Part shown: positions 1-64,000 of the stretch, in pieces
Position numbering within the stretch: position 1 is the first letter of the stretch
How the letters are laid out: every line of letters starts with the position of its first letter
Position numbers and translations under genes: made by a program
DNA from: Methylophilus rhizosphaerae
Lineage (GTDB): Bacteria > Pseudomonadota > Gammaproteobacteria > Burkholderiales > Methylophilaceae
Assembly (NCBI RefSeq): GCF_900100975.1
Contig: NZ_FNFX01000001.1
Location: forward strand, 561,820-625,819
Direction of reading: 5' to 3'
Length of the DNA stretch: 64,000 nt
The notes under the pieces: generated by a model
Database searches by the model: none
What the model was told of the DNA's origin: nothing
Seen by the model: the letters and a program-made list of their open reading frames with translations, nothing else

Positions 1-422
1 ACGATATCCACTGAGCCGGAACGCACCAGCATATCGGCAATTTCCAGCGCCTGCTCGCCAGTATCCGGCTGGGAGATTAATAAATCCGGCACGTTGACAC
101 CCAGCTTGGCGGCATATTGCGGATCCAACGCATGTTCGGCATCAATAAAAGCCGCCGTGCCTCCCAGTTTCTGCATTTCTGCAATGACGGACAGGGTCAG
201 CGTGGTTTTACCGGAAGATTCGGGGCCGTAAATCTCGATGATGCGGCCACGAGGCAATCCGCCTACGCCAAGCGCAATATCCAGGCCAAGTGAACCGGTC
301 GAAACGACCTGTAGATCTTCACCGATATCAGCATCGCCCATGCGCATAATCGAGCCTTTGCCAAATTGCTTTTCAATTTGAGAAAGTGCTGCGGCGAGTG
401 CCTTGCTTTTATTGTCATCCAT
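1..422 (-). CDS. recA: Recombinase RecA (N-terminal part; runs off the window)
   Basis: RecA forms ATP-dependent filaments on single-stranded DNA for strand exchange and for stimulating LexA self-cleavage. The 140 visible codons start [20 protein letters not shown] and contain the Walker A motif GPESSGKTT at residues 66-74 and the conserved stretch [10 protein letters not shown]. The C-terminal part lies before base 1. The start is the ATG at 422, matching the usual family N-terminus. No CTG-N10-CAG SOS box is visible in the roughly 200 bases upstream, which is unusual for recA. The identification is certain; only the missing 3' end is unknown. Confidence 0.97.
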
Positions 423-626
423 GCTGGGGGCCTTTTGTCTGTAGGGGAAAAAGCGCGCTCGGGTCAAGCGCTATTTAATCAGATAAATAACTGCTAATTA
501 TTTCATAAATCGACCATCAGTGAAATGGCATTCGAACGTTTTCATGCAGCGAATTGTCAACCTCTCAAGGGACGATGCGTTAAGGATTCAGGAAGCGCGT
601 ATAGTTTCCCATTGAGAGGAGCAGTT

Positions 627-953
627 ATGAGAGTCGCACAAACTATTTTAGGCATGGCATTGAGCAGCCTCGCAGTATTTTCAGCCCATGCGGACACCCA
701 CTGGTCGGTTGGCGTTGCCGTTGGCAACCCTTACGCCCCGCCGCCTGTTTATTATGCGCCACCACCGGTGTATTACGCACCCCCACCTGTAGTCATTTAC
801 AGGCATCCGCAAAGCAGTTATTACGGTGTTCCCCCGGTTGCTTATGCCCCTCCGGCACCGGGTTTTATCCAGTTCTCATACGGCAATGGCTATCGCAGTT
901 ATGGTTATGGCCACGGCCCTGGCGGCTGGGGTCACGGACATCATCGCCGTTAA
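627..953 (+). CDS. Secreted Pro/Tyr-rich protein with YYAPPPV repeats, function unknown
   Basis: A 108-residue protein preceded by a good ribosome site (GAGAGGAG) seven bases before ATG 627; a longer frame from 525 has no such site. Residues 1-22 form a signal peptide ending in SAHA-D. The mature part opens with a GVAVGNPYAPPP segment, then three tandem copies of a seven-residue PPPVYYA-type unit, then more Pro/Tyr-rich sequence, and ends in a Gly/His-rich tail (GYGHGPGGWGHGHHRR). I recognise no catalytic domain. Proteins of this composition are common small envelope proteins in proteobacteria; the His-rich tail could bind metal, but that is speculation. It converges on pncC with a three-base gap. 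Confidence 0.75.
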   Translation: MRVAQTILGMALSSLAVFSAHADTHWSVGVAVGNPYAPPPVYYAPPPVYYAPPPVVIYRHPQSSYYGVPPVAYAPPAPGFIQFSYGNGYRSYGYGHGPGGWGHGHHRR

Positions 954-956
954 TGT

Positions 957-1475
957 TTAGCCGGGTGTATTAGCCAGCTTCAGCAAGCCTGCCAGCAAAT
1001 AGCTGGCGGCCTGCTCCCGGATATCAGCCCGATTTCCTGCAAAATATTGCGTTTTCACCAGCACCTGCATTGGTTCATCCGCACGCTCACGTGCTGCCCA
1101 CGCAAAACACACCATCCCCACCGGCTTTTGCAATGAGCCGCCACCCGGTCCGGCGATGCCTGTAATTGCGCCACTGAGTTGCGCCAGGCTATGCTGCAAT
1201 GCGCCGGCTGCCATTGCCTGCGCTACTGGCTCACTGACTGCACCATGTTCAGTGATCAACGTTGCCGGTACGCCAAGCATGGCCTCCTTGGCCGCATTGC
1301 TATAGGTCACAAACCCACGGTCGAACCATGCCGAGCTGCCCGCAATGGCCGTCACCGCCTGCGACACCATGCCGCCAGTGCAGGATTCAGCCAATGCCAG
1401 TTGCCAGTCCCTGGCTTGTAAAGCCAACCCTAGCGCGACACTGAGCTGCTCAAGCGTTTGCACTATATCCACCAC
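957..1475 (-). CDS. pncC: Nicotinamide-nucleotide amidohydrolase PncC (CinA C-terminal domain)
   Basis: Deamidates nicotinamide mononucleotide to nicotinic acid mononucleotide in pyridine-nucleotide salvage. It is a stand-alone CinA C-terminal domain of 172 residues, the usual length. Visible motifs are LAESCTGG near residues 28-35 and the GITGIAGPGGG-type stretch near 103-113. The start is GTG at 1475, which overlaps the 3' end of pgpA by 13 bases; another GTG follows directly at 1472, so the exact start is uncertain by one codon. It is the last gene of the mogA-vanZ-thiL-pgpA-pncC operon and is probably translated by coupling. Confidence 0.93.
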   Translation of the reverse strand: MVDIVQTLEQLSVALGLALQARDWQLALAESCTGGMVSQAVTAIAGSSAWFDRGFVTYSNAAKEAMLGVPATLITEHGAVSEPVAQAMAAGALQHSLAQLSGAITGIAGPGGGSLQKPVGMVCFAWAARERADEPMQVLVKTQYFAGNRADIREQAASYLLAGLLKLANTPG

Positions 1476-1960
1476 TGGAACAGTTGCAAGACAACAATGG
1501 CCATGATGGCTGCCAGCACATCGTCCAGCATGACACCGAGGCCGCCTTTGATATGGCGGTCAGCCCAGCGGATAGGAAAAGGCTTCCAGATATCGAATAG
1601 CCGGAACAGGGCGAAAGCAGCAACACCCCAGCCCCAGGTAGAAGGGACGGTGATTAATACACCTGCCATGGCCACAATTTCATCCCAGACAATCGCGCCG
1701 TGATCGCTCACCCCCAGTGCCCGCCCGGTAAATCCGCAACACCAGACGCCCAGCATAAACAGCAGCAACAGGCTCAATCCCTGCTGCCAGGGTGGCAAAT
1801 CCATCAACATCCAGAATAGCGGGAACCCAAGCAAGGTGCCCGCGGTGCCCGGCGCTTTGGGCGACAAGCCGCTACCCAGTCCCAGACTGAGAAAATGTAA
1901 GGGATGTGAAACAAGTAATGCCGCATCCGGCCCGGGATATGACGCGCGGGTATTAGTCAA
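1463..1960 (-). CDS. pgpA: Phosphatidylglycerophosphatase A
   Basis: Membrane phosphatase that converts phosphatidylglycerol phosphate to phosphatidylglycerol. The sequence has the family hallmarks: GSGLSPKAPGTAGTL near the N-terminus, then VWDEIVAM, LFRLFDIWKPFP and GGLGVMLDDVLA, with hydrophobic segments between. I prefer the TTG at 1960, inside the end of thiL (TTGACTAA, eight-base overlap) and preceded by AAGGA; this gives 165 residues, close to the usual length. An upstream in-frame start near 2005 would add 15 residues of poor match. It sits between thiL and pncC, overlapping both. Confidence 0.92.
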   Translation of the reverse strand: MTNTRASYPGPDAALLVSHPLHFLSLGLGSGLSPKAPGTAGTLLGFPLFWMLMDLPPWQQGLSLLLLFMLGVWCCGFTGRALGVSDHGAIVWDEIVAMAGVLITVPSTWGWGVAAFALFRLFDIWKPFPIRWADRHIKGGLGVMLDDVLAAIMAIVVLQLFQWWI

Positions 1961-2900
1961 AATGGTTATATCCTTTGTGTGACAGTTCAATCCTTGTTGC
2001 GCCATCCAGCACGGTCAGCCCGGGCACTGCGGTGATTCCACCGATGCGGGTTAACGGAACATCCAGTGTTTGCGCCAGCTGCAGTATTTCATCTCTTCGC
2101 AGCTGCGGAGCGGTAAAACATAGCTCATAATCATCCCCGCCCGCCAATACGGCCTGCTGCATGGTTGAGCGCGCCACCTGGGAAAACGGTAATTCAGGCA
2201 GCGGAAATAAGCCCCAATCCAGCTGTGCGCCTTTGCCTGACGCTGTGAGGATATGGCTCAGATCTGCCAGCAAGCCATCGGAAACATCCAGCGCGGCATG
2301 GGCGATTCCTCGCAATGCCAGCCCCAGCGCCACCCGCGGTTGTGGCTGATGCATGACAGTTGCCAGTTTTGCTACCTCCTCCGCATGCAAATCAAGCCTG
2401 CCCATCCGGTGCTGCAGCCATAAAGCCGCCTGTCCCAGCTTGCCGCTGACCCAGATATCGTCACCGGTTTGTGCACCATTGCGCCTGAGAGCTTCGCCTG
2501 CGGGCACTTCACCCATGATATTGATGGCGATATTTAATGGCCCGCGCGTCGTATCCCCACCAATCAGTGAAACACCATACCTATCAGCGCAGGCAAATAA
2601 TCCCTGGCTAAAACCACTTAACCAGTCTTCATCCACTTCGGGCAAGGCAACCGATAAGGTGGCCCACCGCGGCTCAGCGCCCATGGCAGCCATATCACTG
2701 ACGTTGACCGCCATAGCTTTCCATCCAATCAGGTAAGGATCAGTATCAGTAAAAAAATGGGTGCCGGACACTGACATATCGGCGGATACCGCCAGTTGGT
2801 AACCGGGGCGCACACGAATCAATGCGGCATCATCCCCTACCCCCAAATCTGCGGTTACAGGCCGGGTAAAGTATTTGGCAATCAGGTCAAATTCAGCCAC
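1953..2900 (-). CDS. thiL: Thiamine-monophosphate kinase
   Basis: Phosphorylates thiamine monophosphate to the cofactor thiamine pyrophosphate. The protein is an AIR-synthase-fold kinase of 315 residues with the expected motifs in order: EFDLIAKYF at the N-terminus, GDDAAL near 23, SADMSVSGTHF near 39, GGDTTRGP in the middle, DVSDGLLADL and AGGDDYEL. The start is chosen as GTG at 2900 because it places EFDLIA at the N-terminus as in the family, follows a GGTGGA ribosome site, and overlaps the end of the vanZ-like gene by eight bases. An ATG at 2981 would add 27 residues read from vanZ in another frame. No TPP riboswitch is visible upstream. Confidence 0.94.
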   Translation of the reverse strand: MAEFDLIAKYFTRPVTADLGVGDDAALIRVRPGYQLAVSADMSVSGTHFFTDTDPYLIGWKAMAVNVSDMAAMGAEPRWATLSVALPEVDEDWLSGFSQGLFACADRYGVSLIGGDTTRGPLNIAINIMGEVPAGEALRRNGAQTGDDIWVSGKLGQAALWLQHRMGRLDLHAEEVAKLATVMHQPQPRVALGLALRGIAHAALDVSDGLLADLSHILTASGKGAQLDWGLFPLPELPFSQVARSTMQQAVLAGGDDYELCFTAPQLRRDEILQLAQTLDVPLTRIGGITAVPGLTVLDGATRIELSHKGYNHFD

Positions 2901-3249
2901 GGCGCTTTTTCCACCAGCCCAGCCACAGTGGCACGACCAACCAGGCCAGCGCAATCCCGACCAGGTCGGCAAACCAGTCATACATGCTGGGCTGCCGGGT
3001 AACGGTCAATATACCTTGCAACACTTCCATTGATGCACCGAACAAGGCGATGCCTGCCATAATGACCAGGCGTTGTGCCGGGAAAGCCAGCAGACCCCAG
3101 AAAGTCAGTCCGGCAAAGGCGACAATATGCTGTATTTTATCTTTGTAAACAGGCCCCTCATTCGCTGACGGCATTTCCATCAGCAGCAGATAGGTCAGTA
3201 TGGCAGCACATACAATAAAAATCAGCACAACAGTTTTTCGGGCATCCAT
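2893..3249 (-). CDS. VanZ-like small membrane protein
   Basis: A 118-residue membrane protein with about four hydrophobic segments (residues roughly 5-25, 40-58, 63-80 and 95-112). The segment DKIQHIVAFAGLTFWG carries the VanZ-like 'K-x-x-H-x-x-x-F' signature, and the late segment DWFADLVGIALA matches the 'D-x-x-x-N/D-x-x-G' region of the same family. VanZ of enterococci gives low-level teicoplanin resistance, but most bacterial relatives have no known role. ATG 3249 was chosen; longer frames run into mogA. It lies between mogA (11-base gap) and thiL (eight-base overlap) in one operon. Confidence 0.8.
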   Translation of the reverse strand: MDARKTVVLIFIVCAAILTYLLLMEMPSANEGPVYKDKIQHIVAFAGLTFWGLLAFPAQRLVIMAGIALFGASMEVLQGILTVTRQPSMYDWFADLVGIALAWLVVPLWLGWWKKRRG

Positions 3250-3260
3250 ATAATCTTGAC

Positions 3261-3860
3261 TCAAGGACGTTTGGCAGACTTGGGCCGGAACGCCTTGACC
3301 ACCTGCTCGTCTGTTTCCATATAAGGCATAGGCTGATTTACCGTTGCCAGCAAATCCAGGCAATACGGCACTGCCGCAAAAATGCCTGGCACGATCACAT
3401 TCCCTTCCTCATCCCTCAACCCTTCCAGGGTTTCCTGGATGGATTTGGGCTGTCCAGGCAAGTTGATAATCAGGCATTGCTTACGGACCACGGCAACCTG
3501 GCGGGACAAAATCGCAGTGGGCACAAAGCGCAGGCTGATTTGCCGCATTTGCTCACCGAACCCGGGCATTTCACGGTCGGCAACCGCCAGCGTGGCCTCG
3601 GGCGTCACATCCCGGAGCGCCGGGCCAGTACCGCCAGTGGTCAATACCAGATGACAGGCTTCGTCATCCACCAATTGCCTCAAGGTCTGCACAATGGTTG
3701 CCTGCTCATCGGCAATCAACCGCGTAACCAGTTCAAAAGGGGAAGTCAGGGTGCTCTCAAGCCAGGAAGACAACGCAGGAATACCCTTGTCCTCATAAAT
3801 ACCTTGTGAAGCGCGATCGCTGATAGAAACCAGCCCGATGCGCGTGAGTTGTGCTTGCAT
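3261..3860 (-). CDS. mog: Molybdopterin adenylyltransferase (MogA/MoaB family)
   Basis: Adenylates molybdopterin as the step before molybdate insertion. The 199-residue protein has the MoaB/Mog fold markers: IGLVSISDRASQG at residues 8-20, the nucleotide site TTGGTGPALRDVTPEA near 74-89, and the late motif LPGQPKSIQE. Length and the DRAS start fit Mog better than MoaB. It is the first gene of a minus-strand operon with vanZ, thiL, pgpA and pncC. Start ATG 3860 lies at the family N-terminus. The divergent PDZ gene begins 100 bases away, so both promoters lie in 3861-3959. Confidence 0.9.
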   Translation of the reverse strand: MQAQLTRIGLVSISDRASQGIYEDKGIPALSSWLESTLTSPFELVTRLIADEQATIVQTLRQLVDDEACHLVLTTGGTGPALRDVTPEATLAVADREMPGFGEQMRQISLRFVPTAILSRQVAVVRKQCLIINLPGQPKSIQETLEGLRDEEGNVIVPGIFAAVPYCLDLLATVNQPMPYMETDEQVVKAFRPKSAKRP

Positions 3861-3959
3861 AACTTTAGGTCTGTACTAATTTGATTTGTGTTAATCTGGT
3901 CTGCGTGAGTGTACTGGTACATCATAACATTACCACCCGCCATTATTATGGAGAATGCG

Positions 3960-4673
3960 ATGAAAGCCTTATGCAATTTCATGCGTCAGATTACGCCACC
4001 ACTTGGCCTGAGCCTGTTTCTGCTGGCCAGCTCACCGGTCACGCAAGCGGAAGATAACCCATATGCCACACACTATCAAGCGCAGAGCCCAAGTCAATTG
4101 CATTCGTTGCAAGCGCATCCTGAACCCCAGCTCTTTTCCGGCAAGCGCCCGGATACCGACAATATCCAGATGCTGGAAGATGGTTATGACCTGATGGGGT
4201 TCAGCGGATTCGAGGCTGGCGACATCCCGCCGACACAGGCCGTTGCCCACGGACGGGCGATTCAGGCAGACACCATTCTGGTGTATGTCAAGAAAACAGA
4301 GGAGGACGGCCAGTCGCCGCCGGAAAAAAGCAGCCATACGAACGGATCGACCTATCGCTATTATGCGACGTTCTGGGCCAAGCTGCCTCCGCCGGTATTA
4401 GGCGTTCATGTGATTAAACTGGTGCCTCGCGACACGGCGCAAAAAGATAGCCCATCAGCACCAAGTGCCGGTGTACGGGTCATTGCGGTCATTCATGGTT
4501 CGGTTGCCGAAAAAAACGGCATATTACGCGGCGACCAGCTACTGGCCATTAAGCAGGAAAAAGTGGAAGATGCGGCAACCTTGTCCAGCCTGGTCAGCAA
4601 ATTCAAGGGGCAGACCGTCACCCTGCAACTGGAGCGTGCGGGGGAACCATTATCCCTGCAATTCTCTCTTTAA
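3960..4673 (+). CDS. Exported protein with C-terminal PDZ domain
   Basis: A 237-residue protein with a signal peptide (residues about 1-28, hydrophobic core LGLSLFLLASSPV, cleavage likely before EDNPY). The middle region (30-140) has no recognised fold. The C-terminal 90 residues look like a PDZ domain: PPPVLGVHVI, then GVRVIAVIHGSVAEKNGI, GDQLLAI and a final strand TVTLQLERAG. No protease domain is attached, so it probably binds a partner in the periplasm. ATG 3960 follows GGAG and gives a clean signal peptide; an ATG four codons upstream is possible. The next gene starts 61 bases downstream. Confidence 0.75.
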   Translation: MKALCNFMRQITPPLGLSLFLLASSPVTQAEDNPYATHYQAQSPSQLHSLQAHPEPQLFSGKRPDTDNIQMLEDGYDLMGFSGFEAGDIPPTQAVAHGRAIQADTILVYVKKTEEDGQSPPEKSSHTNGSTYRYYATFWAKLPPPVLGVHVIKLVPRDTAQKDSPSAPSAGVRVIAVIHGSVAEKNGILRGDQLLAIKQEKVEDAATLSSLVSKFKGQTVTLQLERAGEPLSLQFSL

Positions 4674-4734
4674 TGTTCAGCCTTGATGTTATGCTTTGCT
4701 GACAACACAAAAAATAGAACAGAAAGTGCTTTAT

Positions 4735-6735
4735 ATGTTCCAATCCACGTTCGAGCACCAGGCAGCCCAGGAGGCTGCTGGTCAAATCAACGATATCCAG
4801 TTCTTACGTGCGTTATTAGATGACATCCGCCCACACAACGCCTCGGATATCGATAATGCCAGCAAGGCCATACAGGCCCTGTGTTTTTTACTCCAGCAGC
4901 ATCCGCAATTTGCATTTTTGTTGCGCAACAGCCTGCTGCGTTTGCTGACCGAAAAGAATGTAATTTCACTCTATTCAGACCATGGTATCCAGTCTGATCT
5001 CGGTTTTTTCACGGAGATATACCGGCGTATTTCCCACACCCTGCTGCCAGATGTACCGGACCCGCGCTACCTGAAAGATGTGTTTGGCCAGATATTCCAC
5101 CAAAACAGCGATGCCAACTGGGTAACGGCAGTCCCCAATACTGTCTGGCGTGATTTCATTCACACGCTGGCGATGGCACAGGGCGACCCTGCACAACAGG
5201 CCCATTGCATTCAGGCCCTCAAAGATGCGCTGCAAGTGCTCTCTTTTCGCTTATCCGCCTCGGGCCTGGATCCTGAGTTGATTTTGCAGCACGAGGACCT
5301 GGAAAATAATGATTCACCGTTTATTACGCAGAATATTGAGATCCAGTCCTTCCTCACGCTGACGGAAACGACAGCGGATGATATCCAGCATATTTACGAT
5401 GTGCTGAGGCGCTGCGAGCACCTTACCCATGAAATCCGCAAAGCTAACGCCAAGACGGGGACCAGCATTGCACTGACCGCGTTGATGCAGCGGATGCTGC
5501 AGCAAATTCACCGCATGCAACTGGTGGTCGATATTCTGCATGGGCTGTTGCTTGAGCACGATGTCAGCGATGCCATTACGCGCCTGTTCAAGCAACTGGT
5601 CTACGCCGAATGCAAGAAAAACAACTTATCCGAATACTGGCGCCATAACACGGAATTACTGGCATTACGCGTGACAGAAAATGCCAGCCATACCGGTGAA
5701 CACTACATTGCACAACACCGGCAGGAATACTTTAAACTGATGCGTTCGGCCATGGGTGCCGGCATCATTATCGCCCTGATGGCCATGTTCAAGATCATTG
5801 TGGCCGGCTATCATTTACCACCCCTGACCGAGGCCATTTTGTTCAGCCTTAACTATGGGTTGGGATTTGTGCTGATCCATTTATTGCATTTTACTGTCGC
5901 CACCAAGCAGCCAGCCATGACCGCTGCCACGATAGCCGCCACCATTGATGATGGCGGGCATGACAGCAAAAACATCCAGAACCTGGTCAATATTGTGGCG
6001 CAGACCATCAGCAGCCAGACCATTGCTATCCTGGGTAACGTGATTGTGGTGATTCCAGTTGCCATCCTGATCGACTGGCTGGCCGTGCAATACAGTGGCC
6101 ACCATTTTATTACCGAAGCCAAGGCGCACATGCTGCTCGATACCAACAACCCGCTTATCAGCCTGAGTGTGCTGTATGCTGCCATCGCCGGTGTCTGCCT
6201 GTTCCTGGCCGGGCTCATTGCCGGTTACCACGACAACCTTGCTGCCTATAACCGTATCCCCGAGCGTATTGCCAACCTGCCGCGCCTGCAGCGCTGGCTG
6301 GGTAAAGAGCGCCTGCTGAGGATATCAGAATACATCCGTCACAACCTCGGGGCCCTGGCCGGCAATTTCTATTTCGGCTGCCTGCTGGGGTTTGCTTCCG
6401 GCCTGGGAATAATGCTGGGGTTGCCGCTGGATATCCGCCATGTCACGTTTGTCGCCGCTTTTTCAGGCTACGCATTCTCGGCGCTGGATTTTCAGTTGAG
6501 TTACTACCTGGTCGGCACTGCGGTACTGGGCATTGTACTCGTGGCGACAGTCAACCTACTGACCAGTTTTGGCCTGGCCATTTACGTTGCCATGAAATCC
6601 AGGCAGGTCCGCTACCGGCACTGGAAAGCATTTGTGCTGGAGTTGCTGACTTCTCTCTATCGCCATCCGGGAAAATTCCTGTTGCCCCCAAAGAAATCAG
6701 AGCTCCTGTTGCCGCCGCAGAAACCAGATGCCTGA
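4735..6735 (+). CDS. Large membrane protein of the 'site-specific recombinase Gcr' family
   Basis: A 666-residue protein of the family usually labelled site-specific recombinase (Gcr). Residues 1-330 are soluble and helical. The C-terminal half carries about six membrane segments, for example AGIIIALMAMFKIIVAG, LFSLNYGLGFVLIHLLHF, ILGNVIVVIPVAILIDWL, LYAAIAGVCLFLAGLIAGY and AVLGIVLVATVNLLTSFG. I see neither the R-H-R-Y residues of tyrosine recombinases nor a serine-recombinase catalytic motif. The name is therefore doubtful, and a membrane role is more likely from the sequence. Start ATG 4735 was chosen over a TTG 13 codons upstream. It stands alone, with a minus-strand gene next. Confidence 0.75.
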   Translation: MFQSTFEHQAAQEAAGQINDIQFLRALLDDIRPHNASDIDNASKAIQALCFLLQQHPQFAFLLRNSLLRLLTEKNVISLYSDHGIQSDLGFFTEIYRRISHTLLPDVPDPRYLKDVFGQIFHQNSDANWVTAVPNTVWRDFIHTLAMAQGDPAQQAHCIQALKDALQVLSFRLSASGLDPELILQHEDLENNDSPFITQNIEIQSFLTLTETTADDIQHIYDVLRRCEHLTHEIRKANAKTGTSIALTALMQRMLQQIHRMQLVVDILHGLLLEHDVSDAITRLFKQLVYAECKKNNLSEYWRHNTELLALRVTENASHTGEHYIAQHRQEYFKLMRSAMGAGIIIALMAMFKIIVAGYHLPPLTEAILFSLNYGLGFVLIHLLHFTVATKQPAMTAATIAATIDDGGHDSKNIQNLVNIVAQTISSQTIAILGNVIVVIPVAILIDWLAVQYSGHHFITEAKAHMLLDTNNPLISLSVLYAAIAGVCLFLAGLIAGYHDNLAAYNRIPERIANLPRLQRWLGKERLLRISEYIRHNLGALAGNFYFGCLLGFASGLGIMLGLPLDIRHVTFVAAFSGYAFSALDFQLSYYLVGTAVLGIVLVATVNLLTSFGLAIYVAMKSRQVRYRHWKAFVLELLTSLYRHPGKFLLPPKKSELLLPPQKPDA

Positions 6736-6793
6736 CCTTTGATTGCGGTGGCGGATAGCCATCGCAATCATATTAATCACTCAAATAACAGAA

Positions 6794-7045
6794 CTACTGC
6801 CCAGCAAGCACGGCGTCCTTCTTAATCAGGAAGTGGAGTATGCCGTCTTCCTTTTTAAAGAAAAGTAGTGTTGCGGGATGATTGTTAATCAGGTTGCGGA
6901 TATTTTGTTCACTACCAACAGAAGTCGTCCTCACCATCGCCGTTTGCCCGGGCAACAGCCCATCAATCACCTCTTTGGTTTTTAACATTGGGACGGGACT
7001 ATCCAAGCCGGTCAAGTCAAATTCCATATCAATCCCTTGCTGCAT
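6794..7045 (-). CDS. TusA/SirA-family protein lacking the active-site cysteine
   Basis: An 83-residue protein aligning over its whole length with TusA-type sulfur carriers: the opening strand FDLTGL, then DSPVPMLKTK, then LLPGQTAMV, and the C-terminal HFLIKK. In TusA the segment is L-R-C-P-E-P, with the cysteine carrying persulfide sulfur; here it is L-D-S-P-V-P, so the cysteine is serine (codon AGT), and no other cysteine is present. Classical sulfur relay is therefore not expected. ATG 7045 follows a very strong ribosome site (GGAGGAAAAC). It lies 70 bases downstream of darP and could share its transcript. Confidence 0.8.
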   Translation of the reverse strand: MQQGIDMEFDLTGLDSPVPMLKTKEVIDGLLPGQTAMVRTTSVGSEQNIRNLINNHPATLLFFKKEDGILHFLIKKDAVLAGQ

Positions 7046-7115
7046 GTTTTCCTCCTGATGGCAGGGCTTTCTTAAAGCCTCTTTGAAATTGCTGTTTTTA
7101 TTTTCCAACAAATGG

Positions 7116-7646
7116 CTATTCGGCATCCTCATCCGATCCAACGCCAGCGGTCTGCTCCATTACTTCACGGATCATTTTAAATAGTTCACGGCTGCTTTTC
7201 GGCGGTTTATTTGCTGCTGCCTCTTTTTGCGCATTGCGGATTAAAGTGCGCATCTGCTGTACGTCCGTGCGTGGGAATTCTGCAATAAATAATTCGAGCA
7301 CCCTGGCATCTTCCAGCAACCGGGTACGCCAGCGTTCCATGTGATGAAAACGGGCATTTTCTTCCTGATGCTTGCCTTCCCATTTTTGTAATTGCTCGAC
7401 AATCGGCGCCAGGTCAATATCACGCATCAGTCGACCGATATACTGCATCTGGCGACGGATGGCTCCGTTGGAAGTAATCCGCTTGGCTTCTGCAATTGCA
7501 TCCAGCAAGGCTTCTTCCAGTGGTAATTTCTTCAGTTTGTCTTTAGGCAGATCCACCAGTTGACGACCAATTTCCTGCGCGGCATCCGCCTCTGCTTTCA
7601 ATCTGGTTTTACTGGGAGGGGAATCATCAAACTGTTCTGCTGTCAT
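7116..7646 (-). CDS. darP: Ribosome biogenesis factor DarP (YjgA, DUF615)
   Basis: DarP/YjgA associates with late 50S ribosomal assembly intermediates. The 176-residue protein is highly charged and helical, with the family segments KTRLKAEADAAQEIGRQLV near residues 11-29, LDAIAEAKRI, GAIRRQMQYIGRLMRD and MERWRTRLLED. Length matches the family. ATG 7646 was chosen as the start; upstream in-frame codons run into the divergent pmbA promoter region. The divergent arrangement with pmbA, with about 75 bases between them, is common in betaproteobacteria. Confidence 0.92.
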   Translation of the reverse strand: MTAEQFDDSPPSKTRLKAEADAAQEIGRQLVDLPKDKLKKLPLEEALLDAIAEAKRITSNGAIRRQMQYIGRLMRDIDLAPIVEQLQKWEGKHQEENARFHHMERWRTRLLEDARVLELFIAEFPRTDVQQMRTLIRNAQKEAAANKPPKSSRELFKMIREVMEQTAGVGSDEDAE

Positions 7647-7720
7647 GGTAAAAGCAATCTTTGCCAAATCAGGTATGATAACAGTTTTAACCGCCATTCG
7701 AAGAAACAAGCGCCACTAGC

Positions 7721-9043
7721 ATGCATCTGGAACAACTCAAACAAATCGCACAAGATATCATTCAACTAGCCAGCCAGGCTGGCGCCAGCAGTGCGGAAAC
7801 CGAAGTCAGCTTTGGCACGGGCCAGAATGTATCAGTGCGCCAGGGTGAAACTGAAAACATAGAATACAACCGTGACAAAGGCTGTTCAGTCACGGTGTAT
7901 TTTGGCCAGAGAAAAGGCTATGCCAGCACATCTGATTTAAGTTTACAGGCACTGAAAGATACGGTTGAGGCTGCCTGTAATATTGCCAAATACACTGCGC
8001 AAGACCCTTTCTGCGGCCTGGCAGATGCGGAACGCATGGCGACGGAATTCCCCGATTTATCCCTGCATCATCCCTGGCATATAGAGGTCGATGCAGCCCT
8101 GGAGTTAGCCAAGCGGTGCGAAGCCGCAGCATTATCAACGGATGCACGCATCAGCAATAGTGAAGGCGCCAGCATTTACAGCCAGAGCGGTGCGTTTGCC
8201 TATGCCAACAGTCACGGCTTTATTGGCGGTTACCCCAGCTCACGCCATAGCATTAGTTGCTCGGTGATTGCAGAAGCCGGTAACCAGATGCAGCGCGATT
8301 ACTGGTACAGCAGCGCACGGGATGCGCAGGACCTCGCTTCACCGGAACAGGTTGGCCATATCGCTGGCTCACGCACGGCAAAACGCCTGGGCGCCCGCCC
8401 GATCAAAACCGGGCAGTATCCAGTCTTGTTTGAAGCACCCTTGGCCAGCGGTTTAATCGGTACACTGATAAGTGCCATTTCGGGCGGCAACCTTTACCGG
8501 AAATCCTCCTTCTTGCTGGATAGCCTGGGGCAGGTTGTTGCCAGCCCGGTACTGCATATAGAGGAAGATCCCTTTGTATTGAAAGGCGCCGCGAGCAGCG
8601 CTTTTGACAGCGAAGGTGTGGCTTGCCAATCCCGCACGCTGGTAGAAAATGGCGTGCTGCAAGGTTATTTGCTGGGTAGTTATTCTGCGCGCAAACTAGG
8701 CATGCAATCGACCGGCAATGCTGGTGGCGCGCACAACATCCTGGTTCGCTCTAGCGGCCAGTCACTGGAACAGCTACTGCAAACGCTGGATACCGGTTTA
8801 CTGATCACAGAGTTACTGGGGCATGGCATGAATATGGTGACGGGCGACTACTCCAGGGGCGCTGCGGGCTACTGGGTGGAAAAAGGCGTGATTGTGCATC
8901 CAGTGGAAGAAATCACCATTGCCAGCAATATGAAAGACATGCTCAAAGGCATTACCGCCATTGGCAACGACAGGATTCCCCACAGTTCCAGGCTGACCGG
9001 CTCCATCCTGGTAGACCGCATGACAGTCGCCTCAGCTGGCTGA
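7721..9043 (+). CDS. pmbA: Metalloprotease-related protein PmbA (TldE)
   Basis: PmbA/TldE is the partner subunit of the TldD/TldE protease, which matures microcin-type peptides and degrades antitoxins such as CcdA; the zinc site is in TldD, not in this subunit. The 440-residue protein has the expected segments: SAETEVSFGTGQNVSVRQGE near 20-45, GCSVTVYFGQRKGYASTSDL, and the C-terminal GHGMNMVTGDYSRGAAGYWVE region. Length matches the family (about 450). tldD is not in this window. A perfect palindromic terminator follows the stop codon. Confidence 0.94.
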   Translation: MHLEQLKQIAQDIIQLASQAGASSAETEVSFGTGQNVSVRQGETENIEYNRDKGCSVTVYFGQRKGYASTSDLSLQALKDTVEAACNIAKYTAQDPFCGLADAERMATEFPDLSLHHPWHIEVDAALELAKRCEAAALSTDARISNSEGASIYSQSGAFAYANSHGFIGGYPSSRHSISCSVIAEAGNQMQRDYWYSSARDAQDLASPEQVGHIAGSRTAKRLGARPIKTGQYPVLFEAPLASGLIGTLISAISGGNLYRKSSFLLDSLGQVVASPVLHIEEDPFVLKGAASSAFDSEGVACQSRTLVENGVLQGYLLGSYSARKLGMQSTGNAGGAHNILVRSSGQSLEQLLQTLDTGLLITELLGHGMNMVTGDYSRGAAGYWVEKGVIVHPVEEITIASNMKDMLKGITAIGNDRIPHSSRLTGSILVDRMTVASAG

Positions 9044-9061
9044 ACAAGCGGGAATATCTAC

Positions 9062-9099
9062 ATGAAAAAAGGCTTTGCAATTGCAAAGCCTTTTTTCAT
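9062..9099. terminator. 38-bp perfect palindrome, bidirectional terminator between pmbA and mlaA
   Basis: The 38 bases form an uninterrupted inverted repeat centred between 9080 and 9081. Each arm ends in six A (9065-9070) or six T (9091-9096), so either strand gives a GC-containing stem followed by a U-run. It sits between the convergent genes pmbA (plus) and mlaA (minus) and should stop both transcripts. Confidence 0.85.
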
Positions 9100-9112
9100 T
9101 CCAGCGACAATA

Positions 9113-10219
9113 TTACTGTGGAATTGCCGGGAGTTCCTGTGTCAGCAAGCGATCATCTACGCCTGCAACTACGTCCGCAGGAACAGCATCGCTCTCCAGC
9201 ACCACTGGCATTTCTGCCGGTTGCTGTTCAACCTGCGACTGCTCAAGTGATTGCTCAAGCAATGGTGGCAACTCTTCCTGCGGGGCCAGTGTTGTGTTTT
9301 CTGTGACATCGGCAGTGAGTTCTGGCGCAGCTTGTTGTTCAATCGTTGTTGCAGAAACATCTTCTGCAACAGGTTGTTGAATTTCTTCTGCCACAATGGC
9401 CTCGGCCGGCTCTTCAATCAGCGCAGCCGACTGCAGGGTGGTGGCTTCAATTGCAGAAGAGGCTGGCTCTGGCGACATGGAATCCGTGGCTGGCTCTTCA
9501 TCTTCCGGTTCGAAATCATCCTGCAGCAGTTCGGCTGGTACCAGCCCGTCCTGTATCAGGCTGGCGCGACGTTGCAAATAAGCATCACGCATAAAAGCGT
9601 AAGGGTCGATGGAAGCGTCATCCACAAGATCCTTCGCATCCAGCAACTGAGTGCGCCTATCCAGCAACTGCACCAAACGCACCTGATTGTGCGCGCGAAT
9701 CTGGCCGGTATTATGCAGGTACGTCACCGGGTCAGACGTGACGGTATCGAATGCCAGGCCGGTCACATCTCGCACCGTGCTTGGTCCCAGGATAGGCAAT
9801 ACCAGGTATGCACCAGAGCCCACGCCCCAATACCCCAGTGTCTGGCCGAAATCTTCGTTATGTTTTGCAATATTGTCTTTGCCAGCCACATCAATAAAAC
9901 CGGCAATACCAAATGTGCTATTAATCACGAAACGTCCTGCATCGGTAAATGCCTGGGCAAATTTCAATTGCAACAAATCATTGACAATCGTGGTGAGCGT
10001 GCCCAGATTGCTGAAAAAGTTACTGATGCCAGTACGCACGGGCTCAGGCGCAACAGCCTTGTAGGCTTTGGCGACCGGCTTCATGGCATATTTGTCTGCC
10101 ACATCATTAAACTTGTATATTCCCCGGTTGATGCCTTCCAATGGGTCCCTATTGGTAGTTGCACACCCTGAAAGACCGCACAGTACAGCAATCAATACAA
10201 CAGCTTTTAGTTTTTTCAT
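9113..10219 (-). CDS. mlaA: MlaA (VacJ) outer-membrane lipoprotein with long acidic tail
   Basis: MlaA removes misplaced phospholipids from the outer leaflet of the outer membrane and passes them to MlaC. Residues 1-19 form a lipoprotein signal with the lipobox LSGC (Cys19). The MlaA domain follows: DPLEGINRGIYKFND near 26-40, INSTFGIAGFIDVA, DFGQTLGYWGVGSGAYLVLPILGPS, and DPVTYLH. Beyond about residue 235 there is an extra tail of some 130 residues rich in Glu, Ala, Pro and Gln without recognisable fold; many MlaA proteins end near 250. No mlaB-F genes lie nearby. Upstream, 10220-10424 holds its promoter region and nothing else I can name. Confidence 0.93.
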   Translation of the reverse strand: MKKLKAVVLIAVLCGLSGCATTNRDPLEGINRGIYKFNDVADKYAMKPVAKAYKAVAPEPVRTGISNFFSNLGTLTTIVNDLLQLKFAQAFTDAGRFVINSTFGIAGFIDVAGKDNIAKHNEDFGQTLGYWGVGSGAYLVLPILGPSTVRDVTGLAFDTVTSDPVTYLHNTGQIRAHNQVRLVQLLDRRTQLLDAKDLVDDASIDPYAFMRDAYLQRRASLIQDGLVPAELLQDDFEPEDEEPATDSMSPEPASSAIEATTLQSAALIEEPAEAIVAEEIQQPVAEDVSATTIEQQAAPELTADVTENTTLAPQEELPPLLEQSLEQSQVEQQPAEMPVVLESDAVPADVVAGVDDRLLTQELPAIPQ

Positions 10220-10424
10220 ATTCGTCTTATGTTTAGATGCTAAATCAAGCGCACTTAATTAGGTGCCCCGTCAAACAGTCAAAACCGTATCCTCTGCCAA
10301 CTCTTCACAATCAGTAATTACGACGCACAGCCCTAAAAACTGAAGCGCCACAGCCAATAAAATCAGCTACATCGACAATCAACCAATCATAAAGTAAAAC
10401 GACCTCATTCTACATCAAATGTCA

Positions 10425-11855
10425 TCATTGCTTCACATTATTTTTGTATAGCACCAACGCCTGTTCCCGCTGTATCGCATGCTCCACCAGCGGTACAGGA
10501 TAAGCCAGCGCTGGCGAAGCCACAACCGAATTCCGCTTGCTTGCAACCGCCCACGGCGCATGGATCCTTTTCGCATCCAGTGCAGCCAGCTCCGGAACAT
10601 ATTTGCGAATAAACTTGCCTTGCGGATCAAATTTCTCAGACTGGGATTGCGGATTGAATATCCTGAAATAAGGTTGCGCATCACAGCCGGTAGAAGCGGC
10701 CCACTGCCAGCCACCATTGTTGGCCGCAAAGTCGAAATCAAGCAGTTTTTCAGCGAAATATTGCTCACCCCAACGCCAGTCTATCAATAAATCCTTGGTC
10801 AGGAAGCTGGCAACCACCATGCGCAAGCGGTTATGCATGTAACCGGTTTGATTCAGCTGGCGCATGGCTGCATCGACGATGGGAAATCCGGTGCGACCCT
10901 CACACCAGGCTTCAAACCAGCCGGTATCATTGGAAAAAGGCAAGGCATTATATTCCAGCCGGTATGCCTGTCTTTCCAGTTGCAAATCTGGCCGGTGGTA
11001 GCAGACCTGGAAATAAAAATCACGCCAGATTAATTCACTGAGCCAGGTAGCTGCACCTGCATTGCCAGCCAGTGCAAGTTGCCAGGCCGCATGTGCCAGC
11101 TGGCGGATGGAAATGGTGCCAAAGCGCAAATGTACCGACAGGTACGAAACGCCCTTGACCGCCGGGTAATTGCGCGCTTCCTGGTAATCATCAATACGGT
11201 CAAGAAAATCAGTCAATAACTTCTGTGCCCCGGCCATTCCGGTAGGGAGTCTTAATGCATGCAGATTTGTACGATAAAACCCTAGCATCTCCAATTCCAG
11301 CATGGGCTCGGGATTAATTTTAGCAAGCGCCCGGAGATACTTTTTTACAGGGTAAGCTTCAAGATAAAACGCATTCAACTTGGCCAGGTGTGCGTTTTTA
11401 TAGGGTGTAAATACACTATATGGCTTGCCCGTTTGCGTGACGATCTCATCCTGTTCAAAAATCACCTGGTCTTTAAACAACTGCAAGGTTTTACCCATAG
11501 CAACCAATGCGTTACCAACAGCCTCATCCCTTGCAATGGCAACCGGCTCATAATCCTTATTGACATACACGGCGGTCACATTCAGCTTTTGCGCCAGTGC
11601 AGGAATTTCCTGCTGTGCCTGCCCGTGAAGCACCATCAAATCACCACCCTGGGATTGCAGGGACTGTTTGAGCTCACGTACACTTTCCCAGATAAACTCG
11701 ATCCGGCGATCCTGTTTATCTTTTAGCCCATCTAGAATATCGGTATCAAAAACGAAGGCGACATAGACTTGCGTGTGCCGTTTCAAGGCATGATAAAGCG
11801 CAGCATGGTCATCATCGCGCAGATCGCGACGTAGCCAGACCAGGGCATCAGACAT
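10425..11855 (-). CDS. phrB: Deoxyribodipyrimidine photolyase (class I)
   Basis: Light-driven repair of cyclobutane pyrimidine dimers, using FAD and an antenna chromophore. The 476-residue protein has the N-terminal antenna domain (LVWLRRDLRDDDHAALYHAL) and the C-terminal FAD domain with ELIWRDFYFQV, GRTGFPIVDAAMRQL, HNRLRMVVASFLTKDL and the tryptophan-rich NNGGWQWAASTGCDAQPYFR. The start is ATG 11855, two bases after the rlmH stop; an upstream frame merely reads rlmH out of frame. It is probably the last gene of the panD-rsfS-rlmH-phrB transcript. Confidence 0.95.
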   Translation of the reverse strand: MSDALVWLRRDLRDDDHAALYHALKRHTQVYVAFVFDTDILDGLKDKQDRRIEFIWESVRELKQSLQSQGGDLMVLHGQAQQEIPALAQKLNVTAVYVNKDYEPVAIARDEAVGNALVAMGKTLQLFKDQVIFEQDEIVTQTGKPYSVFTPYKNAHLAKLNAFYLEAYPVKKYLRALAKINPEPMLELEMLGFYRTNLHALRLPTGMAGAQKLLTDFLDRIDDYQEARNYPAVKGVSYLSVHLRFGTISIRQLAHAAWQLALAGNAGAATWLSELIWRDFYFQVCYHRPDLQLERQAYRLEYNALPFSNDTGWFEAWCEGRTGFPIVDAAMRQLNQTGYMHNRLRMVVASFLTKDLLIDWRWGEQYFAEKLLDFDFAANNGGWQWAASTGCDAQPYFRIFNPQSQSEKFDPQGKFIRKYVPELAALDAKRIHAPWAVASKRNSVVASPALAYPVPLVEHAIQREQALVLYKNNVKQ

Positions 11856-11857
11856 GG

Positions 11858-12325
11858 TTATTCCCGGTGATAAGGATGGCCGCTTAGAACCGTATGCGCC
11901 CGGTAAAGCTGCTCGGCCAGCATGACACGCACCATGCCATGCGGCATGGTCAGTTTGGACAGGCTGAACAGCCATTGTGCCTGTATTTTCAGTTGTGGAT
12001 GCAAGCCATCCGCGCCACCAATCACTAACGACACATCTCTGCCCATTTCCTGCCAGCCTTTCATTTTCTCGGCCAATTGCAAAGTCGTCACGGTTTGCCC
12101 ACGTTCATCCAGCGCGACCAGGTAATCCTTGCCAGCCACTTCCAGAATGCGTTTGGCTTCCGCTTCTTGCACCACTTCGCTGTTTTTACCGGCTGCGCGC
12201 TTATCCGGTTTGATTTCAATAATGCGGGTTTCCAACTCGCGCGGCATGCGCTTTAAATATTCTGCGCAGGCAGACTCCACCCAGTCAGGCATTTTGTGCC
12301 CGACTGAGATGACATTCAACTTCAT
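11858..12325 (-). CDS. rlmH: 23S rRNA pseudouridine-1915 N3-methyltransferase RlmH
   Basis: SPOUT-family enzyme that methylates pseudouridine 1915 in helix 69 of 23S rRNA on the assembled ribosome. The 155 residues match the family length. The knotted AdoMet site is visible as LVIGGADGLHP near 100-110 and the C-terminal LTMPHGMVRVMLAEQLYRAH. It follows rsfS by 15 bases, a widespread pairing of ribosome factors, and phrB starts two bases after its stop. Confidence 0.97.
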   Translation of the reverse strand: MKLNVISVGHKMPDWVESACAEYLKRMPRELETRIIEIKPDKRAAGKNSEVVQEAEAKRILEVAGKDYLVALDERGQTVTTLQLAEKMKGWQEMGRDVSLVIGGADGLHPQLKIQAQWLFSLSKLTMPHGMVRVMLAEQLYRAHTVLSGHPYHRE

Positions 12326-12340
12326 GAAATTCTGAAAGGA

Positions 12341-12712
12341 TTAAGCAGCAGAAGCAGCAGCGCGGCGCGATTGGGATTCGCTCCACAACTGCTCAAGGTT
12401 GTAATAGGCACGGGTGGCAGGCACCATGACATGGACGACGATTTCGCCCAGGTCCACCAGCACCCACTCACCGTCTTTTTCGCCTTCTATACCACGCGTA
12501 TCAGCCCCTTTTTCCTTGAGCTTCTCGCGTACATTGTCGGCAATGGCCTTGCACTGGCGGGTAGAGTTACCGCTGGCGACAATCATGTAGCTGGTGACGG
12601 AGGTCATCTGGTGTACATCCATCACCGTAATATCAAACGCTTTAATATCTTCCAGCGCGTCTACGACGGCCAGTTTCATGTCTTCCAGTGACAATTTATC
12701 GATAGGTTCCAT
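12341..12712 (-). CDS. rsfS: Ribosomal silencing factor RsfS
   Basis: RsfS binds ribosomal protein uL14 and blocks subunit joining when nutrients are scarce. The 123-residue protein has the DUF143 core: DALEDIKAFDITVMDV, YMIVASGNSTRQCKAIADN and GEWVLVDLGEIVVHVM. ATG 12712 was chosen; a TTG four codons upstream is the alternative. It lies between panD and rlmH. nadD, often adjacent in other bacteria, is absent here. Confidence 0.95.
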   Translation of the reverse strand: MEPIDKLSLEDMKLAVVDALEDIKAFDITVMDVHQMTSVTSYMIVASGNSTRQCKAIADNVREKLKEKGADTRGIEGEKDGEWVLVDLGEIVVHVMVPATRAYYNLEQLWSESQSRRAAASAA

Positions 12713-12729
12713 GGGCAGATTCAATTGAT

Positions 12730-13110
12730 TCAGGCAGCTTGTACCGGAATATGGGTTTTCTGTTCGACGATACGGTTTTGCGCATCGACATATACCAGTT
12801 GAGGATGATAGTGAGCCAGTTCAGCTTCACTGTACTGTGAATAACTGGCAATAATCACCAGGTCGTCAGGATCCGCCCTGTGTGCTGCGGCACCATTGAC
12901 AGAAATCACGCCTGAGCCACGCTCGGCACAAATGGCGTAGGTCGTGAAACGCTGACCATTGTTGACGTTGTAAATCTGAATTTGCTCATATTCATGAATA
13001 TTGGCAGCTTCCAGCAAGGCTTTATCGATCGCACAGCTACCTTCATAATGCAGCTCGCTATGTGTTACACGCACCCGATGCAGCTTTGATTTCAACATGG
13101 TTCTATGCAT
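12730..13110 (-). CDS. panD: Aspartate 1-decarboxylase precursor
   Basis: Makes beta-alanine for pantothenate. The proenzyme cleaves itself between Gly24 and Ser25 to give a pyruvoyl group; here YEGSCAID places Gly-Ser exactly at 24-25 when translation starts at ATG 13110, which also follows AAGGGA. The total of 126 residues matches the Escherichia coli enzyme. [18 protein letters not shown] is the conserved late segment. panC lies 101 bases upstream on the same strand, so the two adjacent pantothenate steps are probably cotranscribed. Confidence 0.96.
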
Positions 13111-13211
13111 TGCGTCCCTTCATCCAGATTTCCGCCAGTGCGGAAAAGCTTGTAATTATAAAGTTATCAATAGCTTAGCGCAAAATAAATTTCATACCAT
13201 CTGCCCCATGC

Positions 13212-14066
13212 CTACAGGCTGACCTCGCAATTATCAATCAATCGCGTACTGCCGAGCCTGGCGGCTGCCAGCACCACGAGTTGCTTTTGACTGGCAGATG
13301 GCGCTTGCAAACTCTCCTGTGTTCGGATTTCAACGTAATCTACCAGCCAGCCCTTTTGTGCCAGCGCCGTGCTCGCTTCCGCACATACAGCCTGGTAATC
13401 CCGCCGGCCATTGTTTAGTGCATGGCAGACTTGCTGTAACTGGGCATATAACTGGGCTGCCTGCGTTTTCTGGGCTGCCGTCAAATAGCCGTTACGTGAA
13501 CTCATGGCCAGGCCGGAGGTTTCACGCATGGTTTCTGCACCAATGATTTCAATATCGAAATTAAGCTGCCGCGCCAAAGACTGAATAACCATCAGCTGCT
13601 GGTAATCTTTTTTGCCAAATACTGCCAGTTGCGGTTTCACCATATGAAACAACTTGGTCACCACGGTGGCCACCCCGGCAAAATGCCCCGGGCGGCTGGC
13701 ACCACATAAGTCATTCGCCAGGGACGGTGGCTGCACAATCACCTGCTGCTGCAAGTCCTGCCCGTCAAAATCCGGGTACATCTCCTCGACTGCAGGCGCA
13801 AACACCACATCTGCCCCTACTGCCTGTAACTGCTCACAGTCGGCCTGCAAGGTGCGTGGATACTTGCCAAAGTCCTCATTGACCCCAAATTGCAACGGAT
13901 TCACAAAAATGCTCACCACCACAATATCTACCCGGCTTCTGGCGACGCTGACCAAGTGGCAATGCCCCGCATGCAAATTGCCCATGGTGGGTACAAACCC
14001 GATCCGTTTCTGTGCCTGATGATCGAGGAAGTTGCGCAATTCGCGCAAAGTGTGAAACAACTGCAT
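13212..14066 (-). CDS. panC: Pantothenate synthetase
   Basis: Joins pantoate and beta-alanine with ATP. The 284-residue protein shows FVPTMGNLHAGHCHLV with the HxGH nucleotide motif near residues 24-39, IFVNPLQFG, FGKKDYQQLMVIQ and AMSSRNGYL (KMSKS-like). ATG 14066 gives the canonical N-terminus; the longer frame adds an unrelated ten residues. It is followed by panD. The 147 bases to the divergent mscL should hold both promoters. Confidence 0.96.
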   Translation of the reverse strand: MQLFHTLRELRNFLDHQAQKRIGFVPTMGNLHAGHCHLVSVARSRVDIVVVSIFVNPLQFGVNEDFGKYPRTLQADCEQLQAVGADVVFAPAVEEMYPDFDGQDLQQQVIVQPPSLANDLCGASRPGHFAGVATVVTKLFHMVKPQLAVFGKKDYQQLMVIQSLARQLNFDIEIIGAETMRETSGLAMSSRNGYLTAAQKTQAAQLYAQLQQVCHALNNGRRDYQAVCAEASTALAQKGWLVDYVEIRTQESLQAPSASQKQLVVLAAARLGSTRLIDNCEVSL

Positions 14067-14213
14067 GTATGCGTCTCTTGATTTTGAGAATGGCAATATA
14101 ACATAGCCCTGTTGCCAAACAGCGGGCAGCGGGTAATTGACAAGCAGGCAAATCAGCGCCTATAGTCGTTCATGCAATCTTGCTATTAATAACAATCAAT
14201 GGAGTGAGAAGTT

Positions 14214-14624
14214 ATGAGTGTCATGTCTGAATTTAAGCAATTCGCGCTCAAAGGCAACGTCATGGATCTGGCAGTAGGTGTGATCATCGGCGGCGCATTT
14301 GGCAAAATCGTGGATTCCCTGGTCAATGACGTCATTATGCCCATCGTAGGCAAAGTATTTGGCGGATTTGATTTCAGCAATATGTATATCCCGCTGAATG
14401 GTCAATCGCCTGACCTGGCACTGGTAGAAGCCAAAAAACTCGGTGCCGTGCTCGCCTACGGCAACTTTGTGACCATCGTCCTCAACTTCATTATCCTGGC
14501 ATTTATTATTTTCCAGATGGTCAAATTCATGAACAGCCTGAAATCTGCTGAACCACCACCGCCAGAAGTAGCCCCGGAAGATATTGTATTGCTGCGCGAA
14601 ATTCGTGATAGCCTGAAAAAATAA
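14214..14624 (+). CDS. mscL: Large-conductance mechanosensitive channel MscL
   Basis: Pentameric inner-membrane channel that opens under extreme membrane tension during osmotic downshock. The 136 residues match the family. TM1 contains [19 protein letters not shown] with the gate glycines, TM2 is [19 protein letters not shown], and the C-terminal amphipathic helix ends [11 protein letters not shown]. The start at 14214 follows GGAGTGAGAAG; Met4 is an alternative. Transcription ends at the hairpin at 14642-14669. Confidence 0.97.
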
Positions 14625-14641
14625 CCCAGGATTCAAGCAAT

Positions 14642-14669
14642 AAAAAAGGGCGCGCCTGCGCCCTTTTTT
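14642..14669. terminator. Bidirectional terminator between mscL and corC
   Basis: Six A, a GGGCGC arm, a four-base loop, the GCGCCC arm and six T. The symmetrical A and T runs serve both convergent genes, mscL (plus) and corC (minus). Confidence 0.88.
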
Positions 14670-14685
14670 GCATATCGGCTAAACA

Positions 14686-15567
14686 CTAAACCGATTCGAT
14701 CGGATAAGCCTCTTCCGGTAACTTCTCCACCATTAACACGTGTACGCGCCGGCTGTCCGCATGCACCACGGTCACACTCAGGTTATCGATACGGATATGT
14801 TCACCGCGCTTGGGCAAATGACCGAAGTGGTTCACCACCAGCCCACCAAACGTTGAAAACTCCTCATCGCTGAATTCAGTGCCGATTGCTTCATTAAACT
14901 CGGCGATTTCCGTCAAGGCCTTGACGCGGTATTTACGCGCGTCCTGCTGAATAATATTGCTGCCGTCCTCATCCTCGTCATATTCATCTTCGATATCGCC
15001 AACAATCTGCTCAAGCACGTCTTCAATGGTCACCATGCCGGCCACACCGCCATACTCATCCACCACAATGGCGATGTGGTTACGATTGCTACGGAACTCC
15101 TTCAGCAATACATTCAGGCGTTTGGATTCAGGCACAAATACCGCCGGACGCAGCATGTCGCGCAGTTCAAACGACTGATTGGCGTAATAGCGCAATAAAT
15201 CCTTGGCCAGCAAAATACCGATAACGTCGTTTTTATTATCTTCAATGACCGGGAAGCGGGAGTGGGCGGTTTCAATGACAAACGGCAGGAGGTTTTCGGG
15301 TGGTTGTGCAATGTCAATCACATCCATTTGCGAACGCGGGATCATGACATCCCTGACCTGCATTTCACTGACTTGCAGGACACCCTCAATCATGGCGAGC
15401 GAGTCACCATCCATCAGGTGGTTTTCATAAGCCCCATGCAGCAATTCAACCAGTTGCTCGCGATCTTCCGGCTCGCGCAGAAGAAAATGACTTAATCGTT
15501 CTAGTAAAGAGGGTTTATGTGACAACTTTTCCGGCTCAGAAGCCATACGTACTGCTGAAAACAGCAT
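14686..15567 (-). CDS. corC: CBS-domain protein CorC (magnesium/cobalt efflux family)
   Basis: Cytoplasmic protein linked to magnesium and cobalt efflux together with CorA-type transporters; the exact biochemical role is unsettled. The 293 residues match CorC: MLEGV-like region (MIEGVLQVSEMQVRDVMIPRSQM, start of the first CBS domain near 60-85), second CBS domain around VFVPESKRLN to GMVTIEDVLEQIVGDIEDEYDE, then the CorC_HlyC domain ending VHADSRRVHVLMVEKL. No membrane segments are present. ATG 15567 is used; Met8 is an alternative. ybeY, its frequent neighbour, is not here. Confidence 0.93.
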   Translation of the reverse strand: MLFSAVRMASEPEKLSHKPSLLERLSHFLLREPEDREQLVELLHGAYENHLMDGDSLAMIEGVLQVSEMQVRDVMIPRSQMDVIDIAQPPENLLPFVIETAHSRFPVIEDNKNDVIGILLAKDLLRYYANQSFELRDMLRPAVFVPESKRLNVLLKEFRSNRNHIAIVVDEYGGVAGMVTIEDVLEQIVGDIEDEYDEDEDGSNIIQQDARKYRVKALTEIAEFNEAIGTEFSDEEFSTFGGLVVNHFGHLPKRGEHIRIDNLSVTVVHADSRRVHVLMVEKLPEEAYPIESV

Positions 15568-15706
15568 CCTGTGTAACTAAATTGGTTTTAAGCATACATG
15601 AAAACGGTTGAAGATGTCACCTTCCACCCTTTTTCACCCTGTCGTTCGCGCCTGATTTGCACCAGCCTCTGGCACCTGAGGAAATAAATCTGCTAAATTA
15701 CGACCT

Positions 15707-18700
15707 ATGCCGAATCGTCTCACTTCCCTGCTGATAGCGCTGCGCCAATCCCTGCTTGCCAGGATCATTGCCGGCCTAATTGTTTTTTACTTCCTGTTCG
15801 CCTGGCTGGCAGTAAATCCGCTGGCAAAATGGCTGCTGCCATGGGTGGCGGAAACCAGGCTGGCCAGTAAAGCCAGTGTTGAAAAAGTAGTCTTTGACCC
15901 GTTCCAACTCACCGCCACCATTGATCATTTTGCCCTGACGGAGAAAAGCGGCGCCCCCTTGGCCTCATTTGACAAACTGGTAGTGGACCTGGAATTCAGC
16001 GGGCTGCTCCACTGGGCCTGGAAGCTGAAACAAGTGGCATTGACCGCGCCACAGGTCAATGTGCATGTCTCAAAACAGGGAAAGCTGAACTGGGCAGACT
16101 TCATTGCCAAACTGAACGAGGACCCTTCCCCGCCCAGCCCGGACTTACCGCGTGTGATTGTTGACAATATCGATATCCGCCAAGGCGATATCGAATATAA
16201 AGATGACCATCATCCCACACCGTTACAGGCTTCGTTAAAACCGCTGGACTTTGAGTTGGATGGGTTCTCCACCCTGCCCCAAGACCGTGGCGACTACTTA
16301 ATTGCGGCCAAGCTGCCTTACCAGGGCGGTACCTTGAAATGGAAAGGGGATTTCGGCGTCAACCCGCTGGCATCCAAAGGCTCACTGGCCATTGAAGGCC
16401 TGCAGATTGCCAAAGTGATGCAATGGGTCAATGCCCAGTCTCTGCCTTTCCAGGCAGAAAGTGGCACGTTTTCCAGCCAGTTCAAATATGATTTCTCGCT
16501 GCCCAACCAGCAGCCCAAACTATTGCTGGCAGATGCCAGATTGGCACTCAATGCAGTGGGAGGAAAATTAGCACAAGGCGACCACCTGGCACTCAATCAA
16601 CTGGAGTTGCTAATCAAGCAACTCGTGCTGGAACAACAACCGCATACCGTGGTGACCACGCAAGCCATTACGCTGAACCTTGATCAACTCAAATTACAGA
16701 AACCGCAGGCTGATTTCTCTCTCGCATCTGCCAGCCTGTCCTTACCCAGGGTCAATTTCAGTACCAAGGAAACTGTGCAAGTCGCCTTTGACGCGCTGAA
16801 TGTACAACTCAACCAGTTACAACTGCACCATCAGCAACGCACGCTGTTTCAGTTGCCGCAGCTAACCGTTGAGCAAGTCGGCCTGGACCTGGCCGAACGG
16901 CAGGCCAGTATCAGTAAAATTGCATTAGCCGATGGCCAACTGTCGGCCACCAGCCAGGCCAATGGCCTCCTGGACTGGCAACAGGTCTTTGCAACCCCTG
17001 CCCCCCAGGCTGACAGCAACACGGCTGATACCACTGCGACTGCGCCGCCGGCTGCAGCAGAAAAAGAAAGTAGCCCTTTCCACGTCACCATCGGGGAAAT
17101 TGCACTGTCGCACTGGCAACTGGCCTATCTTGACCAGCAGTTCGCCAAACCACTGCAGGCCTCTGTTGCCGACTTCAACCTTCACCTGGCGCTGGATCAG
17201 CAGGCAGGCCTGCAACTCAGTAATATACAGGTTGATGCCAATAAACTGACTGTACAATCGGATAAAAAACCGGTCGCACAATTGGCGAGCCTGGCGTTGA
17301 CTGACGGTAGTGTCGTCCTGGATACCCAGAAAGCCAGCCTGGGCACCATACAGCTATCCGGACTGAAAACCAGCGTGATCAGGCAGGCAGACCAGCGCCT
17401 GAACTGGCAAGCCATGCTGAGTCCTGCCAATAGCAAGAACACCCCGCCCTCTTCTGGCCAGCACAAAGAGGAAACACGCACAGCAGCCAGTCCGGCGGCA
17501 GCAAAAAGACCAGCCTGGGAATTTGGCCTGAAGCGCTTTGCCTTGCAACATGCAGACATCCACATTGAAGACCAGACGACTGCTACGCCAATGCAACTGG
17601 ATGTCACAGAGGGCCGGGTTGAAGTCGCAGGCCTGAGCCAGAACATGGCTCGCCCACTACCGGTCAAGGCCGGCTTCAAAGTCAAACAGGGCGGCCAATT
17701 CAACGCCCAGGGCAAGTTATCACCGGCACCGTTCGCCACCAGCATGCAGCTATCACTGGTGGACCTGTCGCTTAAACCGTTTGCGCCCTATATCCAGCAA
17801 GTCGCGATGCTTAACCTGCAGGATGGCAGCGCCAGTACCCAGGGAAAATTGCAGCAAACGGCCAAAGGCAGTACCACCTTTGATGGCGGATTCAGCGTCA
17901 GTCGCTTGTCGCTGGTGGAAGAATCCAGCCAGGAGCCGTTCATGCGCTGGGAAAAATTACAGGGTGACGGTTTGGCACTATCCCTGGCCCCGAACCGCCT
18001 GCAACTCAATACCTTGACACTGACCAAGCCGCAAACCAAGTTCATCATCCACCCGGATCGCAGCCTGAACATTACCAAGGTGTTGCGTAGCAACAAGCCC
18101 GCCGAGAATACTGCCGGCACGGAAACATCTGCCTCCACACCGGTGGCCACAGCAACCAGTAGCACTGATACCAATACAGCGGCAGCCACCGACACAAACA
18201 GCTCGGATTTCCCTGTCGCGATTGATACCGTACGTATCAATGACGCTGAACTGGAGTTTGCCGACCTTTCGCTGCCACAGCCCTTTGGCACCCATATTCA
18301 CTCACTGGGTGGCGTGATCAATGGCATCTCCAGCAACCCGGCAGCCACCGCGCAAGTGGAATTGGATGGCAAGGTGGATGACTACGGGTCTGCGCGCATC
18401 CGTGGTGCACTGCAACCGTTCAAAACGACCGAATTTACCGATATCAAGCTGGCATTTACCAACCTGGAAATGAATCGCCTGACACCTTATTCCGGCAAGT
18501 TTGCCGGGCGCAAAATTGAATCGGGCAAGCTCTCCGTGGACCTGGAATACAAAATAAAACAGCGCAAACTGGCTGGCGAAAATAAATTCGTCATCCAGAA
18601 ACTCACACTGGGTGAAAAAGTGGACAGCAAGGATGCCGCCAACCTGCCACTGGATCTTGCAATTGCCATTATGGAAGACAGCGATGGCGTGATTGATCTC

Positions 18701-19399
18701 GACTTACCCATCAGCGGTAGCCTGGATGACCCGAAATTCAGCTATGGCAGCATTTTGTGGAAAGCCTTTACCAATGTCATGACCAAGATTGTCACGGCAC
18801 CGTTCAGCGCACTGGGCAAACTGTTTGGCAGCAGTGAAAAACTGGAAGCCATTGTGTTTGACCCGGGCAAATCCGCCATTGCCCCGCCAGAACTGGAGAA
18901 ACTGCATGCGGTCAGTACGGCACTGGGCAAGCGCCAGCAATTAAAACTGGGCATTGTGCCTGGCTATGACACAGCCGCAGATACGCGCGCCATCCAGGAA
19001 CTGACCTTGCGGGCACAAGTGGCAGAAGAAATGGGTGCCCGCCCCGAATCGGGCCAGGCAGCCGGACCAATAGACCTCAACAACCCAAAAGTACAGTCTG
19101 CCATCCAGGCACTGCATGACCGTTTAACCAACAAAGGGCTGCTCAAGCGCCTGGCAGCCAAGCTGGAAAAAGCGCCGGCAGGTTTTTATGAACAGGCACA
19201 GGAAGCATTGACGACCAGCATCCAGGTCTCTGAGGCAGACTTGCAAACCCTGGCGAAAACCCGTGCGCAAGCTATTGCAAAAGCACTACAGGAGGCAAAC
19301 GTCAGTCCGGAACGGGTAGAAATTGTTGCACCTGTAACAGTCAAGGCTGACCACGAGCATGTGCCGTCCAAGCTGACACTGGGTGTGATAAAACACTAA
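15707..19399 (+). CDS. Giant DUF748/AsmA-like envelope protein
   Basis: A 1230-residue protein anchored by one N-terminal membrane segment (about residues 15-40, LLARIIAGLIVFYFLFAWLA), followed by a very long beta-rich periplasmic region typical of DUF748 and AsmA-like proteins. Related AsmA-family proteins (TamB, YhdP, YdbH) form bridges for lipid transport between the membranes; applying that here is inference. Three Ala/Thr/Ser/Pro-rich linkers (near residues 440-460, 580-605 and 805-835) break the region into modules. The end resembles an OmpA-like fold (IVFDPGKSAIAPPELEKL) interrupted by a helical insertion. It stands alone, divergent from corC. Confidence 0.85.
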   Translation: MPNRLTSLLIALRQSLLARIIAGLIVFYFLFAWLAVNPLAKWLLPWVAETRLASKASVEKVVFDPFQLTATIDHFALTEKSGAPLASFDKLVVDLEFSGLLHWAWKLKQVALTAPQVNVHVSKQGKLNWADFIAKLNEDPSPPSPDLPRVIVDNIDIRQGDIEYKDDHHPTPLQASLKPLDFELDGFSTLPQDRGDYLIAAKLPYQGGTLKWKGDFGVNPLASKGSLAIEGLQIAKVMQWVNAQSLPFQAESGTFSSQFKYDFSLPNQQPKLLLADARLALNAVGGKLAQGDHLALNQLELLIKQLVLEQQPHTVVTTQAITLNLDQLKLQKPQADFSLASASLSLPRVNFSTKETVQVAFDALNVQLNQLQLHHQQRTLFQLPQLTVEQVGLDLAERQASISKIALADGQLSATSQANGLLDWQQVFATPAPQADSNTADTTATAPPAAAEKESSPFHVTIGEIALSHWQLAYLDQQFAKPLQASVADFNLHLALDQQAGLQLSNIQVDANKLTVQSDKKPVAQLASLALTDGSVVLDTQKASLGTIQLSGLKTSVIRQADQRLNWQAMLSPANSKNTPPSSGQHKEETRTAASPAAAKRPAWEFGLKRFALQHADIHIEDQTTATPMQLDVTEGRVEVAGLSQNMARPLPVKAGFKVKQGGQFNAQGKLSPAPFATSMQLSLVDLSLKPFAPYIQQVAMLNLQDGSASTQGKLQQTAKGSTTFDGGFSVSRLSLVEESSQEPFMRWEKLQGDGLALSLAPNRLQLNTLTLTKPQTKFIIHPDRSLNITKVLRSNKPAENTAGTETSASTPVATATSSTDTNTAAATDTNSSDFPVAIDTVRINDAELEFADLSLPQPFGTHIHSLGGVINGISSNPAATAQVELDGKVDDYGSARIRGALQPFKTTEFTDIKLAFTNLEMNRLTPYSGKFAGRKIESGKLSVDLEYKIKQRKLAGENKFVIQKLTLGEKVDSKDAANLPLDLAIAIMEDSDGVIDLDLPISGSLDDPKFSYGSILWKAFTNVMTKIVTAPFSALGKLFGSSEKLEAIVFDPGKSAIAPPELEKLHAVSTALGKRQQLKLGIVPGYDTAADTRAIQELTLRAQVAEEMGARPESGQAAGPIDLNNPKVQSAIQALHDRLTNKGLLKRLAAKLEKAPAGFYEQAQEALTTSIQVSEADLQTLAKTRAQAIAKALQEANVSPERVEIVAPVTVKADHEHVPSKLTLGVIKH

Positions 19400-19469
19400 A
19401 GTAATTTACTTCAGTAACTCAGTACGCTGCAGGTCACGTAAAGTGGCCTGAATGCCTTTCAAATAATCT

Positions 19470-20108
19470 TTACATCACCAATGTCGCCAGCAAATGCTGG
19501 AAAAACCGCAATACGGGCGACAAAATAGCGCCGAGTATGCCGGTAAACAACAGCGCAATTAAAATGAACATGCCATAACGCTCAATGCGCGAAAAGGCAA
19601 TCGCTGCCTGCATAGGCAGCAAACTCACCGCAATCCTGCCACCATCCAGCGGCGGCAGGGGAAACAGATTCAGCACCAGTAGTACCAGGTTGATCTGGAT
19701 ACCGGCAACGCTCATCTGTGCGAGGAAATCCTGTGCTGACAGCGGGAATACCTGCACCCGCGCGAGGATTAATCCCCAGCACAATGCCATGACAAAATTG
19801 GATGCCGGCCCCGCCAGCGCCACCCATAGCATATCTTGTTTGGGGCGGCGCAAATTAGCAAAATTGACCGGTACCGGCTTGGCCCAACCAAACAATATAC
19901 CACCCAGCATGACACTCAAAGCCGGCAATAGCACGGTGCCTATAGGGTCAATATGCTTGAAGGGGTTCAGGGTAATCCGGCCCATGCGCTCGGCGGTCAA
20001 ATCACCGAAATATTTGGCGGCGTAGCCATGTGCCGCTTCATGCACCGTAATCGCAAACAGGATGGGCAAAGCGTATGCGGCCATTTTTTGTATTGTGGTT
20101 AATTCCAT
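19470..20108 (-). CDS. Site-2-type (M50) membrane zinc metalloprotease
   Basis: Integral membrane peptidase of the M50 family. The zinc site HEAAH is at residues 23-27 within the first hydrophobic segment, and the third ligand lies in NLFPLPPLDGGRI later on. About five membrane segments are visible in 212 residues. There is no PDZ domain, unlike RseP. Start ATG 20108 places HExxH at its usual distance from the N-terminus; an upstream ATG at 20159 would overlap the previous gene. It follows the yciO and PHP-phosphatase genes, a common betaproteobacterial order. Confidence 0.88.
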   Translation of the reverse strand: MELTTIQKMAAYALPILFAITVHEAAHGYAAKYFGDLTAERMGRITLNPFKHIDPIGTVLLPALSVMLGGILFGWAKPVPVNFANLRRPKQDMLWVALAGPASNFVMALCWGLILARVQVFPLSAQDFLAQMSVAGIQINLVLLVLNLFPLPPLDGGRIAVSLLPMQAAIAFSRIERYGMFILIALLFTGILGAILSPVLRFFQHLLATLVM

Positions 20109-20137
20109 CTGACTTCTAAATTCCAGTTCATTAATTT

Positions 20138-20761
20138 TCAGGCCAGCAATAACGGCCATGGTGCCACACCGGCACGCACCAACTCAGGCGGATCCTGCGT
20201 TAGGTCCAGCACAGTGGTGGCACCCACATGCACAATATCACTATCAATCACGGCATCGAGCTGATGTTCCAGCGTTTCGCGAATTTCCCAGCCGATTGAC
20301 ATCGGTACTTCCTGGCCGGGCAATTGCAGTGTCATGCTTAATAAAGGCGTATTAAGAGCCTCCAGTAAAGTCTGCGTCACGATGTGCCTGGGCACACGCA
20401 ATCCTATCGTACTACGTTTGGGATGCTGCAAACGGCGCGGCACTTCACGGCTGGCTTCCAGCAAGAATGTGTAGGCGCCAGGCGTCATGGCTTTCAGCAA
20501 CCGGAACTGGCTGTTATTGACTTTGGCATAGGTGCTGATTTCAGCCAGATCGCGGCAAAGCAGGGTAAACGGATGATTATCGTCTACTCCGCGCAGTCGC
20601 CGGATACGGGTTTGCGCATCCTTGAATGCCATGGAGCACACCAGCGCATAGCTGGAATCTGTCGGGCAGGCGATCACACCGCCCTGCTGTAATAATTGTA
20701 CTGCCTGCTGGATTAACCGGGTCTGCGGGTTTTCCGCGTGAATGCTGAAGTATTGCGCCAT
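20138..20761 (-). CDS. yciO: YciO/Sua5 family protein (L-threonylcarbamoyladenylate synthase-like)
   Basis: Member of the Sua5/YrdC/YciO fold, which makes threonylcarbamoyl-AMP for tRNA t6A modification; the YciO branch may not be the main enzyme in the cell. The 207-residue protein shows GGVIACPTDSSYALVCS near 27-43, the IRRLRGVDDNHPFTLLCRDL motif near 53-72, STIGLRVPRH and ALNTPLLSMT. Length and DSSYAL favour YciO over TsaC. It lies six bases after the PHP gene and upstream of the M50 protease. Confidence 0.88.
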   Translation of the reverse strand: MAQYFSIHAENPQTRLIQQAVQLLQQGGVIACPTDSSYALVCSMAFKDAQTRIRRLRGVDDNHPFTLLCRDLAEISTYAKVNNSQFRLLKAMTPGAYTFLLEASREVPRRLQHPKRSTIGLRVPRHIVTQTLLEALNTPLLSMTLQLPGQEVPMSIGWEIRETLEHQLDAVIDSDIVHVGATTVLDLTQDPPELVRAGVAPWPLLLA

Positions 20762-20767
20762 CGCTGA

Positions 20768-21619
20768 TTACTGTAATTGGTTGATTTCAGGCCAACCCTG
20801 CCATACAGGCACACAATCGGCAGGCAAGTCCGGCAGGCGGCCCATTTCCATATACGACATGCCAGGGCCATGGTAATCCGATCCCTGCGAAGCCTTGAGG
20901 TCAAATTGATGCGCCAATTTGGCAAACTGGGCATATTGTGGCGGCTGGTGACTACCGGTCACCACTTCCAGTGCCACACCGCCCCTATCCCTGAACTCAT
21001 TCAGCAATAACAGCATATTCACGGAACCCAGATCATAGCGCCCCGGGTGGGCCAGCACGGCAATACCGCCACTGTCCTTAATCAAGGTCAATGCCTCTTC
21101 CAGGCTCATCCATTCATGATTCACATAGCCAGGCTTGCCCTTGACCAGGTATTTCTTGAATACAGATTTAACATTTTTGGCATGGCCGTTTTTCACCATA
21201 AACTGGGCAAAATGGCTACGCGTCATGACGCTATTGCCGGCCAATTCCCTGGCCCCCTCATAAGCACCGGCAATACCGGCCCTGGCCAGCCCTTCGGCAA
21301 TCTGCCTGGCACGCAAGTCACGCCCTTCACGCACTTTGGCAAAGGCTTCCAGTAAAGGCGGATACCGCGGATCCACACGCAAACCCACAATGTGCAGCGT
21401 GCGATTTTTCCAGGTCACCGAAATTTCAACGCCATCAATGAAATGTATCCCATGCTGTTCAGCCGCAGCACGGGCGCGGGCCAGACCACTGACCTCATCA
21501 TGATCCGTCAATGCCAGCACACGCACGCCCTGCCGTGCAGCATACGCCACCAGCTCCTCGGGGGAGAGCAAGCCATCTGACATGGTGGAGTGGCAATGTA
21601 AATCTATGGGCACTGACAT
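20768..21619 (-). CDS. PHP-domain phosphatase (RnaAM/YciV, 3',5'-nucleoside bisphosphate phosphatase-like)
   Basis: Polymerase-and-histidinol-phosphatase fold with the metal motifs DLHCHSTMSDG near residues 6-16, ALTDHDEV near 38-45, GVEISVTW, AHPGRYD and GSDYHGPG. The closest characterised relatives remove the 3' phosphate of nucleoside 3',5'-bisphosphates or trim RNA 5' ends (YciV). Start ATG 21619 gives 283 residues; an ATG seven codons upstream is possible. It heads the minus-strand PHP-yciO-M50 operon and is divergent from yciB. Confidence 0.9.
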   Translation of the reverse strand: MSVPIDLHCHSTMSDGLLSPEELVAYAARQGVRVLALTDHDEVSGLARARAAAEQHGIHFIDGVEISVTWKNRTLHIVGLRVDPRYPPLLEAFAKVREGRDLRARQIAEGLARAGIAGAYEGARELAGNSVMTRSHFAQFMVKNGHAKNVKSVFKKYLVKGKPGYVNHEWMSLEEALTLIKDSGGIAVLAHPGRYDLGSVNMLLLLNEFRDRGGVALEVVTGSHQPPQYAQFAKLAHQFDLKASQGSDYHGPGMSYMEMGRLPDLPADCVPVWQGWPEINQLQ

Positions 21620-21757
21620 GATAAATAAAGGATAACGCAATGATTGGAAAGAGATGGCTCGCCCGACCTGCTCAGCAAGCGAACTTTACATTTTGACAGA
21701 AATCATAGCAAAATAGTGCCCTCACAGATAGCAGGAATTCAGTTACCTGAGCCACAC

Positions 21758-22303
21758 ATGCAAGTCATCACCGATTTACTACCCGTTATCCTCTTTTTTA
21801 TTGCCTATAAGAAAGCCGGGATTTTTGTCGCCACGGCCACGGCCATCATCAGCACACTAGTACTGATGTTATTGCTCTGGATCAAACGCGGCAAAATCGA
21901 CAAAATGCTGATGATCAACGGTGCCGTGATTACCGTATTGGGCGGCATCACCTTATTACTGCACGATAAAACCTATATCATGTGGAAGCCGACCGTGATT
22001 TACTGGATAGGTGCCCTGGCATTGCTATTCAGCCGCTATGCTTTCCAGCACAACCTGATTGAGCGCATGCTGGGCAAAGTCATGGCGCCGCCTGCCGGCA
22101 TCTGGGACAAACTGAACCTGTGCTGGATTGCCTTTCTGGCCGGCCTGGGAATTTTAAACCTGTATGTAGCTTTCCACTTTGACGAAAATACCTGGGTCAA
22201 TTTCAAGCTATTCGGCACCACCAGCCTGATGTTCGTATTTATCATTGCCCAGGTCGTGCTGCTAAAGGATTACTGGATTGAACAGCAAACCCCTTCTGCC
22301 TGA
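21758..22303 (+). CDS. yciB: Inner-membrane septation protein A (YciB)
   Basis: Integral membrane protein with about five segments, implicated in cell-envelope integrity and division. The 181 residues begin MQVITDLLPVILFFIAYK, the family signature, and contain MWKPTVIYW and the C-terminal WVNFKLFGTTSLMFVF motif. ATG 21758 gives the canonical start; the frame extends upstream without a match. It heads the plus-strand cluster yciB-yciI-bolA-ppiC. Confidence 0.94.
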   Translation: MQVITDLLPVILFFIAYKKAGIFVATATAIISTLVLMLLLWIKRGKIDKMLMINGAVITVLGGITLLLHDKTYIMWKPTVIYWIGALALLFSRYAFQHNLIERMLGKVMAPPAGIWDKLNLCWIAFLAGLGILNLYVAFHFDENTWVNFKLFGTTSLMFVFIIAQVVLLKDYWIEQQTPSA

Positions 22304-22318
22304 ACCACGGAACACACC

Positions 22319-22618
22319 ATGTTATATATGATTTATGCACAAGACACGGCGGGCAGCCTGCCATTGCGCCTGCAACACCGGCCAGCCCACCTGGAACGCC
22401 TCCAGCAATTACAAAGCGAAGGCCGTTTATTGCTGGCTGGCCCCCTGCCAGCAATTGATGCCGTCGACCCTGGTGAAGCCGGTTACAGCGGTAGCCTGAT
22501 CGTGGCCGAATTCGATTCATTGCAAGCCGCCACTGACTGGGCAAATAATGATCCATTTGTGCATGCAGGTATCTATGGCAAAGTTTCCGTGAACCCTTTC
22601 CGCAAGACATTGCCATAG
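22319..22618 (+). CDS. yciI: YciI family protein
   Basis: Small (99 residues) ferredoxin-like alpha/beta protein of unknown biochemical role. The family pattern is visible: [25 protein letters not shown] near residues 20-44, with the conserved His and Asp region, and the [17 protein letters not shown] motif at the end. It lies 15 bases after yciB, a well-known pairing, and one base before bolA. Confidence 0.93.
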
Positions 22619-22619
22619 A

Positions 22620-22883
22620 ATGCTACGGGCAGAAATCATCCAGCGCCTGCAAGCGCTACAGCCGGCACAACTGGACATCCAGGATGACAGCGCACTGCAC
22701 AAAGGACACGCGGGAAACACGGGTGGCGGGCATTTCACTATCACGGTAAAAAGCTCGCTATTTTCAGGAAAATCACAGATAATGCGCCATCGCATGGTCT
22801 ATGAATGCTTGCAAGATTTGATGCCTCATCGCATACACGCACTCAGCATCAATGCATTACCGACTGATGAGTCACCTGCTTGA
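22620..22883 (+). CDS. bolA: BolA family protein
   Basis: BolA proteins pair with monothiol glutaredoxins and handle Fe-S clusters or regulate morphology under stress. The 87-residue protein has the core HxGH-type segment (LHKGHAGNTGGGHFTITV, near residues 26-43), the SLFSGKSQIMRHRMVYECL helix and the RIHALSI strand. It starts one base after the yciI stop and is followed 55 bases later by the parvulin gene. Confidence 0.93.
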   Translation: MLRAEIIQRLQALQPAQLDIQDDSALHKGHAGNTGGGHFTITVKSSLFSGKSQIMRHRMVYECLQDLMPHRIHALSINALPTDESPA

Positions 22884-22938
22884 AATAATTCTGTATTTTA
22901 ATATTGCACCAATTCATATCGTTTAATAAGGATATTGC

Positions 22939-23748
22939 ATGAAATTTTTGAAGATAATGTTGGCGATTGCATGCTTCAGTGCCCTGCCACATGTATATGC
23001 CGCTGATGCTGACGCAATGGCGACCGTCAATGGCAAGCCCATCAAAAAAAGCTGGGTCGATTTTATTCTGCGGGATGCAGAAGCCCGTACCGGCCAGAAA
23101 GCCAACGACAACATGAAAGCCGCCGTCATCAACGAGCTGGTAGGCTCTGAGCTGGCATACCAGGAAGCGCAAAAAGCAGGCATTGATAAACAGCCTGACT
23201 TTATTGCCAGCGAAGAACTGGCGCGCCGTAAACTGTTAGTCAACGCTTTCCTGGCCGACTTCATCAGGAAAAACCCGGTGACAGACGCCGAGAAAAAAGA
23301 AGGCTACGAACAGTACAAAAAAGAACTGGGTGACAAGGAATACAATGCCCGCCACATCCTGGTCAAAACCGAAGCGGAAGCCAAAGCCATCATTGCCGAC
23401 CTGAAAAAAGGCACAGACTTTGCCAAAGTGGCCAAAGAAAAATCCCAGGATCCAGGCTCCAAGGACAAAGGTGGCGATCTGGGCTGGTTCTCCCCGGCCG
23501 GCATGGTCAAACCATTTGCCGATGCGCTGGTCGCACTGAAAAAAGGCGAAACAACGCCTGAACCCGTGCAATCCCAGTTCGGCTGGCATGTGATCAAGCT
23601 GGTGGATACCCGCGCGCTGCAAGCGCCGCCTTACGAAAAAGTGCAGGATGGCATTGAACGTACCATTCAGCAACGCAAGCTGGAAAAATACATGTTGGGC
23701 CTGAAAGACAAGGCAAAAATTGAAGTGACAGGAATCGAGAAGAAATAA
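22939..23748 (+). CDS. Periplasmic parvulin-type peptidyl-prolyl isomerase
   Basis: Folding helper acting in the periplasm. Residues 1-22 are a signal peptide (FSALPHVYAADA). An N-terminal SurA-like helical region follows, then a parvulin domain (about 130-235) with NARHILVKTEAEAKAII, KSQDPGSKDKGGDLGWF and the closing SQFGWHVIKL. The total of 269 residues fits the PpiC/PrsA group rather than two-domain SurA. The start follows an AAGGA site. It is the last gene of the yciB cluster, with a terminator at 23774-23801. Confidence 0.93.
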   Translation: MKFLKIMLAIACFSALPHVYAADADAMATVNGKPIKKSWVDFILRDAEARTGQKANDNMKAAVINELVGSELAYQEAQKAGIDKQPDFIASEELARRKLLVNAFLADFIRKNPVTDAEKKEGYEQYKKELGDKEYNARHILVKTEAEAKAIIADLKKGTDFAKVAKEKSQDPGSKDKGGDLGWFSPAGMVKPFADALVALKKGETTPEPVQSQFGWHVIKLVDTRALQAPPYEKVQDGIERTIQQRKLEKYMLGLKDKAKIEVTGIEKK

Positions 23749-23773
23749 CCTCAGCCAGCTTCTACTGAATCAT

Positions 23774-23801
23774 AAAAAAGCCAGTTTCGACTGGCTTTTT
23801 T
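23774..23801 (+). terminator. Terminator after the parvulin gene
   Basis: Seven-base-pair stem (AGCCAGT/ACTGGCT) with a TTCG tetraloop, flanked by A-run and T-run. It closes the yciB-yciI-bolA-ppi transcript before feoA. Confidence 0.88.
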
Positions 23802-23898
23802 ATTTGCCGGGCATCCATCATTATCCTCCCGCGTGCAATGATTCACGCAGCCTGCCTGTACAGAAGCATTTCTTTGCCAGGCAATCTGAGATAAAATC

Positions 23899-23915
23899 AA
23901 GAATTATTCTCATTT
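23899..23915 (+). promoter_or_regulatory. Probable Fur box upstream of feoAB
   Basis: The sequence AAGAATTATTCTCATTT contains the 11-base palindrome AGAATTATTCT and the ATTCTCATT half-site typical of Fur operators. It lies 12 bases before the feoA start, where a bound repressor would block transcription or initiation. Family knowledge: feo genes are usually Fur-repressed. Confidence 0.6.
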
Positions 23916-23926
23916 ATAACATCCGC

Positions 23927-24178
23927 ATGCATCTTGACGCACTCAAGCCTGGCCAGGCCGCCATTATCGATCGCATCCATGCCGAACAAGCATTGACGCA
24001 GCGCCTGCATGCACTGGGTTTCCGCACTGGCAAGCAGCTGGAAGTGATCCGCCAGGCTGCGTTTAATGGCCCGCTGCATGTACGCATAGGCTCAACGGAT
24101 GTCATCATCCGCCTGCAAGACGCCAAAGCCATTCATTTGCATCCCCTCCCCAACCAGACAGAATCTATCCCTGCATGA
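23927..24178 (+). CDS. feoA: Ferrous iron transport protein FeoA
   Basis: Small SH3-like cytoplasmic protein needed for FeoB-mediated Fe(II) uptake. The 83 residues show the family pattern: LKPGQAAIIDRI, QRLHALGFRTGKQLEVI and LHVRIGSTDVIIRLQDAKAI. ATG 23927 gives the canonical start (MHLDALKPGQ). Its last codons overlap the feoB start by four bases, so the two are translationally coupled. Confidence 0.93.
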   Translation: MHLDALKPGQAAIIDRIHAEQALTQRLHALGFRTGKQLEVIRQAAFNGPLHVRIGSTDVIIRLQDAKAIHLHPLPNQTESIPA

Positions 24179-25965
24179 AACGTGTTGCCCTGCTCGGTAT
24201 GCCCAATACGGGCAAATCCACCTTATTCAATCGTTTAAGCGGCGCCTCCGCCCGTGTCGGCAACTGGCCAGGCATCACGGTGGATCTGATGAGTGCCAAA
24301 ATACTGCTGGGTGGCCATATTGCAGAACTGGTAGATTTGCCTGGTCTGTATGACCTGCACGGCTTTTCTGACGATGAGCAAGTGGTCAGGCATTTCCTCG
24401 GCCACCATGCCATAGACCTGGTGCTGATTATCCTCAACAGCGCCCAGATTGACCGCCAGTTATCGCTGGCCCTGCAAATTCGTGCACTGGGGGTGCCTGC
24501 TGTCCTGCTGCTCAATATGGAAGACGAAGCCAAGCGTGCCGGTATTACCATAGATGCGCAGGCCATGAGCAAACAACTGGGCATTCCGGTGCGTACCATT
24601 AGCGCCAAATATGGGCAGGGCTGCCCAGAAGCCTTGCAGCTGGCTGCCCAGACCATCTTGCAACATCCTAACCAGGTCACTCCGGAAACAATCGCCGGCA
24701 AGCTGGAAATGGATAATGTGATTGAGCAGGAAATGCACCAGATTATTGACCGTACCGTGCATTTTCCATTGCAACTGAACCACAGCCTGACCGACCGGCT
24801 GGATAAGGTATTGCTGCATCCGTGGCTGGGCCTGCCCCTCTTCCTGCTTTCGGTATTCTTGTTGTTCCAGTTTATTTTTACCGCGGGGACACCGCTACAG
24901 GATGGCATGGCCTGGCTGTTTGACAATCTGCGCAGTGCGGCCCTGGAGCCAGCGCTGGCCAGCCTGCCCGCCTGGTTAAATGGCCTGTTACTGGATGGCC
25001 TGTATACCGGCTTTAGCACCGTGGCGGCGTTTGTGCCGATTATCGTACTGTTCTTCCTGGTCATGAGCATGGTGGAAGATAGCGGCTATTTGTCACGCGC
25101 CGCCTTCCTCATGGATACACTGATGGCCAAAATGGGCCTGGATGGCCGTGGCTTTGTCATGATGCTGATGGGCTTTGGCTGCAATGTGCCTGCCCTGATG
25201 GGAACACGCGTGATGCGCAGTCGTCCCATGCGCTTGCTGACCATGCTCACCATCCCGCTCTCGCTATGTTCGGCCAGGTTGCAGGTGTTCCTGTTTATCA
25301 TTGCAATCCTGTTCCCGCCTTCGCAAGCTGCACTGGTGCTGTTTTCGCTCTACATGGTGAGCTTTGCCACCATTTTTATCACAGCCATGCTGTTCAAAGA
25401 CAAGTTTGCCAGCCGCGAGCCATTTGTGCTGGAACTGCCGCCTTACCGCTTCCCCACCCCGCAACAAATCTGGATGCGCGGCTGGCAGGAGGTTAAGCAT
25501 TTCCTGTCACGCGCCACCAAGTTTATTGTCATTGGTGTGGTCATGGTCTGGCTGCTTACACACCTGCCGACCACTGCAGTGCCAGCCAGCCCTGAGACCT
25601 GGGCCGGTAGCATAGGGCGTTTCTTTGCGCCGGTACTGGACCCGATAGGCATCGATACCGAACTGGCGATTGCCCTGATTTTCGGCTTTGTCGCCAAGGA
25701 AATTGTGGTCGGTTCCCTGGCCGTGATCTATGGCCTGCAAGGCGACGCACTCAGCCACCAGATTGCAGCCAATATCGACTGGGTTCAAGGCATGAGCTTT
25801 ATGCTGTTCACGCTGATTTACACGCCTTGCCTGTCCACCATTGCCACACTCAAGTCCGAGAGTAAGAGCAGCGGCTTTATGTGGCTGTCACTGGCCTGGT
25901 CGCTGGCATTGGCCTGGGTCATCAGCTTCCTGTTTTACCAGGGTGCCCGCGCACTGGGGTACTAG
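24175..25965 (+). CDS. feoB: Ferrous iron transporter FeoB
   Basis: Inner-membrane Fe(II) transporter with an N-terminal GTPase. Motifs: G1 GMPNTGKS at residues 8-15, GNWPGITVD (G2 region), DLPGLYDL (G3) and NMED (G4). The membrane part has about eight segments with two Gate regions containing GFGCNVPALMGTR and IYTPCLSTIATLKSE; FGFVAKEIVVGSLAVIYG is also conserved. At 596 residues it is clearly shorter than the 773-residue Escherichia coli protein, lacking some spacer and C-terminal sequence. No feoC follows; a terminator lies at 25984-26012. Confidence 0.94.
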   Translation: MKRVALLGMPNTGKSTLFNRLSGASARVGNWPGITVDLMSAKILLGGHIAELVDLPGLYDLHGFSDDEQVVRHFLGHHAIDLVLIILNSAQIDRQLSLALQIRALGVPAVLLLNMEDEAKRAGITIDAQAMSKQLGIPVRTISAKYGQGCPEALQLAAQTILQHPNQVTPETIAGKLEMDNVIEQEMHQIIDRTVHFPLQLNHSLTDRLDKVLLHPWLGLPLFLLSVFLLFQFIFTAGTPLQDGMAWLFDNLRSAALEPALASLPAWLNGLLLDGLYTGFSTVAAFVPIIVLFFLVMSMVEDSGYLSRAAFLMDTLMAKMGLDGRGFVMMLMGFGCNVPALMGTRVMRSRPMRLLTMLTIPLSLCSARLQVFLFIIAILFPPSQAALVLFSLYMVSFATIFITAMLFKDKFASREPFVLELPPYRFPTPQQIWMRGWQEVKHFLSRATKFIVIGVVMVWLLTHLPTTAVPASPETWAGSIGRFFAPVLDPIGIDTELAIALIFGFVAKEIVVGSLAVIYGLQGDALSHQIAANIDWVQGMSFMLFTLIYTPCLSTIATLKSESKSSGFMWLSLAWSLALAWVISFLFYQGARALGY

Positions 25966-25983
25966 TTTCATCGCTCCTTCTTT

Positions 25984-26012
25984 AAACGGCCACCTGCGTG
26001 TGGCCGTTTTTA
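25984..26012 (+). terminator. Terminator after feoB
   Basis: Ten-base-pair stem AAACGGCCAC/GTGGCCGTTT with a six-base loop and a T-run. It separates feoAB from purL. Confidence 0.87.
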
Positions 26013-26096
26013 TTAGGCGAGTGATTAGCCCTGCGTGACCACGCGCTTTCTGTTAAAATAGCGGTTTGAATTTTCATTGAAAAATCCAGCCGTCAC

Positions 26097-29000
26097 ATGT
26101 CCAGTCAAGCGCATTTCTTTAGCCTGCGCGGCAGCGCCGCCCTCTCGCAATTCCGTCTCGATAAACTGTATAGTGCCCTCAAGGTCAGCGCGCCAAATAT
26201 CGGTCACATCTATACCGAATTCGTGCATTTTGCCTTTAGCGAAACGGCGCTGGGTGCCACTGAGCAAGATACCCTGCGCCAGATCCTGACTTATGGCCCC
26301 AACACCGAGATTGAATCACCGAGTGGTGAGCTGCTGCTGGTGACGCCCCGCCTAGGCACCATTTCACCATGGGCTTCACGTGCCACTGACATTGCCCACA
26401 ACTGCGGCCTAAGCAGCCTGTTGCGACTGGAACGTGGCATTGCCTACTACGTGACAACCAAAAACGGCCAGCCCCTCACAGATAGTGAAAAGCAGGCCTT
26501 GCGCACAGCCATCCAGGACCGCATGACGGAAACCGTGGCCTACAGCCTGGCGGATGCCGAAAAACTGTATCACCACGCGGATCCGAAACCGTTGTCCAGC
26601 GTGGATATCCTGACTGGTGGCAAAGCCGCACTGGAAGCCGCCAACAGCGACATGGGCCTGGCCTTGTCGCCGGACGAAGTCGATTACCTGCTGGAAAACT
26701 ACAGCAAAATGGGCCGCAACCCGACCGACGTCGAACTGATGATGTTCGCCCAGGCCAACTCCGAACATTGCCGCCACAAGATTTTCAATGCGGACTGGGT
26801 GATCGACGGTGTACAGCAGGAATTGTCGCTGTTCAATATGATCCGCAATACGCACAAGCTGAACCCCGGCAGCACTGTGGTCGCCTACTCTGACAACAGC
26901 TCCATCGTACAGGGCCAGAGAACCAGGCGTTTTTACCCCTCTGCCGACCAGAGCTACCAGTTTGTCGAAGACAATATGCACTACCTGATGAAGGTGGAAA
27001 CGCATAACCACCCGACGGCGATTTCACCGTTCGCTGGCGCTGCTACCGGGGCGGGCGGCGAGATCCGCGATGAAGGCGCGACCGGCATTGGTTCCAAACC
27101 CAAAGCAGGCCTGACCGGTTTTTCCGTCTCTAACCTGAACCTGCCAGACTTCGAACAGCCCTGGGAAGCAAATTATGGCAAACCAGGCCGTATCGCCAGC
27201 CCGTTACAGATCATGATAGAGGGCCCACTCGGTGGCGCGGCTTATAACAACGAATTCGGCCGCCCCAACATTGCCGGTTATTTCCGTACCTTTGAGCTGG
27301 AAACGACTGGCACTGATGGCAAGGCCGAAGTACGCGGCTACCACAAGCCCATCATGCTGGCGGGTGGTGTGGGCAACATTTCTGACAGCCATAGCCATAA
27401 AAACAGCATTCCGGCTGGCGCCGCACTAATCCAGTTGGGTGGCCCTGCCATGCTGATTGGCCTGGGTGGCGGTGCAGCGTCGAGCATGGACACCGGGGCC
27501 AACACCGAAAACCTGGATTTTGACTCCGTACAGCGTGGCAACCCGGAATTGCAACGCCGGGCACAGGAGGTCATTGACCGTTGCTGGCAGATGGGCGACA
27601 GGAACCCTATCCTGAGCATCCATGACGTCGGCGCAGGCGGTATCTCCAACGCATTCCCGGAGCTGGTTAACGACGCCAAAGTCGGTGCCGTATTCCAGTT
27701 GCGTGATGTGCATAACGAAGAACCTGGCATGAGTCCGCGCGAACTGTGGAGCAATGAAGCACAAGAGCGTTACGTACTTGCAGTGACACAGGACCAGTTG
27801 CCCCTGTTTGAAGCCATCTGTGAACGTGAACGCTGCCCATTTGCGGTAGTGGGTGTGACTACGGAAGAGCGTCATTTAACCGTAGAAGACAGGCACTTTG
27901 CCAACAAACCAGTCGATATGGAACTCTCCGTATTGCTGGGTAAACCGCCGAAAATGCTGCGCGATGTGAAGTCGGCGCAGAAAAATCTGCAGGCATTTGA
28001 TACCAGCAAGATCGATTTGCACGATGCCGTAGCACGCGTATTGCGCCTGCCGGGTGTGGCTGACAAAACCTTCCTGATCACCATCGGCGACCGTACCGTT
28101 ACCGGCCTGATTGCGCGCGACCAGATGGTCGGCCCATGGCAGGTGCCTGTCAGCAATGTGGCTGTCACCTGTGCCGGTTATGAAACCAATACCGGCGAAG
28201 CCTTTGCCATCGGTGAAAAAGCACCGCTGGCGCTGATTGATGCGCCTGCTTCCGGTCGTATGGCGATTGGTGAAGCCATCACCAACATCGCGGCGGCTTC
28301 CATCAGTACCATCGGCAACCTGAAGCTGTCTGCCAACTGGATGGCGCCAGCCGGCCACCCCGGTGAAGATGCCGCGCTGTATGAAACAGTAAAAGCCGTC
28401 GGTATGGACTTGTGCCCGGCATTGGGCATCAGCATCCCCGTCGGCAAAGACTCCATGAGTATGAAGACCGTGTGGCAAGACAACGGTGAAAACAAAGCCG
28501 TCACGGCACCTATCTCGCTGGTGATTTCTGCCTTTGCCAATACGCCAGATGTACGCAAGACACTCACACCACAACTGCGTACTGATTCAGGCAACAGCGA
28601 GCTGATCCTGATCGACCTTGGCAATGGCCGTAACCGCATGGGCGGCTCGGCGCTGGCGCAAGTGTATAAACAACTGGGCAATGCCGCCCCTGACGTTGAT
28701 CAGCCTGCGCAATTAAAAGCATTTTTTACTGCTATCCAGCAGCTCAACAGTGATGGCAAACTACTGGCTTACCATGACCGTTCTGACGGCGGCCTGTTTA
28801 CCACCCTGGCGGAAATGGCCTTCGCGGGCCATTGTGGCCTTAATGTCGATTTATCCAGCCTGGGTAGTGACGCAATCAGCACCTTGTTCAATGAAGAGCT
28901 GGGGGCCGTGGTACAAGTGCGTGCCGCAGATGCCGCCGCGATTGCCGCACAACTGCAACAAGCGCTGGGCGCCTGTGTACATCGTATCGGCCAGGTCAAT

Positions 29001-30008
29001 GCAGGCCACAGCATTGCCATCAAACAAGGCAGCACGCAATACAACGCCTCCCGCATTGATTTGCACCGACTGTGGTCTGAAACCACTTACCGTATGCAAA
29101 GCCTGCGCGACAATCCGATCTGTGCGCAACAGGAATATGACCGCCTCCTCAACGCCGATGATGCCGGTTTGCATGCCCAACTGACATTTGACCTCAACGA
29201 TAATATCGCTGCGCCGTATATCAACAGCGGCAAACGCCCGAATATGGCGATTTTGCGTGAGCAAGGTGTCAACGGCCAGACCGAAATGGCAGCGGCGTTT
29301 GACCGCGCTGGCTTCAACAGCGTAGACGTGCATATGAGTGATGTGATCAGTGGCCGCGTATCCCTCAAGGATTTTGCCGGCCTGGTGGCTTGTGGTGGCT
29401 TCTCTTATGGTGACGTGCTGGGCGCTGGCGAAGGCTGGGCCAAGTCCATCCTGTTCAACAGCCGTGCCCGCGACGAGTTCAGTGCCTTCTTTAACCGTGC
29501 TGATACATTTGCGCTGGGCGTCTGTAACGGTTGCCAGATGATGAGCAACCTGCACAGCATTATCCCGGGCGCCGAACACTGGCCACATTTTGTGCGTAAC
29601 AAGTCGGAACAGTTCGAAGCACGTTTCTCGCTGGTGGAAATTCTGGCTTCACCCTCTATTTTCTTCCATGGCATGGCAGGTAGCCGGATGCCGATCGCTG
29701 TGGCACATGGTGAAGGATTTACGGAATTTACTGATGCCAACGCAGTCACAAATGTGTTAAAACAGCAACTGGCAACCGTACGTTTTGTAGATCATGCGTC
29801 AACGCCAACAGAGGTTTATCCGTTTAACCCGAATGGTTCGCCACAAGGGCTGACCGGATTTACCACAACCGACGGTCGATTCAGCATTATGATGCCGCAT
29901 CCTGAGCGTGTATTCAGGACAGTGCAGCATTCATGGCATCCGGACGACTGGCAGGAAGAGGCTCCATGGATGCGTATGTTCCGTAATGCGCGCAAGTTTG
30001 TGGGTTAG
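26097..30008 (+). CDS. purL: Phosphoribosylformylglycinamidine synthase (single-chain PurL)
   Basis: Fourth step of de novo purine synthesis: converts FGAR to FGAM with ATP and glutamine. The 1303-residue chain is the large proteobacterial form. An N-terminal PurS-like domain is followed by the first AIRS-like half ([40 protein letters not shown]), the second half ([21 protein letters not shown]) and a class I glutamine amidotransferase domain at the C-terminus with [14 protein letters not shown] and the nucleophile in GVCNGCQMM, plus MPHPERVFR. Start ATG 26097. It is monocistronic or cotranscribed with the small ankyrin gene 45 bases downstream. Confidence 0.97.
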
Positions 30009-30053
30009 CAATCAACGTTAATTAAAAAATGAAATCAGGTGTTTGGAGAAATT

Positions 30054-30551
30054 ATGAAATTATTTAAATGTTTACTGGCCTTGCTGTCATTGTCATTTGC
30101 GCTGAACGCATTTGCGCTGTCAGATGATGAATACATGGAGTTTAGCAGCGCTATCACTGACGGCAATATGAAAGTGGTCAAGAAGTATATTGAAGCAGAT
30201 CCTGCACTGGTTAACCAGAAGTTCTTTGCCTGGGAGCCCCTGCAAATGGCGGCATCCAAAGGCCAGCTGGAGGTCGTGAAATACCTGATTGCCAAAGGTG
30301 CAGATAAAGACTACATGCATCCGACCAGCCACAATACCGCATTTCACCTGGCCGCGTTTATCGGTGACGTCGAATTGCTGAAATACCTGGCTTCGGTAGG
30401 GGTAGATGTAAACAAAAAACTGAAAGACAATGTCTCACTGATTCGCTACTTCCGGGAAGAAAACGACCCCAAAATGGTTGAATTGCTGACCAAACTGGGG
30501 ACCAAAGACGATGGCTGCCAGGAAGAGAAGTGCTTCACCTACGAGGATTAA
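30054..30551 (+). CDS. Small exported ankyrin-repeat protein
   Basis: A 165-residue protein with a signal peptide (MKLFKCLLALLSLSFALNAF, cleavage near ALS). The rest holds about three to four ankyrin repeats: FSSAITDGNMKVVKKYIEADP, PLQMAASKGQLEVVKYLIAKGA, FHLAAFIGDVELLKYLASVGVD and a degenerate last one. The C-terminal tail contains a Cys pair (DGCQEEKCF). Ankyrin domains mediate protein contacts; the partner is unknown. ATG 30054 follows GGAG. It follows purL closely but is functionally unrelated, and ends at a hairpin. Confidence 0.8.
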   Translation: MKLFKCLLALLSLSFALNAFALSDDEYMEFSSAITDGNMKVVKKYIEADPALVNQKFFAWEPLQMAASKGQLEVVKYLIAKGADKDYMHPTSHNTAFHLAAFIGDVELLKYLASVGVDVNKKLKDNVSLIRYFREENDPKMVELLTKLGTKDDGCQEEKCFTYED

Positions 30552-30578
30552 GGCATTAAGGCTGGCAACCAAGTGAAT

Positions 30579-30612
30579 AAAAACGGTCATGTAAGCGCAT
30601 GGCCGTTTTTTA
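30579..30612 (+). terminator. Terminator after the small ankyrin gene
   Basis: A-rich arm, stem CGGTCATG/CATGGCCG with one G-U pair, six-base loop and a run of six T. It separates purL/ankyrin from fccA. Confidence 0.82.
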
Positions 30613-30729
30613 TTGGAGGAAAAGTTGCCAGGGCCCTATAGCCATGCACATTGGGCATAATGTAACTGCGGTCACGTGCACCATGGCCTTGTTTCCAGAA
30701 TAATGGACTAAATCAACAATACCGGGGGA

Positions 30730-31089
30730 ATGATGAATCGATTGCATATCGGCATGGCACTGGTTTGCGGCCTCTCATGGGCAGCTTCATTGCATGCACA
30801 AGACAGCACCGCCCAAGTCACCACCACGCTGGCCGCCTCCTGCGCTGCCTGCCATGGACCACAAGGGAACAGCCTGGGCGGTACACCGACACTGGCAGCG
30901 CTCAATAAAGACTATTTTATCCAGCGTATGCAGGGGTTCAAAAACGGCTCGATTCCTGCGACAGTCATGCATCAGCACGCCAGGGGCCTGACAGATGACG
31001 AAATCATTGCACTCGCCGCTTATTTTGCCGCCCAACCGCGACAAACACCCTTAACAGCCCCTCACCAGGCCTTTCAGGGAGCGCAATAA
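30730..31089 (+). CDS. fccA: Monohaem cytochrome c subunit of flavocytochrome c (FccA-like)
   Basis: Electron-accepting subunit paired with the flavoprotein FccB. The 119-residue precursor has a signal peptide ending near SLHA, one haem-binding CAACH motif at residues 38-42, and a plausible distal Met ligand in VMHQHARGL before a C-terminal helix (DDEIIALAAYFAAQ). This resembles monohaem class I cytochromes; diheme FccA forms also exist. Two ATGs (30730 and 30733) follow GGGGGA. The stop overlaps the fccB start by one base (TAATG), which ties the pair together. Confidence 0.85.
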   Translation: MMNRLHIGMALVCGLSWAASLHAQDSTAQVTTTLAASCAACHGPQGNSLGGTPTLAALNKDYFIQRMQGFKNGSIPATVMHQHARGLTDDEIIALAAYFAAQPRQTPLTAPHQAFQGAQ

Positions 31090-32381
31090 TGACAAACAAC
31101 ACATCTGCATCAGCAGCCGAGACATTTTCTCGCCGGCAATTTGTGCGCTCGGTCATGTATGGCGGCCTGGCCTTTTACGGGATGCCGGCTTTCGCCCGCG
31201 CCAGCCGCCCGCCACTGGGCCATGTGGTCGTGATAGGTGCCGGCTTTGCCGGGCTGACCGCAGCCAAATACCTGCGTGAATGGAGCCTGGGCAATCTCCG
31301 GGTCACCATTGTCGAGCCGAACCCGCAGTTTATTTCATGCCCGCAAAGCAACCTGGTGCTGGGTGGCAGCCGGACAATGGATGAGTTAAGCTTTTCTTAT
31401 GCACTCTCGCGCAAACAACATGATTTGCAGTGGATACAGGATACGGTAACCACCATTGACCCGGTGAACAAACAGGTCACACTTGCACGCGGCAGCCTGC
31501 ATTACGACCGTTTGATCCTGGCGCCCGGCGTGGATTTTGACTACAGCCGGATTCCGGGCATGACATCCCCGGTCACAGAGATTCCACATGCCTGGAAAGC
31601 CGGCAAACAAACGTTGCTGCTGCGGCAGCAGCTGGAGAGCATGCCGGATGGAGGCGTATTCGCCATGACCATTCCGCAAGGGGCCTACCGCTGCCCGCCC
31701 GGCCCTTATGAACGTGCCTGCCAGGTCGCACATTATTTCCAGCAGCACAAGCCGCGCAGTAAAGTCATTATCCTGGATGCCAATGCCGACATCACCTCCA
31801 AAAAAGGCTTGTTCCTGCAGAGTTTCCAGGGCGCATACAAAGACATCATTGAATATCACAACAACAGTGAGATTATCCAGCTGGAAACCGGCAGCAAAAC
31901 CGTCAGGACAGATTTCGAAACCGTGCAGGCGGATGTATTGAATGTCATTCCGCCGCAACTGGCTGGCAAAGTGGCACAGAATGCCGGCCTGGCCAATGTC
32001 GACCAGCGCTGGTGTGAAGTGGATTTTGTCACCTATGCCTCCAGTGCGCATAGTGAGGTGCATATCATAGGCGACAGCATTTCGGCAGGCTTGCCAAAAT
32101 CAGCGCACATGGCGACTTCCCAGGCCAAAATCTGCGCAGCGGCGATTATCGATATCCAGGCAGGCATGCCGCCCAATCCGCTGCCGGTGTTTGCCAACAC
32201 CTGTTACAGCTTTGTCGATGACAAGCAAGCCATGCATGTCGCCAATGTGTACCGCTACGACCCGGCGAAAAAGTCCATGGTATCTGCTGAAGGCGGTGGT
32301 GTTTCTACCCATGCCTCTTCCCAGGAAGGGGATTATGCCCAGGCGTGGGCCCAGAACATCTGGGCGGATACATTGACATGA
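31089..32381 (+). CDS. fccB: Flavocytochrome c sulfide dehydrogenase, flavoprotein subunit
   Basis: Oxidises sulfide in the periplasm and passes electrons to the cytochrome subunit. The 430 residues open with a Tat signal (SRRQFVRS, then a hydrophobic stretch to AFARA). The Rossmann motif VVVIGAGFAGLTAAKYL follows. Three cysteines fit the family: Cys84 in FISCPQSN (site of covalent FAD attachment in the purple-sulfur-bacterial enzyme) and the pair Cys202 (YRCPPGPYERAC) and Cys372 (NTCYSF), which form the redox disulfide. The C-terminal domain is typical of FccB. Close relatives act on other sulfur compounds, so sulfide is likely but not proven. Confidence 0.9.
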   Translation: MTNNTSASAAETFSRRQFVRSVMYGGLAFYGMPAFARASRPPLGHVVVIGAGFAGLTAAKYLREWSLGNLRVTIVEPNPQFISCPQSNLVLGGSRTMDELSFSYALSRKQHDLQWIQDTVTTIDPVNKQVTLARGSLHYDRLILAPGVDFDYSRIPGMTSPVTEIPHAWKAGKQTLLLRQQLESMPDGGVFAMTIPQGAYRCPPGPYERACQVAHYFQQHKPRSKVIILDANADITSKKGLFLQSFQGAYKDIIEYHNNSEIIQLETGSKTVRTDFETVQADVLNVIPPQLAGKVAQNAGLANVDQRWCEVDFVTYASSAHSEVHIIGDSISAGLPKSAHMATSQAKICAAAIIDIQAGMPPNPLPVFANTCYSFVDDKQAMHVANVYRYDPAKKSMVSAEGGGVSTHASSQEGDYAQAWAQNIWADTLT

Positions 32382-32588
32382 GGCCTATCGCATCCATACC
32401 ACCACAGAGAACCCTGTCTGCGTGTACAATTCAGGCAGCATGAACCATCCGCCTGTCATGCATATCTTACTTGCGGGCCGGCGGCAATTGCCAGCGATGA
32501 CCAGGCTGGGCGGACTATCCGTAGGCGAACACAATACATCACCCGTTTTACATTTCAGTCATCAAGACGGGATTTACAGGAGCAAGTT

Positions 32589-33164
32589 ATGAAAAGAATA
32601 TTATTGTCCATCTTATGCCTTGGCTGGATGGGAAGCGCTAATGCTGTCAGCCAGCCGGCCCTGGTGATTCAGGTGCCGGAGTCGTTCTATCAGCACCCGG
32701 TACATCTTTTACATCCTTATTTGAACTATTGGCACAACCGTGCTGAAGCCGCTGAAGCTGTCGGGCTATCCAGTTTCCAGTCACAGAACTTCACAACATC
32801 CAGTTGCGAGGCAGAAGCCAAGGGCCAGGCACTGGTCGTGATTGAGCCGAATATGTTTTATAACCCGCAAACCGGCATTTTCTATAGTGAAATCACCGCC
32901 AAAGTGTATAACCAGCCCGCAGCCGAAAGCGCTCTTGGCAAGCCGCTGATGACAGTGAAAGGTGAAGGCCAGTCACGCGGCTGGCTAACTTACAACGTTG
33001 AATACTCTACCCATCAGTCATACCAGCAGGCGTTCAACAAGGTGATTCAGCAGTTGCAGCAAAGCCCAACCTTTCAGCAATCGGTAGAACAGGCTCCGGT
33101 ACAAACGTACCAGGCCTTGTGCAACAGCATTAATACTTTATCTCAACCCAAAGCATTCTTTTAG
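32589..33164 (+). CDS. Secreted protein of unknown function
   Basis: A 191-residue protein that I do not recognise. It has a signal peptide (MKRILLSILCLGWMGSANA) and a mature part with two cysteines (TSSCEAEAKGQ and YQALCNSIN), possibly a disulfide. It is rich in Gln, Ser and Tyr, with alternating beta-like (TGIFYSEITAKVYN) and helical (SYQQAFNKVIQQLQ) stretches. ATG 32589 follows AGGAGCAAGTT. It lies 207 bases after fccB on the same strand and eight bases before the SMP-30-like gene, so the two secreted proteins form an operon; whether they belong with fccAB is open. Confidence 0.75.
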   Translation: MKRILLSILCLGWMGSANAVSQPALVIQVPESFYQHPVHLLHPYLNYWHNRAEAAEAVGLSSFQSQNFTTSSCEAEAKGQALVVIEPNMFYNPQTGIFYSEITAKVYNQPAAESALGKPLMTVKGEGQSRGWLTYNVEYSTHQSYQQAFNKVIQQLQQSPTFQQSVEQAPVQTYQALCNSINTLSQPKAFF

Positions 33165-33172
33165 GAGCCCTT

Positions 33173-34048
33173 ATGTTGTCAGGTAATCGTAGACGTTTTA
33201 TCCCCAGCCTGTTAACCGCCCTGCTGCTATCCGTAAGCAGTCATAGCCAGGCACATGGTCTGGACCCGGTCAATGGTTTGCTGACCCCGGAATCGGTGGT
33301 GCAGGCGGCTGATGGCAAAATCTATGTGTCCGAAATCAATGAATTTGGCAAGGATGGCGACGGCCAGATTCGCGTGATTGACCACGGCAAGTCAGCCGTA
33401 CTGGTGCAAGGCCTGGACGATCCCAAAGGGCTCACCATCATTGGCAATGATCTGTTCGTTGCCGACAAGAACAGAATCTGGCGCGTCACACTGGATCAAT
33501 CCCCCGCCAAAGCAGAAGTGTATATCCCGGCCAGCGCATTTCCGCAAATACCGCAGTTCCTGAATGACCTGGCCGCAGATGCCAATGGCAATCTCTACGT
33601 CAGTGACAGTGGCGATATCATGGGCACCGGCAAAGGCGGTGCCGTGTACAAAATCCCTCCTCAAGGCAAACCCGCCCTGCTGATTGATGGCCAGGCAGAT
33701 GCCCGTATTCTGGCACCCAACGGACTGCTGGCAGATGCCAAAGGCGAACACCTGCTGATTGTTGATTTCACTTCAGGTATCTTGTACGACTATGACGTGG
33801 CTAGTCACCGCCTGCAGGAAATCGCCAGCGGATTTGGGGGCGCAGACGGGCTTGTCAGGCAGGCAAATGGCACGATTTATGTCAGCGACTGGAAAGCCGG
33901 CAAAGTGTATCGTGTCGATAATCATAAGGCCGTACTGGTGAAAGAAGGCTACCAGTCAGCCGCCGATATCGCCTTGAGCCAGGATGGCCATCACCTGCTG
34001 GTACCTGACATGAAAGCCGGTGTACTGGACGTGATCCAGTTGCACTGA
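33173..34048 (+). CDS. Secreted SMP-30/NHL-type beta-propeller protein
   Basis: A 291-residue protein with a signal peptide ending near SHSQAHG and then six repeating beta-propeller blades of the SMP-30/NHL class: PESVVQAADGKIYVSEI, DPKGLTIIGNDLFVAD, LNDLAADANGNLYVSDSG, APNGLLADAKGEHLLIVD, ADGLVRQANGTIYVSDW and AADIALSQDGHHLLVPD. SMP-30 enzymes are metal-dependent lactonases, but the propeller alone does not fix the function. The ribosome site AGGAG contains the stop codon of the upstream gene, indicating coupling. Confidence 0.82.
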   Translation: MLSGNRRRFIPSLLTALLLSVSSHSQAHGLDPVNGLLTPESVVQAADGKIYVSEINEFGKDGDGQIRVIDHGKSAVLVQGLDDPKGLTIIGNDLFVADKNRIWRVTLDQSPAKAEVYIPASAFPQIPQFLNDLAADANGNLYVSDSGDIMGTGKGGAVYKIPPQGKPALLIDGQADARILAPNGLLADAKGEHLLIVDFTSGILYDYDVASHRLQEIASGFGGADGLVRQANGTIYVSDWKAGKVYRVDNHKAVLVKEGYQSAADIALSQDGHHLLVPDMKAGVLDVIQLH

Positions 34049-34084
34049 GTGAGAGAGAATCTGGTCATATTGCCTGGCGGCAGA

Positions 34085-34111
34085 TAAAAAAAACCACGCT
34101 TGCGCGTGGTT
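34085..34111 (-). terminator. Terminator on the minus strand, downstream of the 60-aa secreted protein
   Basis: Stem AACCACGC/GCGTGGTT with a TTGC loop. Read on the minus strand it is followed by a T-run (the A-run at 34086-34093). It lies about 80 bases beyond the minus-strand gene at 34191-34373 and may also receive convergent transcription from the propeller gene. Confidence 0.7.
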
Positions 34112-34190
34112 AAGTGAGAGGATACACACGAAACCGCACATCACCGGCACGTGACAGCAGGGAATCCATCACGCTCCGGCAATATGACAG

Positions 34191-34373
34191 TTACTTGGTT
34201 TGCGCAGTTTTTTTGTCAACCTCTTTTGGAGGATTGACCGCTGGCTGCGCGACAGCGTGTCTGGCAGTCCTGAGATGTTTTTTCATCCCAGCATGTTCCG
34301 GTGAAGCAGCGGGTTTTGCCATGGCAGCAAGAGAAACCAGCAAGCATGGCAATACAATGCATATTTTTCTCAT
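34191..34373 (-). CDS. Small secreted basic protein, function unknown
   Basis: A 60-residue protein too short for most gene finders. It has a clear signal peptide (MRKICIVLPCLLVSLAAMA, cleavage before KPAAS), leaving about 41 residues rich in Lys, Ala, His and Pro with one Met. ATG 34373 follows an excellent ribosome site (AAGGAGCGGTC). It is divergent from the response-regulator gene and shares its upstream region, so control by that two-component system is plausible. No homologue is recognised. Confidence 0.7.
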   Translation of the reverse strand: MRKICIVLPCLLVSLAAMAKPAASPEHAGMKKHLRTARHAVAQPAVNPPKEVDKKTAQTK

Positions 34374-34470
34374 GACCGCTCCTTCATTGATTCCTGGCTC
34401 GTTTTTCAACTATTTATCGCTCGGCGGATGACGTTCTGTCATGTCACGCTGCCACAATACGCCGCTCGCC

Positions 34471-34486
34471 TTACAGCCAACTTACA
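34471..34486 (+). promoter_or_regulatory. Direct-repeat operator candidate (TTACA-N6-TTACA)
   Basis: Two TTACA half-sites start at 34471 and 34482, eleven bases apart, i.e. one helical turn. Head-to-tail half-sites with this spacing are typical of OmpR/PhoB-type response regulators. It lies between the divergent secreted-peptide gene and the regulator gene, 61 bases upstream of the latter. Binding is not shown. Confidence 0.4.
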
Positions 34487-34546
34487 AAGGAGGAAAGGTC
34501 GCTAATTGGAGTACACTGCATGCGTCAATCATAATGGGTTCAAACC

Positions 34547-35224
34547 ATGCGATTATTAATTGTTGAAGATGACTTGGTCATCGCGAACGGGCTGGTGCGC
34601 GTACTCACACAGGCAGAATACGCGGTGGATCATGTGGCAGACGGCAAGCAGGCATTACGTGCCATCCAGGATGATGTCTACGACCTGGTGATTCTTGACC
34701 TGGGCCTTCCGGCCATGGATGGCGTACAAGTGCTCTCTCACCTGCGCCAGCAGGCCAACCCGGTCGCCGTCCTGATCCTGACTGCCCGGGAAGACATGGA
34801 AACCCGAGTGCAGGCGCTGGATCTGGGAGCAGATGACTTCCTGACCAAACCGTTCCATCTCGAAGAGCTGGAAGCCCGCGTACGTGCCCTGATCCGCCGC
34901 AGCAAGCTGGGCAATAACCTCCCCCTGCAATGTGGCAACCTTAGGCTGGATGTCCCCAATAAACTGGCCAGCATTAATGAGCTTGCCATTACCCTGTCTG
35001 CACGTGAATTGCATTTGCTGGAAACCCTGATGCTGCGCATGGGGAAAATCATTGCCAAAGAACAGATTATGGAATCGCTGTGCAACTGGGATGAATCGCT
35101 GGGCGACAATGCCATTGAGGTATATATCCACCGGCTACGCAAAAAAATCGAGCCCAGTGGCGCCCGTATCCGCACGGTACGTGGACTGGGGTATATGCTG
35201 GAAGCCGAGCATACCAATCTGTAA
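34547..35224 (+). CDS. OmpR/QseB-type response regulator
   Basis: A 225-residue two-domain regulator. The receiver (1-118) has the acidic pocket EDD near 7-9, phospho-acceptor Asp51 in LVILDLGLP, the Thr in LILTARED and Lys in FLTKPFH. The DNA-binding winged helix (125-222) ends with NAIEVYIHRLRKKIE and IRTVRGLGYML. The closest named type is QseB/PmrA-like. The stop and the kinase start share one base (TAATG), so regulator and kinase are coupled. Confidence 0.92.
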   Translation: MRLLIVEDDLVIANGLVRVLTQAEYAVDHVADGKQALRAIQDDVYDLVILDLGLPAMDGVQVLSHLRQQANPVAVLILTAREDMETRVQALDLGADDFLTKPFHLEELEARVRALIRRSKLGNNLPLQCGNLRLDVPNKLASINELAITLSARELHLLETLMLRMGKIIAKEQIMESLCNWDESLGDNAIEVYIHRLRKKIEPSGARIRTVRGLGYMLEAEHTNL

Positions 35225-36663
35225 TGGGACCACGCTCGCTTAAAAACCAGCTGCGTTTATGGTTGTTATTGCCCATGCTGGCCGTGCTGGGTATTTCAGC
35301 AGCCATTTACTATTCCCGCGCATTGCATTACGCCACCCAGGCCTATGACCAGGCCCTGTTGCGCACCGTCTTTGCGCTGGCTGACGAAGTGGTGGTAGAT
35401 GAACAGAACAAGGTCAACATTGAGTTGCCTGAAGTCGCCAGCCACTTGCTCAGCTACAACGAAGGTGATCGCGTTTACATCCGGGTCACAGGGCCGGACG
35501 GCAGGCTGGTATTCGGTGAAGCACACCTGCCACTCCCTGCAGTATCGCTGGCAGGCAATCAGCAGATGTTCTATGACAGTACCTACAAAGGCGAGCCTAT
35601 TCGCGCCGTAACCTTTGCCTTACCGGTCAGCGAGGCAGCCGATGCACGTAATATCCTGATCAGCATGGCAGAAACTACGGGCAAGCGGGATATGATGGTG
35701 ACGGAAATGGTGGAAGAGATGCTGCTGCCCCAGGTACTAATGATGATACTGGCCGCCATCGTTATCGAGCTGGGGATTTATTTTTCCCTCAAACCCATGC
35801 ACAGGCTGAAAAATGCCTTGCACAAGCGGTCTTATCGGGACCTGAGCCCGTTGAACACCAGCTCGCCCCCGCTGGAGTTGCAGCCAGTGGTGCAAGCCAT
35901 GAACGGGTTGTTCGAACGGGTTAAATCCGGCCAGGAACAGCAACAGCAATTTATCGCAGATGCCTCGCACCAGTTACGTACACCAATTGCCGGCCTGCAG
36001 GCGCAGGCCGAGCTGGCGTTACGCAGCCATCCGCCAGCAGAAATCAAAGAGCCGCTTGACTTCATGTTACGTAGCACAACCCGGCTATCGCATTTGATCC
36101 AGCGCCTGCTTAGTATGGCCAGGACCGATGCCGCCACCACGCAACTGAAATTGCAGCCAGTCTCCCTCACCGACATCATTTCTGAAGAATGCGCACGTTG
36201 GATCGGACCCGCCACCGACAAAGGGCTCGAGCTCGAGGTGCTGATTGAAACGCAACAGGATCATGTACTGGGCGATGCATTGATGCTGTCCGAAATGCTT
36301 AACAACCTGCTGGAAAATGCCATTCTGTACACGCCTAAACAAGGCCTGATCCAGATCCGGTTATGGCAGACCGGGAAATATTTATTGCTGCAAGTCACGG
36401 ATAGCGGCATAGGCATTCCTCCGGAACAGAATGCGCGCATCTTCGAGCGTTTTCACCGGCTGAATCCCAACCAGGGCAATGGTTGCGGCCTGGGATTGGC
36501 AATTGTTGCCGAAGTGGCTGAGCACCACAATGCCACAATCAACGTCAGTGCCGGACTGGAACATCCGCTAACACACGACACGGGCAGCCAGTTCACGGTA
36601 AAATTCGAGTGCTATGACGCCCTGTCTGAGAACACTCGCCCTGCAAGCACTGACCCTCAGTGA
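35224..36663 (+). CDS. Sensor histidine kinase (QseC-like)
   Basis: A 479-residue inner-membrane kinase: TM1 near residues 11-30, a periplasmic domain of about 130 residues, TM2 near 165-188 (VLMMILAAIVIELGIYF), then HisKA with phospho-acceptor His249 in ADASHQLRTP, and an ATPase domain with N-box NLLENAILYTP, G1 DSGIGIPPE and G2 GNGCGLGLAIV. The periplasmic domain is of the 2CSK_N/TctE-like sort, so its ligand may be a small molecule. The last 50 bases overlap the DUF455 gene. Confidence 0.92.
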   Translation: MGPRSLKNQLRLWLLLPMLAVLGISAAIYYSRALHYATQAYDQALLRTVFALADEVVVDEQNKVNIELPEVASHLLSYNEGDRVYIRVTGPDGRLVFGEAHLPLPAVSLAGNQQMFYDSTYKGEPIRAVTFALPVSEAADARNILISMAETTGKRDMMVTEMVEEMLLPQVLMMILAAIVIELGIYFSLKPMHRLKNALHKRSYRDLSPLNTSSPPLELQPVVQAMNGLFERVKSGQEQQQQFIADASHQLRTPIAGLQAQAELALRSHPPAEIKEPLDFMLRSTTRLSHLIQRLLSMARTDAATTQLKLQPVSLTDIISEECARWIGPATDKGLELEVLIETQQDHVLGDALMLSEMLNNLLENAILYTPKQGLIQIRLWQTGKYLLLQVTDSGIGIPPEQNARIFERFHRLNPNQGNGCGLGLAIVAEVAEHHNATINVSAGLEHPLTHDTGSQFTVKFECYDALSENTRPASTDPQ

Positions 36664-37420
36664 CCCGCAACTGAAATGCACCCAGGTACATTCCCTGTGG
36701 GAGAGCCAACGTGCCGGTATTTTGCCATTGGACCCGACACTGCAATTAGTGGCTGGAACACAGATTCCCGGCCGGCCTTTACGTCCGGCATTAGTCCCGC
36801 CCAGGCAAGTCCAGCGCCGGGCCATGAATACTGTCGAAGGCCGTGCCGCCCTGATTCATGCGCTCGCCCATATCGAATTCAATGCGATCAACCTGGCACT
36901 GGATGCTGTCTGGCGATTTGCCGGCATGCCGGCGGATTATTACAGTGACTGGCTGCTGGTAGCCAAAGAAGAGGCGTATCACTTCACATTGCTGCAAGAG
37001 CACCTGCGAACACTGGGATTTGGTTATGGCGACTTTGATGGCCATAACAGTTTGTGGGAAATGGTCGAAAAAACCCGATCCGACGTATTGGCCCGTATGG
37101 CACTGGTGCCAAGAACCATGGAAGCAAGAGGGCTGGACGCCAGCCCGCCACTGAAGCAAAAACTGGCACAGGCCGGTGACCATGCCGCCGCCGCGATTCT
37201 GGATATTATCCTGCGTGATGAAATCGGCCATGTCGCCATTGGTAACCGCTGGTTCCAGTATTTATGCGATCAGCGTGGCCTGGATATCGTCACCGAGTTT
37301 GAAGCATTGTGCCAGCAATACCAGGCACCAAAACTGCGGCCACCCTTTAATATGGAAGCACGTAAACTGGCTGGTTTTACCGAAGCAGAGCTTGCCTATT
37401 TAAACGCAGAGCCATTCTGA
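36614..37420 (+). CDS. DUF455 ferritin-like protein
   Basis: A 268-residue helical protein of the DUF455 family, which has a ferritin-like fold. Candidate di-metal ligands lie in HIEFNAINLALDA, KEEAYHFTLLQEHL and RDEIGHVAIGNRWF, with E-x-x-H patterns in the last two. The family has been associated with rhamnose or tRNA-related genes in some genomes, but no function is settled. ATG 36614 lies inside the 3' end of the histidine kinase gene, and the N-terminal LRTLALQALTLSDP fits the family start, so the 50-base overlap appears real. Confidence 0.85.
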   Translation: MTPCLRTLALQALTLSDPQLKCTQVHSLWESQRAGILPLDPTLQLVAGTQIPGRPLRPALVPPRQVQRRAMNTVEGRAALIHALAHIEFNAINLALDAVWRFAGMPADYYSDWLLVAKEEAYHFTLLQEHLRTLGFGYGDFDGHNSLWEMVEKTRSDVLARMALVPRTMEARGLDASPPLKQKLAQAGDHAAAAILDIILRDEIGHVAIGNRWFQYLCDQRGLDIVTEFEALCQQYQAPKLRPPFNMEARKLAGFTEAELAYLNAEPF

Positions 37421-37426
37421 GCCAGA

Positions 37427-37663
37427 TTAAACAGGCCTTTTGGGCGGAAGATGGCGGAAAGTGATACGGCCTTTTTCCATGTCGTATGGCGACATTTCAA
37501 TGGTGATTTTATCACCTGCCAGAATACGTATTTTATGTTTGCGCATTTTGCCTCCGGTATAAGCAATCAGGCGATGCCCATTGTCCAGCGTGACACGATA
37601 ACGTGCATCCGGCAATATCTCGGTCACTGCGCCCTGCATTTCAATCAACTCTTCTTTAGCCAT
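37427..37663 (-). CDS. infA: Translation initiation factor IF-1
   Basis: Small OB-fold factor that binds the ribosomal A site during initiation. The 78 residues carry the IF-1 pattern [33 protein letters not shown] and [13 protein letters not shown]. It is of the betaproteobacterial variant type with a C-terminal PPKRPV tail. Betaproteobacteria often have a second infA in the ribosomal protein cluster, which is outside this window. It lies just downstream of the cold-shock gene, with a terminator between them. Confidence 0.95.
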
Positions 37664-37684
37664 CCGGTATCCTTAAAATAAAAA

Positions 37685-37710
37685 CAAAAAAGCCCGTACA
37701 CACGGGCTTT
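37685..37710 (-). terminator. Terminator downstream of the cold-shock gene
   Basis: Stem AAAGCCCGT/ACGGGCTTT, four-base loop; the minus-strand reading ends in a T-run, so it ends the cspA transcript. infA begins 20 bases further on the same strand and so probably uses its own promoter or read-through. Confidence 0.85.
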
Positions 37711-37742
37711 ATAGCGGGTGTTACTCACCCAAACACACGCAT

Positions 37743-37949
37743 TTAGGCAATGATTTGAATTGCCGACGCTTGTTTACCCTTAGGGCCGGTAGTTTCTTCA
37801 TAAGAAACGCGCTGATTATCTGCAAGGCTTTTGAAACCGGCAGATTGAATGGCTGAGAAATGCGCAAACAAATCATCACCACCTTGATCCGGGGTAATAA
37901 AACCAAAACCTTTTGCATCGTTAAACCACTTTACAATACCTGTTGCCAT
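37743..37949 (-). CDS. cspA: Cold-shock protein (CspA family)
   Basis: A 68-residue OB-fold RNA chaperone. RNP1 (KGFGFITP) near 13-20 and RNP2 (DLFAHFS) near 27-33 are intact. The start follows AAGGAAATTCAT. The gene is preceded by an intergenic stretch of 292 bases that contains a consensus -10 element, implying an untranslated leader of about 150 bases, as in cold-regulated csp genes. Confidence 0.95.
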
Positions 37950-38109
37950 ATGAATTTCCTTAAATAATGAAAGGGTTTCCCCTATTTAGGGCGAGGGTCA
38001 AGGTAGCGGGATTAACGATAGAACCGAAAGATAACACCAGAGAAAACAACAATGCTTGAACTTCGCGTGAGTACACTATGCGCCTTAAACTCAACAATAG
38101 CAAACATTA

Positions 38110-38135
38110 ATTATAAAAAAATGAAAATAAATCAA
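38110..38135 (-). promoter_or_regulatory. Candidate cspA promoter with long leader
   Basis: On the minus strand a perfect TATAAT (38110-38115) lies 14 bases from TTGATT (38130-38135); the spacing is short but the sequence is AT-rich as in strong promoters. Initiation near 38103 would give a leader of about 150 bases. The rest of 37950-38241 holds no gene that I can support. Confidence 0.45.
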
Positions 38136-38241
38136 TGATTTACTTCACTCTACAGCCTGTTGAGCCTGCCATGCCGGAGCAAAACCCCCGTTAGCGGCCA
38201 AACTGCGTTCAGACTATTGGCACCGTATCCGGCAAAAAATC

Positions 38242-39087
38242 TCAGACTGATATCATTAACAAGTTTGCCACACCATCCAGCCCGACGATATTCAATGCGT
38301 ACCTGGCTTGCTGTTGTACCACCGGTTTGGCATGGTAGGCCACGCCGACTTCAGCGGCTGCCATCATCTTCAAATCGTTGGCGCCATCACCAATGGCGAT
38401 AGTCTGCCTGGCAGTTAATCCAAGCCGGTCACGCAGCTTGATCAACTCATCGGCCTTACGCTGTGCATCGACAATATCGCCCAATATTTGACCGGTGAGC
38501 TTGCCATCCATAATTTCCAGTGTATTGGAAACGGCATAATCCAGCCCCAGGGTTTGTTTGACATAATTGGCAAACACGGTAAAACCACCCGACACCACCA
38601 TGGTTTTAATGCCTTGTTGTTTACAGAGTTCAATCCAATGCTGGACGCCAGGATTAAATTTCAACCTTTCATCTATCACACGCTGTAGCGCTGTTTCTGG
38701 CAGCCCTTTGAGCAAGGCGACCCGTTTGCGCAAACTGGCAGAAAAATCCAGTTCGCCGCGCATGGCGGCTTCGGTGATTTCGGCCACCTGCGGCTTGAGG
38801 TTCATCATGTCGGCAATTTCATCAATGCACTCAATCGAAATCAGCGTGGAATCCATATCCATCACGCACAGCCCCATTTTCTGCAAGCGGTGCGCGTCTG
38901 CCACCAGCGCACAATCTATCTGTTGTGCAGCACAAAAGGCTTTCACCTCTACATATTCATTTTCGGCCACGGGCAAGTAATAGGCATGTTCCGCAATTTG
39001 CACAAACTGGGTATAGCCACCGATCAGGCCGTGAATATGAGTGAGATGTGCCATGCTGATGGCAGGGCCTTGAACCACTAAACGCAT
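38242..39087 (-). CDS. serB: Phosphoserine phosphatase
   Basis: Final step of serine synthesis. The 281-residue protein has an N-terminal domain resembling a degenerate ACT fold (about 1-80) and a HAD phosphatase domain with the nucleophile motif DMDSTLI near 88-94, SGGF in the middle and the metal motif GDGANDLKMM late. The start ATG 39087 replaces a longer frame with an unrelated N-terminus. It is divergent from the membrane haem protein. A clear terminator is not seen. Confidence 0.95.
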   Translation of the reverse strand: MRLVVQGPAISMAHLTHIHGLIGGYTQFVQIAEHAYYLPVAENEYVEVKAFCAAQQIDCALVADAHRLQKMGLCVMDMDSTLISIECIDEIADMMNLKPQVAEITEAAMRGELDFSASLRKRVALLKGLPETALQRVIDERLKFNPGVQHWIELCKQQGIKTMVVSGGFTVFANYVKQTLGLDYAVSNTLEIMDGKLTGQILGDIVDAQRKADELIKLRDRLGLTARQTIAIGDGANDLKMMAAAEVGVAYHAKPVVQQQARYALNIVGLDGVANLLMISV

Positions 39088-39187
39088 GATGAAACCATCT
39101 GGAAAATGAAAGGCTGGATTATACCAGTGGAAGCTATCCACTTCCGACTTGTTCAGTATTTGGGCGCATTTGTATTACAGAATTAAT

Positions 39188-39207
39188 GCAAGCAATGGTA
39201 TGCTTGC
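39188..39207. promoter_or_regulatory. Inverted repeat in the serB/haem-protein intergenic region
   Basis: GCAAGCA (39188-39194) and TGCTTGC (39201-39207) are perfect complements separated by six bases; the flanks AATGC and GCATT extend the symmetry loosely. It lies 54 bases before the start of the membrane haem protein. Possible operator or leader hairpin; no regulator is assigned. Confidence 0.35.
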
Positions 39208-39260
39208 CAGCATTTAAAGCGTTCGACGTTGCAATTTCTTTTTGAATATCAGGAAAAGTA

Positions 39261-40031
39261 ATGAAACAAGATACTCAACCCTTGCCATGGTTAAACCTTC
39301 CCAACCTGCCACTGCCGCTGAAAGCCCTGTTTGTCGGTTATTTACTGGTGATAGGCATAGGTTTGTGCATGGCCGGCCTGCAAATCATGCTGACGCACGG
39401 GATGGCAGATGGCAAGTTCGGTTTATCCGTCAATGATATTGTGTATAGCTATTATGGTGACCGTAGCGGCACCAAACTAGCCAGCAAGCTCAATGGCTCC
39501 ATGTCAGACAAGGCACCGCTGGAAGTACGCGAAGACATTATCAAATGGGCGCAACTGGGGGCGCCGCAAGACCAGTGGGAATCACACTACAAACAGATTT
39601 TTGCCCAGCACTGTGTCATGTGCCACAGCAATATTCCTGGTATTCCGGACTTTACCAAGTATGAAGAAGTGAAAGCCCGTGCCGAAGTGAATGAAGGGGC
39701 GACCATCAGCGGCCTGACCCGTGTATCCCATATCCATTTGTTTGGCATCAGTTTTATCTTCTTTTTTATCGGCCTGATCTTCAGCTTTGCCGTGCATGTC
39801 CCCAAAATGGCCAAAATCATTGCCATTGCTTTCCCGTTCGCTTTCCTGATTGTGGACGTGATGTCTTGGTGGCTGACCAAATGGTCACCGCACTTTGCCT
39901 GGCTGACCATTATCGGCGGCATCGGTTATAGTCTGGCCTCCACCTATATGTGGGTCGTCAGCATGTACCAGATGCTGATCCTGCCACGCAATGGCAAAAT
40001 CTATGGCAATGCCTGGGCACAAGATCTGTAG
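39261..40031 (+). CDS. Membrane-anchored c-type haem protein, function unknown
   Basis: A 256-residue integral membrane protein. One segment near residues 20-43 (LFVGYLLVIGIGLCMAGLQIML) is followed by a soluble domain carrying one haem c motif CVMCH at 118-122, then about four further segments (for example LFGISFIFFFIGLIFSFAV and IIAIAFPFAFLIVDVM). The haem domain should face the periplasm. The stretch ITRVSHIHLFGISF includes His residues in the membrane that could bind a second haem; this is speculation. It stands alone between serB and sucC, with its own terminator. Confidence 0.78.
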   Translation: MKQDTQPLPWLNLPNLPLPLKALFVGYLLVIGIGLCMAGLQIMLTHGMADGKFGLSVNDIVYSYYGDRSGTKLASKLNGSMSDKAPLEVREDIIKWAQLGAPQDQWESHYKQIFAQHCVMCHSNIPGIPDFTKYEEVKARAEVNEGATISGLTRVSHIHLFGISFIFFFIGLIFSFAVHVPKMAKIIAIAFPFAFLIVDVMSWWLTKWSPHFAWLTIIGGIGYSLASTYMWVVSMYQMLILPRNGKIYGNAWAQDL

Positions 40032-40048
40032 TACACGACAGGCACGGC

Positions 40049-40079
40049 AAAAAACCGCATGGGAACATGCGGTTTTTTT
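40049..40079 (+). terminator. Terminator after the membrane haem protein
   Basis: Thirteen-base-pair stem AAAAAACCGCATG/CATGCGGTTTTTT with a GGAA loop. It closes this gene before sucC. Confidence 0.9.
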
Positions 40080-40149
40080 ATTTGCAGTCTGGCGTTGCCG
40101 GGGTATTTGCGCGAAAATAGCAGCTTAATCACAAAAACAGTTTATCTTC

Positions 40150-41346
40150 ATGAATCTGCACGAATATCAGGCCAAACACTTACTGCAAAAGTACGGTTTG
40201 GCGACCCCGACCGGCCTGGTCGTTCAATCCGAAGAAGCCGCTGCAGCCGCCACCAAAGAGCTGGGCGGTGATGCCTGGGTGGTGAAAGCGCAGGTACACG
40301 CAGGTGGCCGTGGCAAAGCAGGCGGCGTCAAAGTGGTAAAGTCAGCGCTGGAAGCCCAGACGGTGGCTGGCAGCCTGCTGGGCAAACACCTGGTGACTTA
40401 CCAGAATGCGCCTGACGGCCAACCCGTACACCAGGTGCTGGTGGAACAAACGCTGCCGATTGCACGTGAACTGTATTTGTCCATGCTGGTAGACCGCAGC
40501 CTTGAGCGCGTAGTGATGGTTGCCTCCAGTGCCGGCGGCATGGATATTGAAGAAATTGCGGCAACCCAACCGGAAAAGATCCTGCAGGAAGTCTGCGACC
40601 CGCTCAACGGACTGGTGGATTACCAGGCACGTAACCTGGCCTTTGGCCTGGGCTTGAGTGGTGACCAGATTGCCGCATTCACCAAACTGGCCAAAGGCTT
40701 GTACAAACTGTTCAAGGATAACGATTTATCCCTGCTGGAAATCAATCCGCTAATTGTCACCACCGATGGCAAACTGGTCGCGCTGGATTGCAAAATGATC
40801 GTTGACGATAACGCGCTCTACCGCCAGAAACCGTTTGCCGAGATCCGCGACTGGTCACAGGATGACGCCAAGGAAGCCGAAGCGCATCACAGTGGCCTGA
40901 ACTATATTGCCCTGAATGGCAATATCGGCTGCATGGTCAACGGTGCTGGCCTGGCCATGGCGACCATGGACCTGATCAAACTGCATGGCGGCATGCCTGC
41001 CAACTTCCTGGATGTTGGTGGTGGCGCAACGGCGGAAACCGTCACCAAAGCCTTCAAAATCATCCTGGCGGACCAGAATGTCAAAGCCATCCTGGTCAAT
41101 ATTTTCGGCGGTATCATGCGTTGCGACATTATTGCCACCGGCATTATCACGGCCGTGAAAGAGGTCGGTATGACCATTCCCGTGGTGGTGCGCCTGGAAG
41201 GCACCAATGTCGAGCTCGGCAAACAAATGCTGCGCGACAGCGGGCTCAATATCATCTCGGCAGAAGGACTGACCGATGCTGCCCAGCAAGCCGTGAAAGC
41301 AGTCAAGGCAATAGCCGATACAGCAATAGTCAGTGAAGGTGTGTAG
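40150..41346 (+). CDS. sucC: Succinyl-CoA synthetase beta subunit
   Basis: ATP-grasp subunit that binds nucleotide and succinate. It starts with the family signature [16 protein letters not shown], then [18 protein letters not shown], and later [19 protein letters not shown] and [11 protein letters not shown]. At 398 residues it is slightly longer than the 388-residue Escherichia coli protein. The paralogous malate-CoA ligase MtkA is similar; the residues around [13 protein letters not shown] and the nearby sucD favour SucC. sucD follows by two bases. Confidence 0.92.
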
Positions 41347-41348
41347 TC

Positions 41349-42230
41349 ATGGCGATTCTAGTCAATAAAAATACCAAAGTATTGTGCCAGGGCTTCACCG
41401 GGAAACAGGGCACATTCCATTCAGAACAGGCGCTGGCTTATGGTACGCAAATGGTAGGTGGGGTCACGCCAGGCAAAGGCGGGCAACAACACTTGAACCT
41501 GCCCGTGTTTAACACCATGCGCGAAGCCGTAAAAGAAACCCAGGCCAATGCCAGCGTGATTTACGTACCGCCACCATTTGCAGCAGATTCCATCCTGGAA
41601 GCCGCAGATGCCGGCATTGAACTGGTTGTCTGTATCACCGAAGGCATCCCGGCGCTGGATATGCTGAATGTAAAAGCCGCCCTGCGTGCCAATGGCACCA
41701 AGCTGATCGGGCCAAACTGCCCGGGCGTGATTACGCCGGACGAATGCAAAATCGGCATCATGCCTGGCAGTATCCATCAACGCGGTAAAGTCGGCGTGGT
41801 TTCCCGCTCCGGCACGCTGACGTATGAGGCGGTGCACCAAACCACTGCGCTCGGCTTAGGTCAAACGACCTGTGTCGGCATTGGTGGCGACCCGATCAAA
41901 GGCTTGAACTTTATTGAGTGCCTGGAACTCTTTCAGAAAGACCCCGAAACGGAAGCGATCATCATGGTGGGTGAAATTGGTGGCAGCGATGAAGAAGCTG
42001 CCGCGGACTTTATCAAGCATCACGTGACCAAACCAGTCGCAGCCTACATTGCCGGCCTGACCGCTCCCAAAGGCAAGCGCATGGGCCATGCCGGCGCGAT
42101 TATCTCGGGCGGCTCAGGCCGTGCCGAAGACAAGATTGCCGCGCTGGAAGCGGCTGGCTGCGTAGTCGCCGACTCTCCTGCAGGTTTGGGCGAAGCGGTA
42201 CTGGCGGCCATTCAACGTGCGGGTAAGTAA
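41349..42230 (+). CDS. sucD: Succinyl-CoA synthetase alpha subunit
   Basis: CoA-binding and phosphohistidine subunit. The 293 residues match the family: [17 protein letters not shown] near 12-28, [34 protein letters not shown], and the active-site histidine segment [11 protein letters not shown]. sucC lies two bases upstream. The next gene, an ankyrin protein, has an ATG 17 bases downstream behind CAGGAGA, suggesting cotranscription. Confidence 0.94.
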
Positions 42231-42246
42231 CCTCTCAGGAGACAGC

Positions 42247-43302
42247 ATGAAGCCTTCTTCCCGGACAATGACCTGGTTCCGCCTGTTGCAGTGCAGCGCA
42301 GTGCTGTTGCTGGGATTGTCGCTGACAGCCCAGGCTGCCAGCAAGCACAAAAACAAGGGCAGCCCTGACGAAACAACCATCATAGACAAGTCGGCACTGA
42401 ATGAATCCCCGGCGGATAGCAGTGCAGATATTCCCTACCTGCTGGTCGCCGCCTCCAAAGGCGATTTGATGACCGTCAAGGCGCTGCTTAAAAGCGGTGC
42501 CAACCCGAATGTGACAGATGCAGACCAGATCTCGCCGCTGATGTACGCTGCCCGCAAAAACCAGGCCGAGGTCATCCTCACCCTGTTAGACCATGGCGCC
42601 AGCTTGAACGCCAAAGACCGGGGCGGCTGGACCGCCCTCATGTTTGCGGCCAAGAAAAACAACCTAGATGCCGTCAAGGTGCTGCTGGAAAAAGGCGCAG
42701 ATGTCAAAGTCCGCGATCCTGATGGCTGGAGTGCGCTCGGCCTGGCGGCCACCTCCGGTTATAGTGAAATCGTGGGTATGATCATCGCGAAAGGATTCGA
42801 CGCCAATGTGCGCGCCAGTGACGGTAAAACCGTACTGATGTACGCTGCCCAAAGTGGCGACGTCCCCACCATCACTGCCATTCTGACGCAAGGCGCAGCT
42901 CCCAACCTGAAAGACAAGCTGGGTACGACTGCGCTAATGATTGCCGCCCGCGAAGGCCATACCCCGGCAGTGATTTATTTACTCGAGCATGGTGCCGACA
43001 TAGAGGAAGAAGACGAGCAGGAGTGGACCGCGCTCACCTGGGCAGTCAAAAAAGACCAGAAAGAGGTTGCCAAGGCATTGCTTGAGCGCAAAGCCGATGT
43101 CAGCCACCAAGACAGTGAAGGCACGCCGCTGTTGCATCTGGCAGTCAGTACAAACTCTCCTGACATGGCCAGCTTGCTGCTCAGCCATGGCGCCAACGTC
43201 AAAACACGCGACCAATATGGCTTAACCGCCTACGTCTACGCGCTCAAAGGCCAGAATCCTGCCATGGTGGAATTAATCAAGGCGGCTGGCGGCAAATATT
43301 AA
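42247..43302 (+). CDS. Exported protein with nine ankyrin repeats
   Basis: A 351-residue protein with a signal peptide (about residues 1-31, SAVLLLGLSLTAQAAS) and a short linker, then nine ankyrin repeats, each around 33 residues, with the typical TALMFAAKKNN and VLLEKGADV patterns. The repeats run to the end, leaving a cap ELIKAAGGKY. A periplasmic binding role is likely; the partner is unknown. It lies between sucD and nadE on the same strand with short gaps (17 and 18 bases), so it may be expressed with them. Confidence 0.85.
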   Translation: MKPSSRTMTWFRLLQCSAVLLLGLSLTAQAASKHKNKGSPDETTIIDKSALNESPADSSADIPYLLVAASKGDLMTVKALLKSGANPNVTDADQISPLMYAARKNQAEVILTLLDHGASLNAKDRGGWTALMFAAKKNNLDAVKVLLEKGADVKVRDPDGWSALGLAATSGYSEIVGMIIAKGFDANVRASDGKTVLMYAAQSGDVPTITAILTQGAAPNLKDKLGTTALMIAAREGHTPAVIYLLEHGADIEEEDEQEWTALTWAVKKDQKEVAKALLERKADVSHQDSEGTPLLHLAVSTNSPDMASLLLSHGANVKTRDQYGLTAYVYALKGQNPAMVELIKAAGGKY

Positions 43303-43320
43303 CTGGCCACGGTCACACGC

Positions 43321-44925
43321 ATGAAACTTGCAATTGCCCAGATGAACAGCATGGTGGGTGCCATGCAGAAAAATGCAGAGCGCATTCTGGCGCTTGCCAA
43401 CGAGGCATACGCTGAAGGCGCGCACCTGTTACTGACACCGGAACTGTCTTTGTGCGGCTACCCGCCTGAAGACCTGCTGTTCAGGCAGGATTTCTATGCC
43501 GCCAACCAGCGGGCATTGCAATGGCTGGCACAACAACTACCTGGCGAGATGGCGGTGATTATCGGCCATCCGCATGAAGTAGGCGGCAAGCGCTATAATG
43601 CCGCTTCCGTCATTCACTCAAACCGCATACAAGCCACCTACCACAAACACCACCTGCCAAATTACAACGTGTTTGATGAAGAACGTTATTTTGAAGCAGG
43701 CGACCTGCCTGTGGTATTCGAATGGCATGGGACACGCTACGGCATCCTCATTTGCGCCGATATCTGGGAAGCTGGCCCGGCACTGCAGGCATTGCAGGCA
43801 GACGCGCAATTCCTGCTGATCCTGAATGCCTCGCCCTACCACATGCACAAGCAGCAGACACGCTACCAGGTACTGCACGACCGCATCCAGGAAACCGGCC
43901 TGCCCATGGTTTATGCAAACATGGTCGGCGGGCAGGATGAGCTGGTGTTTGATGGCGCCTCGTTCTGCATGAACCACCGTGGTGAACTGATGCTGGAACT
44001 GCCCATGTTCGAGGATTGCCTGGGTTACCTGCCCCTGGCGCAACATCAGCCTGTAAAAGCAGATGTTGCCACCCATTTGCCGCTGGAAGCTGCGGTTTAC
44101 CAGGCGCTGCAACTGGGGCTGAAAGATTACGTGCGGAAGAACGGATTCCCCGCTGTGGTATTGGGTCTCTCTGGCGGCATAGACTCTGCCCTGACCCTGG
44201 CGATTGCTGTGGATGCCCTGGGCAAGGAGCGCGTCAAGGCTGTGATGATGCCGTCAGAATTTACTGCGGGCATCAGCGTGGAAGATGCCGCGGAAATGGC
44301 CAGGCTGCTGCAGGTTGAATACAGCGTACTGCCTATCAAGCCATTGTTTGATGGTTTCTGCGATACGCTGGCAACAGAGTTTGCCGGCAAGGCATTTGAT
44401 ACCACGGAAGAAAACCTGCAAGCACGTATCCGCGGCATGCTGCTGATGGCCATCAGTAACAAGTTCGGCAGCCTGGTTATTACCACCGGCAACAAGTCCG
44501 AAACGGCCGTTGGTTATAGCACTTTATACGGTGATATGGCAGGTGGCTTCGCCCTGATTAAAGATGTACCGAAAACACTGGTTTACAAACTGGCACGCTA
44601 CCGTAACAGCCTCAGCCCGGTCATTCCAGAACGAATTATCACGCGTGCACCCAGTGCCGAACTGCGCGCAGACCAGACCGACCAGGACAGCCTGCCGCCT
44701 TATGACATCCTTGATGCCATTATGGAAGCCTATGTGGAAAAAGACCTGGGCATAGAAGCCATTATCAGCCTGGGTTACACCTCAACCGATGTCCGTCGCG
44801 TGACACGCCTGATTGACCGTAACGAATATAAACGCAGGCAGGCCGCGGTGGGCGTACGCATTACGGAACGCGGATTCGGTAAAGACCGTCGCTACCCCAT
44901 TACCTGCAACCTTGCCTTTGAATGA
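43321..44925 (+). CDS. nadE: Glutamine-dependent NAD+ synthetase
   Basis: Last step of NAD synthesis, using glutamine. The N-terminal nitrilase domain (1-255) shows the E-K-C triad in LLTPELSLCGYPPEDLL, HKHHLPNYNVFDEERYF and ILICADIWE. The C-terminal synthetase domain (270-534) has the P-loop GLSGGIDSALT, TGNKSETAVGYSTLYGD and the conserved ITRAPSAELR. The 534 residues fit the two-domain class. The ankyrin gene lies 18 bases upstream and glnB 65 bases downstream. Confidence 0.95.
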   Translation: MKLAIAQMNSMVGAMQKNAERILALANEAYAEGAHLLLTPELSLCGYPPEDLLFRQDFYAANQRALQWLAQQLPGEMAVIIGHPHEVGGKRYNAASVIHSNRIQATYHKHHLPNYNVFDEERYFEAGDLPVVFEWHGTRYGILICADIWEAGPALQALQADAQFLLILNASPYHMHKQQTRYQVLHDRIQETGLPMVYANMVGGQDELVFDGASFCMNHRGELMLELPMFEDCLGYLPLAQHQPVKADVATHLPLEAAVYQALQLGLKDYVRKNGFPAVVLGLSGGIDSALTLAIAVDALGKERVKAVMMPSEFTAGISVEDAAEMARLLQVEYSVLPIKPLFDGFCDTLATEFAGKAFDTTEENLQARIRGMLLMAISNKFGSLVITTGNKSETAVGYSTLYGDMAGGFALIKDVPKTLVYKLARYRNSLSPVIPERIITRAPSAELRADQTDQDSLPPYDILDAIMEAYVEKDLGIEAIISLGYTSTDVRRVTRLIDRNEYKRRQAAVGVRITERGFGKDRRYPITCNLAFE

Positions 44926-44960
44926 TAGTTGAATTTGAATAAAAAGCAGCGGTTGCGTAA

Positions 44961-45329
<369 letters not shown>

Positions 45330-45426
45330 TCATTCACTGAAATAACTGCATATGGCCGGGGAGGTATCCAGCTGCCCGGTCCGGAACAAGCGCCAGCTCC
45401 TTCCTCTCTGTTACCATTTTGCCATC

Positions 45427-45771
45427 ATGTCCCTGGTTCTGATTAAAACCATACTCCTGCTGTCCGCTGCGAATCTGTTTATGCTATTCGCCTGGTATGG
45501 CCATCTGAAAGACCTGCATCAGAAACCACTGTGGTTGGCCATTATTGTCAGCTGGGGCATTGCGCTGATTGAATACTCCTTGCAGGTTCCCGCCAACCGC
45601 ATCGGGTTTAGCCAGTTAAACCTGGCACAGTTAAAAATCCTGCAGGAAGTCATTACGCTGATTGTGTTTATTCCTTTTGCCGTCATGTATATGCAGCAAC
45701 CGCTGAAATGGGATTATTTATGGGCCGGCTTATGCATGATGGGCGCGGTTTATTTCATTTTCAGGACCTGA
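45427..45771 (+). CDS. DMT-family small membrane protein (DUF486)
   Basis: A 114-residue membrane protein with four predicted segments (about 4-22, 35-53, 70-88 and 95-113). The core WYGHLKDLH and the closing WDYLWAGLCMMGAVYFIF match the DUF486/DMT family of small drug/metabolite-like transporters. No substrate is known. ATG 45427 was preferred to a longer frame from 45352. Confidence 0.83.
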   Translation: MSLVLIKTILLLSAANLFMLFAWYGHLKDLHQKPLWLAIIVSWGIALIEYSLQVPANRIGFSQLNLAQLKILQEVITLIVFIPFAVMYMQQPLKWDYLWAGLCMMGAVYFIFRT

Positions 45772-45820
45772 CGCGGCTTTAAGTTGCCTGCGCAGCTATT
45801 CAAGCTGCCTATCCAAGTAA

Positions 45821-45848
45821 AAAAAGCCTCACTAAAATGAGGCTTTTG
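45821..45848. terminator. Terminator between the DUF486 gene and kdsB
   Basis: Stem AAAGCCTCA/TGAGGCTTT. The minus-strand reading ends in seven T, stronger than the four T on the plus strand, so it mainly ends the lipid A operon that finishes with kdsB. Confidence 0.82.
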
Positions 45849-45869
45849 GATTCTGGCATCACAAGCTAT

Positions 45870-46622
45870 TTACAGTGAATGCACTGAACTGGTAAATATC
45901 TCACGTACTGCCGCTAAATCTTCAGCGGTATCCACGCCACTCGCCGGAGCATGCGCGGTGATGGTGACGGCAATCTGGTAGCCATGATACAGCACCCGCA
46001 ACTGCTCCAGGCTTTCCACTTTTTCTAGTGTCGTTGCTGGCAGACTGGCATATTGCTTGAGGAAACTTACCCGGTAGGCATAAATGCCGATATGCCGGTA
46101 AGCCGTCAAGTCTGTACGATATTCGGCATCCCGCGGATAGGGAATCTGGGCCCGACTAAAATATAGGGCCTGCCCTTTGGCGTTCAGTACCACTTTGACA
46201 ATATTGGGGTTTTCAAACGCAACCGCATCATGAAACGGATGACAGGCAGTGGCCATGACCGCTTGCGTGTCTTTGGCCAGGGCCTGGGCCACTTCATTAA
46301 TCAGCACAGGGTCAATCAGCGGCTCATCACCTTGCACATTGACAACTATCGTTTCGTCAGGCCAGCCCATGTTCTGTACCACTTCAGCAATCCGGTCCGT
46401 GCCTGAGGGGTGATCGGCCCGTGTCATGACAGACAGGATCCCGTATTGGCTGGCCACCTGCATAACAGGCTCATGGTCGGTGGCAATCACCACCTCGCCC
46501 GCCTGGCTTTTTGCCGCCTGGCTGGCCACCTGTATCACCATGGGTTTGCCGCCAATATCCAGCAAAGGCTTGCCCGGCAGGCGGCTACTGGCAAAGCGGG
46601 CAGGAATCACTACTTTGAACAT
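45870..46622 (-). CDS. kdsB: CMP-Kdo synthetase (3-deoxy-manno-octulosonate cytidylyltransferase)
   Basis: Activates Kdo for lipopolysaccharide core synthesis. The 250 residues show the nucleotidyltransferase start [32 protein letters not shown] near 96-107 and [13 protein letters not shown]. It is the last gene of a minus-strand envelope operon (exbB, exbD, msbA, lpxK, trm112, kdsB). The gap to trm112 is six bases. Confidence 0.95.
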
Positions 46623-46628
46623 GATGGA

Positions 46629-46811
46629 TTACTCTGTGTATTCGTGCTCTTCCAGCCGGCGCGCTTCCTCTTCCAGCATGACCGGAATACCGTCCCGTAC
46701 CGGATAGGCCAGGCGGGCGCTCCTGGAGATTAGCTCCTGCTTTTGCTTGTCATACACCAGTGGCCCTTTGGTCACCGGGCAAACCAGAATTTCCAGTAAT
46801 TTGGCGTTCAT
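46629..46811 (-). CDS. Trm112-family small protein
   Basis: A 60-residue protein of the Trm112p-like (YcaR) family: [17 protein letters not shown] near the N-terminus and [18 protein letters not shown] at the C-terminus. The eukaryotic homologue activates methyltransferases; the bacterial role is unclear. It overlaps lpxK by four bases (ATGA). Its place between lpxK and kdsB is widely conserved. Confidence 0.93.
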
Positions 46812-47830
46812 TTCGATGTTCCTTCACGTTGTTGCAACAGGCGGATCACACAGTCTGTCAATGATTGCGCATGCCCGACCGGCGCCAGCACAGCCTCTAC
46901 TGGCAAGAACCAGGCATCCGTCAAACCGAGATGCCGACATTTTACGGCATCTTTCTCCGTCATCAGAATGGTTTTTTTGCCTATCACTTCGTCAAAGTCT
47001 GCTGCAGTGTAGGCATGATGGTCGACAAAGATTTGCGTTTCACAGGGTAAGCCCATGGACTGTACCAACTGGAAAAATCGTTGCGGGTGGCCAATGCCGG
47101 CAATAGCCAGCAATGGGCGCTGGCACAGAGCATCCAGCGTCGTCTGGGTGGAAAAATCCGGCACGGCGGTCCAGTGACCTGCTTGCAAAGATTGCTGGAA
47201 TGTCGGCCGGGACACTTTGGTAAGGGGCAGCTGCCCGGTTTCCACCACCAGATCGACCTGCCGCAAGCGCCGGATCGTTTCACGCAGCGGCCCTGCAGGC
47301 AGCAAACGGCCATTGCCCAAGCCTTGTGGCCGCTGTACTACGGCAATTTCAACATCACGCTGCAAGGCATAGTGCTGCAAGCCATCATCACAAATCAGCA
47401 CATCCGTTTGCGGGTAAGCCTGCAATAGCGCCCGGCCACCCTCCACCCGCAACGGATGGACATATACCGGACAAGCACTGCGCCCGGCAATCAGCACCGG
47501 CTCATCGCCATATTCCCCTGGATCACTCCCAGGCAATACCTCCCCGGTTTTCTGGCCACCATAGCCGCGGCTCAGGATGCCCGGATGATAGCCAGCCGCA
47601 CGCAGTTGCCTGGCCAGATAAATCACCAGCGGCGTTTTGCCTACGCCACCAATCGAAATATTGCCGATAACGATGACCGGCACCGGCAGCGCCGTACTGG
47701 CTAATATGCCCCGGCGATAACACCATCGCCGCAGGCCTGCCAATAGTGCAAACAGCCAGGAAACCGGCACCAGCAGGATCTGGGCCCAGCCGGTGGATTG
47801 CCATTGCTGTTCAAACCATTGCTGCCACAT
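46808..47830 (-). CDS. lpxK: Tetraacyldisaccharide 4'-kinase
   Basis: Membrane-associated kinase that phosphorylates the 4' position of the lipid A precursor. The 340-residue protein has an N-terminal membrane helix, the Walker A GGVGKTP in [17 protein letters not shown], and [19 protein letters not shown] and EKDAVKC. The gene starts on the msbA stop codon with a one-base overlap (TGATG). Confidence 0.95.
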
Positions 47831-49584
47831 CAGTCGTCTTGAAACTGTTTGTGGTAGAGCTTGTTGTAATAGCCATTGAGCGCCAGCAGTTCCTGATGCG
47901 AACCTGTCTCCATGATTTTGCCGTGATCCATGACAAAAATCCGGTCCGAGTTTTCAATGGTGCTGAGCCTGTGGGCAATCACGATGGTCGTCCGGTTCTG
48001 CATCAAACGGTCCAGCGCTTTCTGTACATGCAACTCGGACTCACTATCGAGTGCCGAAGTCGCTTCATCCAGTAACAGGATAGGGGCGTTTTTCAGGATG
48101 GCACGGGCAATCGCAATACGCTGGCGCTGACCGCCTGATAAACGCACGCCCCGGTCACCGATCTCACTCTGCAGGCCTGATGGCATCTGCTGGATAAACT
48201 CCCAGGCATTGGCAGCTTTGGCAGCTTCAATCACTTCCTGCTCAGTGGCATCGCGCAAGGCGCCATAAGCAATATTGTTAAACACGCTGTCGTTAAACAA
48301 CACGATGTCCTGGCTCACCAGCGAAAACTGGGCACGCAAGTTTTCCAGCTGGTAATTGTTGACATCCACGCCATCCAGCAACACTTTGCCCTGCTGGGAT
48401 TCGTAAAAGCGTGGCAGCAAATTGACTAGCGTGGTTTTACCGCTACCGGAACGCCCGACCAGGGCGACCTTCTCACCCGGCTGAATATCAAAACTCAAGG
48501 CAGACAAAGCATTTTTCCTGGCTTCCGGATAGCGCACCGACACCTGCTCAAAACGCAACGCCCCGCGCGCACGTGCAACCTGGTAATGGCCACGATCCAC
48601 CTCATTCTCAATATCCAGCACGCCAAACACGCTCTGGGCGGCAGCCAGGCCTATCTGCAAATCCTCATTGGCTGCGGCAATATGCTTGATCGGTGCAATC
48701 AGCATCATCAAGGCACCCACAAACGCGGCGAACTCACCAATAGTGAACTGCGACAATGCGTAGTACACCACCAGCCCCAAGGAGACGGCGGATAACACCT
48801 CAATCATCAGGCTGTTCAGTCCCGAGATTCTGGCAGTACGCAATTCCAGCCGCCGGTTGCGGCTAACTACCTCGCCAAACCGGTCGTTTTCGAAAGTTTG
48901 CGCGCCAAAAATCTTGACTATGCGCTGGGCCGCAATGGCCTCCTCGGCGGTTTTGGTAATCTCGCCCACCGCTTGCTGTACTTTTTTCGCATTTGCACGC
49001 AATTTTGGTGTGGTGCGCGCCAGATACATTCCCATACCAGGGGCCACCACGGCAAAAATCAGGGTCAAGCGCCAGTCCAAATAGAGCATATAGCCTACCA
49101 GGCCGATGACCGTCAAAACGTCACACAGGACATTCAGTGCGGAACGGGTCACAACAGTCGATAAGCGCTCAATATCGTACGTCATTTTCGAGACCAGCAA
49201 GCCGTTGGAATTTTTATCAAAAAAACTCACTGGCAGCATCAGTAGTTTGGCAAAGACTTGTTTGCGCAATACTTCCACTACACTACGCGCCACGATGCGC
49301 AAACTGTATACCGAGAAAAAGCTCGCGATCGCCCTGATCAACATTAAGCCGAACAGCATTAAAGGCAATATATAGGCCTGCTCCGCAGATGTCCTGGTAA
49401 AGCCCTCATCGGTCACTTTCTTGATCATCGCCAGGAACACGGTGTTACTGGAAGCCAGCACCGCCGTGGCGATCATGGACCAGACAAAATGCAATTTATA
49501 TTGCCAGGCATATGCAAACAGGCGTTTGTATAACAGCGTCGGCTGGGTAATAGTCACTGATTCAGAAGATGATTTTCGCGCCAT
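47830..49584 (-). CDS. msbA: Lipid A export ATP-binding/permease protein MsbA
   Basis: Flips core-lipid A across the inner membrane. Half-size ABC exporter of 584 residues: six membrane segments in residues 25-310, and an ATPase with Walker A VGRSGSGKTT near 372-381, signature LSGGQRQRIAIARA and Walker B ILLLDEATSALD. It lies between exbD and lpxK, the usual betaproteobacterial arrangement. Confidence 0.96.
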   Translation of the reverse strand: MARKSSSESVTITQPTLLYKRLFAYAWQYKLHFVWSMIATAVLASSNTVFLAMIKKVTDEGFTRTSAEQAYILPLMLFGLMLIRAIASFFSVYSLRIVARSVVEVLRKQVFAKLLMLPVSFFDKNSNGLLVSKMTYDIERLSTVVTRSALNVLCDVLTVIGLVGYMLYLDWRLTLIFAVVAPGMGMYLARTTPKLRANAKKVQQAVGEITKTAEEAIAAQRIVKIFGAQTFENDRFGEVVSRNRRLELRTARISGLNSLMIEVLSAVSLGLVVYYALSQFTIGEFAAFVGALMMLIAPIKHIAAANEDLQIGLAAAQSVFGVLDIENEVDRGHYQVARARGALRFEQVSVRYPEARKNALSALSFDIQPGEKVALVGRSGSGKTTLVNLLPRFYESQQGKVLLDGVDVNNYQLENLRAQFSLVSQDIVLFNDSVFNNIAYGALRDATEQEVIEAAKAANAWEFIQQMPSGLQSEIGDRGVRLSGGQRQRIAIARAILKNAPILLLDEATSALDSESELHVQKALDRLMQNRTTIVIAHRLSTIENSDRIFVMDHGKIMETGSHQELLALNGYYNKLYHKQFQDD

Positions 49585-49603
49585 GCGGCCCTCGGACAGA
49601 CTA

Positions 49604-49634
49604 AAAACAAACAGCCCGCCAATAGTGACGGGCC
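49604..49634 (-). terminator. Weak hairpin between exbD and msbA
   Basis: Minus-strand stem GCCCG/CGGGC with a ten-base loop followed by TGTTTGTTTTT. The stem is short, so partial termination of exbBD before msbA is the most that can be argued. Confidence 0.35.
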
Positions 49635-49674
49635 TGGAAGCGGATCACAAGATGATGGTGTTGCCAGCGCCCCA

Positions 49675-50103
49675 TCAGCGGGCGTTCACCTGTGTCGCAA
49701 AAGTAATATGGGTGTAGTTCGCCATGCGCGACGCTTCCATGATATTAATCACGGACTGGTGCGTGGCCTTGGCATCGGCATTGATAATAATGGTCGGTTC
49801 CTTACCCGATGGCCCTGCTGCACCGGCCTGGGTCAAGGCTGCTGATAATTCAGACACCACTGCCCCATTTGCCTCTTTGCCATTCACCAGGTATTTGCCA
49901 TTCGCATCCACTTCGACGGTAATCGTCAATGGTTTCTCCTGCGGGGCATTGGCTTCCGCCGTCGGCAGGTTGATTTGCAGTTCACTGGTCCGTGAGAATG
50001 TGGCGCTGACAATCAGGAAGATAATAATCACCAGCAATACATCAATCAGTGGAATAAAGTTGATTTCCAGCTCTTCGTCCCGGATACCGCGCTTGAAATT
50101 CAT
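49675..50103 (-). CDS. exbD: Biopolymer transport protein ExbD/TolR
   Basis: Proton-channel subunit that couples the inner-membrane proton gradient to outer-membrane processes. The 142 residues have one membrane helix with the essential aspartate in FIPLIDVLLVIIIFLIV, and a periplasmic domain ending AKATHQSVINIMEASRMANY. It lies 19 bases after exbB and upstream of msbA, a place where this pair may act in envelope energy coupling beyond TonB. Confidence 0.93.
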   Translation of the reverse strand: MNFKRGIRDEELEINFIPLIDVLLVIIIFLIVSATFSRTSELQINLPTAEANAPQEKPLTITVEVDANGKYLVNGKEANGAVVSELSAALTQAGAAGPSGKEPTIIINADAKATHQSVINIMEASRMANYTHITFATQVNAR

Positions 50104-50122
50104 ACATTGGCCTTCTTAACGA

Positions 50123-50737
50123 TTAACCGCGGTCGCCGTGGATAATCTCCACCAGCTTGACCGCCTGCTGCTCCATATCCACCAGGAAACCATCCACTTT
50201 GCTACGGAAATAGCGATAGGCAATCATGGAGGGCACGGCCACCACAATACCGGCCGCCGTGTTGTACAAGGCGACAGAAATACCACGCGCAAACTGGGCG
50301 ACATCGTGACCGCTATTGGTAAACGAACCGAACAGTTCCACCATCCCGATTACAGTGCCCAGCAAACCAAGCAAAGGGGCAACTGTTGCAATCGTGCCCA
50401 GTGTCGGCAGGTATTGCTCCAGTTTGTGCGCCACCGCGCGGCCGGTTTCTTCAATGGCTTCCTTGGTCACTTCACGGGAATGGCTGGCATTGGCTAACGC
50501 ACTGGCAAATACTTTACCTAGCAGGGAGTGCGCCTCCAGGCGGCTCAGGGTTTCACGGGTGACACCGCCCTGCTTGAGCCAGTTCTGCACCTCAGGCAGC
50601 AGCTGTTCAGGGGTAACGACTGAAGAACGCAGCGCCCAGGCGCGTTCCACGATAATTGCCAGTGCAATCACTGAAGCAATAATCAGGGGCCAGATTGGCC
50701 ATCCGGCCGCTAAAATGATTTCCCACACAGCAAACAC
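50123..50737 (-). CDS. exbB: MotA/TolQ/ExbB proton channel protein
   Basis: Partner of ExbD. The 204-residue protein has three membrane segments (about 7-29, 112-134 and 160-180). The last two carry the family motif TIATVAPLLGLLGTVIGMVELF and ALYNTAAGIVVAVPSMIAYRYF. Length is typical of stand-alone ExbB forms. It is followed by exbD. Confidence 0.93.
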   Translation of the reverse strand: MFAVWEIILAAGWPIWPLIIASVIALAIIVERAWALRSSVVTPEQLLPEVQNWLKQGGVTRETLSRLEAHSLLGKVFASALANASHSREVTKEAIEETGRAVAHKLEQYLPTLGTIATVAPLLGLLGTVIGMVELFGSFTNSGHDVAQFARGISVALYNTAAGIVVAVPSMIAYRYFRSKVDGFLVDMEQQAVKLVEIIHGDRG

Positions 50738-50812
50738 TCCTGTTGTTTTTAAACTTCCGCTACTTTAGCGTTAACCAGCCGTCAGGGCAAGTTTTGTCCG
50801 GTATCCACCACG

Positions 50813-53221
50813 TTACAATTCCCAGTAATGGGGCTCGATTTGCCGCCAGCTGCGCACAGTGGGTACAGATCCCGAGAGGAAGTCGATCAGAACGGCACCA
50901 TGCCTGTCCGAACGTAATACCTGACTGTCCCGTACATGGTAGCGTGCGACGACTTCCGCCTTGGGGTGGCCGAAGCGGTTAAGGTAGCCCGTTGTTGCAA
51001 TCGCGACTTGTGGCTGAACCGCGGCAACAAAGCCAGCTGTTGAAGAGGTCTTGCTGCCATGGTGTGGCATGGTCATGACACTGGAAGCCAATGCGCTACC
51101 CGCTGACTGTAGCAACCAGCGCTCAGCCTCTTTTTCAATATCTCCGGTCAGCAACAGGCTACCATGCGCAGAACTCACCTGTAACACACAGCTTTTGTTG
51201 TTGTCTTTCACTGCTGCGTTCACCTCCCTGGCCGGGGACAATACGAGAAACACCACCCCATCCCACTGCCATTGCTGGCCGGCATGACAGGCATAATGTG
51301 GCAAAGGAGCCGCACGAGGAGCAGATTGCATTTGCCGGAAAAAACTGGCGTCCGGCGTCAGTGAGCTCAGGAGGCTGCCAGCAGGTACCCCGGCCAGCAC
51401 AGAGGCCATGCCGCCGACATGATCATTATCATCATGTGAAATCACCGCAATATCCAGGTGTCGCACACCCAGATGCCGCAAATAAGGCAGGACGATACGC
51501 TGCCCGGCATCGCTTTCTTCATTGTATGCCGGGCCAGCGTCGTAAAGCAGCGTATGGCGGGCAGTTCGTACCAGCACACTGAGACCCTGTCCGACATCCA
51601 GCACAGTGACTTGCATTTGGCCAGGTTGCAGCAATGGTTGCGTAGGTAACCCCAGCGGCAACCACAATAACAAGCCAGCCCAGCGCAGGGGCCATCCACG
51701 CGGCATTAACCAGGCCAGGGTTCCCAGCATGGCCATGCCCCAGGCCCACAGGGGCGGTGTAGGCACATACCAGACCGCCCCCGGTAACTGGCGTAACCAG
51801 TGCAGGCCGTGCGCGCAGCATTCCCACAGGATCGCCGCGAATTGCAGCAGGAAGTCCAGCGGCAATACTGCACCAGCGATGGCAAGCGGTACGACGCCCA
51901 CGCTGACCAGCGGAATAGCGAGCCCGTTCGCCAGCGGCGAAATCAGCGAAAGCTGGTTAAACATCAGCATCAGCACCGGCACAAACGCCAGTGTAACCAC
52001 CCATTGGGTCTGCAAGGCACTCTGCCACCAGCGCGCAGGTCGCAAACGCCCGCTCATGGCAAAAGCCAACACTGCAACGGCGCCAAATGACAACCAGAAA
52101 CCGGGCGCCATCACGGCCCAGGGATCCAGGACTAGCACCACCCAGATGGCAGCACTCAATATCCACGGGAATGGCAGTTGCCGCTTCCAGCTGAGCATGA
52201 TAACCATGGTCAGCAGCATGAACAGCGTGCGTTGTGTCGGAATGGAGAACCCGGCGAGGGCAGAATAGAGAATGGCCACCAAGGCCCCGCCAGCACTGGC
52301 AGCCAGCCGCGACGGTAACCGCAGCGACCATGCTGGCCGCAAACGCCATATCCAGCCGGTCAGCATATATCCGAGCGAGGCCAGCATGGTAATGTGCAAG
52401 CCGGAAATCGATACCAGGTGGTTAATGCCGGTATCCACAAATAACTGCCAGTCTGCCCTGGATATCTGACTGTCATCCCCGATCACCAGCGCCCGTACAA
52501 CGGCACTCTGCGGGGTAGCACCCAATACCCGCTCAATCCGCTCTCCTACCACCGTACGCCAGCGCGCAATCAGCGCCGACGGCTGCCAGACCAGCGCCTG
52601 TAACCGTCGCATGGGTGCGCGCGTGACAATGGTTCCGCTGGCACCTATCTGGTTGGCGAGGCTCCATGCCGCATAATCAAAGCCATGGGGATTCCTGGTG
52701 GCATGTGGCCGCTTGAGCCTGACATGCCATTGCCAGCGCTCGCCGGCTTGCAATGACGGCAAGACGTCCGTTGACTGGCTGATATCCCCACGGTGTGACT
52801 GATAATAAAGATGCAGGCGCACCCGCCCAGGTAACGGGCAATCAGCCCTGAAGCTACGCTCAATCACCACATCGACATGCTGTCCATGTGCATCACGCTC
52901 GGGAACACTGACGATCACGCCTTGCACCGCAATCACCTGCTGCTCGCACGCGATTGGCAACTGGGTGTGCAAGCGAAACCAGGCCCGCCCCTGCGCCCAG
53001 GCAAAACCGAGGCAGGCAATTAACAGGAGTATGCAGAGTTTACGCAGGATTTCAGCGTAAGGATGTAAAACAGCGTGGGTGAAACGTGCGTGCGTAGCTA
53101 TCAGCCCGCTGGCAGCACAGGCGGCCAGCCAGCCCAGCCAAACGGTGACAGACCAGAGTTGCGGCTGTTGCTGAAACAGCCAGACGCCAAACAACAACCC
53201 GATTGTCGCGCCTGGCAGCAT
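50813..53221 (-). CDS. comEC: DNA internalisation channel ComEC/Rec2
   Basis: Polytopic membrane protein that carries single-stranded DNA into the cytoplasm during natural transformation. The 802 residues contain the N-terminal DUF4131 domain, the Competence domain (SISGLHITMLASLGYML near 240-260, then many membrane segments) and a C-terminal metallo-beta-lactamase-like domain with SHDDNDHVGG, TGDIEKEAE and PHHGSKTSS. Most ComEC parts are complete; other transformation genes are not in this window. It lies downstream of lolD. Confidence 0.93.
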   Translation of the reverse strand: MLPGATIGLLFGVWLFQQQPQLWSVTVWLGWLAACAASGLIATHARFTHAVLHPYAEILRKLCILLLIACLGFAWAQGRAWFRLHTQLPIACEQQVIAVQGVIVSVPERDAHGQHVDVVIERSFRADCPLPGRVRLHLYYQSHRGDISQSTDVLPSLQAGERWQWHVRLKRPHATRNPHGFDYAAWSLANQIGASGTIVTRAPMRRLQALVWQPSALIARWRTVVGERIERVLGATPQSAVVRALVIGDDSQISRADWQLFVDTGINHLVSISGLHITMLASLGYMLTGWIWRLRPAWSLRLPSRLAASAGGALVAILYSALAGFSIPTQRTLFMLLTMVIMLSWKRQLPFPWILSAAIWVVLVLDPWAVMAPGFWLSFGAVAVLAFAMSGRLRPARWWQSALQTQWVVTLAFVPVLMLMFNQLSLISPLANGLAIPLVSVGVVPLAIAGAVLPLDFLLQFAAILWECCAHGLHWLRQLPGAVWYVPTPPLWAWGMAMLGTLAWLMPRGWPLRWAGLLLWLPLGLPTQPLLQPGQMQVTVLDVGQGLSVLVRTARHTLLYDAGPAYNEESDAGQRIVLPYLRHLGVRHLDIAVISHDDNDHVGGMASVLAGVPAGSLLSSLTPDASFFRQMQSAPRAAPLPHYACHAGQQWQWDGVVFLVLSPAREVNAAVKDNNKSCVLQVSSAHGSLLLTGDIEKEAERWLLQSAGSALASSVMTMPHHGSKTSSTAGFVAAVQPQVAIATTGYLNRFGHPKAEVVARYHVRDSQVLRSDRHGAVLIDFLSGSVPTVRSWRQIEPHYWEL

Positions 53222-53229
53222 GAATGCGG

Positions 53230-53937
53230 TTATACCGAAGAAATGGCCTGCTCAGGATGACATTCTATGGTTTGCAACCGGCCATCCTGCAGATGATATT
53301 GCCGGTGCATGCGGGCCGCCAGTGACAAATCGTGCGTGACCACCACCAGCGCTGTCCCCTGCTGGGACTGTATCTGCAACAGTAATTCAAATACCTGCTC
53401 CGCGGTTTGCCGGTCCAGGTTTCCGGTAGGCTCGTCTGCCAGTATACAGCGTGGTTGTGTCACCAGCGCACGGGCGAGTGCAGCCCGCTGGCGCTCCCCG
53501 CCTGACAGCTCTCCTGGCGTATGTTGCAAGCGATGGGCAAGACCGACCTGCGACAAATAATATTCTGCCTGCGCCAATGCCTGCGCACGCGGAATACGGC
53601 GGACAAACAAGGGCATGGCGACATTTTCCAGTGCACTGAATTCCGGCAACAAATGATGGAACTGGTACACAAATCCCAGGTACTGGTTGCGCATGGCGCT
53701 TTTTTCGACTTCGGACAATGATGCCAGCGGCTTGCCTAACCATTGCACACTGCCGTGCGTAGGCGCATCCAGCCCACCCAGCAAATGCAGCAAAGTGCTT
53801 TTTCCGCTGCCGGACGTCCCGACAATGGCCACATGTTCGCCTGCTGCCAGTTGCAAATCCACCCCTGTCAGTACCGATGTATCGAGGCCTTCATATGTCT
53901 TGGCCAGCCCCTGGCACTGCAAAATCATATTACTCAT
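53230..53937 (-). CDS. lolD: Lipoprotein-releasing ATPase LolD
   Basis: ATPase of the LolCDE machine, which detaches outer-membrane lipoproteins from the inner membrane. The 235 residues include Walker [18 protein letters not shown] near 35-51, signature LSGGERQR and Walker [12 protein letters not shown]. Its start overlaps the lolC end by eight bases. comEC follows after an eight-base gap. Confidence 0.94.
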
Positions 53938-55237
53938 AACGCAATGCCTCTGCCGGATTCATTTTAGCAGCGCGGCCACTGGGGTACAGCGTCGCCACCA
54001 GGCTCAGGATAATGGATAACGACACAATCGCAGTCACATCCGACCACATCAGTTTGGAAGGTAAATCGCTGATGTAATACACATCCTTGGACAGGAATTG
54101 CACATTGAAAGTCCGCTCTATCCACGGCACCACGGTTTCGATATTCAGCGCCAGCAACACGCCCAGCACTGCCCCGGAAACCGTACCGATCACACCTATC
54201 ATCGCCCCTTGCACCACAAACATGCGGCGGATGGCCTGTGGCGTGGCACCCATGGTTCGCAAAATGGCGATATCGGCCCGTTTGTCTGTCACTGCCATCA
54301 CCAGGGTAGACACAATATTAAACGCCGCCACCGCCACAATCAGCGCCAGGATAATGAACATCACGCGTTTCTCCATCTGGATCGCCTTAAAGAAATTGGC
54401 ATGCTGCTGCGTCCAGTCGGTAATGTAGTAATTGGGCCCCAGTGCCTGCATCAGCTCGCGGCTGACGCGGTCTGCCATAAACAGGTCCGCCAGTTTCAAG
54501 CGTATGCCGGATACCTGGTCACCCATGCGATACAGCTTGGCTGCGTCGTCCATGTGGATCAACGCCAGCCCGGCGTCATACTCATACATACCGACCTGGA
54601 AAATCCCGCTCACGGTAAATTGCTTGATGCGCGGCACCAGACCTGCCGGTGTCACCTGGCCCTGCGGTGCCATCAACACCACTTTCTCGCCTAGCCGCAC
54701 ACCGAGCGCCTGCGCCAGGTCTGCCCCCAATACAATATTAAACTTGCCGGCCTGCAGCGCATTCAGTTGCCCGACTTTCATCTGAGAAGCCAGCTCGGAA
54801 ACGGCACTTTCTTGCACCGGCAATACCCCGCGAATCAGCACACCCTGCACAGCCTGGTCGCGTGTCAGCATGCCCTGCGCCATGATATAAGGCGCCATGC
54901 CTTGTACCGGACTGGAAAAGGCTTTGGGCGGAATGGATTGAATCTGCTGCTGCACATGCTGCCAGTCAGGCAGGCCAGCGTCAAAACTGCGCACTTCTAT
55001 ATGTGACGCCACACCCAGGATGCGTTGACGCAATTCGTCCTGGAAACCGTTCATGACGGACAGCACCACAATCAGCGCCATCACGCCCAGAGCGATGCCT
55101 ATCATGCTGGTCAGCGAAATAAACGAAATGAAATGGTTGTTACGCTTGGCCCGCGTGTAGCGCCAGCCTATCCATAACTCGTAAGGCAGGCGTTGTGCCA
55201 GCGCGTGTTTGAATGCAGAAAATGAACCGTGACTCAT
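53930..55237 (-). CDS. lolC: Lipoprotein-releasing permease LolC/LolE
   Basis: Membrane subunit of the lipoprotein-releasing ABC system. The 435 residues have one N-terminal membrane segment ([20 protein letters not shown]), a large periplasmic domain and three C-terminal segments in the FtsX-like domain. The N-terminal [15 protein letters not shown] is the family signature. Only one permease gene is visible, suggesting a single LolC/E-type (LolF-like) homodimer as in many non-enteric proteobacteria. Confidence 0.93.
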
Positions 55238-55428
55238 GCCCGTATCTTAACAGGTTTAAGCAAATATTTGCTGGCACTTTCGCCGGTCACTGGCTGTGGC
55301 ACAGGACTGTCAGTCAACTCCGACGCATGATTGCGCGATTCTCCGACTGTATCCCGGAATGGTAGCCTTTAAGATGCCTACAGGTCCCATGACCGACAGA
55401 ATGAATCTTAAATCTTAGGAGAACCGGC

Positions 55429-55632
55429 ATGAATAAAGATATTTTCGAGGGTAACTGGAAACAACTGAAAGGCAAAGTGCAGGAGCAATGGGGCAAGCTG
55501 ACCAATGATGACCTGGATGTCATTGAAGGCAAGCGCGATCAGGTTGCCGGTAAAATCCAGGAGCGTTATGGCATCAGCAAAGATGAGGCCGAAAAGCAGA
55601 TCAAAGCCTGGGAAAAAGACCACCTGCATTAA
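55429..55632 (+). CDS. CsbD family stress protein
   Basis: A 67-residue soluble protein of the CsbD family, small general-stress proteins of unknown biochemical function. The pattern MNKDIFEGNWKQLKGKVQEQ, then KLTNDDLDVIEGKRDQVAGKIQERYG and the closing KAWEKD is diagnostic. ATG 55429 follows AGGAGAACCGGC. The 191-base region between lolC and this gene should hold both promoters. A strong hairpin follows at 55653-55683. Confidence 0.92.
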   Translation: MNKDIFEGNWKQLKGKVQEQWGKLTNDDLDVIEGKRDQVAGKIQERYGISKDEAEKQIKAWEKDHLH

Positions 55633-55652
55633 TGGGGTGATCGACCTCCGGT

Positions 55653-55683
55653 GAAACAGGGCAAGCACAGCTTGCCCTGTTTC
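55653..55683. terminator. Strong bidirectional hairpin after csbD
   Basis: A fourteen-base-pair perfect stem (GAAACAGGGCAAGC and its complement) with an ACA loop, lying between the convergent csbD and the 75-residue gene. U-tracts are short, so termination efficiency is uncertain. Confidence 0.7.
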
Positions 55684-55709
55684 ATGGCATCTCTCCCAGG
55701 AAGATGCAA

Positions 55710-55937
55710 TTAAAAGCCAGCGTCCCGGATGACGTCAATCTCCAGGCACTCAAGCGCCCTGGCCCGTTCATAGTATTTAATAGCCCTGTGCTGGAATTTT
55801 TCGGCAAGCCGGTCAGTCCGTGCTGCAAGGGTTTTATCCCTGGCAACCACATTGAACAGGTAAGACGCAATGCGTTGATGAATCTGGGCATTCGCATACA
55901 GATCACTCAGCAGTTTTTTCTTTGCTATTGGTTTCAT
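55710..55937 (-). CDS. Small helical protein of unknown function
   Basis: A 75-residue basic, fully helical-looking protein that I do not recognise. It lacks a signal peptide. Two helices can be drawn (KKKLLSDLYANAQIHQRIASYLF and LAARTDRLAEKFQHRAIKYYERARAL), the second amphipathic. ATG 55937 follows the strong ribosome site GGGGAGG, which argues that it is a real gene. It is convergent with csbD and divergent from the XRE regulator. Confidence 0.65.
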   Translation of the reverse strand: MKPIAKKKLLSDLYANAQIHQRIASYLFNVVARDKTLAARTDRLAEKFQHRAIKYYERARALECLEIDVIRDAGF

Positions 55938-56023
55938 ATCCTCCCCTTACTATCCGTCATCCATTTACCTGATATTTTTATAAATACTGGCAGGCTTGCG
56001 TACAAGGTCAGCCAATACATAAA

Positions 56024-56053
56024 AACCCGTTTTGGGATATTCTATAACGGGTT
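56024..56053 (+). promoter_or_regulatory. Inverted repeat AACCCGTT-N14-AACGGGTT upstream of the XRE gene
   Basis: Perfect eight-base arms at 56024-56031 and 56046-56053, separated by 14 bases, 15 bases before the regulator start. This is a plausible operator for the helix-turn-helix protein encoded next to it. Confidence 0.45.
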
Positions 56054-56056
56054 ATT

Positions 56057-56096
56057 TAATTTTGGCTATGCCAAGCTCTATACACAGCCAAAATTA
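56057..56096 (+). promoter_or_regulatory. 11-bp inverted repeat enclosing the XRE start codon
   Basis: Arms TAATTTTGGCT (56057-56067) and AGCCAAAATTA (56086-56096) are perfect complements, and the 18-base loop opens with the ATG at 56068. In RNA this would form a hairpin at the start site, and as DNA it could be a second operator. The gene also lacks a Shine-Dalgarno sequence. Confidence 0.5.
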
Positions 56097-56313
56097 TCAA
56101 CTCTTCAGGGAAATGCTGGTGAATGCACGTTTGGCTGCCGGCCTGACACAGGTTGAACTGGCACGTCAAATCCAGAAGCCGCAAAGCTATGTCTCAAAAT
56201 ACGAGCGTGGAGAGCGCAGGGTGGACTTTACCGAATTTATACACATCGGCACCATTCTGAAAATTGACCCCCGGCAGTTTATTGCGGAATATCTTCAGAA
56301 AACGTCTGCATAA
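56068..56313 (+). CDS. XRE-family helix-turn-helix regulator
   Basis: An 81-residue single-domain DNA-binding protein. The helix-turn-helix runs from AAGLTQVELARQIQKPQSYVSKYERGERRVD (near residues 21-51), ending in a family tail FTEFIHIGTILKIDPRQFI. The N-terminus MPSSIHSQNYQLF matches a common subfamily and decides the start at ATG 56068, although there is no ribosome site and the codon lies in a hairpin loop. Such regulators often repress their own gene. The next gene starts 32 bases later. Confidence 0.85.
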   Translation: MPSSIHSQNYQLFREMLVNARLAAGLTQVELARQIQKPQSYVSKYERGERRVDFTEFIHIGTILKIDPRQFIAEYLQKTSA

Positions 56314-56345
56314 TCGCCGACAGCCAAGGAGGGAGGGATATCATT

Positions 56346-56561
56346 ATGGAAAAACGCACATTGTTTAAGCACCTGCTGGATACCTGGCAATCGTTGGACG
56401 GCGTATGGCAGCAAGATGCTTTTCTATTGTGGATGTGCGTGATAGTGGTGGTAATGCTGTTTTCCAGCGGTGCCGTTATTGGCTTATTCTTGCAATCCCT
56501 GTGGGGAATTTTTACCAGCGGCCATCAACGGACAGAGACTGACACCAGCCCTCATCCATGA
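56346..56561 (+). CDS. Small single-pass membrane protein, unknown
   Basis: A 71-residue protein with one strong hydrophobic segment (about 27-50, LLWMCVIVVVMLFSSGAVIGLFL) flanked by an amphipathic N-terminal part and a polar C-terminal tail (GHQRTETDTSPHP). It begins behind an exceptional ribosome site (AAGGAGGGAGGGA). It follows the XRE regulator on the same strand, so it may be part of that unit. No homologue is recognised. Confidence 0.65.
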   Translation: MEKRTLFKHLLDTWQSLDGVWQQDAFLLWMCVIVVVMLFSSGAVIGLFLQSLWGIFTSGHQRTETDTSPHP

Positions 56562-56571
56562 AAAACAAAAG

Positions 56572-56826
56572 CTATACAGACTCCAGAAACTGCCTGATTG
56601 CGCTCAGTTCACGCGAGATATCTGCCGCATAATCCTCATACTGGTGCCCGCCGGTGCGGGCATACCAGTACTTGCTGTTCCAGGTATCGCCTTCAATTTT
56701 ATGCAACACGGCATGTATCCAGTTGGCCGTGCTATCGCTGTAATCCTGCGCAATCTGGTGCGCAGCATCCCAATCACCGGCCTGGGCAAATGTCACAGCC
56801 TCCAGCAAGTGCGCGCGGTTAGACAT
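56572..56826 (-). CDS. Conserved small cytoplasmic protein of unknown function
   Basis: An 84-residue protein. It starts in the gloA end with an eight-base overlap and so is probably translationally coupled. It is rich in Trp, His and Tyr, with a helix pair resembling a single tetratricopeptide-like hairpin ([22 protein letters not shown]) and the segment [22 protein letters not shown] recall similar short proteins beside glyoxalase genes but cannot assign a function. Confidence 0.7.
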
Positions 56827-57226
56827 GCTCCGGATACTCGATGGTGCCTTTCTGGATAAACTCTATCTTGTAGCCATCCGGGTCTTCGATAAACGCAATG
56901 ACAATGGTGCCATGCTTCATCGGCCCGGCCTCACGCACCACTTTACCGCCCTTGGCCTTCACCAGTTCACAGGCTTTATACGCATCATCGACTTCAATCG
57001 CCATATGCCCGTAGGCCCCCCCCATTTCGTAACTGGTTTTACCGTAGTTATACGTCAGTTCCAGCACGGTATTCTGGTATTCATTGCCATAGCCGACAAA
57101 TGCCAGGGTAAACTCGCCATCCGGGTAATCCTGGGTGCGGATCAGCTTCATGCCCAGCACGCCGGTATAAAAATCGATAGAGCGCTGTAAATTTCCAACG
57201 CGCAACATGGTATGTAATATTCGCAT
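56819..57226 (-). CDS. gloA: Lactoylglutathione lyase (glyoxalase I)
   Basis: Converts the methylglyoxal-glutathione adduct to lactoylglutathione. The 135 residues resemble Escherichia coli GloA closely: metal ligands His5 (LHTMLRVG), Glu in VLELTYNYG, His in YGHMAIEV and Glu in KIEFIQK. This is the Ni/Co-type class. It lies downstream of the ferredoxin gene by 47 bases and overlaps the next small gene by eight. Confidence 0.95.
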
Positions 57227-57273
57227 GGGGGGTTCCTTGAAAAATTGTTTTTTATTAATGTGTACCGCTATCT

Positions 57274-58012
<739 letters not shown>

Positions 58013-58045
58013 TACACCTTTTTCCCCATCTGACAGGCGCATGGA

Positions 58046-58591
58046 TCAGGCGAATGCCTGCACCGGCTGCAGCAAATGATAAAACACCTGCCCGGCTTTG
58101 CCGGACTTCACCACTTGCCACTGCCCGTCGGATTTTAACGCATATTCGGCCTCCACATACAACCAGCCCTCTGCGGACAGGTGTGCTGCCAGTAGCGGCA
58201 ACAACTTATCCAGCCACTGTTTATGGTAAGGCGGATCGCAGAAAATCACATCGTACCGCTGCAGGTTCTGCGCCAGGAACTGCAAGGCATCCGCTTGCCG
58301 GATATCGGCCTGTGTCGCACCAAGCAGGCGCTGGTTCTGTAATAAGGCCTGAAAAGGCGCCTTGGCAAATTCCAGCAAGGTGGCTTGTCGCGCATGACGT
58401 GACAGTGCCTCAAACCCCAATGCACCGGTGCCGGCAAACAAATCCAGGCAGGTTTTACCGGTCAGGTCCTGGCCCAGCCAGTTAAACAGGGTCTGGCGCA
58501 CGCGGTCCGAGGTCGGGCGCAAACCTTCCGCATCAGGGAATTTCAGTATCCGGCTACGCCAAATTCCAGCATTAAGACGAACTTGATTCAT
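58046..58591 (-). CDS. rsmD: 16S rRNA (guanine966-N2)-methyltransferase
   Basis: Methylates G966 of 16S rRNA. The 181 residues contain LFAGTGALGFEALSRHA near 50-66 (AdoMet site) and the catalytic FCDPPYHKQW. Upstream motif PTSDRVRQTLFNWL is also diagnostic. It belongs to the rsmD-coaD-fdx-gloA transcript. The 158-base gap to the divergent membrane gene holds both promoters. Confidence 0.96.
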   Translation of the reverse strand: MNQVRLNAGIWRSRILKFPDAEGLRPTSDRVRQTLFNWLGQDLTGKTCLDLFAGTGALGFEALSRHARQATLLEFAKAPFQALLQNQRLLGATQADIRQADALQFLAQNLQRYDVIFCDPPYHKQWLDKLLPLLAAHLSAEGWLYVEAEYALKSDGQWQVVKSGKAGQVFYHLLQPVQAFA

Positions 58592-58749
58592 GAATAGTAT
58601 TCAATCGATGAACAACGGCAAAGCCGTATTATAAAGGGTTCATGGTCCATGACGACATGAGTGGGTCCTTGCCTTCAATCTGTGCCCGTTTTGGTGCCGC
58701 GCAAACAGATCGTGCTATCATTTAAGGCAACGAACAAAGGGAATAGCGC

Positions 58750-58959
58750 ATGGAATATTTACTGGGGTTTGGTTTGCTGGGCGGCGTGATTGCACTGGCG
58801 CTGACATTATTCTGGATCTGGATGCTGGTGGATTGCCTGGCCAACCAGAACGAAGACAAGCTGGTCTGGTTCCTGGTGATTTTCTTCCTGAACCTGCTGG
58901 GCGCGTTTTTATACTACCTGCTGGCACGCAAAAAGCGCACGGGACTCCCTACCCTGTAA
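58750..58959 (+). CDS. PLDc_N-type small membrane protein
   Basis: A 69-residue protein with two membrane helices (about 5-29 and 38-58). The motif WIWMLVDCLANQNEDKLVWFLVI followed by LNLLGAFLYYLLARKKR matches the phospholipase D N-terminal (PLDc_N) membrane domain. Function unknown. A hairpin at 58977-59001 ends transcription. Confidence 0.85.
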   Translation: MEYLLGFGLLGGVIALALTLFWIWMLVDCLANQNEDKLVWFLVIFFLNLLGAFLYYLLARKKRTGLPTL

Positions 58960-58976
58960 CAGGGCCTCATCAACAA

Positions 58977-59001
58977 AAAAGCCGGTAATTTACCGGCTTT
59001 T
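58977..59001. terminator. Terminator between the PLDc_N gene and the M16 gene
   Basis: Stem AAAAGCCGGTAA with its complement, nearly without loop, symmetrical A/T runs. It serves convergent transcripts. Confidence 0.8.
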
Positions 59002-59015
59002 GTTTTGCCAACAGC

Positions 59016-60326
59016 TTATTCTGCACCCACGATCACCGTAGCAAACCGTTCCGGATGTATGCGCCGCCTGAATGCATCGTTGACCTGCTCCACCGTCACT
59101 TGCGCAACCTCTGCGTTAAAACTGTCAAGATAATCCAGCGGCAAGCGATAGAAACCAATCACACTGAGGTATTCCAGGATTTTACTGTTGCTGTCGATAC
59201 GCAGGGGAAACCCGCCGATCAGGTTATCCTTGGCTGCTTGCAACTCCTGTTCGGTCACGCCTTTGTCCACAAACGCCTGTACGGTTTGCTTTACCAGTTC
59301 CAAGGCCTCGCCTGCCTGTGCTTTCTTGGTCTGCAAACCAATCTGGAATGGCCCCAACGCAGCCATCGGCATAAAATAGCTGTAGACACTATAGGCCAGG
59401 CCGCGTTTTTCACGCACTTCTTCGGTCAGGCGAGACACAAAACCGCCCCCGCCTAAAATATAGTTACCCACATACAGCGGAAAAAAGTCAGGATCGCCAC
59501 GCCTGGTGCCCGGCTGGCCAAGCAGGATATGTGCTTGCAAGGCAGGATGCGCTATTTTTTTCAGGCTGGCGGTTTTGAGAGGGGCCACGGCGGAAACCAG
59601 CGCTACGGCGGGGCCTTGGGGCAATCCCGCACTTAGCTGTTCAGCAATCTGTTTGGCTTGTGCCAAGGTCAGGTCACCCATCATGGCAATCACCGCGGAT
59701 TTAGCCGTGTAATGACTTTGATAAAACTGGCGTAATTGCGTTGCAGCCAAGGCGGGTACCGTATCGATTTCACCGCCCTCGTCCAGGCTGTAAGGATGCG
59801 TGCCATACAGCGATTGCATAAAGGCTTTCTCGGCAATACTGTCCGGCTCGGTTTCCGCTTCCTGCAGGCCAGCGACAATACGCGCCTGTTCGCGCTTCAA
59901 TACGGTCTCAGGGAAGTCAGGCCGGTGCAGCACCAGGCTGAAAGCATCCAGTGCCCCTTGCTGCTCGCTGGTCAGGGTACGCAATCTAAAACTGGCACGG
60001 TCTGCATCGAAGCTGCTGCCGAGTACGGCGCCAATATCGGCAAAGCGGTTGGTCAGCGTTTCTTCATCCAGGCCGCCAGCCACCAATGCCATCATATGAT
60101 GCGTCACGCCAGCCAGGCCTGAAGTTTGCGCAGTATCATAGGCACTGCCAGCCGGGAAGTTCACGCTGATATCCATCATGGGCAAGCCATGATTCTCGAC
60201 AAAATACACGTCACTGCCCTGTGCGGTGGTCCAGTGCTGGATATTCACACCGGCCAACACACCTACTGCATAACTTTGCAGCAGCAACGCCAGCAAGGTG
60301 ATTTTCAAAAAATTTAACGCGTTCAT
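59016..60326 (-). CDS. M16-family peptidase subunit, zinc motif lost
   Basis: A 436-residue exported protein of the M16 (pitrilysin/PqqL-like) family, with a signal peptide near residues 1-26. It has two M16 domains. Where active members read HxxEH, this one reads THHMMALVAG, so the zinc site is missing, and the protein is probably the non-catalytic partner. The motif GNYILGGGGFVSRL in the second domain is conserved. ATG 60326 follows AGGAAACAAC; an in-frame ATG at 60350 is less likely. It lies 48 bases after the catalytic subunit. Confidence 0.9.
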   Translation of the reverse strand: MNALNFLKITLLALLLQSYAVGVLAGVNIQHWTTAQGSDVYFVENHGLPMMDISVNFPAGSAYDTAQTSGLAGVTHHMMALVAGGLDEETLTNRFADIGAVLGSSFDADRASFRLRTLTSEQQGALDAFSLVLHRPDFPETVLKREQARIVAGLQEAETEPDSIAEKAFMQSLYGTHPYSLDEGGEIDTVPALAATQLRQFYQSHYTAKSAVIAMMGDLTLAQAKQIAEQLSAGLPQGPAVALVSAVAPLKTASLKKIAHPALQAHILLGQPGTRRGDPDFFPLYVGNYILGGGGFVSRLTEEVREKRGLAYSVYSYFMPMAALGPFQIGLQTKKAQAGEALELVKQTVQAFVDKGVTEQELQAAKDNLIGGFPLRIDSNSKILEYLSVIGFYRLPLDYLDSFNAEVAQVTVEQVNDAFRRRIHPERFATVIVGAE

Positions 60327-60374
60327 GTTGTTTCCTACATTATTTGCCATGCGGAATGATCTGTGAATGAGAGA

Positions 60375-61769
60375 TTAATGCTGATGCGGTTGACCGGCTG
60401 GTTTGGCATTCGTGTCAATCGGCTGCGGATCCAGCGTGACCAGGTTCAACTGGTCCGGCAACAGGTATTTCTTCGCCACTGCCTGTACCTGTTCGGAAGT
60501 GACTGCCTGCACGCGTGCGGCGTTTCTTTCCAGCAAGCTTAGCGGGTAACCCATGGTTTCCAATTGCCCGATCTGCATGGACTGGTAAAACATGGAGTCA
60601 CGCTTATACACATCTGCCGCAATCACGGCCGCTTTCACGCGGTGTAGCTCTGCTGCCGTCACGCCATGGTTTTTAATTTCGTCCAGTTGTGCCCAAATGG
60701 CTTGCTGCAAAGTCTCCAGCGACACGCCTTCACTGGGGGAAGCCGCAATCTCAAATGTGGCGGCCTGGCCACGATTGGTACCGTCATAACCGGCGCCTAT
60801 ATCCAGCGCAATTGCCTGCTCGCGCACCAACTTCTGGTTCAGGCGCGAAGCATCATTGCCACTTAACACACTGGACAAGACTTCCAGCGCATAAGGCTCC
60901 CAATCCTGTTCACTGTAAGCAGAGCCATTTTTCAAGGCAGGCACATGAAATCCCATCACAAAATAAGGCAGCTTGGCCGGTGCCTTCACGATGGCGCGCC
61001 GCTCGCCAATCTGCACGGGTTCCACTTGTGGTTTACGAACCGGCAACGGTTTGGCAGCGAGCTTGCCAAACGTCTGCTCGGCCAGTTTAAATACCTCTGC
61101 TGCCTGCACATCACCCACGACCACCACCGTCACGTTGTTCGGCACATACCAGGTACGGTACCATTCACGCGCATCTTCGGCCGTCATATTGTCGAGGTCA
61201 TTCATAAAGCCGACCACCGGGCGACCATAGGGATGGGCGCGGTAGACCAGGGAATCAAACTGCTCGCTGACGCGTGATTGTGGCTTGTCTTCCGTGCGCC
61301 AGCGGCGCTCTTCTTTCACCACTTCAATTTCCTTGGCAAATTCGGCATCGGTAATTTGCAGGTTCGCCATGCGGTCGGCTTCCAGCTGGAACGATAACGG
61401 CAATTTTGACTTTTCCAGCTGCTGGAAATAACAGGTATAGTCCTTGCCTGTAAAGGCGTTTTCCTTGCCACCTGCGGCCGCGATCTGGCGCGAGAACTGT
61501 CCTGCCGGAACATCCTTGGTACCCTTGAACATCATATGTTCAAGCACATGCGCCACACCGGTTTTACCATTCACTTCATCCAGCGAACCGGCGCGATACC
61601 ATATTTGAGACACCACCACTGGTGCTCTATGGTCTTCCTGCACAATGACTTTCAGGCCATTCCCAAGCGTGGCCTGTACAATCTCGGTGTCTGCCTGCAC
61701 CGCACAGACATGCAGCAATGCAGCCAATAACCAGGCTGGGGACAGGGGGGAAGAAAGTCGTTTTATCAT
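60375..61769 (-). CDS. M16-family zinc peptidase, catalytic
   Basis: A 464-residue exported protein with a signal peptide (about 1-26, LLAALLHVCAVQA). The catalytic HVLEH is at residues 74-78, followed by the remote Glu region (EVVKEERRWRTEDKP). Second domain: SSVLSGNDASRLNQKLVREQAIA. It is likely to pair with the following inactive subunit. ATG 61769 gives the cleanest signal peptide. It is divergent from ftsY, 167 bases apart. Confidence 0.93.
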   Translation of the reverse strand: MIKRLSSPLSPAWLLAALLHVCAVQADTEIVQATLGNGLKVIVQEDHRAPVVVSQIWYRAGSLDEVNGKTGVAHVLEHMMFKGTKDVPAGQFSRQIAAAGGKENAFTGKDYTCYFQQLEKSKLPLSFQLEADRMANLQITDAEFAKEIEVVKEERRWRTEDKPQSRVSEQFDSLVYRAHPYGRPVVGFMNDLDNMTAEDAREWYRTWYVPNNVTVVVVGDVQAAEVFKLAEQTFGKLAAKPLPVRKPQVEPVQIGERRAIVKAPAKLPYFVMGFHVPALKNGSAYSEQDWEPYALEVLSSVLSGNDASRLNQKLVREQAIALDIGAGYDGTNRGQAATFEIAASPSEGVSLETLQQAIWAQLDEIKNHGVTAAELHRVKAAVIAADVYKRDSMFYQSMQIGQLETMGYPLSLLERNAARVQAVTSEQVQAVAKKYLLPDQLNLVTLDPQPIDTNAKPAGQPHQH

Positions 61770-61936
61770 GTTGAAATCACTATGGGAACAGTTTACAAAA
61801 CAGTGGTGTGACCGAAGGACAGACGGCCTGGTTCGCCAGGAGAGCCGGACGGGCACGCCCTATGCTTTCCATGCTGGCCGTGGCGATAAACATCGATTCA
61901 GCTTAGAATAGGCATATTACCGAGTTTTCACCTGCC

Positions 61937-62923
61937 ATGTTCAATCCATTTGCCAAAAAAACCGAATCTGTCACGCCTGCCCCTGAAGCAGCGCCCGCCC
62001 TAAGCTGGACCCAGCGCCTCAAAAATGGCCTCTCTAAAACCCGCCAGCAACTGGGTGGTCAACTAAGTGCCCTTTTCGGCGGTGGCAAAATTGATGAAGA
62101 TATCTACGAGGAACTGGAAACCATCCTGCTGACTTCGGATGTCGGCGTCAACGCCACGCAACACCTGCTGGAACAATTGCGCGCCCGCGTCAAACGGCAG
62201 GATTTGCAGGACACCATTGCGCTGAAACAAGCCCTGAAAGACACGCTGCTGGAACTGCTTTCCCCCTTGCAGGCTCCGCTGGATGTCACAACGCACCAGC
62301 CTTATGTCATGATGATGGTCGGCGTCAACGGCGCAGGCAAAACCACCACCATTGGTAAACTGGCAAAATACCTGCAAGCACAGGGTCACAGCGTGCTGAT
62401 TGCGGCTGGTGATACTTTCCGTGCCGCCGCACGCGAACAGTTGCAAGTGTGGGGCGAACGCAACAATGTGCATGTGATTGCGTCAGAGAGCGGCGACCCG
62501 GCTGCTGTGATTTATGATGCAGTGAATTCTGCCATCGCCAGGAAAATCGATGTGGTCATTGCTGATACGGCGGGCCGCTTGCCCACGCAGCTACACCTGA
62601 TGGATGAAATCAAAAAGGTACAACGCGTGATTGACAAAGCCCTGCCAGGCGCACCGCACGAAATCCTGCTGGTGCTGGATGCCAACACCGGCCAGAATGC
62701 GGTCAGCCAGCTCAAGACATTTAATGATGCCCTGGGTGTCACCGGGCTGGCGCTGACCAAACTGGACGGCACCGCCAAAGGGGGAGTGATTGCGGCCATT
62801 GCGCACTTGAGCGGTCAATCCACCCACAGCATTCCCGTACGTTTTGTTGGCGTAGGTGAAAGCATTGATGACTTGCGCCCGTTTGCAGCCAGCGACTTTA
62901 TTGATGCCCTGATTGATGACTAA
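61937..62923 (+). CDS. ftsY: Signal recognition particle receptor FtsY
   Basis: GTPase that receives SRP-ribosome complexes at the membrane. The 328 residues comprise a short acidic N-terminal A region, an N domain (ending around 105) and a G domain with G1 GVNGAGKTTTIGKLA near 131-145, DTFRAAAREQL, DTAGR, TKLDGTAKGG and the closing GVGESIDDLRPF. ftsE follows by 18 bases and ftsX by about ten more, the standard ftsYEX cluster. Confidence 0.96.
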   Translation: MFNPFAKKTESVTPAPEAAPALSWTQRLKNGLSKTRQQLGGQLSALFGGGKIDEDIYEELETILLTSDVGVNATQHLLEQLRARVKRQDLQDTIALKQALKDTLLELLSPLQAPLDVTTHQPYVMMMVGVNGAGKTTTIGKLAKYLQAQGHSVLIAAGDTFRAAAREQLQVWGERNNVHVIASESGDPAAVIYDAVNSAIARKIDVVIADTAGRLPTQLHLMDEIKKVQRVIDKALPGAPHEILLVLDANTGQNAVSQLKTFNDALGVTGLALTKLDGTAKGGVIAAIAHLSGQSTHSIPVRFVGVGESIDDLRPFAASDFIDALIDD

Positions 62924-62941
62924 GCCGGATCGCCTTAAACC

Positions 62942-63619
62942 ATGATCTCATTTAATAATGTCAGCATGCGCTATCCCAATAGCGCGCACTTATTTCGCCA
63001 GGTCAGTTTCAGCATAGAAAAAGGCGATTTTGTACTGGTCACCGGGCAATCCGGTGCCGGTAAAAGTACCTTGCTTAAACTGATGGCAGGCATAGAGCCG
63101 CCCTCCTCCGGCCATATCCTGATCAATGAACAGGATATCAGCCAGCTGCATCCCAATGCTATTCCTTATCTGCGCCGCCGCTTTGGCCTGGTGTTCCAGG
63201 ATCATAAACTGCTGTATGACCGCAATAGCTTTGACAACGTCGCCCTACCACTCAGCATACAGGGCATTACCGGTGAGGATGCCGCACGCCGCGTGCGTGC
63301 CGCGCTGGATAAAGTAGGCCTGCTGAACAAGGAAAAAGCCATGCCGATTACCTTGTCCGGTGGTGAGCAGCAACGACTGGCGATTGCGCGTGCGGTGGTC
63401 AGCCGTCCTTCGATTGTGATTGCTGACGAACCCACCGGTGGCCTGGATAAAACCGCCTCGCTGGAAATCATGCAACTGCTGAAAGCGTTTAACGATGTCG
63501 GCGTGACCGTGATCATCGCCATGCATGATGTCGCGCAGGTCAGCACCATCGCTTACAGAACCTTGCATATAGAGCAGCAAACCATCAGTGCGATGCCGGC
63601 ACAGGCTGGCATCTTGTGA
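62942..63619 (+). CDS. ftsE: Cell division ATPase FtsE
   Basis: ABC ATPase that with FtsX activates peptidoglycan hydrolases at the septum. The 225 residues have Walker A GQSGAGKSTLLKLM near 35-48, signature LSGGEQQRLAIARAV and Walker B IVIADEPTGGLD. It is part of ftsY-ftsE-ftsX. Confidence 0.96.
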   Translation: MISFNNVSMRYPNSAHLFRQVSFSIEKGDFVLVTGQSGAGKSTLLKLMAGIEPPSSGHILINEQDISQLHPNAIPYLRRRFGLVFQDHKLLYDRNSFDNVALPLSIQGITGEDAARRVRAALDKVGLLNKEKAMPITLSGGEQQRLAIARAVVSRPSIVIADEPTGGLDKTASLEIMQLLKAFNDVGVTVIIAMHDVAQVSTIAYRTLHIEQQTISAMPAQAGIL

Positions 63620-63629
63620 GAATGACCGC

Positions 63630-64000
63630 ATGAAAAACTGGCTCAATCAACATATCCTTGCCATCCAGCTGGTACTGCAGCGCCTGCAGACACACTGGCT
63701 CAACACATTGACCATTTGCATGGTCATCGGCATTACCGTGACCTTGCCCGGCTTGCTGTTTGTCGGTCTGGATAACTTGCAGGATGCATCGCGCTCGATC
63801 AAGCAGGATGCGCAAATCAGTGTTTTCCTCAAACCGGCATTGAATGGCAATGTCATTCAACGCCTGATCAACGACATCCAGCCATTGCCGCAGGTAAAAG
63901 AAGTACGCTTTGTGCCCAAGGAAGACGCAATCAAGCAACTGGGGCAGCAGTTTTCACAAAAAGACTTATTAGCTGACCTGCCGCAAAACCCGTTGCCGGA
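63630..64000 (+). CDS. ftsX: Cell division protein FtsX (N-terminal part; truncated by window end)
   Basis: Permease partner of FtsE. The 123 visible codons start MKNWLNQHILAIQLVLQRLQ, then a membrane segment (TLTICMVIGITVTLPGLLFV) and the beginning of the periplasmic loop with ISVFLKP. ATG 63630 lies eleven bases after the ftsE stop. The rest lies beyond base 64000. Confidence 0.93.
   Translation, partial: MKNWLNQHILAIQLVLQRLQTHWLNTLTICMVIGITVTLPGLLFVGLDNLQDASRSIKQDAQISVFLKPALNGNVIQRLINDIQPLPQVKEVRFVPKEDAIKQLGQQFSQKDLLADLPQNPLP

Follow-up and report, generated by a model that had tools for sequence, protein, structure and literature searches.

What do two perfect inverted repeats do at the start of a small XRE regulator gene of Methylophilus rhizosphaerae, and is the start codon hidden in an RNA hairpin? 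An earlier note on this DNA, a stretch of 64,000 nucleotides that we call the window, had read the two repeats as layered self-control, in which the regulator binds an operator and an 11-bp hairpin masks translation. In our analysis the striking hairpin is probably incidental, and it is the plain dyad beside it that belongs to an operator kept across several phyla, which corrects a misleading reading. The locus is very likely a solitary, self-contained C-protein-like autoregulatory module (an XRE gene with a C-box in its own promoter), with no restriction-modification (R-M) genes found nearby. Its features are as follows.

56024-56031 and 56046-56053: arms of dyad 1, AACCCGTT and AACGGGTT, perfect over 8 bp, with 14 bases between them
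56024-56038, plus strand: left half-operator (OL-like), AACCCGTTTTGGGAT, conserved among 67 distinct sites
56039-56053, plus strand: right half-operator (OR-like), ATTCTATAACGGGTT, less conserved than OL, with which it makes dyad 1
56032-56037, plus strand: putative, weak -35 element TTGGGA inside OL, inferred from its 17-bp spacing to TTTAAT
56055-56060, plus strand: putative -10 element TTTAAT at operator positions 32-37, the same operator position as TATAAT in three relatives (L055, L057, L059)
56057-56067, plus strand: left arm of dyad 2, TAATTTTGGCT, overlapping the putative -10 element; not conserved
56067-56068, plus strand: predicted transcription start, 7 nt after the -10 element, leaderless or nearly so
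56068-56313, plus strand: gene of an 81-residue XRE/HTH_3 protein, C-protein-like, closest named relative C.EcoRV
56086-56096, plus strand: right arm of dyad 2, AGCCAAAATTA, within the coding sequence; not conserved

The protein itself is small, has a single domain of the XRE type and is homologous to C proteins already known. It carries an HTH_3 domain (Pfam, 5.8e-11), and homology favors the ATG at 56068-56070 as its start. Profile searches matched ten PDB entries: 3f6w, 3eus and 2ef8, then C.AhdI (4.5e-8) and C.BclI (2.1e-7), with which the XRE fold is shared by sequence profile, and five further HTH entries. Among PADLOC models, Control_protein matched at 1.8e-7 and RmrA models scored better (7.1e-9). 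C.EcoRV is 44.6% identical over residues 14-78. Five E. coli plasmid records (H22-H26) match the regulator with the same identity over the same residues; in one of them, pLG13, a DNA adenine methylase, an HTH regulator and the EcoRV endonuclease are annotated in a row, and we regard this HTH regulator as either C.EcoRV itself or a copy. Counting the genome itself, homologues were detected in 16 of 187 family genomes at a threshold of 0.001, in 20 of 399 order genomes at 1e-15 and in 16 of 369 class genomes at 1e-15. Public genomes contributed 52 homologue loci plus one viral contig, and 44 plasmid records matched at 1e-8. No match to the regulator was found in phage records (tblastn at 1e-5). 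The nearest relative found, in the family genomes, has 61% protein identity.

The second perfect inverted repeat of the earlier note is indeed present at 56024-56053. On its own it would pass as chance, as 7.7% of 2000 dinucleotide shuffles of 55951-56150 contain at least one dyad with arms of at least 8 bases. However, upstream regions of the homologues share a block AACC[CT]-N-TTTTGGG[AT]T, followed by its mirror half, at the very place of dyad 1. Judged by its letters, the site can be read as two 15-bp near-palindromes side by side, with dyad 1 as the outer symmetry of the pair; at the sequence level, the regulator thus has in its own promoter the two adjacent dimer sites of a C-box. Of the 100 homologue loci with upstream sequence, 77 score above the 99.5% point of shuffled regions with the operator matrix, a partly circular figure since the matrix was fitted to the same rows that it scores. 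Absent from this set are the copies of the own locus, the gloA loci L111-L131, the loci with weak matches only (L015-L020, E about 1e-5 to 1e-3) and L108, which lacks upstream sequence. A matrix trained only on the 27 R-M-linked loci gives 23.0 at 56024, the next best site on both strands of the 64-kb window reaching 5.2; the training sites had been located with an earlier matrix that included the window site. With the R-M-trained matrix the operator of the EcoRV C gene, which is in neither training set, scores 27.4. Operator positions 1, 4 and 15 (A, C and T) are invariant in the 67 distinct sites.

Operator and protein also vary together. Among 69 distinct operator-helix pairs (identical pairs counted once; L013 and L062, which have no readable helix, excluded), 47 of the 50 with Arg47 have A at operator base 2, against 0 of the 19 with another residue there (Fisher 3e-14, shared ancestry not corrected for). 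In the tree, L088, L091 and L104, which combine a non-Arg residue with T2 and have weak operator scores (5-9), group with L072 (Arg, A2) at 99/96; as far as the sequences tell, this is one well-separated switch of residue 47 and base 2. C.EcoRV, with Gln47 and A2, is an exception to a strict Arg47 rule. The link provides a handle on operator specificity in the EcoRV-type C family. Taken together, the conserved C-box and its covariation with a protein residue support, for the upstream dyad, the operator binding that the earlier note had proposed. Half-site letters may differ within the same architecture: L078, L079 and L171 have AGTC...GACT operators and TQ[TS]F helices. On a viral contig (L073, IMGVR_UViG_3300037465_000627) there is a relative whose operator is of the kind seen at the window and whose GTG start lies 46 bases further along. 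At the window, AGCCAA (56010-56015) and TTGGCT (56062-56067) are mirror images about the operator center, giving a 58-base near-palindrome (72%).

In the own genome, the full-operator pattern with up to 3 mismatches matches the own site alone. A looser pattern with at most 3 mismatches has 75 matches in 16 genomes (73 for the reversed control pattern); its five matches in the own genome (two in the control) comprise the operator on both strands and three extra places, each with 3 mismatches. The half-site with 1 mismatch has 6 matches in the own genome and 6 in the control. These counts are close to the control counts, and we therefore claim no regulon. In viral contigs, one exact operator pattern had no match.

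How the gene might be transcribed is suggested by the position of the start codon. We defined as class A the homologues whose start codon lies at most 49 bases from the operator start (28 distinct loci; identical keys were counted once and the keys differ slightly between analyses, so that class A comprises 28, 26 or 27 rows). The distance is 43-46 bases in 25 of the 28, and 44 at the window. Operator or start assignments are doubtful for L071 and L092 (distance 28) and for L081, L088, L091, L099, L104 and L106 (scores 5-12). The Shine-Dalgarno sequence is missing, as the earlier note had stated: the best match to AGGAGG 16 to 5 bases before the start is 1/6, and none of the 28 class A loci has a match of at least 5/6. 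TTTAAT also occupies operator positions 32-37 in L096, and by our reading CATAAT stands at the equivalent position upstream of C.EcoRV. When operator positions 26-39 of 27 class A loci are compared with the -10 consensus, the best hexamer agrees at no more than 3 or 4 of 6 bases in 20 loci; over all 27, the gap from this hexamer to the start is 6-11 bases in 23 and 2-3 in four. A consensus promoter scanner reported no plus-strand promoter at the regulator start. Since 7 bases separate the putative -10 element from the ATG, transcription is predicted to start at 56067-56068. The best reading of the -10 position, the near-fixed spacing and the absent Shine-Dalgarno sequence is that the regulator mRNA would be leaderless or nearly leaderless. 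For Csp231I and AhdI the C transcripts are described as leaderless, and so is the C-dependent transcript of PvuII (PMC4824078, PMC5333194, PMC2997769). On EcoRV the first two sources disagree: its C transcript is not leaderless according to PMC5333194, whereas PMC4824078 places leaderless transcripts in the C.EcoRV family. On the minus strand, a promoter-like TAGCCA-18-TAGAAT (56068-56039) overlaps the operator and faces the neighboring frame P0002, and such sites occur at chance level; overlapping divergent promoters are described for EcoRV (PMC5333194).

C proteins are described as activating from a distal site and repressing once the proximal site fills (PMC6237814, PMC5333194, PMC12707154). 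By analogy with EcoRV, the weak promoter would be stimulated by a dimer on OL (56024-56038) and switched off when OR (56039-56053) takes up a second one, a circuit that would hold the regulator at a set level; the transcript, from about 56067-56068, would carry its AUG at or near the 5' end. We infer regulator binding, activation followed by repression and this transcript start from the resemblance to known C systems. The apparent match to the EcoRV geometry makes activation-then-repression the likeliest circuit. The proteins share 45% identity over residues 14-78, the EcoRV operator matches (27.4) and, by our reading, its distance to the -10 element is the same. There are also differences. 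The EcoRV C gene sits between the methylase and endonuclease genes, whereas no R-M genes were found at the window, and the ATG that we take as its start lies about 62 bases after the operator start (the annotated start being upstream of the operator), compared with 44 bases at the window. AhdI likewise has two adjacent dimer sites in its own promoter (PMC5333194), and the window operator has a sequence different from that of the GACT-type C-box reported in other C systems. For C.Kpn2I, PMC6237814 notes XRE relatives without R-M systems; unlike at the window, the motif described there is a different one, lies in or next to the reading frame and acts by a roadblock mechanism. Two other ideas were dropped. 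One was pure repression from OL, which overlaps the -35 element; EcoRV appears to share this arrangement and, as described, is activated from the distal site. The other took the missing Glu after Gln28 (SQE) for a lost activation contact, and C.EcoRV lacks this Glu as well (LSQGE).

Is the module really solitary? Frames of the window scanned between 49675 and 60350 correspond to ExbD, a ComEC-like competence protein, an ABC transporter, an FtsX-like permease, CsbD, a glyoxalase, a ferredoxin, Cons_hypoth95 and peptidase M16. For none of the 13 neighboring frames scanned in this interval is the best match by Pfam and/or PADLOC a family of type II endonucleases or DNA methylases, so that linkage to a restriction endonuclease and/or methyltransferase is not seen among the neighboring frames tested. 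The frame at 58046-58591 is Cons_hypoth95, its D12 methylase match being weaker. Genome-wide, the one family N6_N4_Mtase matches at four places; two of these exceed the cut-off, at distances of about 80 and 133 kb.

Among the 77 operator-bearing loci, 27 have R-M homologues within their flanks, as judged by similarity to six seed proteins. The closest parallels are L029 of Nitrospira (BamHI-like endonuclease, 2.4e-54, and an N6_N4 methylase), L027 of Nostoc (N6_N4 methylase, 1.9e-58) and L045 of Crocosphaera (PADLOC type II endonuclease, 4e-69). These and other BamHI-like or cyanobacterial R-M loci have a near-identical recognition helix, PQSYVSKYERGERR, and the same operator core; their C-like gene adjoins endonuclease and N6_N4 methylase genes, unlike that of the window. 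The presumed endonuclease of L055, itself one of the six seeds, matched no Pfam or PADLOC family. In L172 (Aeromonas plasmid pAV7K), the C-like gene overlaps the start of a gene for a 295-residue hypothetical protein, at the place expected for an endonuclease gene.

The other 50 of the 77 loci, with no R-M homologue seen by the six seeds, include short flanks (e.g. L049, L065, L068), two cyanobacterial loci and some loci with PP[YFW] motifs; because flanks are short in several loci, some may be misjudged as lacking R-M genes. We picked 14 relatives from the 50 and scanned their 58 neighboring frames. At 1e-5, PADLOC found two systems, PDC-S09 (four models, one member each) and mad2, the latter at L010:1837-2715, where one would expect the PrmA counted once by Pfam. 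Among the Pfam families listed (25 of 42), single members match PDDEXK_3, HipA_C and the N-terminal domain of the anti-restriction factor ArdC, the last in one frame neighboring these solitary-looking relatives. The tree contains two groups without R-M genes seen, one of 8 rows (98/95) and one of 6 rows that includes the window protein (90/85), and both keep protein and operator among differing neighbors. When the neighboring frames were clustered, the only partners that came back repeatedly were those of the R-M-linked loci and of near-identical cyanobacterial contexts. These observations suggest stand-alone EcoRV-type C genes in several betaproteobacterial lineages. Our literature search on solitary C genes found none, the 2009 systematic C-protein survey being outside its coverage, and a related search returned only a Mycoplasma paper.

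Stand-alone C genes raise a testable question: does a resident C protein block the entry of matching R-M systems? A resident protein of this kind would act on an incoming system because R-M-linked relatives have a matching operator and recognition helix. If an incoming system had the same C-box, the protein might then switch on that system's endonuclease ahead of DNA methylation, and the R-M system would fail to establish. Pre-expressed C protein is described as blocking establishment of the PvuII system (PMC12707154), and related C proteins as able to cause mutual exclusion (PMC3874152), which makes such a resident veto a bold but testable idea. That solitary C modules are vetoes of this kind, domesticated exclusion devices selected on their own, is a speculative proposal that we consider rather doubtful; if true, it would explain why the module is conserved among differing neighbors without a partner gene.

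A rival reading is that the gene is the decaying leftover of a lost R-M system and has no present function. This would agree with the lack of R-M models among the neighboring frames tested and with the view across the genus: in 20 other genomes, nothing within the flanks of the gloA locus matches the regulator, P0002 or CsbD. Yet the regulator is intact in its reading frame, recognition helix, both half-operators and spacing, and both groups of relatives without R-M genes seen retain protein and operator; decay is therefore unlikely.

We give a similarly small chance to the regulator serving a neighbor, be it the divergent P0002 or, downstream, P0003 (56346-56561, possibly a small membrane protein). 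P0003 lies on the same strand, 32 bases after the regulator, and could be cotranscribed with it. However, an AGGAGG-like sequence precedes its own start and, in the 20 genus relatives, its homologues accompany gloA in 13, the regulator in none (homologues of the glyoxalase and ORF84 are there in all 20); the missing recurrent partner likewise argues against a neighbor as target. As to the context, 55238-56345 holds the CsbD gene, P0002 and the regulator between the FtsX-like permease gene and P0003. P0002 has one weak match in 186 other family genomes. Beyond P0003, the genus relatives that were inspected have an ORF resembling, by eye, PEP carboxylase.

We favor, then, the solitary autoregulatory module, and what is left to account for is dyad 2. 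Its perfect 11-bp arms do surround the ATG at 56068, as the earlier note described, with a loop of 18 whose first bases are the ATG (56068-56070). An arm of at least 11 occurs in 0.15% of the 2000 shuffles of 55951-56150. The earlier claim that two such dyads are unlikely by chance stands for the pair (both with arms of at least 8 in 0.55% of 2000 shuffles) and fails for dyad 1 alone (7.7%). Across the whole window, 7 perfect repeats with arms of at least 11 and loops of 3-30 are seen against a mean of 0.5 in 20 shuffles. The six others have arms of 11-17 and loops of 3-4 (55652-55684, 9062-9099, 14642-14669, 23772-23803, 40049-40078 and 58977-59001) and are probably terminators. Dyad 2 is locally unusual, yet about one such repeat is expected per 130 kb.

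Layered control by the operator and an RNA hairpin hiding the AUG would require a second upstream promoter and a longer transcript with both arms. PvuII offers a precedent, its longer transcript having a C-independent start 26 nt upstream of the C gene (PMC2997769), and the RNA of 56057-56100 alone is stable (-11.6 kcal/mol, z -3.4, 1/200 shuffles as stable). The longer 56050-56130 is not unusually so (z -0.62, 45/200 shuffles as stable), although the stem is present in the predicted fold, and RNAs from 56065 and 56068 are less stable than 200/200 and 198/200 shuffles, respectively. The left arm overlaps the predicted -10 element, so that the predicted transcript, from about 56067-56068 on, would not contain it; most of the hairpin would then fall outside the RNA, and we regard it as probably incidental. 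Conservation of the arms with compensatory changes, a check put forward in the earlier note, was not borne out: in register, 25 homologues form a mean of 3.6 of the 11 pairs (range 1-7; equal base frequencies would give about 4 of 11), and arm identity is 4-9 of 22, so that the stem is not kept at these positions. The earlier note had named such a lack of arm conservation in close relatives as a refutation, though here the nearest relative has only 61% protein identity. Start regions of class A show a mild excess of stems (mean score 11.7, against 8.65 in shuffles; p ≤0.05 in 6 of 28, window included) that would favor layered control, but their positions vary and we read the excess as weak. 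At PvuII, disruption of putative hairpins before the endonuclease gene is described as having no significant effect (PMC2997769). Translational masking by the 11-bp hairpin is thus very unlikely. An Rfam scan of 55600-56600 returned nothing reaching the gathering score. A compact 5-bp dyad, TTGGC-TAT-GCCAA (56062-56074), was rejected, as among 26 sequences it has 5 pairs only in the window, 4 in L037 and 0-3 elsewhere.

It is equally hard to credit dyad 2 as a second DNA operator over the start codon, for the regulator or another protein and acting as a roadblock as in C.Kpn2I: Kpn2I-type C-boxes are described in or near the reading-frame start (PMC6237814) and TTTTGGC resembles, by eye, TTTTGGG of OL, but the dyad has no operator-matrix match (56024 being the sole window site above 5.2) and no equivalent sequence at its positions in the 25 homologues.

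Translational control would be argued more readily for nine relatives (L003, L013, L014, L062-L065, L068, L069) than for the window. Their start codon lies 64-66 bases from the operator start and is immediately preceded by a small hairpin, whose arms differ between relatives (TACCGG/CCGGTA, AAGGCAA/TTGCCTT and TACAAGACCT/AGGTCTTGTA are examples); in six of the nine the hairpin has p ≤0.01 against shuffles.
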